Origin: a virus | IMG/VR virus record: IMGVR_UViG_3300033431_000004 | Location: 1 to 22,316 of that record | Strand: one strand, 5' to 3' | Length of the DNA: 22,316 bases | Shown: piece after piece, positions 1-22,316 of the stretch | How the letters are laid out: each line of letters begins with the position of its first letter | Numbering within the stretch: the stretch's first letter is position 1 | The notes under the pieces: model-generated | What the model was told of the DNA's origin: nothing | The model's database searches: none | The model's input: the letters and a program-made list of their open reading frames with translations, nothing else | Made by a program: the position numbers and the translations under genes

Positions 1-1
1 C

Positions 2-283
2 ATATTCGACTGGGAACGTCGGACTAAGACAAGTGCGCTGATTCCTGTCTACAAGCTTGGCGACGGTGTCGATAAGCCAAAGCCTCCAAAACTGAGCAAC
101 GTGGAAAAAACGAGGCGCGCGAGAGAGAGGGATAAACGCCGCCGTATCTTTGCCGGCGAATCGGTTCAGGGATTCAATCCTTTCGTAACCGCCATCGGTC
201 AGGCTCGCGCACCCGATGGCGGCAGTGGGCGAGTCTTTCAGCAGTCAATGAGCCTGCGCGACTTCGACGAGGAGGCCGCATGA
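2..283 (+). CDS. C-terminal part of an early phage protein, possibly a winged-helix DNA-binding protein (5' truncated)
   Basis: The frame is open from the first full codon of the window to a TGA at 281-283, so the start lies upstream; the GTG at 101 is only an internal codon. The visible 93 residues begin IFDWERR and continue with VYKLGDGVDKPKP, then a strongly basic segment (TRRARERDKRRRR-like). A segment of the form W-E-R...VY-LG-G-D-P-P is familiar to me from the C-terminal end of winged helix-turn-helix proteins in replication regions of proteobacterial phages. That assignment is inference from memory. The stop overlaps the ATG of the next gene (ATGA), placing it in the same operon. Confidence 0.7.
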   Translation: MFDWERRTKTSALIPVYKLGDGVDKPKPPKLSNVEKTRRARERDKRRRIFAGESVQGFNPFVTAIGQARAPDGGSGRVFQQSMSLRDFDEEAA

Positions 284-453
284 AGCGGATCACGAAAGAC
301 ATGGTCAAGAGCGGCGGCTGGCGGTACTGCTGCGTCTGCCGGCGCAACGGCCCGCGCGTAAAGGCTCATTGGGAGCACGAGGGGCGCGAGTACTGCGACG
401 AGCACAAGCCGGTTCAGGCGCCTGTGTCGGCGGCGCGGGAGGCGCGAGTATGA
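280..453 (+). CDS. Small zinc-ribbon-like phage protein (57 aa)
   Basis: A 57-residue frame starts at an ATG overlapping the upstream stop (ATGA at 280-283) and ends in TGA at 451-453, which overlaps the next ATG. A GAGG ribosome-binding core lies just upstream (about 270-274). The protein has C17-C18-V-C20 and C39-D-E-H42 about 18 residues apart, the layout of a small Cys3His zinc ribbon, with a basic start (MKRITKDMVK) and many Arg/Lys residues. Function is unknown; binding to nucleic acid or protein through a zinc knuckle is inference. The overlaps on both sides and the clean metal-binding pattern make it a real gene despite its size. Confidence 0.75.
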   Translation: MKRITKDMVKSGGWRYCCVCRRNGPRVKAHWEHEGREYCDEHKPVQAPVSAAREARV

Positions 454-749
454 AGTGGCCTTTCTATTTCGGCATTCCCGGTCGCGATCTTCCCGCGTGG
501 CTGTGCGTCGTGGCACCGATACCGGAGTATGAATCGATCGCCAATGTCGGACGCGTCGCGTGGAATCAGTTTTCTCTGGTCTGGAACTGGAAGCGTCGGT
601 ACGTCATCCGCAGCCTTTTCGGGATGTGTCCTATTCGGCTCGAAGAGGTCCGGCATTGTGTCATCACATTCCATTCGCCCGAGGGGTCAAACAATGTCGC
701 GTACATCGACGTTCGCCCGCTGATCTGCGCAATTGGACCTTTCCTATGA
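450..749 (+). CDS. Hypothetical early phage protein (99 aa)
   Basis: Starts at the ATG at 450 with a GGGAGG-like ribosome-binding site at about 436-442 and an ATGA overlap with the upstream gene. The frame stays open further upstream, but that part would overlap the previous gene, so the short start is preferred. The protein is rich in aromatic residues (MKWPFYF, VAWNQFSLVWNWKRRY) and lacks a convincing signal peptide or a clear transmembrane helix. I do not recognise a family. It ends in an ATGA overlap with ninB, so it is probably translationally coupled to it. Confidence 0.7.
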   Translation: MKWPFYFGIPGRDLPAWLCVVAPIPEYESIANVGRVAWNQFSLVWNWKRRYVIRSLFGMCPIRLEEVRHCVITFHSPEGSNNVAYIDVRPLICAIGPFL

Positions 750-1171
750 GTGCGCGGCTCTACAAGGAGTTCGTGCTGAACGGACCGGCTGTCTGGCAGC
801 TCGTCAAGGAGCTGATCCGCGAGCACGCCAGAGCATACATCGAGCGCGGCACGCCGCTGAGGCTGATCCTGACCACGGAAGAGCGCAAGCGGACGCTAGA
901 GCAGAACGGGCGCTACTGGTCGAAAGCGGTTCTGGGAGCGATCGCCGAGCAAGTGTGGATCGACGGCAAGCAATACCCGGAAGAGGTATGGCACGAGGAG
1001 TTCGCCGAACGCTACTGCCCGCGAATCGAGATCACGCTGCCGAGCGGCCAGATTTTCTCTCGTCGGAAGTCGACCAGTGAAATGACCGTGAAGGAGTTTT
1101 CGGAGTACGTGCAGCGCGTGGAAGTGCATGCAGCGACGCAATTGGGCGTCGAGTTCGATTCGATGAATTAA
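746..1171 (+). CDS. ninB: NinB/Orf-family recombination mediator
   Basis: A 141-residue protein, close to lambda Orf (NinB, 146 aa). Typical family features are visible: RTLEQNGRYWSK near the middle (the family has a conserved 'R-x-x-x-Q-N-x-x-x-W' segment), a D-G-K-x-Y-x-x-E-x-W-H segment, and the C-terminal KSTSEMTVKEFSEYV followed by GVEFD. Lambda Orf binds SSB and single-stranded DNA and helps load the phage annealing protein, replacing host RecFOR. Start is the ATG at 746, overlapping the upstream TGA; the frame is open upstream but only as overlap with the previous gene. Its place in a run of small early genes matches the nin region of lambdoid phages. Family assignment is strong. Confidence 0.93.
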   Translation: MSARLYKEFVLNGPAVWQLVKELIREHARAYIERGTPLRLILTTEERKRTLEQNGRYWSKAVLGAIAEQVWIDGKQYPEEVWHEEFAERYCPRIEITLPSGQIFSRRKSTSEMTVKEFSEYVQRVEVHAATQLGVEFDSMN

Positions 1172-1199
1172 CCCGCAGTACCAACCCAAGGAGCAGTCA

Positions 1200-1622
1200 G
1201 TGACTCACGCATACATCGGCACCAAGATCATTACGGCATGGCCTGAATCCCGTCCGAACGGCGAAGGCTACGCAGTCACGTATCCGGATGGCTATACGAG
1301 CTGGTCGCCTAAAGCTACTTTCGAAGAAGCGTATCGCGTCGTCGAAGGCGACGACCAGAAACTGTCGTTCGGCGACGCGCTGGTTTTTCTGAAGGCTGGT
1401 CGGCGCGTATCTCGCGGTGCTTGGCCCGCCAGTGTGTTTGTCTATCACGTGGCTGCTGATGCTTACATCGCGCGCTCAGAGGTGGCGAAAACTCACTTTG
1501 GTGATGGTGCGCTAGTGCCATATAAGGCGTATCTCGCGATCAAACAGGCCGACAACGAAGTGTGCGTATTCGTGCCGGGCATGGATTCGCTGCTTGCGGA
1601 AGATTGGCGCGTCGTCGCGTAA
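1200..1622 (+). CDS. Two-domain protein with a C-terminal Tad2-like (DUF2829) domain; candidate Thoeris anti-defence protein
   Basis: GTG start at 1200 with AAGGAG ribosome-binding site at about 1188-1193; 140 aa. Residues 1-48 form a short module (YIGTKI...PDGYTSWSPK..FEEAYR) that I know from many phage proteins of unknown function. Residues 55-139 fit the DUF2829/Tad2 pattern: LSFGDALVFLKAGRRVSRGAW at the start and DSLLAEDW at the end. Tad2 proteins bind the cyclic ADP-ribose isomer made by the Thoeris ThsB sensor and so block that abortive-infection system. The domain call is by pattern recognition. Sequestration of a signal by this copy is inference, and the fused N-terminal module has no known role. 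No Shine-Dalgarno-coupled overlap is seen, so it may be regulated apart from ninB. Confidence 0.8.
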   Translation: MTHAYIGTKIITAWPESRPNGEGYAVTYPDGYTSWSPKATFEEAYRVVEGDDQKLSFGDALVFLKAGRRVSRGAWPASVFVYHVAADAYIARSEVAKTHFGDGALVPYKAYLAIKQADNEVCVFVPGMDSLLAEDWRVVA

Positions 1623-1709
1623 CTCGAAACCCCGTGGCGGCAAGTGCTTGGGGCAGCGGAAGTAGCGCGTAAGACCCTAGGCGGCACGAATCGATTGGAG
1701 AAAGTGGGC

Positions 1710-2033
1710 ATGAAACTCTGCAAAGACTGCAAATTTGGTCCAAAGCCGTTTCAGATTGATTTCACGACGGGCCACACGGCCTATTGCTCGCATCCGAATG
1801 CACCAGTCGATCCTGTCTTTGGAAACAAAGACGGCTCTTTCCAGTTAATGCGATCGGTCAATTGCCTGGTCGATCATTGCGGGCCGAACGGAGACTGGTT
1901 CGAAGAAGCACCCTCTTGCCAGCCACCAGTCGAGCCGAAGCGCGAGCGTGACTATGCTGGTACATACGGCGGCACCGATGACGTCGTGCGGCGTACCGGC
2001 TTCCTTGAGCGCATGTTCGGGAGGTGGCTCTGA
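1710..2033 (+). CDS. Cysteine-rich small protein, paralogue A (107 aa)
   Basis: Starts at the ATG at 1710 (GGAG at 1697-1700); an upstream frame extension lacks a ribosome-binding site. The first 67 residues hold a five-cysteine pattern: C4-x2-C7 (MKLCKDCK), C26-S-H-P, C52 and C57-G-P...WF. The next gene repeats the same pattern, so the two are a duplicated family. A four- or five-cysteine layout of this kind usually binds zinc. The last 40 residues (Pro/Glu-rich, ending in a basic FLERMFGRWL) are absent from the paralogue. Function is unknown. It ends in a TGATG overlap with the next gene, so both are co-translated. The 88-bp gap before it holds no other feature I can name. Confidence 0.8.
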   Translation: MKLCKDCKFGPKPFQIDFTTGHTAYCSHPNAPVDPVFGNKDGSFQLMRSVNCLVDHCGPNGDWFEEAPSCQPPVEPKRERDYAGTYGGTDDVVRRTGFLERMFGRWL

Positions 2034-2302
2034 TGAAGTTCTGCAAAGACTGCAAGCACTTCGAGCCGGAGTTTAGTTGCGATGGTGGCTCGCTACTGCC
2101 GGGTTTCTTCTATTACAGAGAGCCGCTCTGCAAGCATCCAGATGGCGCGAAAGAAGTAATAGACCGCGTCAAAGGGGATCATAGGTGGCTGAACATGGGG
2201 TGCAAATTTAACAGAGACAGTGAAGATGCCTGCGGTCCGAGGGCTAAGTGGTTCGAACCCGCCAATCTGGACGGTCGGCTGGCGATGCTGGAGAACGACT
2301 GA
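2033..2302 (+). CDS. Cysteine-rich small protein, paralogue B (89 aa)
   Basis: Starts at the ATG at 2033 inside the TGATG overlap with paralogue A, with GGGAGG at about 2019-2024 as ribosome-binding site. It opens MKFCKDCKHFEPEF, nearly the same as paralogue A, then C33-K-H-P, C57, and C67-G-P...KWFEPA. Both proteins therefore share CxxC, CxHP and CGP..WF landmarks with variable spacers. Paralogue B has an extra C16. A zinc-binding fold is inferred from the cysteine layout; the role is unknown. It ends at TGA 2300-2302, which overlaps the start of an amber-interrupted cysteine-rich frame. Confidence 0.8.
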   Translation: MKFCKDCKHFEPEFSCDGGSLLPGFFYYREPLCKHPDGAKEVIDRVKGDHRWLNMGCKFNRDSEDACGPRAKWFEPANLDGRLAMLEND

Positions 2303-2466
2303 TGATCGAGATCAAACCCGCCGTTGAGCAGAAAGCCTGCGGAAACGATGACTGCCGTGATTTGACCGACGACTGCACTTAGGTCGTCGATAAGGTCCAT
2401 TGCTGGCTGTACGACCCCGCTCGTGGGATGTGTCCGTTTTTGCGCAAGGACGGCGATGACCGCTAG
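2302..2466 (+). pseudogene. Small cysteine-rich gene interrupted by an in-frame amber codon (26 aa + 27 aa)
   Basis: An ATG at 2302 overlaps the stop of the previous gene. The frame reads MIEIKPAVEQKACGNDDC..., meets TAG at 2380-2382, then continues without another stop through VVDKVHCWLYDPARG... and CPFLRK to a second TAG at 2464-2466. Both halves are protein-like and carry cysteines (C13, C18, C25 before the TAG; C34 and C44 after it), like the neighbouring small proteins. The simplest reading is a nonsense mutation in a 53-residue gene. Alternatives are a true 26-residue protein or amber read-through in a suppressor host. No similar full-length sequence can be checked here. Confidence 0.5.
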
Positions 2467-2794
2467 GTTGATCTTCCCGAAAACACTCACCTATCGGAAC
2501 AAGCGCATCCGCGACTCCGCGCGCGACGAGGAATGTCTAGTGCGTCTGCCGGGCGCGTGCCTGTGCAATCCGGAAGCGACTATCTGGAGTCACTACCGCG
2601 GCGGCGCGGGCGGCAAGGGCGGCGCGCTAAAGGCTGATGACCTGTGCGGCGCCTACGCGTGCACGGCGTGCGATGCGGTGTACGACGGGCAACGGCCGCC
2701 GCCGGCGGGGATGACTTACGACGAGGTTGTTGCGGCGTGGCACGAAGGGCACATCCGGTCGATCGTTCGTCTGCATGAAAAGGGCGTCATATGA
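2456..2794 (+). CDS. YbcO-like (DUF1364) putative metal-finger nuclease
   Basis: 112 aa from the ATG at 2456, with AAGGA at 2446-2450 as ribosome-binding site; it overlaps the end of the amber-interrupted frame. The sequence RNKRIRDSARDEECLVRLPG, then CLCNPE..., SHYRGGAGGKGG, KADDLCGAYACTACDAVYDG and a C-terminal GHIRSIVRLHEKG is the DUF1364 family signature. E. coli YbcO, of the DLP12 prophage, is the reference member and its crystal structure was described as nuclease-like with a zinc-finger/HNH-type core. Cysteines near 32, 39, 41, 67, 72 and 75 and the SHYRGG histidine fit metal binding. Family neighbours in lambdoid phages include ninB, as here. A role in recombination intermediates is inferred; activity is not proved. 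Confidence 0.88.
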   Translation: MTARLIFPKTLTYRNKRIRDSARDEECLVRLPGACLCNPEATIWSHYRGGAGGKGGALKADDLCGAYACTACDAVYDGQRPPPAGMTYDEVVAAWHEGHIRSIVRLHEKGVI

Positions 2795-3003
2795 CGGATC
2801 TGCGGCGCGGAGACTTTCGTGATCCGGCGGTCATCGTCGAAGAGCGCCAGTCACGCACCTGTGCCGGCTGCATCTACCTGAGAACCGACAGACTGTTTAA
2901 CACTGCGGCGGTGGCGTGCCGCAAGCGAAAACGCAAAGCCGAGCTGTGCATTGAAAAGATGAAGCGGTGCGAACTATACGATGACGGGAGCAAGCAGAAA
3001 TGA
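2791..3003 (+). CDS. Small cysteine-rich phage protein (70 aa)
   Basis: ATG at 2791 overlaps the stop of the nuclease gene (ATGA) and the gene ends with an ATGA overlap into the Q-like gene. The protein holds TCAGC (C24, C27), then C43, C53 and C60, with a very basic stretch CRKRKRKAE between them. CxxC followed by single cysteines is the usual form of a small zinc-binding phage protein; I have seen short TCAGC...C...C...C proteins in related phages without an assigned role. DNA or RNA binding is only inferred from charge. It is the fifth small cysteine-patterned frame in the early region. Confidence 0.78.
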   Translation: MTDLRRGDFRDPAVIVEERQSRTCAGCIYLRTDRLFNTAAVACRKRKRKAELCIEKMKRCELYDDGSKQK

Positions 3004-3590
3004 CGAACGGCGCGAAGCACGACGGGATATTCAAGGACGCCAAGGAAGCGATCGTTTTTGCGCTTCATTTCTCCGACCAGCAATACGCCAAGTCGCCGAT
3101 GGCGATGTTTCTCGCGCGCGGGGCGCACGGTAGCGGACGCGGTCTATCTGGTCTGGATGGCTCCGGTCAGGCTGGGATGGTAATGGCCGAGATAACCCGA
3201 CTGAACTACGCGGAGGCGCTGACATTGATCGCGCGTTGCAGCGCAAAGCGGCTTCGTTGCACATGCGGCGCGCCTTGTTGCAGCAAATGGGCGCCTAACC
3301 CGATCTGGACGATGGCGACGAGCCAACTATGCGATGTGAGCCTGTCAGCGGTGGGCACCGGCATGTCGACACGGGCAATCCGGCTCGCGTCCACGGAGAA
3401 GTTCTTCGGCCAGAAGCTGAGCATTCAGGACATCGCCGACTTCTGCAGCGTCTCGCGCAAGACAGCCGGCGAGCACAACGCGAAGATAAAGGAATTTCTA
3501 AAAGACCTGGAGGGGCTCGCGTGGTTTAACTTCACCGACATGATGGAAAGCGCCGGCATGCTTATTCGGGATCACGAATCTACAGTTTGA
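3000..3590 (+). CDS. Putative late-gene regulator, Q-like antiterminator (zinc-binding and helix-turn-helix)
   Basis: 196 aa from the ATG at 3000 (ATGA overlap with upstream gene). A cysteine cluster at C80, C87, C89, C93, C94 and C111 (CTCGAPCCSKW) suggests a zinc-bound core. Residues about 140-168 read LSIQDIADFCSVSRKTAGEH followed by a basic helix, a clear helix-turn-helix of the kind used in phage 82/21-type Q proteins. Its position supports the same role: last gene of the early operon, with a promoter overlapping its stop codon and a terminator about 30 bases past the predicted start of transcription. Q proteins bind DNA at the late promoter and load onto paused RNA polymerase to pass terminators. 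The precise Q family is not settled; it could be another late activator. Confidence 0.62.
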   Translation: MTNGAKHDGIFKDAKEAIVFALHFSDQQYAKSPMAMFLARGAHGSGRGLSGLDGSGQAGMVMAEITRLNYAEALTLIARCSAKRLRCTCGAPCCSKWAPNPIWTMATSQLCDVSLSAVGTGMSTRAIRLASTEKFFGQKLSIQDIADFCSVSRKTAGEHNAKIKEFLKDLEGLAWFNFTDMMESAGMLIRDHESTV

Positions 3591-3615
3591 CTACGCAAAA
3601 AATGAGTAATATCAT
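3587..3615 (+). promoter_or_regulatory. Predicted sigma-70 late promoter (pR'-like)
   Basis: TTGACT at 3587-3592, exactly 17 bases of spacer, then TATCAT at 3610-3615. Each hexamer differs from consensus at one position. The -35 box overlaps the TGA stop (3588-3590) of the Q-like gene. Transcription would start near 3622. The surrounding sequence is AT-rich in an otherwise GC-rich genome. Confidence 0.75.
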
Positions 3616-3619
3616 AGAG

Positions 3620-3636
3620 TTTCGATATTTTCGATA
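3620..3636 (+). repeat. Two direct copies of TTTCGATA at the predicted late transcription start
   Basis: TTTCGATA occurs at 3620-3627 and again at 3629-3636, a 9-base period. The pair sits just after the -10 box, over the expected start site and pause region, where lambdoid Q proteins act. It could be a pause element or a regulator site; chance in an AT-rich leader is also possible. Confidence 0.4.
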
Positions 3637-3647
3637 AGTGCCTCTTC

Positions 3648-3680
3648 AAGCCCCGACGGTTAATTCCGGTCGGGGCTTTT
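3648..3680 (+). terminator. Intrinsic terminator in the late leader (tR'-like)
   Basis: AGCCCCGAC at 3649-3657 pairs with GTCGGGGCT at 3669-3677 around an 11-base loop, followed by a T-run (TTTT through 3680). It lies about 30 bases past the predicted late start site. All late genes are downstream, so it must be overridden for late expression. Confidence 0.88.
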
Positions 3681-3747
3681 CCGTTTACGGCCAGTCACGC
3701 GGCGGTCGGCGCCGCAGATCACCACCGGACCGGCCCACCTTGTCTCC

Positions 3748-3769
3748 TCTCGATGACCCTTCGTCGAGA
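3748..3769 (+). other. Strong 9-bp hairpin before the second terminator
   Basis: TCTCGATGA (3748-3756) pairs with TCGTCGAGA (3761-3769) with one T-G wobble and a CCCT loop. It has no T-run, and directly precedes the terminator at 3774. It may help termination or protect an RNA end. The 90 bases between the two terminators (3681-3773) hold no gene. Confidence 0.6.
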
Positions 3770-3773
3770 TTCT

Positions 3774-3810
3774 GCCCGCCCCGGTAAACCGGCCGCGGGC
3801 TTTTTTATTT
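3774..3810 (+). terminator. Second intrinsic terminator upstream of the late genes
   Basis: GCCCGC (3774-3779) pairs with GCGGGC (3795-3800), with an inner CCGGT/ACCGG pairing, followed by a run of six T, an A and three more T at 3801-3810. The first late gene starts 9 bases later at 3819. With the terminator at 3648 it makes a double barrier in the late leader. Confidence 0.8.
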
Positions 3811-3818
3811 CAGGTGCC

Positions 3819-4013
3819 ATGACCGCGAACGATTGGCGGGCCCGATACCGCAATCCTTGGCGACAACGTCCACATCTATTCATGTGGCGCGGTCAGTGGT
3901 ATTGCGAGGGCCGCGGCTGGACGGCGTACGGCGCTACATATCAGGAAGCACATCAACGGTGGAAGGCCCGGCCTCCGTTGAACGATCCCCGGGCAAAACA
4001 CAGGAGATTGTGA
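3819..4013 (+). CDS. Hypothetical small late protein rich in Trp/Arg (64 aa)
   Basis: Starts at the ATG at 3819, just after the terminator T-run; AGGTG at 3812-3816 is a modest ribosome-binding site. A longer frame from 3753 would read through the terminator hairpin and is rejected. The protein is basic and aromatic (NDWRARYRNPWRQRP, MWRGQWYCEGRGWTAYG, HQRWKARPP). MWRGQWYC followed by a Tyr-rich short segment suggests a small beta-sheet domain. Function unknown. It ends in a TGATG overlap with the next gene. Confidence 0.65.
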   Translation: MTANDWRARYRNPWRQRPHLFMWRGQWYCEGRGWTAYGATYQEAHQRWKARPPLNDPRAKHRRL

Positions 4014-4213
4014 TGGCGAAGAAATCAGGTGGTGGCATGTTCCACCCGGTGTCGAAAGGTTGCCAGCCCCCTTCGAAGGGCGGCAGTGCCCCGCAAAATA
4101 CTTCCGTCGGCAGCGGCTCGCGCCCGACGCGCTCGAAGATCGGCATCGAAACGAGTGCACCGATGGATCCGCAGACCCTCGGCGGCCGCAAGACCAAGGG
4201 CGCGCTTAGCTGA
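4013..4213 (+). CDS. Hypothetical small basic Gly/Ser-rich protein (66 aa)
   Basis: ATG at 4013 within a TGATG overlap; CAGGAG at 4001-4006 is a good ribosome-binding site. The protein (MAKKSGGGMFHPVSKGC..., ending GGRKTKGALS) is low in hydrophobic residues, Gly/Ser/Lys rich and probably disordered. I do not recognise it. Stop at 4211-4213 overlaps the next ATG, keeping it in the late operon. Confidence 0.65.
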   Translation: MAKKSGGGMFHPVSKGCQPPSKGGSAPQNTSVGSGSRPTRSKIGIETSAPMDPQTLGGRKTKGALS

Positions 4214-4446
4214 TGACGAGTCGCATCAAGGTCGAACGTCTGTCGCCGGCACTGAAGGCTGAAGTAGAACGCCTCTGGGAAGTCTACAAGCAGGACACCG
4301 GCTTCATGACGTTCGACGAATGGATCATTGCCACGCAGACAGAGCCGGGCAGGAAGGCTGTCTCGCTGGCGGCTGAGCGTACATTCGATGCGGTTGCCAC
4401 CGCGAGTGCGATGGATCGATCGCTGGCTTTCAGCGTGGAGCGGTAA
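4213..4446 (+). CDS. Hypothetical small late protein, mostly helical (77 aa)
   Basis: ATG at 4213 overlaps the upstream TGA, and TAA at 4444-4446 overlaps the next ATG. The sequence (LSPALKAEVERLWEVYKQ, TFDEWIIATQTEP, ERTFDAVATASAMDR) reads as three amphipathic helices with no cysteines and no membrane segment. Family unknown. Its tight coupling to the cysteine-peptidase-like gene may mean a joint role, which is inference. Confidence 0.68.
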   Translation: MTSRIKVERLSPALKAEVERLWEVYKQDTGFMTFDEWIIATQTEPGRKAVSLAAERTFDAVATASAMDRSLAFSVER

Positions 4447-4826
4447 TGATCCCGGTAAAGCAAACCAAGCTGTACTCGCCGAACGGCATCCACAGTGGCA
4501 ATTGCCTCGCAGCGTGTATCGCATCGCTGCTCGAGCTGCCGCTCTGGATGGTGCCGCCGTTCGAGGACATGTTCGGCCGAGGCGATCACACGTCGCGCAT
4601 GGTCGAGTGGCTGAACCGGATGTTCAAGCTTGAGCTGTTGTGGGAGCAAGGACACCCGGTTGACGAACTGCCCGATTTCTACATCGCAACGGGCCTGTCC
4701 GCGCGCGGCGTGCATCACGCGGTGATCTACAGCAAGGGCGCGATGGTTCACGACCCTCACTTCTCCGACTCAGGTATCGCATCGGTGACGGGCGTCTACT
4801 ACCTCACACCGCTCGTTCAGAATTGA
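4446..4826 (+). CDS. Papain-like/C39-like putative cysteine peptidase of phage
   Basis: 126 aa. GNCLAACIASLLELPLWMVP holds a probable nucleophile C20 at the start of a helix; RGVHHAVIY gives H90/H91 and MVHDPH gives D103 and H105. This Cys-His-Asp order and the 'sGNCL.AC.AsLL.lPl...P' opening are typical of a family of small papain-fold proteins found next to phage terminases. The catalytic reaction and substrate are unknown; processing of a virion protein, or acting as an amidase or peptidase on a host target, are both possible. It starts in an ATGA/TAATG overlap with the upstream gene. The cysteine-peptidase fold is moderately supported. Confidence 0.72.
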   Translation: MIPVKQTKLYSPNGIHSGNCLAACIASLLELPLWMVPPFEDMFGRGDHTSRMVEWLNRMFKLELLWEQGHPVDELPDFYIATGLSARGVHHAVIYSKGAMVHDPHFSDSGIASVTGVYYLTPLVQN

Positions 4827-4854
4827 GCGTCTACCTAGCATCTGGTAGCAAAAC

Positions 4855-5400
4855 ATGAACGCCACGAAACAGATTTCCTCCAAAGCCGAACAGAAACTGG
4901 TGGTGTTCGCACACGAATACATCGAGAACGGCGGCAACGGAACACAGGCAGCGATCAAAGCAGGCTGGAGCGCCAAGACAGCGTATCAGGCCGGAAACCG
5001 GGCGTTGAAGAACGCTAGGGTTCAGGAGATTCTGAAAGCACATCGTCAGCGTCTTGCTGATGAGATGGCTGAGAAGCATGGCCTGACGATCGATCGCATC
5101 CTCGGTGAGCTGCGCCGGCTGGCGCTGGGCGACGTGCGCAAGCTGTTCAACGCAGACGGCAGCATGAAGGCGCTGCACGAGATGGACGACGACACGGCCG
5201 CAATGATCGCCGCGATTGACGTGCAGGAGATTGACGTCGAAGGCGCCTCGATCGGCCGGGTGAAGAAGATCAAGCTGTGGGACAAGAACAGCGCTCTGGG
5301 CAACGCCATGAAGCATCTTGGCCTGTTCGAGCGCGACAACGAGCAAGGCAAGGGGCAGTTCAATCTGACTGTCAGCTCGGACGACGCGGATGTCCTATAA
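4855..5400 (+). CDS. Terminase small subunit (Terminase_2 type)
   Basis: 181 aa. SKAEQKLVVFAHEYIENGGNG followed by TQAAIKAGWSAKTAYQAGN, LKNARVQEIL and then ILGELRRLALGDVRKLFNADGS is the classical helix-turn-helix plus dimerisation layout of small terminases. The protein recognises the packaging site on phage DNA and regulates the large subunit. The start lacks a strong ribosome-binding site; a small hairpin CTACC/GGTAG (4831-4848) lies just ahead of the ATG. The stop overlaps the next start by 11 bases. In headful phages the pac site often lies in this gene; I cannot point to it here. Confidence 0.93.
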   Translation: MNATKQISSKAEQKLVVFAHEYIENGGNGTQAAIKAGWSAKTAYQAGNRALKNARVQEILKAHRQRLADEMAEKHGLTIDRILGELRRLALGDVRKLFNADGSMKALHEMDDDTAAMIAAIDVQEIDVEGASIGRVKKIKLWDKNSALGNAMKHLGLFERDNEQGKGQFNLTVSSDDADVL

Positions 5401-6733
5401 GCCGACGGCCAGACAGTCGCAGGCGCTAAGGACGATTGGAAGTGACGCGCTGCACATCCTGCTTGAGGGTGGGAGCCGCAGCGGCAAGACCTTCATAGCG
5501 TGCCGCGCGGTGGTTGTGCGGGCGCTGGCGGCGGCCGGATCGAGACACGCGATATTCCGGTTCCGGTTCAGCCACGCCAAGGCGTCGGTCGGTCTGGACA
5601 CGCTGCCGAAGGTGTTCAAGGTCTGCTTTCCGAATGTCGAGTATCACCTCGACAAGACGGATTGGGTGTTCCGTCTGCCGAACGGGTCGGAGATCTGGAT
5701 CGGCGGTCTGGACGACAAGGACCGGGTAGAGAAGGTGCTGGGTCTGGAGTTCGCGACCATCTACCTGAACGAGTGCAGCCAGATCCCGTACTCGTCGCGC
5801 AACATGGCGGTGACCCGTCTCGCGCAGCTCTGCACGCACAGCGTCGGCGGCGCGGAGAAAGAGCTGCGGCTCAAGATGATTTACGACTGCAACCCGCCGA
5901 GCCAGGCGCACTGGACATTCCAGCTGTGGCACCGCGGCATTGATCCGGACTCGAAGCAGCCGATCGACGGGCAGCAGTACACCAAGATCCTGATGAACCC
6001 GAAGGATAACGAGGAAAACCTCGCCAGCGGGTACATCGAGTCGCTCGAGAAGCTTCCGGCACGCATGCGGCTGCGCTTCCTTGAAGGCCAGTACGGCGAC
6101 GTGACCGAGAACGCGCTCTGGAATATCGAGCGCATCGAACAGCAGCGCGTCGAGGAAGTGCCTGACATGCAGCGCATCGTGGTTGCGGTCGACCCGTCGG
6201 GCGCCGATGACACGGACAACGAGGGCAACGATGAGATCGGCGTCTCGGTGTGTGGGCTCGGCGTGGATGGCAATGGCTACGTGCTGGAAGACCTGACACT
6301 CAAGGCCGGCCCTGCGGGATGGGGCAAGGTGGCCGCAGCAGCGTACGACCGGCACGCAGCTGACATCGTGGTTGGCGAGACGAACTTCGGCGGCGCGATG
6401 GTCAAGTTCGTGGTGCAGACGGCCAAGCCGGGCATCCCTTTCAAGATGGTCAACGCCAGCCGCGGCAAGGTCGTACGGGCTGAGCCGATCAGCGCACTCA
6501 CAGAGCAGGGAAAGATCCGTTTCGTCGGGCGTTTCAACGAGCTCGAGGAAGAGCTGTGCGCGTTCACGACGACGGGCTACATCGGCGGCCGGTCACCGAA
6601 CCGGGCTGACGCGATGGTGTGGGCCATGACCGAACTGTTCCCCGGCATGACCAAGCCAGAGAAGAAGAAACGCGAGTTCAAGCGCGCGACTGTCCAGTTG
6701 GGCGGCGGCGGTAATGGATGGCTCGGCGTTTGA
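5390..6733 (+). CDS. Terminase large subunit (ATPase and nuclease)
   Basis: 447 aa. Walker A is LLEGGSRSGKTF (K33), and Walker B ends YLNE (E128) after a hydrophobic strand. A coupling motif region YDCNPP follows near 165-170. The C-terminal RNase H-type nuclease shows VVAVDPSG (D268), VVGETNFGG (E330) and NRADAMVWA (D407), the three acidic positions expected. The protein cuts the concatemer and pumps DNA into the procapsid through the portal. Start is the ATG at 5390 inside the small-subunit gene, so the two subunits are translationally coupled. Length is slightly shorter than P22 gp2 (499 aa by memory). Confidence 0.97.
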   Translation: MSYKPTARQSQALRTIGSDALHILLEGGSRSGKTFIACRAVVVRALAAAGSRHAIFRFRFSHAKASVGLDTLPKVFKVCFPNVEYHLDKTDWVFRLPNGSEIWIGGLDDKDRVEKVLGLEFATIYLNECSQIPYSSRNMAVTRLAQLCTHSVGGAEKELRLKMIYDCNPPSQAHWTFQLWHRGIDPDSKQPIDGQQYTKILMNPKDNEENLASGYIESLEKLPARMRLRFLEGQYGDVTENALWNIERIEQQRVEEVPDMQRIVVAVDPSGADDTDNEGNDEIGVSVCGLGVDGNGYVLEDLTLKAGPAGWGKVAAAAYDRHAADIVVGETNFGGAMVKFVVQTAKPGIPFKMVNASRGKVVRAEPISALTEQGKIRFVGRFNELEEELCAFTTTGYIGGRSPNRADAMVWAMTELFPGMTKPEKKKREFKRATVQLGGGGNGWLGV

Positions 6734-6799
6734 GCAGTTCATTCCTTGGTACCGGCGGCGGCGTGGCGAATTCATCCGACGCCCAGCGGGTCCATAAGC

Positions 6800-6812
6800 A
6801 AGGATTCTCCTT
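6800..6812 (+). promoter_or_regulatory. Small hairpin that pairs an AAGGA with TCCTT
   Basis: AAGGA (6800-6804), a three-base loop and TCCTT (6808-6812) fold into a perfect 5-bp hairpin. The AAGGA could otherwise serve an ATG at 6819. The 148 bases between the terminase and the next gene hold no other clear signal. Confidence 0.35.
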
Positions 6813-6881
6813 CAATCAATGAGATATCGATCATTTCGTTTCTGGTCGCCGATTCTCGGCTGTCATGCGGAGCGTCTTTCC

Positions 6882-7028
6882 ATGTTCGACACAAGGGGCG
6901 GTGAGTTCTTCGTAGTGCTGCCATTGCGCGGCACGGCGAGACAGAACCGCATGGACAAGCAGAAGGCACTCGAGGCGATTGCGGATGCGATCGAGAGCGG
7001 CGGTCAACCTGGAGCGGTGAACGTATGA
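6882..7028 (+). CDS. Hypothetical small protein (48 aa)
   Basis: The ATG at 6882 follows GGAG at 6870-6873, a good ribosome-binding site; an in-frame ATG at 6819 would add 21 residues that look unlike a coding sequence and whose ribosome-binding site is in a hairpin. The protein starts MFDTRGGEFFVVLPLRG and ends in a helix MDKQKALEAIADAIESGG. Function unknown. Its TGA overlaps the next ATG. Moderate certainty that it is translated. Confidence 0.5.
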   Translation: MFDTRGGEFFVVLPLRGTARQNRMDKQKALEAIADAIESGGQPGAVNV

Positions 7029-7363
7029 AGACGGACGGTATTGAATTGCCCAGCGTAGGCGTCATGGGGGCGCGATTTGTCGACGGTATGCGCGAATGCT
7101 GGGCCTATGACGTCAACCAAGACACTCTCATTGCGAGATATGACACGGTGATCGATGGCACGCAGAGAGTTGTGTGGGCGCGGCCTTTCGTCTCTATGGG
7201 GACAGGGTTTGGCAATGGCGCGAAAGACACGCGTGGCCGAACTGTAAATGAGTGGCTCGATCAGGAGCGAGACGTCGCTAAGGCTGTTTTCGAAGCCGAC
7301 GAACGGGCTGCGCAAAAGAGTTCAGCTGAAGTTCGTCGACTGACGACGGTGCGGAATGGCTGA
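7025..7363 (+). CDS. Hypothetical protein upstream of portal (112 aa)
   Basis: ATG at 7025 overlaps the upstream stop, and its end overlaps the portal start by 8 bases. The N-terminal half (GIELPSVGVMGARFVDGMRECWAYDV...) looks beta-rich and the C-terminal third (NEWLDQERDVAKAVFEADERAAQKSS) is a charged helix. Codon use is a little less G/C biased than in the portal gene. I do not recognise a family; a small structural or assembly factor is only a guess from position. Confidence 0.65.
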   Translation: MKTDGIELPSVGVMGARFVDGMRECWAYDVNQDTLIARYDTVIDGTQRVVWARPFVSMGTGFGNGAKDTRGRTVNEWLDQERDVAKAVFEADERAAQKSSAEVRRLTTVRNG

Positions 7364-9608
7364 CAACGACGAAGGCCTAGGCCTCCCCTCCGACGTTCCG
7401 GGCTACAGCAAGAAGTACAGCCCGAACATGGATACGCCGCCGAACACCAAAGGCCCGGACAAGTCCGCCGCCGAGAAGCGCAAGGACACGCTCGCGCGTC
7501 AGAAGGAAGACCAGAAGGTTCTGGAGATCGCGCGCAAGCGCTTCAAGCGCTCGCAGGATGCCGAGTCGGAGAATCGCAAGGCGGCGCATGAGGACCTGAA
7601 GTTTCTCGCCGGCGACCAGTGGCCGGACGACGTTAAGCAGCAGCGCGCGAACGACAAGCGGCCATGCCTGACGATCAACGAGCTGCCGACGCTTGTCCAT
7701 CAGGTGAGCAACGACATCCGCCAGAACCGTCCGGACATCGCGATCAGCCCGGTGGGCGAGGTGTCGGACCGCGAAGGCGCCAAAGCATACGCCGGCATGA
7801 TCCGCGCGATCCAGCGTCAGTGCGAAGCCGACATTGCCTACGACACCGCGGTAACGAGCGCGGTCAATGTCGGGTTCGGTTACTGGCGGATCATCACCGA
7901 GTACGAGAACGAGAAGAGCCTGAACCAGGTCATTCGCGTTCAGCGCATCCGCAATGCGTTCCGTGTCTACCCCGATCCGGAGCGGCAGGAGCCGGACGGC
8001 AGCGACATGTCGTATTGCTTCGTGACGGACGTCATATCGCGCGAGGAATACAAGGACAAGTACCCCGGTGCCGACCAGCTTGGCTGGACCGAGAAGGCCC
8101 AAGGCGACGAGATGGCACTGTGGGTGCAGAAGGATTTCGTGCGCATTGCCGAGTACTGGACGCTCGAGCATGAGATGAAGCGTCTGGTGCAACTGTCGAA
8201 CGGCCACATCGGTTTCTGGGAAGACCTCGATCCGGACATCAAGAAGCAGGTTGAGTCGGGCGACGTCGAGATCCTGAAGGAGCGCGAGTCCGAGATCCAG
8301 AAGGTCGTGTTCCGTCGCATCACCGGTCTTCAGGTGCTCGAAAAGAAGGAGTGGCCGGGCCGCTGGATTCCGATCGTCGAGGTGGTGGGCGAGGAACTGG
8401 ACGTCTCCGGCAAGCTGGTTCGCAGCGGCATCATCCGCCACGCGAAAGACCCTCAGCGCATGCTGAACTACTGGAACACGGCCAAGACCGAGTTCATCGC
8501 GCTGGCGCCGAAGTCTCCGTGGGTGATGGCTGAAGGCCAGAAGGAAGGCCACGAGTTCGAGTGGGACAACGCCCACCAGAAAGCGATGGCGGTGCTGGAG
8601 TACACGCCGGTGGAAATGCCCGGTGGAGCGCTTGCGCCGCCGCCGCAGCGTCAGCCGATGGCGGGCGTGCCACAAGGCGTGGTCGAGGCCGAGCAGACCG
8701 CGCAGCAGCACATTCTGGCCACGACCGGCGTCCGCTACAACGCCACTGCGCAGGACCGGCTCTACGACGAGTCAGGCAAGGCGCTGCATGAAATCCGGCG
8801 CAACACTGACGTCGGCTCGTTCCACTTCATGGACAACTTCTGCCGGTCGCTGCGTCACACCGGCCGCATCTTCGTCGACCTGATCCCGAAGGTGTACGAC
8901 GTGCGCCGCGTGGTGACGATCCTGCGCGAGGACGATACCGAAGAGCAGGTGACGCTTGATCCGGAAATGGGCAAGCCGTTCATGTCGAACCAGAACGCGA
9001 AGAGCAAGGTCGCGCGAAAGATCTTCGATCCGACGATCGGCGAGTACGGCGTCACTGTGACGACGGGCCCGAGCTACGCGACGAAGCGTGTCGAGGCGGT
9101 CGAACAGCTCATGCGGTTCGCACAGGCGCTGCCGCAGCAGGGCGCGCTGATTGCCCACCTGATTGCCAAGTACAGCGACTGGCCGGGCGCCGACGAAGCA
9201 TACCGGCTGTTGCAGAAGGCACTCCCGCCGAATCTCCAGGCTCCGGATATGAAGGACGTGCCGCCGCAGGCCGCTGCGATGATCCAGTCGTTGATGAGCA
9301 ACGTCCGGCAGTTGACGGTCGAGCGCATGCAGATGCTCAAGGATCTCACCGACCAGCGCGCCGACCGTGCGCTGAAGGCGACGAAGATCCAGACCGACTA
9401 CGACGCCAAGCTGCTGAAGATCTTCACCGACGCGCGTACCAAGCTGATCCAGGTCGGCGCGGCAGACGTGCGTCACGTGCGGGAGATGGAAGTGACTGCG
9501 CTGCCAGACGCGGCTTCGACGGGCGGCACAGCAGACGGCGCGCCGCAGTTCCCCAACAACCCCGCTGCATTGCCAGTGAGCGCAGTGCAGCAACCTCTTT
9601 CGCAGTAA
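7356..9608 (+). CDS. P22-like portal protein
   Basis: 750 aa, close to the P22 portal (about 725 aa). The N-terminal region has a long charged helix (KRKDTLARQKEDQKVLEIAR) and FLAGDQWPDDVKQQR, then RPCLTINELPTLVHQVSNDI RQNRP-type and FRVYPDPERQEPDGSDM segments, which are the usual landmarks of P22-type portals. A glutamine-rich stretch and a helical barrel-like C-terminal region (ERMQMLKDLTDQRADRALKA) follow. The dodecameric portal is the DNA channel at one capsid vertex and docks the terminase, then the gp4-like adaptor. Start is the ATG at 7356, overlapping the upstream gene; frame is continuous. Confidence 0.95.
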   Translation: MADNDEGLGLPSDVPGYSKKYSPNMDTPPNTKGPDKSAAEKRKDTLARQKEDQKVLEIARKRFKRSQDAESENRKAAHEDLKFLAGDQWPDDVKQQRANDKRPCLTINELPTLVHQVSNDIRQNRPDIAISPVGEVSDREGAKAYAGMIRAIQRQCEADIAYDTAVTSAVNVGFGYWRIITEYENEKSLNQVIRVQRIRNAFRVYPDPERQEPDGSDMSYCFVTDVISREEYKDKYPGADQLGWTEKAQGDEMALWVQKDFVRIAEYWTLEHEMKRLVQLSNGHIGFWEDLDPDIKKQVESGDVEILKERESEIQKVVFRRITGLQVLEKKEWPGRWIPIVEVVGEELDVSGKLVRSGIIRHAKDPQRMLNYWNTAKTEFIALAPKSPWVMAEGQKEGHEFEWDNAHQKAMAVLEYTPVEMPGGALAPPPQRQPMAGVPQGVVEAEQTAQQHILATTGVRYNATAQDRLYDESGKALHEIRRNTDVGSFHFMDNFCRSLRHTGRIFVDLIPKVYDVRRVVTILREDDTEEQVTLDPEMGKPFMSNQNAKSKVARKIFDPTIGEYGVTVTTGPSYATKRVEAVEQLMRFAQALPQQGALIAHLIAKYSDWPGADEAYRLLQKALPPNLQAPDMKDVPPQAAAMIQSLMSNVRQLTVERMQMLKDLTDQRADRALKATKIQTDYDAKLLKIFTDARTKLIQVGAADVRHVREMEVTALPDAASTGGTADGAPQFPNNPAALPVSAVQQPLSQ

Positions 9609-9614
9609 CCGAGG

Positions 9615-9687
9615 CCGGGACGGTAATACCCGGAAACCCCAATAGGTCATGGCAACCGCATCGGCAATGCGGTTGAGCTTCCTATTG
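9615..9687 (+). promoter_or_regulatory. Structured RNA leader between portal and scaffold genes
   Basis: Two hairpins fill the 92-bp gap. The first is CCGGG (9615-9619) with CCCGG (9629-9633). The second has an outer stem CAATAGG (9640-9646) with CCTATTG (9681-9687) and an inner stem AACCGCAT (9654-9661) with ATGCGGTT (9667-9674). No T-run follows, so it is not a plain terminator. The scaffold ribosome-binding site GGAG (9691-9694) starts 4 bases after the outer stem. Candidate translation control or RNA-processing site. Confidence 0.6.
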
Positions 9688-9700
9688 TCTGGAGAGCCAA

Positions 9701-10630
9701 ATGAGTGATGTTCAAGCAGGAGAAGGAACTGGTGATGCAGGTTCGGCTGGCGGTGAATCTACCGAGCTGCCTAACACGGAGGTAACCAGTACGGGTGCTG
9801 ACCAAGGTGGTGAAGGTGGTCAGGGTGGTGAAGCAACTGGTGGCGAATCGACCGGTGAAGCTGGCGGCGAGGGTGGGAAGGGAGGCGCATCAACCCCCGA
9901 GCCGAAAGAGGACGACGTCAACAAGCGCTTCAGCAAGGTCACGCGCGAGCGCGACGAAGCAACGCGGCGCGAGCGTGAGGCGAACGAGAACCTCAGGCGA
10001 GCACTTGAAGCGCTGGAGCGCGCAAACGGCGGCAAGAAGCCGGAAGCGACTCCGACACCTACGCCGCCGGCAGACGACATTGGCGAGGAACCGGAACCGC
10101 CGGAGTTCATCGATCCCGAGCAGTACCAGCGGGATATGGCGGAGTACACGCGCAAGGTCACCGATCGCACGGTGAAGTTGCAGTTGCGTACCGAGCGGGC
10201 GAATCAGGAACGCGAAGCGGCAGAGCGGGCGAATCAGGAAAAGATGCAGGCCCACGCGCGCACGTGGAACGAGCGTCGAACCAAAGCGCTCGACGAAATG
10301 CCCGATTACGCCGAAGTCGCCGAGAACCCCGCGCTGCATGTCACCGACACGATGGCGATTGCCATCACGTCAAGCGAGCACGGCCCGAAGATCGCCTACC
10401 ACCTCGGCCAGCACCCGGATGTTGCAGAACGCATTGCAAAACTGCCCAACGCTTTGCAGTTGATGGAGATGGGCAAGCTCGAAGTGCAGATCACCGCACC
10501 CAAACTTCCCAAGGTCTCCAAGACGCCGGAGCCGATCAAGGTCACGACCGGCACGGGCGAGCCGCAAGCCAAATCCGACGACGAACTGTCGATGGAAGAG
10601 TACGCGGCCAAGCGAAGCAAACGTCATTAA
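9701..10630 (+). CDS. Scaffolding protein
   Basis: 309 aa, close to the P22 scaffold (303 aa). Residues 1-70 are an acidic Gly/Glu-rich, disordered tail; residues 70-110 and 150-200 are charged helices (FSKVTRERDEATRREREANE; RTERANQEREAAERANQEK); the C-terminal end is rich in Lys/Pro and closes with SMEEYAAKRSKRH, a basic helix like the coat-binding tail of P22 scaffold. Scaffold guides coat assembly into procapsids and then leaves. Position between portal and coat is the canonical one. GGAG at 9691-9694 is the ribosome-binding site. Confidence 0.9.
   Translation: MSDVQAGEGTGDAGSAGGESTELPNTEVTSTGADQGGEGGQGGEATGGESTGEAGGEGGKGGASTPEPKEDDVNKRFSKVTRERDEATRREREANENLRRALEALERANGGKKPEATPTPTPPADDIGEEPEPPEFIDPEQYQRDMAEYTRKVTDRTVKLQLRTERANQEREAAERANQEKMQAHARTWNERRTKALDEMPDYAEVAENPALHVTDTMAIAITSSEHGPKIAYHLGQHPDVAERIAKLPNALQLMEMGKLEVQITAPKLPKVSKTPEPIKVTTGTGEPQAKSDDELSMEEYAAKRSKRH
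10193..10240 (+). repeat. 18-bp direct repeat within the scaffold gene
   Basis: GAGCGGGCGAATCAGGAA occurs at 10193-10210 and at 10223-10240, a 30-bp period that encodes ERANQE twice in a charged helix. The identity at third codon positions suggests a recent duplication of 30 bp. Confidence 0.85.
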
Positions 10631-10651
10631 CCTGCGGCCAATGAATCACCC

Positions 10652-10677
10652 AAGCCCCGCCACTAAGCGGGGCTTTT
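10652..10677 (+). terminator. Intrinsic terminator between scaffold and coat genes
   Basis: AAGCCCCGC (10652-10660) pairs with GCGGGGCTT (10667-10675) around a six-base loop, ending in TTTT. The coat gene starts 35 bases later. The stem shares GCCCCGCCAC with the terminator after the coat gene. Confidence 0.85.
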
Positions 10678-10711
10678 CATTTCTACGGCCGCGATACAGG
10701 AGCTTTGAATC

Positions 10712-11899
10712 ATGAGTAACAACACGCTGCTGACTCCGAGCATCATTTCGAAAGAAACGCTCGTGATCCTCAGTAACAACCTTGTCGCGGCCGGCAAGGT
10801 CAATCGCCAGTTTGAAAACCAGTTCGTCAAGATCGGCACGACGCTGACGATCCGCAAGCCGAACCGCTACGTTGTCTCGAGCGGCCCGGGTTTGCAGATC
10901 CAGAACTCGGTCGAACCTTCGACGAGCATCACCATCAGCAACCAGCGCCACGTAGACATCGAGTTCAGCTCGCAGGAACTGACGCTCGTGATCGAAGAGT
11001 TCAGCGAACGCTATCTGAAGCCGGCGGCCGAGCCGATCTGCAACCAGATCGACTACGACGTGATCAGCAACTGGACGTCAGTGTTCAACGAAGTCGGCAC
11101 GCCCGGTACGGTGCCGAGCACGTTTGCCACCGGTATCCAGCCGGTCGGCCAGGCGATGGACACTCAGGCGGTGCCGCAGGATGGCCGCGTGATGGTCCTC
11201 GGACCGACGGCGTACTGGTCGCTCGCTGCCGGCCTCATCAGCCTGTACGTGCAATCGGTGTCGGAACCGGCGTTGAAGGGTTATCTGGCCCGCATCGGTA
11301 ACTTCGAGATCTACCAGGACCAGAACATCCAGACGCAGACGGTCGGCGCGTATGCCGGCACGCCGGTGGTCAACGGTGCGGGTCAGACCGGCTCGTCGCT
11401 GGTCACGAACGGCTGGACGGCATCGATCGCCAACCTGCTGAACGTGGGCGACGTGTTCACGATCGCGGGCGTCTATGCGGTGAACCCGCAAAACCGCCAA
11501 TCGACGGGTGCACTGCAGAAGTTCGTTGTCACGTCCGCAGCCAGCTCGAACGGTTCCGGCGCGTCGACGATTTCGATCTACCCGGCGATCACCACCAGTG
11601 GCGCGTATCAGACGGTGACGAACTCGCCGGCCAACAGCGCGTCGATCTCGGTTCTCGGCACCGCAAGCACGCAGTATCAGCAGAACCTCGCGTTCGTGAA
11701 GGATGCGTTCGGTCTCGTGACTGTTCCGATGGAATTGCCCGATGGCGTCGACTTCAAGGCACGTCAGGAATACAAGGGCATCTCGATCCGGATCATCCGC
11801 GCGTACGACGTGAACAACGACGTGCTGCCGTGCCGGCTTGACGTGCTGTACGGGACTGCGACGTACTACCCCGAGCTCGCCGTCCGTCTCACGAACTGA
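10712..11899 (+). CDS. P22-type major coat protein
   Basis: 395 aa (P22 coat is about 430). It opens MSNNTLLTPSIISKETLVIL, followed by FVKIGTTLTIRKPNRYVV and HVDIEFSSQELTL, and has the mid-protein VGDVFTIAGVYAVNPQNRQSTG segment that is a hallmark of the P22 coat family. The C-terminal end holds ISIRIIRAYDVNNDVLPCRLD and DVLYGT, also typical. It forms the HK97-fold shell. Ribosome-binding site CAGGAG at about 10697-10702. The gene is bracketed by two related terminators, which may set its expression relative to flanking genes. Confidence 0.95.
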   Translation: MSNNTLLTPSIISKETLVILSNNLVAAGKVNRQFENQFVKIGTTLTIRKPNRYVVSSGPGLQIQNSVEPSTSITISNQRHVDIEFSSQELTLVIEEFSERYLKPAAEPICNQIDYDVISNWTSVFNEVGTPGTVPSTFATGIQPVGQAMDTQAVPQDGRVMVLGPTAYWSLAAGLISLYVQSVSEPALKGYLARIGNFEIYQDQNIQTQTVGAYAGTPVVNGAGQTGSSLVTNGWTASIANLLNVGDVFTIAGVYAVNPQNRQSTGALQKFVVTSAASSNGSGASTISIYPAITTSGAYQTVTNSPANSASISVLGTASTQYQQNLAFVKDAFGLVTVPMELPDGVDFKARQEYKGISIRIIRAYDVNNDVLPCRLDVLYGTATYYPELAVRLTN

Positions 11900-11922
11900 T
11901 CCTGCATCTCAACTGACTCAGG

Positions 11923-11950
11923 CCCCGCCACGTGCGGGGTTTTCTTTTTT
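11923..11950 (+). terminator. Intrinsic terminator after the coat gene
   Basis: CCCCGC (11923-11928) pairs with GCGGGG (11934-11939) around CACGT, followed by TTTTC and six T. It is only 13 bases before the next gene's ATG, whose CAGGAG ribosome-binding site starts at 11951. Confidence 0.88.
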
Positions 11951-11962
11951 CAGGAGCAAATC

Positions 11963-12235
11963 ATGTCTTTTGGTGATGATCGCCCACGGCAACTCAGTGA
12001 CCAGAACTCGCTGGGAACCATTCTCGGCGCAGGCCCGACCGATCCGATCGGTTTCTTTGGCATCAACCCCGGTGTTCCGCAGGCGACCCCGACAGGCGTT
12101 AGCACGGGTTTTACGGCCGGTAGTGGCACGACGGCAACGTCGACGTCGACCTTCACCGGTGGCATTGGCACCACGGCGTACACCGTGGGAGACATTGTCG
12201 CCATCCTGAAGACGCTCGGTCTTCTCAAGTCGTAA
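11963..12235 (+). CDS. Head-fibre-like (Phage_fiber_2 type) decoration protein
   Basis: 90 aa. The middle is Gly/Thr/Ser-rich and low in complexity ([21 protein letters not shown]); the end [20 protein letters not shown] is a motif I know from the C-terminal part of small phage head-fibre proteins (phi29 gp8.5 group and relatives). Such fibres decorate the capsid surface and are usually non-essential. Position directly after the coat gene fits. Start has CAGGAG upstream. Function is inferred from motif and place. Confidence 0.6.
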
Positions 12236-12247
12236 GGAGCGAGATCA

Positions 12248-12469
12248 ATGGCATATCAATACCCGCTCGGTGGCCCTGGCTATCAGTACATGATCGGCCC
12301 CGCTGATGGTTCGGGGACATTCGAGGGGCCGCCCGTGACCATTGTGTCGGTAACGGCCATCTCGGAGGCAAATCTGGAGAGCATCGCTTCGCTGCTCGCT
12401 GGAGGGACGCCTCCTACGGGGTGGCAGATCCAAGCCGACAACCCGCCGGTCACGACGAAGACGTACTGA
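12248..12469 (+). CDS. Hypothetical small late protein (73 aa)
   Basis: ATG at 12248 with TAAGGAG (12232-12238) overlapping the upstream stop as ribosome-binding site. The protein opens MAYQYPLGGPGYQYMIG and has SVTAISEANLESIASLLAGG, probably a strand-helix unit. No family recognised. Its position among capsid-surface genes may mean a minor head component; that is inference. Confidence 0.6.
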   Translation: MAYQYPLGGPGYQYMIGPADGSGTFEGPPVTIVSVTAISEANLESIASLLAGGTPPTGWQIQADNPPVTTKTY

Positions 12470-12504
12470 TCTTTTCATTTCTCCCCTGCGGTGACCCATA
12501 CCGC

Positions 12505-12535
12505 ACCCGGCCGGCTCGCTACCGGTCGGGTTTTT
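12505..12535 (+). terminator. Intrinsic terminator upstream of the GroES-like gene, with a competing hairpin
   Basis: ACCCGGCCGG (12505-12514) pairs with CCGGTCGGGT (12522-12531) with one G-T wobble, then TTTTT. An upstream hairpin TGCGGT (12487-12492) with ACCGCA (12500-12505) shares base 12505 with the stem. The GGAG ribosome-binding site (12536-12539) directly follows the T-run. Confidence 0.82.
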
Positions 12536-12544
12536 GGAGCACAC

Positions 12545-12847
12545 ATGAACATTCGAATGATGAACGACCGCATTGCGGTTCGGGAGAACAAGCCAGACGT
12601 CGTGTCCGCCGGCGGCATTTACATCGGCGAACAGATTGACGATGGGTTGGTGAAGGAAATCGTGTCCGGGACGGTGCTCGCGGTTGGCCCGGGTGCGCGT
12701 TTGCCGAATGGCGCACGCGACACGATGTGGGGTCTCCAGCCGGGACAGACCGTACGTTTCTCGCCCGTGATGTCGCACAAGGAAGTGATCGACGGCGAGG
12801 AGATTCGGATCATCCGCCGCGACTCGGTGGTCGGGGTACTGGAATGA
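12545..12847 (+). CDS. Phage-encoded GroES-like co-chaperonin
   Basis: 100 aa, the length of bacterial GroES (97 aa). It aligns by eye: MNIRMMNDRIAVRENKPD at the start, SAGGIYIGEQIDD as the mobile-loop region (residues 21-33, with IYI where GroES has its hydrophobic tripeptide), GTVLAVGPGARLPNG, GDxV-like GQTVRFSP, and DGEEIRIIRRDSVVGVLE at the end. GroES caps the GroEL ring during folding. A head-cluster copy suggests a specialised cap for coat folding, as T4 gp31 does for T4, but here with real sequence similarity. Start is the ATG at 12545 with GGAG upstream; earlier in-frame starts lie in the terminator. Confidence 0.88.
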   Translation: MNIRMMNDRIAVRENKPDVVSAGGIYIGEQIDDGLVKEIVSGTVLAVGPGARLPNGARDTMWGLQPGQTVRFSPVMSHKEVIDGEEIRIIRRDSVVGVLE

Positions 12848-13227
12848 AGTATCTCTTCGGCCCTCTCATGCCCATGCCGATTTATCTGGCGCTGTTTGTT
12901 GATGCGGAATCGTACTTTCGGGAAACGCGTCGATTGAAGATCAAGGGAGCGGATGAATTCGTCTCCCGCGATGCCAATGCCTGCTGCCACTTCTTCGAAA
13001 ACGACAAGAACGGCAGTACGACGGTGATGGTCTGCGTTGATCTCGAGAAGATGAAAGAAAAATCTCCGATCGAGGTGGCTTGCAAGATCGTCCACGAAGC
13101 GGTCCATGTGTATCAGGAGTGCATGGAATACATCGGCGAGAAGAACCCCGGGAGGGAGTTCGAGGCGTATTCGATCCAGCACATCAGCGAGCAGCTGATG
13201 AAGTCCTACGTGGAGCAGACAGCATGA
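12844..13227 (+). CDS. Putative zincin-like metallopeptidase (127 aa)
   Basis: ATG at 12844 overlaps the GroES-like stop (ATGA). Residues 80-110 read CKIVHEAVHVYQECMEYIGE followed by GREFEAYSIQ, with H84-E85-x2-H88 (HEAVH) and a downstream acidic segment (E105/E107) as a possible third zinc ligand. The HExxH helix plus 'FEAYSIQ' is a recurrent pattern in small phage proteins. Substrate is unknown; a role in virion assembly or in the host cell cannot be told apart. A substitution of the third ligand would make it non-catalytic, and I cannot place it surely. Confidence 0.7.
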   Translation: MKYLFGPLMPMPIYLALFVDAESYFRETRRLKIKGADEFVSRDANACCHFFENDKNGSTTVMVCVDLEKMKEKSPIEVACKIVHEAVHVYQECMEYIGEKNPGREFEAYSIQHISEQLMKSYVEQTA

Positions 13228-13421
13228 AAGAGCCCGTGACGCTTTATCAGGTCCATGTGACCGACACCGATGCTGGCCATGACGTACCGATCGGGCCGGC
13301 AATGGATAGCGCTGAGCCGCTTCACGATTTCGCTGCCGCAACCAATCTCGCGATCCTCAAAGGGAAGATCCACGGCTGGAAGGATGCCCGGGTCGTCTCG
13401 TTCGTCAAACAGACACACTAG
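13224..13421 (+). CDS. Hypothetical small late protein (65 aa)
   Basis: ATG at 13224 overlaps the upstream stop (ATGA); it ends with TAG at 13419-13421. The protein (MKEPVTLYQVHVTDTDAGHD..., GRKGK-like ILKGKIHGWKDARVVSFVKQ) is probably a small alpha/beta domain. No family recognised. It is coupled to the metallopeptidase-like gene, so they may work together. Confidence 0.65.
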   Translation: MKEPVTLYQVHVTDTDAGHDVPIGPAMDSAEPLHDFAAATNLAILKGKIHGWKDARVVSFVKQTH

Positions 13422-13430
13422 GAGAGAGCC

Positions 13431-13943
13431 ATGACCTTTCAACAGTACCCGCTCGCCATGAAGCACCCGCAGTACCGGCCCGCCGTCATTTCCAAAGACA
13501 CGATCAACCGCGACGGTTCGATCACGAAGGCGCCGCCTGGCTCGCCGGTGCGATTCCCGGATGTGTTCGTGCACAACGAGGAACAGGAGAAGCAGTACGC
13601 GGCTCTTGGCTATCTGCCCGGCGGCGTGTCGGACCCGGAGGAATATCACCGCGCGATGACCGGCAACGAAGAGCCGTCGGATCACAAGCACCACGAGTAC
13701 CCGCGTTGGATGTATCAGGCCGACGGCGGCGGCGATCTGAGCGTGACGGTGAACTTCGAAGTCGTTCAGGTGCGCGGCGTGCTCGTGAACAGCGAGCAGG
13801 AACGCAAGCAACTCCGCGGCGAATGGCACGAGTTGCCGTCCCAAGCCGCAGAGGCCGCACTTTCGGATGATCCCAAGAGCGAAGAAGCGGCAGCGGCGCC
13901 GGCGCCGAAGAAAGCCAGCCAGCCGCGTAAAGAGGCTGTGTAA
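13431..13943 (+). CDS. Hypothetical late protein with two copies of a short repeat motif (170 aa)
   Basis: ATG at 13431 with AGGAGA just upstream. Two related stretches occur: VFVHNEEQEKQYAALGYLP (about residues 45-63) and VLVNSEQERKQLRGEWHELP (about 116-135), each following a strand of V-V residues. Motifs of the form 'V.N.eqe..L...G...P' recur in phage head and neck proteins without a known role. The C-terminal 35 residues are Ala/Pro/Lys-rich and disordered. Ends in TAATG overlap with the gp4-like gene, so it belongs to the head-completion module. Confidence 0.7.
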   Translation: MTFQQYPLAMKHPQYRPAVISKDTINRDGSITKAPPGSPVRFPDVFVHNEEQEKQYAALGYLPGGVSDPEEYHRAMTGNEEPSDHKHHEYPRWMYQADGGGDLSVTVNFEVVQVRGVLVNSEQERKQLRGEWHELPSQAAEAALSDDPKSEEAAAAPAPKKASQPRKEAV

Positions 13944-14692
13944 TGTCCACCGCCAACGCTCTCATTCTGGCCGCGTACCAGAAGATCGGTTACTACGCGC
14001 CGAATGAGACGATGACGGCGGCGGATTCGTCGCTCGGCATGCAGCAACTGACGATGATGCTGGACTCATGGAGCAACCAGCCTCAAGCGTGCTTCGCGAT
14101 CACCGAAAACAGCTTCCTGCTGGTGCCCGGCCAGTCTCAGTACAGCATTGGCACATCGGGGGGCGCCAACGTCGTTGCGACGCGCCCGATCCGGATCATG
14201 GAAGGGCCGGGCGCCGCCTACTGTCAGGACGTGAACGGCAACAATTTCTCGGTCGAAGTCGTGACGCGCGAGAAGTGGAACCAGATTGGCAACCGCTCGT
14301 CGCTGACGAGCTCGAACCTGCCGGACACGCTGTTCTATGACCCGCAGATGCCGCTGGGTCTCATCAACCTGTGGCCACAGCCGAACTCGGCTGGATACAC
14401 GTTGTTCTTCGACTCGTATCTCCAGCTTGCCGATCCGGCTTCGCTGGTCGCACCGTTCACCCTTCCGCCGGGCTATGAGAAGGCAATCCAGGACAACCTG
14501 GCCGTCGAACTCTGGCCGTTCTGCTTTACCAGCAAGCCGCTCCCTCCGTTCATCAAGGAAGCCGCGCGCGCGTCCCTGATGACTGTGAAGCGCGCGAATA
14601 AGCGCAATAACCTCGCGCAGTTCGACAAGGAACTGAATCCGCGTGGGCAGGCCGTCTACAACCCGTACACGGATTCGTATCGTTCAACCTGA
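13943..14692 (+). CDS. gp4-like head-completion / DNA-stabilisation protein
   Basis: 249 aa. The start MSTANALILAAYQKIGYYAPNE, with LGMQQLTMMLDSWSNQ, then long strand-loop segments (VPGQSQYSIGTSGG, PIRIMEGP, TLFYDPQMPLGLINLWPQPN) and LPPGYEKAIQDNLAVELWPF, is the pattern of P22 gp4-type tail accessory factors, here with an extended C-terminal half. gp4 binds the portal after packaging and makes the platform for gp10. Position before the gp10-like gene is canonical. P22 gp4 is 166 aa, so this form is longer, as in many related phages. Confidence 0.83.
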   Translation: MSTANALILAAYQKIGYYAPNETMTAADSSLGMQQLTMMLDSWSNQPQACFAITENSFLLVPGQSQYSIGTSGGANVVATRPIRIMEGPGAAYCQDVNGNNFSVEVVTREKWNQIGNRSSLTSSNLPDTLFYDPQMPLGLINLWPQPNSAGYTLFFDSYLQLADPASLVAPFTLPPGYEKAIQDNLAVELWPFCFTSKPLPPFIKEAARASLMTVKRANKRNNLAQFDKELNPRGQAVYNPYTDSYRST

Positions 14693-14702
14693 CAGGTGCG
14701 AC

Positions 14703-15005
14703 ATGAAGAAAACCCCGATGCAGATGAGAAGTGCGGCGAAGAAGGAAGTGAAGTCCGACGCGCGACCGAAGATCGACAAGAAGTCGCAACACCCGGCCTC
14801 CGCAATGGAGCGCTATGCGCAGGAGCGCGCGCAGAAGATGAAGAACATGAAGACGCCGCCTATGGTGACCGTGCTTCACGATCCGGATAGTGACGTGCAC
14901 ACACTGACGCGCGCCGCGGAGATCCGCCGCAATCCGGCGCGTCATAAGGCCGCCAAGACCGTGGCGAAGCAGCGCCTGAAAGATCTGGCCGACGTCGCCG
15001 AATGA
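14703..15005 (+). CDS. Small basic Lys/Arg-rich protein between gp4- and gp10-like genes (100 aa)
   Basis: ATG at 14703 with an AGGTG ribosome-binding core at 14694-14698. The protein is strongly basic and helical (MKKTPMQMRSAAKKEVKSDA, AMERYAQERAQKMKNMK, RHKAAKTVAKQRLKDLADVA) and without hydrophobic strands. DNA or internal virion binding is possible from charge alone. I recognise no family. Its stop overlaps the gp10-like start by 4 bases. Confidence 0.65.
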   Translation: MKKTPMQMRSAAKKEVKSDARPKIDKKSQHPASAMERYAQERAQKMKNMKTPPMVTVLHDPDSDVHTLTRAAEIRRNPARHKAAKTVAKQRLKDLADVAE

Positions 15006-16438
15006 AGTCTCCGATTTTCGGCGGCGAGTTCATCGGACTCACGCGGGATCTTGCGTATAACCGCGCGATCAACCTGATTCCGGAGCTGGTCGATACGAAG
15101 GATGGGAAGGCTGTCGGCGCGATGTACGGGGCACCTGGCTATACGTTGTTCGCCACTGCAGGCAGCGGGCCGATCCGACAGCTCTACACAGCGTCTAACG
15201 GTACGCTGTACGCGTTGAGCGGGAACGAACTGTACAGCGTCAGTTCGGCCGGCGTGGGCGCGGCGCAGGGCGAAGTCTTCACGTCAACCGGCTACGCCTC
15301 GATGACGGACAACGGCGACAACGAGCAGGTCTTTCTGGTTGACGGTTCGGCAGGGTACTGCCTGAACACCTCGACGGGGGCCTTCACTGTTCCTCTGCCG
15401 GGCGCTCTGGGTGTAAAGCCGACGTCACTGGCATATCAGGATGGCGTGGCGATCGTCAATGATGCTGGGACGAACCAGTGGTACCAGTCGAATCTCGGCG
15501 ACTTCTCGACGTGGCAGGCGCTGAACTTTTCGTCAGCGGATGCGACGCCGGACCAGATCGTTACGATCTACGACATCCATCGGGAAGCGTGGCTGTTCAA
15601 GCAGAAAGCCATTGAGGTCTGGGTGAATGGGGGTCTCAATGGGTTCCTGTTTCAACGTCTTCAGGGCGTTGAGATTCCTGTCGGATGCGTTGCGCCGGCG
15701 TCGGTGGCGCGGGTCGGCGATAGCCTGATCTGGCTTGGCGGTGACGATCAGGGATCGGGCATTGTCTATCAGTCGTCTGTGTATCAGGCGGTGCCGATCT
15801 CTACGCACTTCATCGCCGAAACGATTCAGGCGATGCCGGTCATCAGCGATGCGATCGGCTTTGTCGAGCAGGAGAACCAGCACTTTTTCTACTGGCTGAT
15901 CTTCCCGACTGGCGGCCGGACCTTTGTCTTCGACTCGACCACGAGACTGTGGCACGAGCGAGCAGCGTTTTCGAATGGACTCTTCAGTCGCCATGCAGCG
16001 AACTGCCATGCGTTCGCCTATGGCCAGCATCTGGTTGGTGACTACCAGAGCGGCAACATCTATGCGCTGAACTGGAACGTGTACACGGACAACGGCAACG
16101 TCCACAAGTGGTTGAGGACGTGGCGCGCGCTGCCGCCGAACAAGGTTTCCGAGAATCCGCTCACGTTCTATTCGCTGCAGATCGATATGGGAACCGGGCT
16201 CAACGTTCCCCCCGGCTCGGCGCCGCAGTACATGCTCCGCTGGTCGGATGACGGTGGCTACAACTGGTCGAATGAAGTATGGACGAACGGCAATATGACG
16301 GGCGCCATGAATCCCCGCGTGCTCTATCAGAGGCTGGGTACGACCAAGAAGGGCGGGACGTATGACCGGATCTTTGAGTTGTCGGGTATTGACCCGGTGC
16401 CGATCCAGATCACTGGCGCGTATGTAGACGTCTCATGA
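15002..16438 (+). CDS. gp10-like tail hub / DNA-stabilisation protein
   Basis: 478 aa (P22 gp10 is about 472). The start MKSPIFGGEFIGLTRDLAYNRAINLIPELV and the continuing GKAVGAMYGAPGYTLF, then a run of beta-propeller-like strands with GNELYSVSSAG, DLIWLGGDDQGSGIVYQSSVYQ and RLWHERAAFSNG and the end GTYDRIFELSG fit the P22 gp10 family. gp10 forms the hexameric hub that binds gp4, the tailspikes and the needle. ATGA overlap with both neighbours puts it in the neck operon. (Strings here are split at 20 residues or fewer.). Confidence 0.92.
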   Translation: MKSPIFGGEFIGLTRDLAYNRAINLIPELVDTKDGKAVGAMYGAPGYTLFATAGSGPIRQLYTASNGTLYALSGNELYSVSSAGVGAAQGEVFTSTGYASMTDNGDNEQVFLVDGSAGYCLNTSTGAFTVPLPGALGVKPTSLAYQDGVAIVNDAGTNQWYQSNLGDFSTWQALNFSSADATPDQIVTIYDIHREAWLFKQKAIEVWVNGGLNGFLFQRLQGVEIPVGCVAPASVARVGDSLIWLGGDDQGSGIVYQSSVYQAVPISTHFIAETIQAMPVISDAIGFVEQENQHFFYWLIFPTGGRTFVFDSTTRLWHERAAFSNGLFSRHAANCHAFAYGQHLVGDYQSGNIYALNWNVYTDNGNVHKWLRTWRALPPNKVSENPLTFYSLQIDMGTGLNVPPGSAPQYMLRWSDDGGYNWSNEVWTNGNMTGAMNPRVLYQRLGTTKKGGTYDRIFELSGIDPVPIQITGAYVDVS

Positions 16439-17016
16439 CGTACCCGATCGAGGGTGGTTTCCCGAACTGGATGGCGCCGTTCACTGATGCGAATGGCCGT
16501 CTCACACGGGATGGCATGAACCTGCTTCAGCTTCTGTTCAGCCGCACAGGAGCACTCACGGGGCAGTTTCTGGAGGCCGGGACATTGCCTCCGGTTCCCG
16601 TATTTTCGGATTCTTCGGATTTGGACTCCGACGAGTTTGGTTCGATTCCTGGGCCACCCGGTCCTGTTGGATCGATCGGGCCACAGGGGCCGTTTGGCCC
16701 GGTTGTAATCATTGATGTTCCGGATGTCGATGAACCAATGATGCGTGGTCCGCTGGCCCCGGGCGGATGGTACGACGAGAAGGGCAGCGGCGGGACGTAT
16801 GGCTTTGCCTCTGGTGTCGACTTCGTCGGTGGCACAACCACCTCTCTCACGCTTTCCCAGCCATATGGCGCGCAGGCAAATCTGATCGTTGTGTTCGACG
16901 CCTTGTGGCAAGGCGCGGATCAGTTCTCACTCAGCGGCAAGACGCTGACTTTCACATCGGCGATTCCCGTTGGCGTACAGAAAGTGTACGTCAAGGGCTT
17001 TCTGATGCCTCAGTAA
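16435..17016 (+). CDS. Collagen-containing fibre- or needle-like virion protein (193 aa)
   Basis: ATG at 16435 overlaps the gp10-like stop. Three parts are visible: an N-terminal NWMAPFTDANGRLTRDGMNL segment, which is a frequent virion-anchoring opening in podovirus tail proteins; a collagen-like run of Gly-X-Y triplets at residues about 73-89 (GPPGPVGSIGPQGPFGP); and a C-terminal beta domain (FVGGTTTSLTLSQPYGAQ, LTFTSAIPVGVQKVYVKG) seen in tail-fibre adhesins. It takes the place of the tail needle gene gp26 in P22 order but does not look like gp26. Trimer formation through the collagen stretch is likely. Exact role (fibre or plug) is open. Confidence 0.7.
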   Translation: MTYPIEGGFPNWMAPFTDANGRLTRDGMNLLQLLFSRTGALTGQFLEAGTLPPVPVFSDSSDLDSDEFGSIPGPPGPVGSIGPQGPFGPVVIIDVPDVDEPMMRGPLAPGGWYDEKGSGGTYGFASGVDFVGGTTTSLTLSQPYGAQANLIVVFDALWQGADQFSLSGKTLTFTSAIPVGVQKVYVKGFLMPQ

Positions 17017-17025
17017 GGAACCCAG

Positions 17026-17397
17026 ATGGCTGCAAACAAGATACTGCGCTTTGGCCCGGTAGCTCTCGGCGCATCCGCAGCAAACCTCATCAATCCGCCG
17101 ACCCTGACTGGTGGCGCGGGATTGGCCGGAACTAATACGAACACCTACGTGATTGTTCGTCACATCCGGATCGTCAACAAGTCGGCGACTGCGGCGACGG
17201 TTTCCCTATACATCGGCGCAACCGGTGCATCTGCCGCGGGCACCGAGTTCGCATTCAACGGTGCGAGCGTTCAGGCCAACAGTTACCTCGACTGGTATGG
17301 CCTTGTACGTCTGGATATTGCGGACTTTCTCACTGGTCTCGCATCGGTGGCGACGACATTGACTTTTCAGGCCGAAGGCGAGATCGGGGTCGTCTGA
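17026..17397 (+). CDS. Small beta-rich virion-type protein (123 aa)
   Basis: TAAGGA overlapping the upstream stop is the ribosome-binding site. The sequence alternates Ala/Thr/Gly strands (VIVRHIRIVNKSATAATVSL, YIGATGASAAGTEF, LTGLASVATTLTFQAEGE) and looks like one jelly-roll or Ig-like beta sandwich. It resembles small phage decoration or adhesin domains but I cannot name a family. Ends in TGATGA overlap with the dioxygenase gene. Confidence 0.68.
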   Translation: MAANKILRFGPVALGASAANLINPPTLTGGAGLAGTNTNTYVIVRHIRIVNKSATAATVSLYIGATGASAAGTEFAFNGASVQANSYLDWYGLVRLDIADFLTGLASVATTLTFQAEGEIGVV

Positions 17398-17981
17398 TGA
17401 AATTCTTCACTCTCATGAAGAAAGCCATCGACGTTCGGCCGCTGGTGAGCGCGCTCGATGCGCATCCGGAACTGTGGGACGCCAACGGGTTCCGCAAGAC
17501 CGGCAACGGTACGCCGCACGGCGGCATGTCCGATATCTGGGTTCGTTACAACGACGTGGCGCCGTATGCCGCTCGAGGCGATTACGCAGGCTTCAATGAT
17601 GCGCACGTGCCGATCTGGTATCCCGCCTACGACGTGCTTCAGCAGACGCTCGATCCGCTGATTTTCCCGCTGATGGCGGAAGTCCGCGGCGAGATGCTTG
17701 GCGGCGTGCTGATCACGCGCATCCCGGCAGGGCAAGGCATTGCGCCCCACGTGGATGAAGGCTGGCACGTCAACTACTACGACAAGTTCTATCTCTCGCT
17801 GCGCAGCGCGCCGGGAGCGACGTTCCATTGCGGTGACGAAGTGATCAATCCCGAGCCGGGCGATCTCTATCACTTCGACAACCATCTCGAGCACTGGGTG
17901 AAGAACGAGAGCGCCGGCGACCGCATGACGCTGATCGTCTGCATCCGCACGAACCGCGCGCGGTGGTCGCCATGTCAGTAG
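17397..17981 (+). CDS. Fe(II)/2-oxoglutarate dioxygenase, Asp/Asn beta-hydroxylase-like
   Basis: 194 aa. IAPHVDEGWHVNYYDKFYLS gives the H118-x-D120 iron pair; DLYHFDNHLEHWVKNES gives the distal H166; DRMTLIVCIRTNR gives a basic residue R176 for 2-oxoglutarate. This order and the PPGxxF-like APGATFHCGDEV match the aspartyl/asparaginyl beta-hydroxylase family (PF05118), which also includes LpxO-type lipid A hydroxylases. No membrane segment is seen, so a soluble enzyme is expected. Substrate is unknown: a virion protein, or a host protein or lipid during lysogeny, are possible. It is followed by a cupin. Start overlaps the previous stop. Confidence 0.78.
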   Translation: MKFFTLMKKAIDVRPLVSALDAHPELWDANGFRKTGNGTPHGGMSDIWVRYNDVAPYAARGDYAGFNDAHVPIWYPAYDVLQQTLDPLIFPLMAEVRGEMLGGVLITRIPAGQGIAPHVDEGWHVNYYDKFYLSLRSAPGATFHCGDEVINPEPGDLYHFDNHLEHWVKNESAGDRMTLIVCIRTNRARWSPCQ

Positions 17982-18037
17982 CTGGCGGTTTTCCTTTGGC
18001 AGCGGTTGTCGCTGTCTACGAATTGACGAGGCCACCC

Positions 18038-18346
18038 ATGATCGACCTGAAGATCAAGCACCACTTCTCTGGCAGGGAATACGCGAAGGAAATGACTCTG
18101 CCGGCCGGTCATTACGCGGAGACGCACGAACACGTCTACGACCATATTTCGATTCTTGCCGTCGGCGAGGTTCTGGTCGATATCGACGGTTCCGTTACCC
18201 GCCATGTTGGACCGACGGCAATTGTGATTCCGGCGAACAGAAAACATCGCATCGAAGCAATCACCGATTCAGTGTGGTTTTGCGTGCATGCGACCGATGA
18301 AACCGACCCGGAAAAGGTCGATGACGTGCTGATCAAGGGGAACTGA
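18038..18346 (+). CDS. Single-domain cupin (102 aa)
   Basis: Cupin motif 1 is GHYAETHEHVYDHISILAVG (H30, H32, and D35/H36), and motif 2 is IPANRKHRIEA (H70). The metal-binding histidines are therefore present. Small single cupins often bind a metal and a small carboxylate or sugar, or act as enzymes. The start is chosen at 18038 because GAGG at 18028-18031 gives a good ribosome-binding site; the frame is open to 17963 and ATG 17972 would add 22 residues of uncertain value. It sits between the dioxygenase and the ejection genes, and both proteins of the pair have a double-stranded beta-helix. Role unknown. Confidence 0.75.
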   Translation: MIDLKIKHHFSGREYAKEMTLPAGHYAETHEHVYDHISILAVGEVLVDIDGSVTRHVGPTAIVIPANRKHRIEAITDSVWFCVHATDETDPEKVDDVLIKGN

Positions 18347-18347
18347 A

Positions 18348-19109
18348 ATGCCATGGGGATTCGCTGGAGCGGCGATTGGTGCCGTAGGCGCAATTGGCAG
18401 TGCCGTGATCGGATCGAATGCATCCAGCAGCGCCGCCAATACGCAAGCCGATGCGTCGAACAATGCAACGCAGGCGCAACTGCAGATGTTCAACACGGTG
18501 CAGGGCAACCTGCAACCGTACATGTCGGGCGGAACGAACGCGCTGGCAGGGTTGAACAGTTTCATCAACGGACAGGGCCAGTCGCAACCGTTTTCCTTCA
18601 ACTACAACCCGGCGAGCGATCCGGAATACAACTTCCTGCTGTCTCAAGGCTCGAACGCGATCACAAGTCAGGCGTCCGCGCTGGGCGGCATGAAATCCGG
18701 TGCGACGCTGAAGGCGTTGTCGGACTATGGCCAGAATACGGCTCTCCAGTCGTACCAGAGCGAGTTCAACAATGCGCTGAACACGTACGGCGCCAACCAG
18801 ACGAACCTCTCCAACATCTTCAGCCGGCTGTACAACACGGCGTCGCTCGGTGAGAACGCTGCTGCTGGTGTGGGCAATGCTGCGATCAGCACGGGCCAGT
18901 CGATCGGAAGCAACATGATCGGCGCCGGCAATGCACAAGCAGCCGGGACTGTCGGATCAGCGAATGCGCTTTCTGGCGGGCTAACGAGCCTCAGCAGCCT
19001 GCTGAACAATCAGTCGTTCCTGAATTCCTTCGGCGGGGGCTCGTCTGGTTTCAATCCCGCTTACCAGTCGTCGTATTCCGGCTTCGACAATCCTTCCAAC
19101 TACGGTTGA
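18348..19109 (+). CDS. DNA-ejection protein, gp7-like
   Basis: 253 aa (P22 gp7 about 229). Starts with a hydrophobic Gly/Ala helix MPWGFAGAAIGAVGAIGSAV, a possible membrane-inserting segment of glycine-zipper type, then Ala/Gln/Asn-rich helices (NTQADASNNATQAQLQMFNT) and a Gly/Ser/Asn-rich C-terminal half. P22 gp7, gp20 and gp16 leave the virion with the DNA and form a trans-envelope channel. Order and sizes fit here. Ribosome-binding site AAGGGG at 18335-18340. Confidence 0.8.
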   Translation: MPWGFAGAAIGAVGAIGSAVIGSNASSSAANTQADASNNATQAQLQMFNTVQGNLQPYMSGGTNALAGLNSFINGQGQSQPFSFNYNPASDPEYNFLLSQGSNAITSQASALGGMKSGATLKALSDYGQNTALQSYQSEFNNALNTYGANQTNLSNIFSRLYNTASLGENAAAGVGNAAISTGQSIGSNMIGAGNAQAAGTVGSANALSGGLTSLSSLLNNQSFLNSFGGGSSGFNPAYQSSYSGFDNPSNYG

Positions 19110-19115
19110 TCGAAA

Positions 19116-20585
19116 ATGGCACAGGTAGACGCAAACATTCCGCTCGCCGTTGCAAATCCCGCCGAGCTTCAGCAGATCGCGTACAGGAACCAGCTAACCC
19201 AGCTTCAGCTTCAACAGGGCCAGCAGGAACAGCAGCAGAACAACGCGCTGCTGGGCATCCTGAAGCAGCCGGGCGCGGTTGATGACAGCGGCATGCCCAC
19301 GCAGGCCACGCTCGGCCGGATCATGCAGGTCAATCCTGACGCGGGCTTCAAGATCCAGAACCAGCTCGCGACGATTCAGGAGAACAAGCAACGCGCGATC
19401 ACGAACCAGATCAACCAGAGGCTGCTGGGCATGAACATCGGCGACAAGGCACACGATCGCCTGGTGGACATTGCGACGTCGTCGCAACAGCGCTATGACG
19501 ATCTCGTGGCGAACGGCACGCCCAAAGACGAAGCCGCGCGCATTGTCGGGAAAGAACGCAACGAATCGATCACCGACGCGCAGGAGGCTGGCTTGCTTAC
19601 TCCGGATCAGGCGCGGCCGATGCAGAACCCTTTCAACCCGGAGATGAACAAGGCGTTCATCACGGGCTCGGCACAGTACAAGCGCGTACTTGACGAGCAG
19701 CGGCAGGCGCGCATGGAGCAGACTAGCGAGCGCCGCGCGGACCTCGCTGAACACCGGGAAGAGCGGGCCGAAAACATGCCTGTCTCCGATATCGGGAAGC
19801 TGTCGTACGACTATCAGCGCGGCGCGATCAGCAAGCAGGACTACGAGGCCGCGGTACTGAACAAGACGAAGGGATTCAATCCCGAGGATGTGGATTCGGT
19901 GGTCGACCAGATGGGCAAATACGACATGCCGCCGCTGACCGGTCAGGCGCTCCGCACGCCGTGGGGGCAGGCCGTCATGGCGGGCCTCGCCAAGAAGTAT
20001 CCCGACTATGACGCGAAAGAGTACAAAACCCGTCAGGCGGCTATTGGCCAGTTCGAGTACGGCAAGAAGGGCGACACCGTGCGCTCGCTCAGCGTCTCGC
20101 TGGATCACCTGGACACGCTGACGGAAGCTGGCAAGGCGCTGAAGAACGGCAACGTGCAGGGATTCAACAAACTCGCGCAGACGCTTGCCGAACAGACCGG
20201 CTCTGCTGTGCCGACCAACTTCGAAGCCGCCAAGAGCATTGTCGCTGACGAAGTCGTGAAGGGCATTCTGGGGTCTGGCGGCGGCGTGGGCGATCGCGAG
20301 AAAGCACAGGCGATCTTTGACAAGGTCAAGAGCCCCGAGCAGTTGGCTGGCGCCGTCGATCAGGTCAAGAAGCTGCTGCGCGGTCAACTGACAGGGCTCG
20401 AGCGCCAGTACAAGCAATCGACCGGCCGCGATGACTTCGACCGCTTTTTGTCTCCCTCTGCGCGCGGGCTGGAGCAGGGTGGTGGCAACGGGCCGAAGAA
20501 GATCGCGTCGAAGGCCGACTATGACGCTCTGCCTTCCGGCGCGGAGTTCATTGCGCCCGACGGTTCGCACCGGAGGAAGCCGTAA
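19116..20585 (+). CDS. DNA-ejection protein, gp20-like
   Basis: 489 aa (P22 gp20 about 471). The N-terminal part is rich in Gln (LTQLQLQQGQQEQQQNN), followed by long charged helices with little beta structure (RVLDEQRQARMEQTSERRA, QLTGLERQYKQSTGRDDFDR). Such a Gln-rich, helix-dominated protein located between gp7-like and gp16-like genes is the P22-type pattern. A second internal region (KGDTVRSLSVSLDHLDTLTE) reads as a helical channel-forming segment in related ejection proteins. Its TAA overlaps the next ATG. Exact homology is inferred from order, size and composition. Confidence 0.78.
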   Translation: MAQVDANIPLAVANPAELQQIAYRNQLTQLQLQQGQQEQQQNNALLGILKQPGAVDDSGMPTQATLGRIMQVNPDAGFKIQNQLATIQENKQRAITNQINQRLLGMNIGDKAHDRLVDIATSSQQRYDDLVANGTPKDEAARIVGKERNESITDAQEAGLLTPDQARPMQNPFNPEMNKAFITGSAQYKRVLDEQRQARMEQTSERRADLAEHREERAENMPVSDIGKLSYDYQRGAISKQDYEAAVLNKTKGFNPEDVDSVVDQMGKYDMPPLTGQALRTPWGQAVMAGLAKKYPDYDAKEYKTRQAAIGQFEYGKKGDTVRSLSVSLDHLDTLTEAGKALKNGNVQGFNKLAQTLAEQTGSAVPTNFEAAKSIVADEVVKGILGSGGGVGDREKAQAIFDKVKSPEQLAGAVDQVKKLLRGQLTGLERQYKQSTGRDDFDRFLSPSARGLEQGGGNGPKKIASKADYDALPSGAEFIAPDGSHRRKP

Positions 20586-22316
20586 TGGCTAACTGGTGGG
20601 ATGACGCGCCCGTTATCGACGCGCCACAGACCGCGACAAGCGGATCGCCACTCGACCGCGCGTTGAAGTCCGAAGGTGTGACCGGAAAGCTGGCGGACGT
20701 TGCGCGCAGCATCTACCAGCAGGAATCGGGAGCCGGTCGCGATACGGCGACGTCGGATGCCGGCGCCACCGGCGGCATGCAGATGAAGCCCGATACGTTC
20801 AAGCGCTTCGCCGACAAAGGCTGGTCGATCGAGAACCCCGACCAGAATGCACGCGCTGCGGTGCGCTTCATCAAGTCTCTTTCCGACAAGACCGGCGGCG
20901 ATCCGAAACTGATTTCCGTCGGCTACTACGGCGGTGAAGGCGCGATTCCGAAGGCCAAGGCGGGCATTGCTGTACGCGATCCGCGCAATCCGAACGCGCC
21001 GACCACGCTTCAGTACGCCGACCAGGTGACGTCCCGCATTCCAAAGACGGGATCCAGGACGGAATCGAAAGACGAGGGGAACTGGTGGGCAGCGGCGCCG
21101 GTGGTGTCTGCGGACACGGCCGCACCAGACAATGCACAGCCAGAACCTACGCGCGCGCAGCAGGACATGCGCGGACTCGGACTCGGCGCTCGTTCAGTGG
21201 CGGAGGGCGCCGCAAGCCCGCTGACGTTCCTCGGCGACACGCTGAACAAGGGCGTCAATCTCGGCATTCGTGGCGTGAATTCGTTGGCGGGTACGAACAT
21301 CCCTCAACTGGGCATGCCGTCTCAGGCCGTAAATAACGCGCTGACAGGGATCGGGCTCCCTCAACCGGCCACGCCGACTGAGCGCGTTCTGAGTGACATC
21401 CAGAGTGGTGCGGCCGGCGCTGGGGCGGGTGCTGGATTTACGGGAGCCCTGTCTGGCGTTGCCGCAAATCCGGTCGTTCGAAACGCTCTTACGCAACTTT
21501 CGGAGCAACCGGGTCTACAGATGGGTCTGGGAGCCGCGAGCGGTGGATCGGCAGGCGTCGCGCGAGAAGCAGGCTTGGGTCCTACCGGACAGCTTCTGGC
21601 AAGCTTTGCGGGCGGTTTGACGCCGCTGGGCATCAAGACGCTTGCTCAGTCCGCCGACCGCGCGACACGCAACGCCGCGAAGATGCTGCAAACAGCTATG
21701 GAACACCACTCGCCAGAAGAATGGAATCAGGCACGTGCGCTTCTTTCGGAATCTCAGAAGCAAGGTGTTCCGCTCATGGGCCCAGAGGCGTTTCCCGGAG
21801 GGTCTCAGGTTCAGCAACTTGGCTCGGATGTGGCCGCGTCGCCGGCGAGTGGCAACAAGATTCGCGAGTTCGTTCGTCCCCGCCCTGAACAGGTAGAGAC
21901 TGCGGGGAAGAACGCGCTTGCCAGAATCGGCGACAACGTGGGCGGCCAGGAAGCGGCAAATCAGGCGCAGGAAACTGCCGACAAGGTAATCCGCGACGCG
22001 CAAAAGTACCGCACGGAAGCCGCCGGCCCTTACTATCAAGGCCAGCGCGCGAGCGATACCGAAGCATTGGACTTGGGCGACCAAATCAGCGAACTTCCAT
22101 CCAAAATCGTTGCCCTCAGCCAGTCCAGGTCGAGTGCTGTTCAGGCCGCCGGAAAACTGCATGCCTTTACCAACGAACAGATTAATGCGGCTAATCGCAC
22201 TATTCGTCGCAACCTGGGATTGGCGGGCGATGTAAAAGCCGGTCGTAACCTCGATCGCGCAGAGGAAGGAAAGGCAGGCACCTATGCCGCAGTGAATCGG
22301 GGCAAGGAGATCTCGG
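20585..22316 (+). CDS. DNA-ejection protein, gp16-like, with N-terminal lytic transglycosylase domain (3' truncated)
   Basis: The frame is open from the ATG at 20585 to the window end (577 complete codons); GGAGGA at about 20573-20578 is the ribosome-binding site. Residues about 37-130 form a soluble lytic transglycosylase (SLT) domain: IYQQESGAG with catalytic E47, GATGGMQM (residues 60-67) and VGYYGGEGAI in place of the usual AYN-G. It would cut peptidoglycan during DNA delivery. N3-W4-W5...APV recurs as N166-W167-W168...APV after the SLT domain. Ala/Gly-rich hydrophobic stretches (GAAGAGAGAGFTGALSGVAA) may insert in membrane. P22 gp16 is about 609 aa, so the end may be close, but a larger polyvalent protein cannot be excluded. 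Confidence 0.88.
   Translation, partial: MANWWDDAPVIDAPQTATSGSPLDRALKSEGVTGKLADVARSIYQQESGAGRDTATSDAGATGGMQMKPDTFKRFADKGWSIENPDQNARAAVRFIKSLSDKTGGDPKLISVGYYGGEGAIPKAKAGIAVRDPRNPNAPTTLQYADQVTSRIPKTGSRTESKDEGNWWAAAPVVSADTAAPDNAQPEPTRAQQDMRGLGLGARSVAEGAASPLTFLGDTLNKGVNLGIRGVNSLAGTNIPQLGMPSQAVNNALTGIGLPQPATPTERVLSDIQSGAAGAGAGAGFTGALSGVAANPVVRNALTQLSEQPGLQMGLGAASGGSAGVAREAGLGPTGQLLASFAGGLTPLGIKTLAQSADRATRNAAKMLQTAMEHHSPEEWNQARALLSESQKQGVPLMGPEAFPGGSQVQQLGSDVAASPASGNKIREFVRPRPEQVETAGKNALARIGDNVGGQEAANQAQETADKVIRDAQKYRTEAAGPYYQGQRASDTEALDLGDQISELPSKIVALSQSRSSAVQAAGKLHAFTNEQINAANRTIRRNLGLAGDVKAGRNLDRAEEGKAGTYAAVNRGKEIS

Follow-up and report, generated by a model that had tools for sequence, protein, structure and literature searches.

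A two-module Tad2-family phage protein from a divergent clade, probably a signal sponge with a modified pocket

Background

Which signal, if any, is captured by a phage protein that joins a Tad2-like domain to a second small module and carries other residues where its relatives have nearly invariant ones? Sponges of the Tad2 family are homotetramers with two shared pockets, which bind a nucleotide immune signal and sequester it uncleaved. Their ligands vary from member to member and comprise gcADPR, His-ADPR and cyclic dinucleotides. The gene considered here lies near one end of an IMG/VR entry 22,316 bases long, the whole of which is referred to as the window. A preliminary description of the locus had proposed a Tad2-like domain behind a separate N-terminal module, encoded by an accessory gene with a ribosome-binding site of its own. 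The features on which our analysis rests are collected in Table 1.

Table 1. Features of the locus in window coordinates
Feature	Positions	Strand	Basis and remarks
NinB recombination mediator	710..1171	+	Pfam/PHROG; upstream neighbour
Accessory block with the Tad2 fusion, a pair of small Cys-rich ORFs and a YbcO-like nuclease	1172..2790	+	Flanked by ninB and the gene at 2791; prophage comparison
Shine-Dalgarno sequence AAGGAG	1188..1193	+	Sequence; 6 nt 5' of the GTG start
Gene of the N-terminal module-Tad2 fusion	1200..1622	+	140 aa, GTG start; near-identical copy known; dN/dS 0.11 versus locus L020
N-terminal module	1200..1337	+	Residues 1-46; GTK..GYxVxYxDGYxSWSPKxxFExAY; four strands and a helix in the model
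Tad2-like domain PF11195	1365..1616	+	Residues 56-139; Pfam, PDB sequence and fold matches
Loop b1-b2, GAWPASV replacing canonical xGWNGKGM	1416..1436	+	Residues 73-79; domain comparison
Clade motif F124-V-P-G127-M-D-S130 replacing W-x-x-S-x-x-D	1569..1589	+	Tree, domain comparison, DNA scan

Results

The presence of a Tad2-family domain in the open reading frame 1200-1622 is confirmed. A Pfam profile search assigns its C-terminal part to the Tad2-like family PF11195 (E=1.2e-13), with a score of 51.8 bits against a curated cut-off of 25 bits, which by this measure is far beyond chance, and the motifs that had been quoted for the domain are present. Sequence search of the PDB returned ModTad2 (9eib, 1e-16), the Myroides Tad2 entry 8v3e (1e-16) and SPO1 Tad2 (8sme, 5e-9), and the AcrIIA7/HgmTad2 entry 8kbi matched weakly. 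Relatives of the protein occur in 166 deposited phage records, and a near-identical copy is encoded by the 53.7-kb viral contig IMGVR_UViG_3300033159_000001. An AlphaFold2 model of the monomer, built from an alignment of 25 fusions, reached a pLDDT of 96 and a pTM of 0.82. Comparison of this model with the PDB by Foldseek, which the preliminary description had proposed as a check, bore out the assignment: all 24 chains with E<=0.001 come from Tad2-family structures, ModTad2 in complex with His-ADPR (9eib, 2e-8) ranking first, and in a viral model library the named hits with significant scores are annotated as Tad2-like or DUF2829. By its fold, then, the window protein is a Tad2-family member.

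The gene belongs to a tailed phage. The portal, head, scaffold, closure and terminase proteins of this phage can be assigned to PHROG families. As had been claimed, the gene has its own ribosome-binding site six bases before the GTG start. Its separation from the neighbouring run of genes holds in part, in that it sits in a block with gaps on either side, but these gaps measure 28 nt to ninB and 87 nt to the next downstream ATG and all genes lie on one strand. The claim of accessory status fares better. In a related Paraburkholderia prophage, which comes from a genome of the same genus as the Paraburkholderia antibiotica record and has an 80% identical terminase, the block is missing at this position. 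There ninB runs with an overlap into the next gene, which is homologous to the one at 2791, and the two phages thus differ by insertion or deletion of the block. This comparison, together with a GC3 of 0.61 in the fusion gene as compared to about 0.84 in the structural genes, points to an accessory gene. A Paraburkholderia-like host is suggested. Among 148 Paraburkholderia genomes 17 contain ThsB_TIR, in one case adjoining ThsA (3e-196), and a search of the Paraburkholderia antibiotica genome that carries a member of the clade described below gave no ThsB_TIR match.

The same block holds two small Cys-rich ORFs (1710-2033 and 2024-2302), both starting with K(L/F)CKDCK and without Pfam or PHROG match, and a similar Cys-rich ORF lies 3' of a Tad2 fusion in another locus (L107). 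The large terminase subunit of the window phage (5390-6733) shares 50% identity with those of the Synechococcus phages Ssp-JY42 and Yong-M4-211.

In a tree of 47 Tad2 domains the window protein falls into an eight-member clade (support 99/97), which is nested in a set of 15 rows that includes ModTad2 (98/97), with SPO1 Tad2 and HgmTad2 outside. When the motif columns are removed, a set of 18 rows in which the clade is joined by the ModTad2-like rows retains a support of 99/95, but the alternative that the clade goes with SPO1 Tad2 and HgmTad2 is not formally rejected (p-AU 0.168). Grouping with 9eib in a ModTad2-like subgroup carries 98/97 with the motif included and faces this alternative without it. 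All eight members have F in place of W124, G in place of S127 and S in place of D130. Outside the clade, in 59 Tad2 domains from phages and prophages with hosts of several phyla, W124 and D130 are invariant (59/59 each) and S127 is found in 54 of 59. In addition, most clade members have lost the G-W-N-G loop (G74, N76, G77). The member from the Paraburkholderia antibiotica prophage keeps WNG and already has F, G and S, so that the change in the C-terminal motif may have preceded that in the loop. A scan of DNA for the degenerate motif turned up a ninth member of the clade that has these replacements too, and gave no sign of convergence, as its Tad2 matches all lie inside the clade and its other matches are unrelated ORFs. 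The clade sample is small, with nine distinct sequences, and its dN/dS values range from 0.06 to 0.23, several of the dS values being near saturation. Low ratios of this kind indicate purifying selection and argue against decay.

One bacterial genome has five Tad2-like matches (G445; L118, L120-L123), and in Vibrio phage 1F273_PE002 two genes that overlap are each annotated as Thoeris anti-defence (L124:1-464).

The W..S..D signature at the end of strand b4 and the start of helix a3, combined with the GWNG loop, is an empirical one that was found in the present analysis and is not a formal definition; it is common to the gcADPR and His-ADPR binders and absent from the window protein. A review names loop b1-b2, loop b3-b4, strand b4, loop b4-a3 and helix a3 as the segments that line the pocket of SPO1 Tad2 (PMC12043709). 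When the changes are mapped onto the secondary structure of our model, those of the GWNG loop fall into loop b1-b2, F124 lies just past strand b4, G127 in loop b4-a3 and S130 in helix a3. The replaced residues would therefore be located in or next to pocket-lining segments. Changes at such sites under purifying selection make altered specificity a likelier explanation than decay.

Could the protein nevertheless be, in line with the preliminary description, an ordinary Tad2 that sequesters the gcADPR of type I Thoeris, the three replacements being neutral and the ligand unchanged? The fold is that of SPO1 Tad2, the exchange of W for F retains an aromatic side chain, and a type I ThsA does adjoin a TIR gene in a Paraburkholderia genome. 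Neutrality is, however, hard to reconcile with a W and a D that persist in all 59 outside domains, very different sequences among them, with three linked changes accompanied by loss of most of the GWNG loop, and with a tree that places the window protein with ModTad2 and not with SPO1 Tad2. We thus regard an unchanged gcADPR sponge as unlikely. About equally improbable, if not slightly more so, is that the domain has kept the Tad2 fold and given up nucleotide binding for another role, such as that of a scaffold or of an inhibitor of the anti-CRISPR kind. It is true that residues conserved in the ligand-binding relatives are gone from the reported pocket-lining segments, and that Tad2-family members have been deposited as AcrIIA7. 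Yet within the clade the motif that has taken their place is in its turn strictly conserved, and purifying selection acts there, as would be expected of a new constraint at the same site more than of a loss of function. Since the protein groups with ModTad2, a binder of His-ADPR, and not with the gcADPR binder SPO1 Tad2, and since W, S and D are all missing, its ligand cannot simply be transferred from any known Tad2.

The N-terminal module was rightly recognised as separate, residues 1-46 forming a distinct unit. Its fusion to Tad2, which had been described as differing from the minimal Tad2, is not special to this phage and turns out to be common: the protein corresponds to phrog_872, and the same architecture is found in N4 gp49, Acidovorax AP1, Ruegeria 45A6, Kapi1 and many other phages. 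We were unable to equate the module with a named domain. Profile searches assigned it to no Pfam or NCBIfam family, its resemblance to Tudor, chromo and SH3-like domains is weak (Tudor_5 reaching at best E 0.003 among 52 members), Foldseek gave matches at E>0.1 only, and a sequence search of the PDB gave none below E 0.9.

More informative are its partners. Of the 80 viral-contig loci nearest to the window's module, a ranking by similarity that may bias the Tad2 share upward and leaves the other partners unselected, 30 have the module joined to Tad2, 19 to PF21825 (crAss001_48) and 12 to PF13876; it stands alone in 18 and is truncated in one. PF13876 is the family of the anti-CBASS sponge Acb4, several homologues of which carry extensions (PMC11722364), and a profile of the module-fused PF13876 copies matches SPO1 Acb4 (1.8e-9). 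The module is thus a small independent domain common to the Acb4 sponge family and Tad2. Moreover, an Acb4-family gene adjoins the Tad2 gene in nine of the fetched loci, including that of N4, and the two are fused in one (L109). The window and its 53.7-kb relative contain no Acb4-family gene. In the model phage N4, gp48 (PF13876, 8.8e-35) is followed directly by gp49 (L011:3603-4456), and the two are predicted to form a two-sponge pair. The fused case, which starts at a contig edge, is a single ORF in which part of an N-terminal module is followed by Tad2 and then by an Acb4-family domain (L109:1-696).

Other arrangements were also seen. Two Tad2 domains lie near each other in L063:2655-3363, the second one behind an N-terminal module. 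A clade member in L108:3521-4261, the same gene as L113:7521-8264, retains the WNG loop and has a different N-terminal region (KPSVGRVVWFTP...), and a region similar to it forms a separate ORF in a prophage (G087, L143), from which it appears that Tad2 swaps its N-terminal partners. A relationship of PF21825 to Acb2 was considered and rejected, as there was no PDB sequence or fold match and hhalign with T4 Vs.4 gave a probability of 0.1%.

These associations also bear on whether the protein has anything to do with defence. The Tad2 fold might merely be a shared scaffold for binding small ligands, here in a metabolic or structural accessory protein of the phage; the function is after all read from a sequence and a model, and related genes elsewhere also adjoin packaging genes. 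Given the repeated fusion and adjacency with the Acb4 sponge family and the accessory placement of the gene, we consider this very improbable.

Discussion

Taken together, the protein is probably a two-module signal sponge of the Tad2 type with a modified pocket, which recognises an ADP-ribose-type ligand in a way unlike that known for gcADPR. The tailed phage would infect Paraburkholderia or a near relative, and the protein would serve it as an accessory means of anti-defence: the Tad2-fold C-terminal half may capture a nucleotide immune signal produced by host TIR proteins of the Thoeris type or by related enzymes, and the host effector would then stay off. The pocket of the clade appears to have been rebuilt by the exchange of W for F, S for G and D for S, with most of the GWNG loop lost as well. 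The ligand is probably still of the ADP-ribose type and recognised differently from gcADPR, and the first candidates would be His-ADPR, as bound by the closest relative of solved structure, or some other product of TIR enzymes. The N-terminal module most likely aids assembly or avidity or else supplies a second binding site. We infer the sponge activity, the class of ligand, the role of the module and the host from the comparisons described above.

A more far-reaching proposal, which we put forward tentatively and hold to be rather doubtful as a whole, is that this Tad2 lineage has been reshaped to bind a signal outside the range of all known Tad2 proteins, that the N-terminal module is a general sponge accessory, that PF21825 is a further sponge family and that the stand-alone modules belong to the same toolkit. 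Irrespective of this, a clade in which pocket segments have changed in a coordinated manner and have then been conserved allows a direct test of how sponge specificity shifts, and may point the way to an immune signal not yet recognised. The N-terminal module in turn ties together two proven sponge families and offers a route to the prediction of others, PF21825 in the first place.

How does the window protein compare with the systems already known? It is closest to ModTad2 from a Myroides odoratus prophage (9eib, with His-ADPR), with which it shares the Tad2 fold, a supported clade and a similar segment F.Y.VP...Y..QT..K..FG...V.Y..YLA.K, and which is its best match in both the PDB sequence search and Foldseek. 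The solved ModTad2, however, lacks the N-terminal module and retains the W, S, D and GWNGKGM loop that are all missing in the window protein. SPO1 Tad2 (8sme/8smf, with gcADPR) has the same fold and the core F-G-x-A...R-x-x-W...LA-x-D-W, but lies outside the clade, has W/S/D and the NG loop intact and likewise lacks the module. The proteins of the N4 gp49/phrog_872 type match the window protein in combining the N-terminal module with Tad2 and differ from it by a longer module with an RGW..PA..E insert and by a canonical SQxD motif; N4 in addition has the Acb4-family gp48 directly upstream of gp49, whereas the window has no such gene. Finally, the Acb4 family (PF13876) has a C-terminal domain that is unrelated to Tad2 and of which none was found in the window, yet it shares with the window protein the N-terminal module, as seen in 12 of the 80 nearest loci, and the logic of a sponge.
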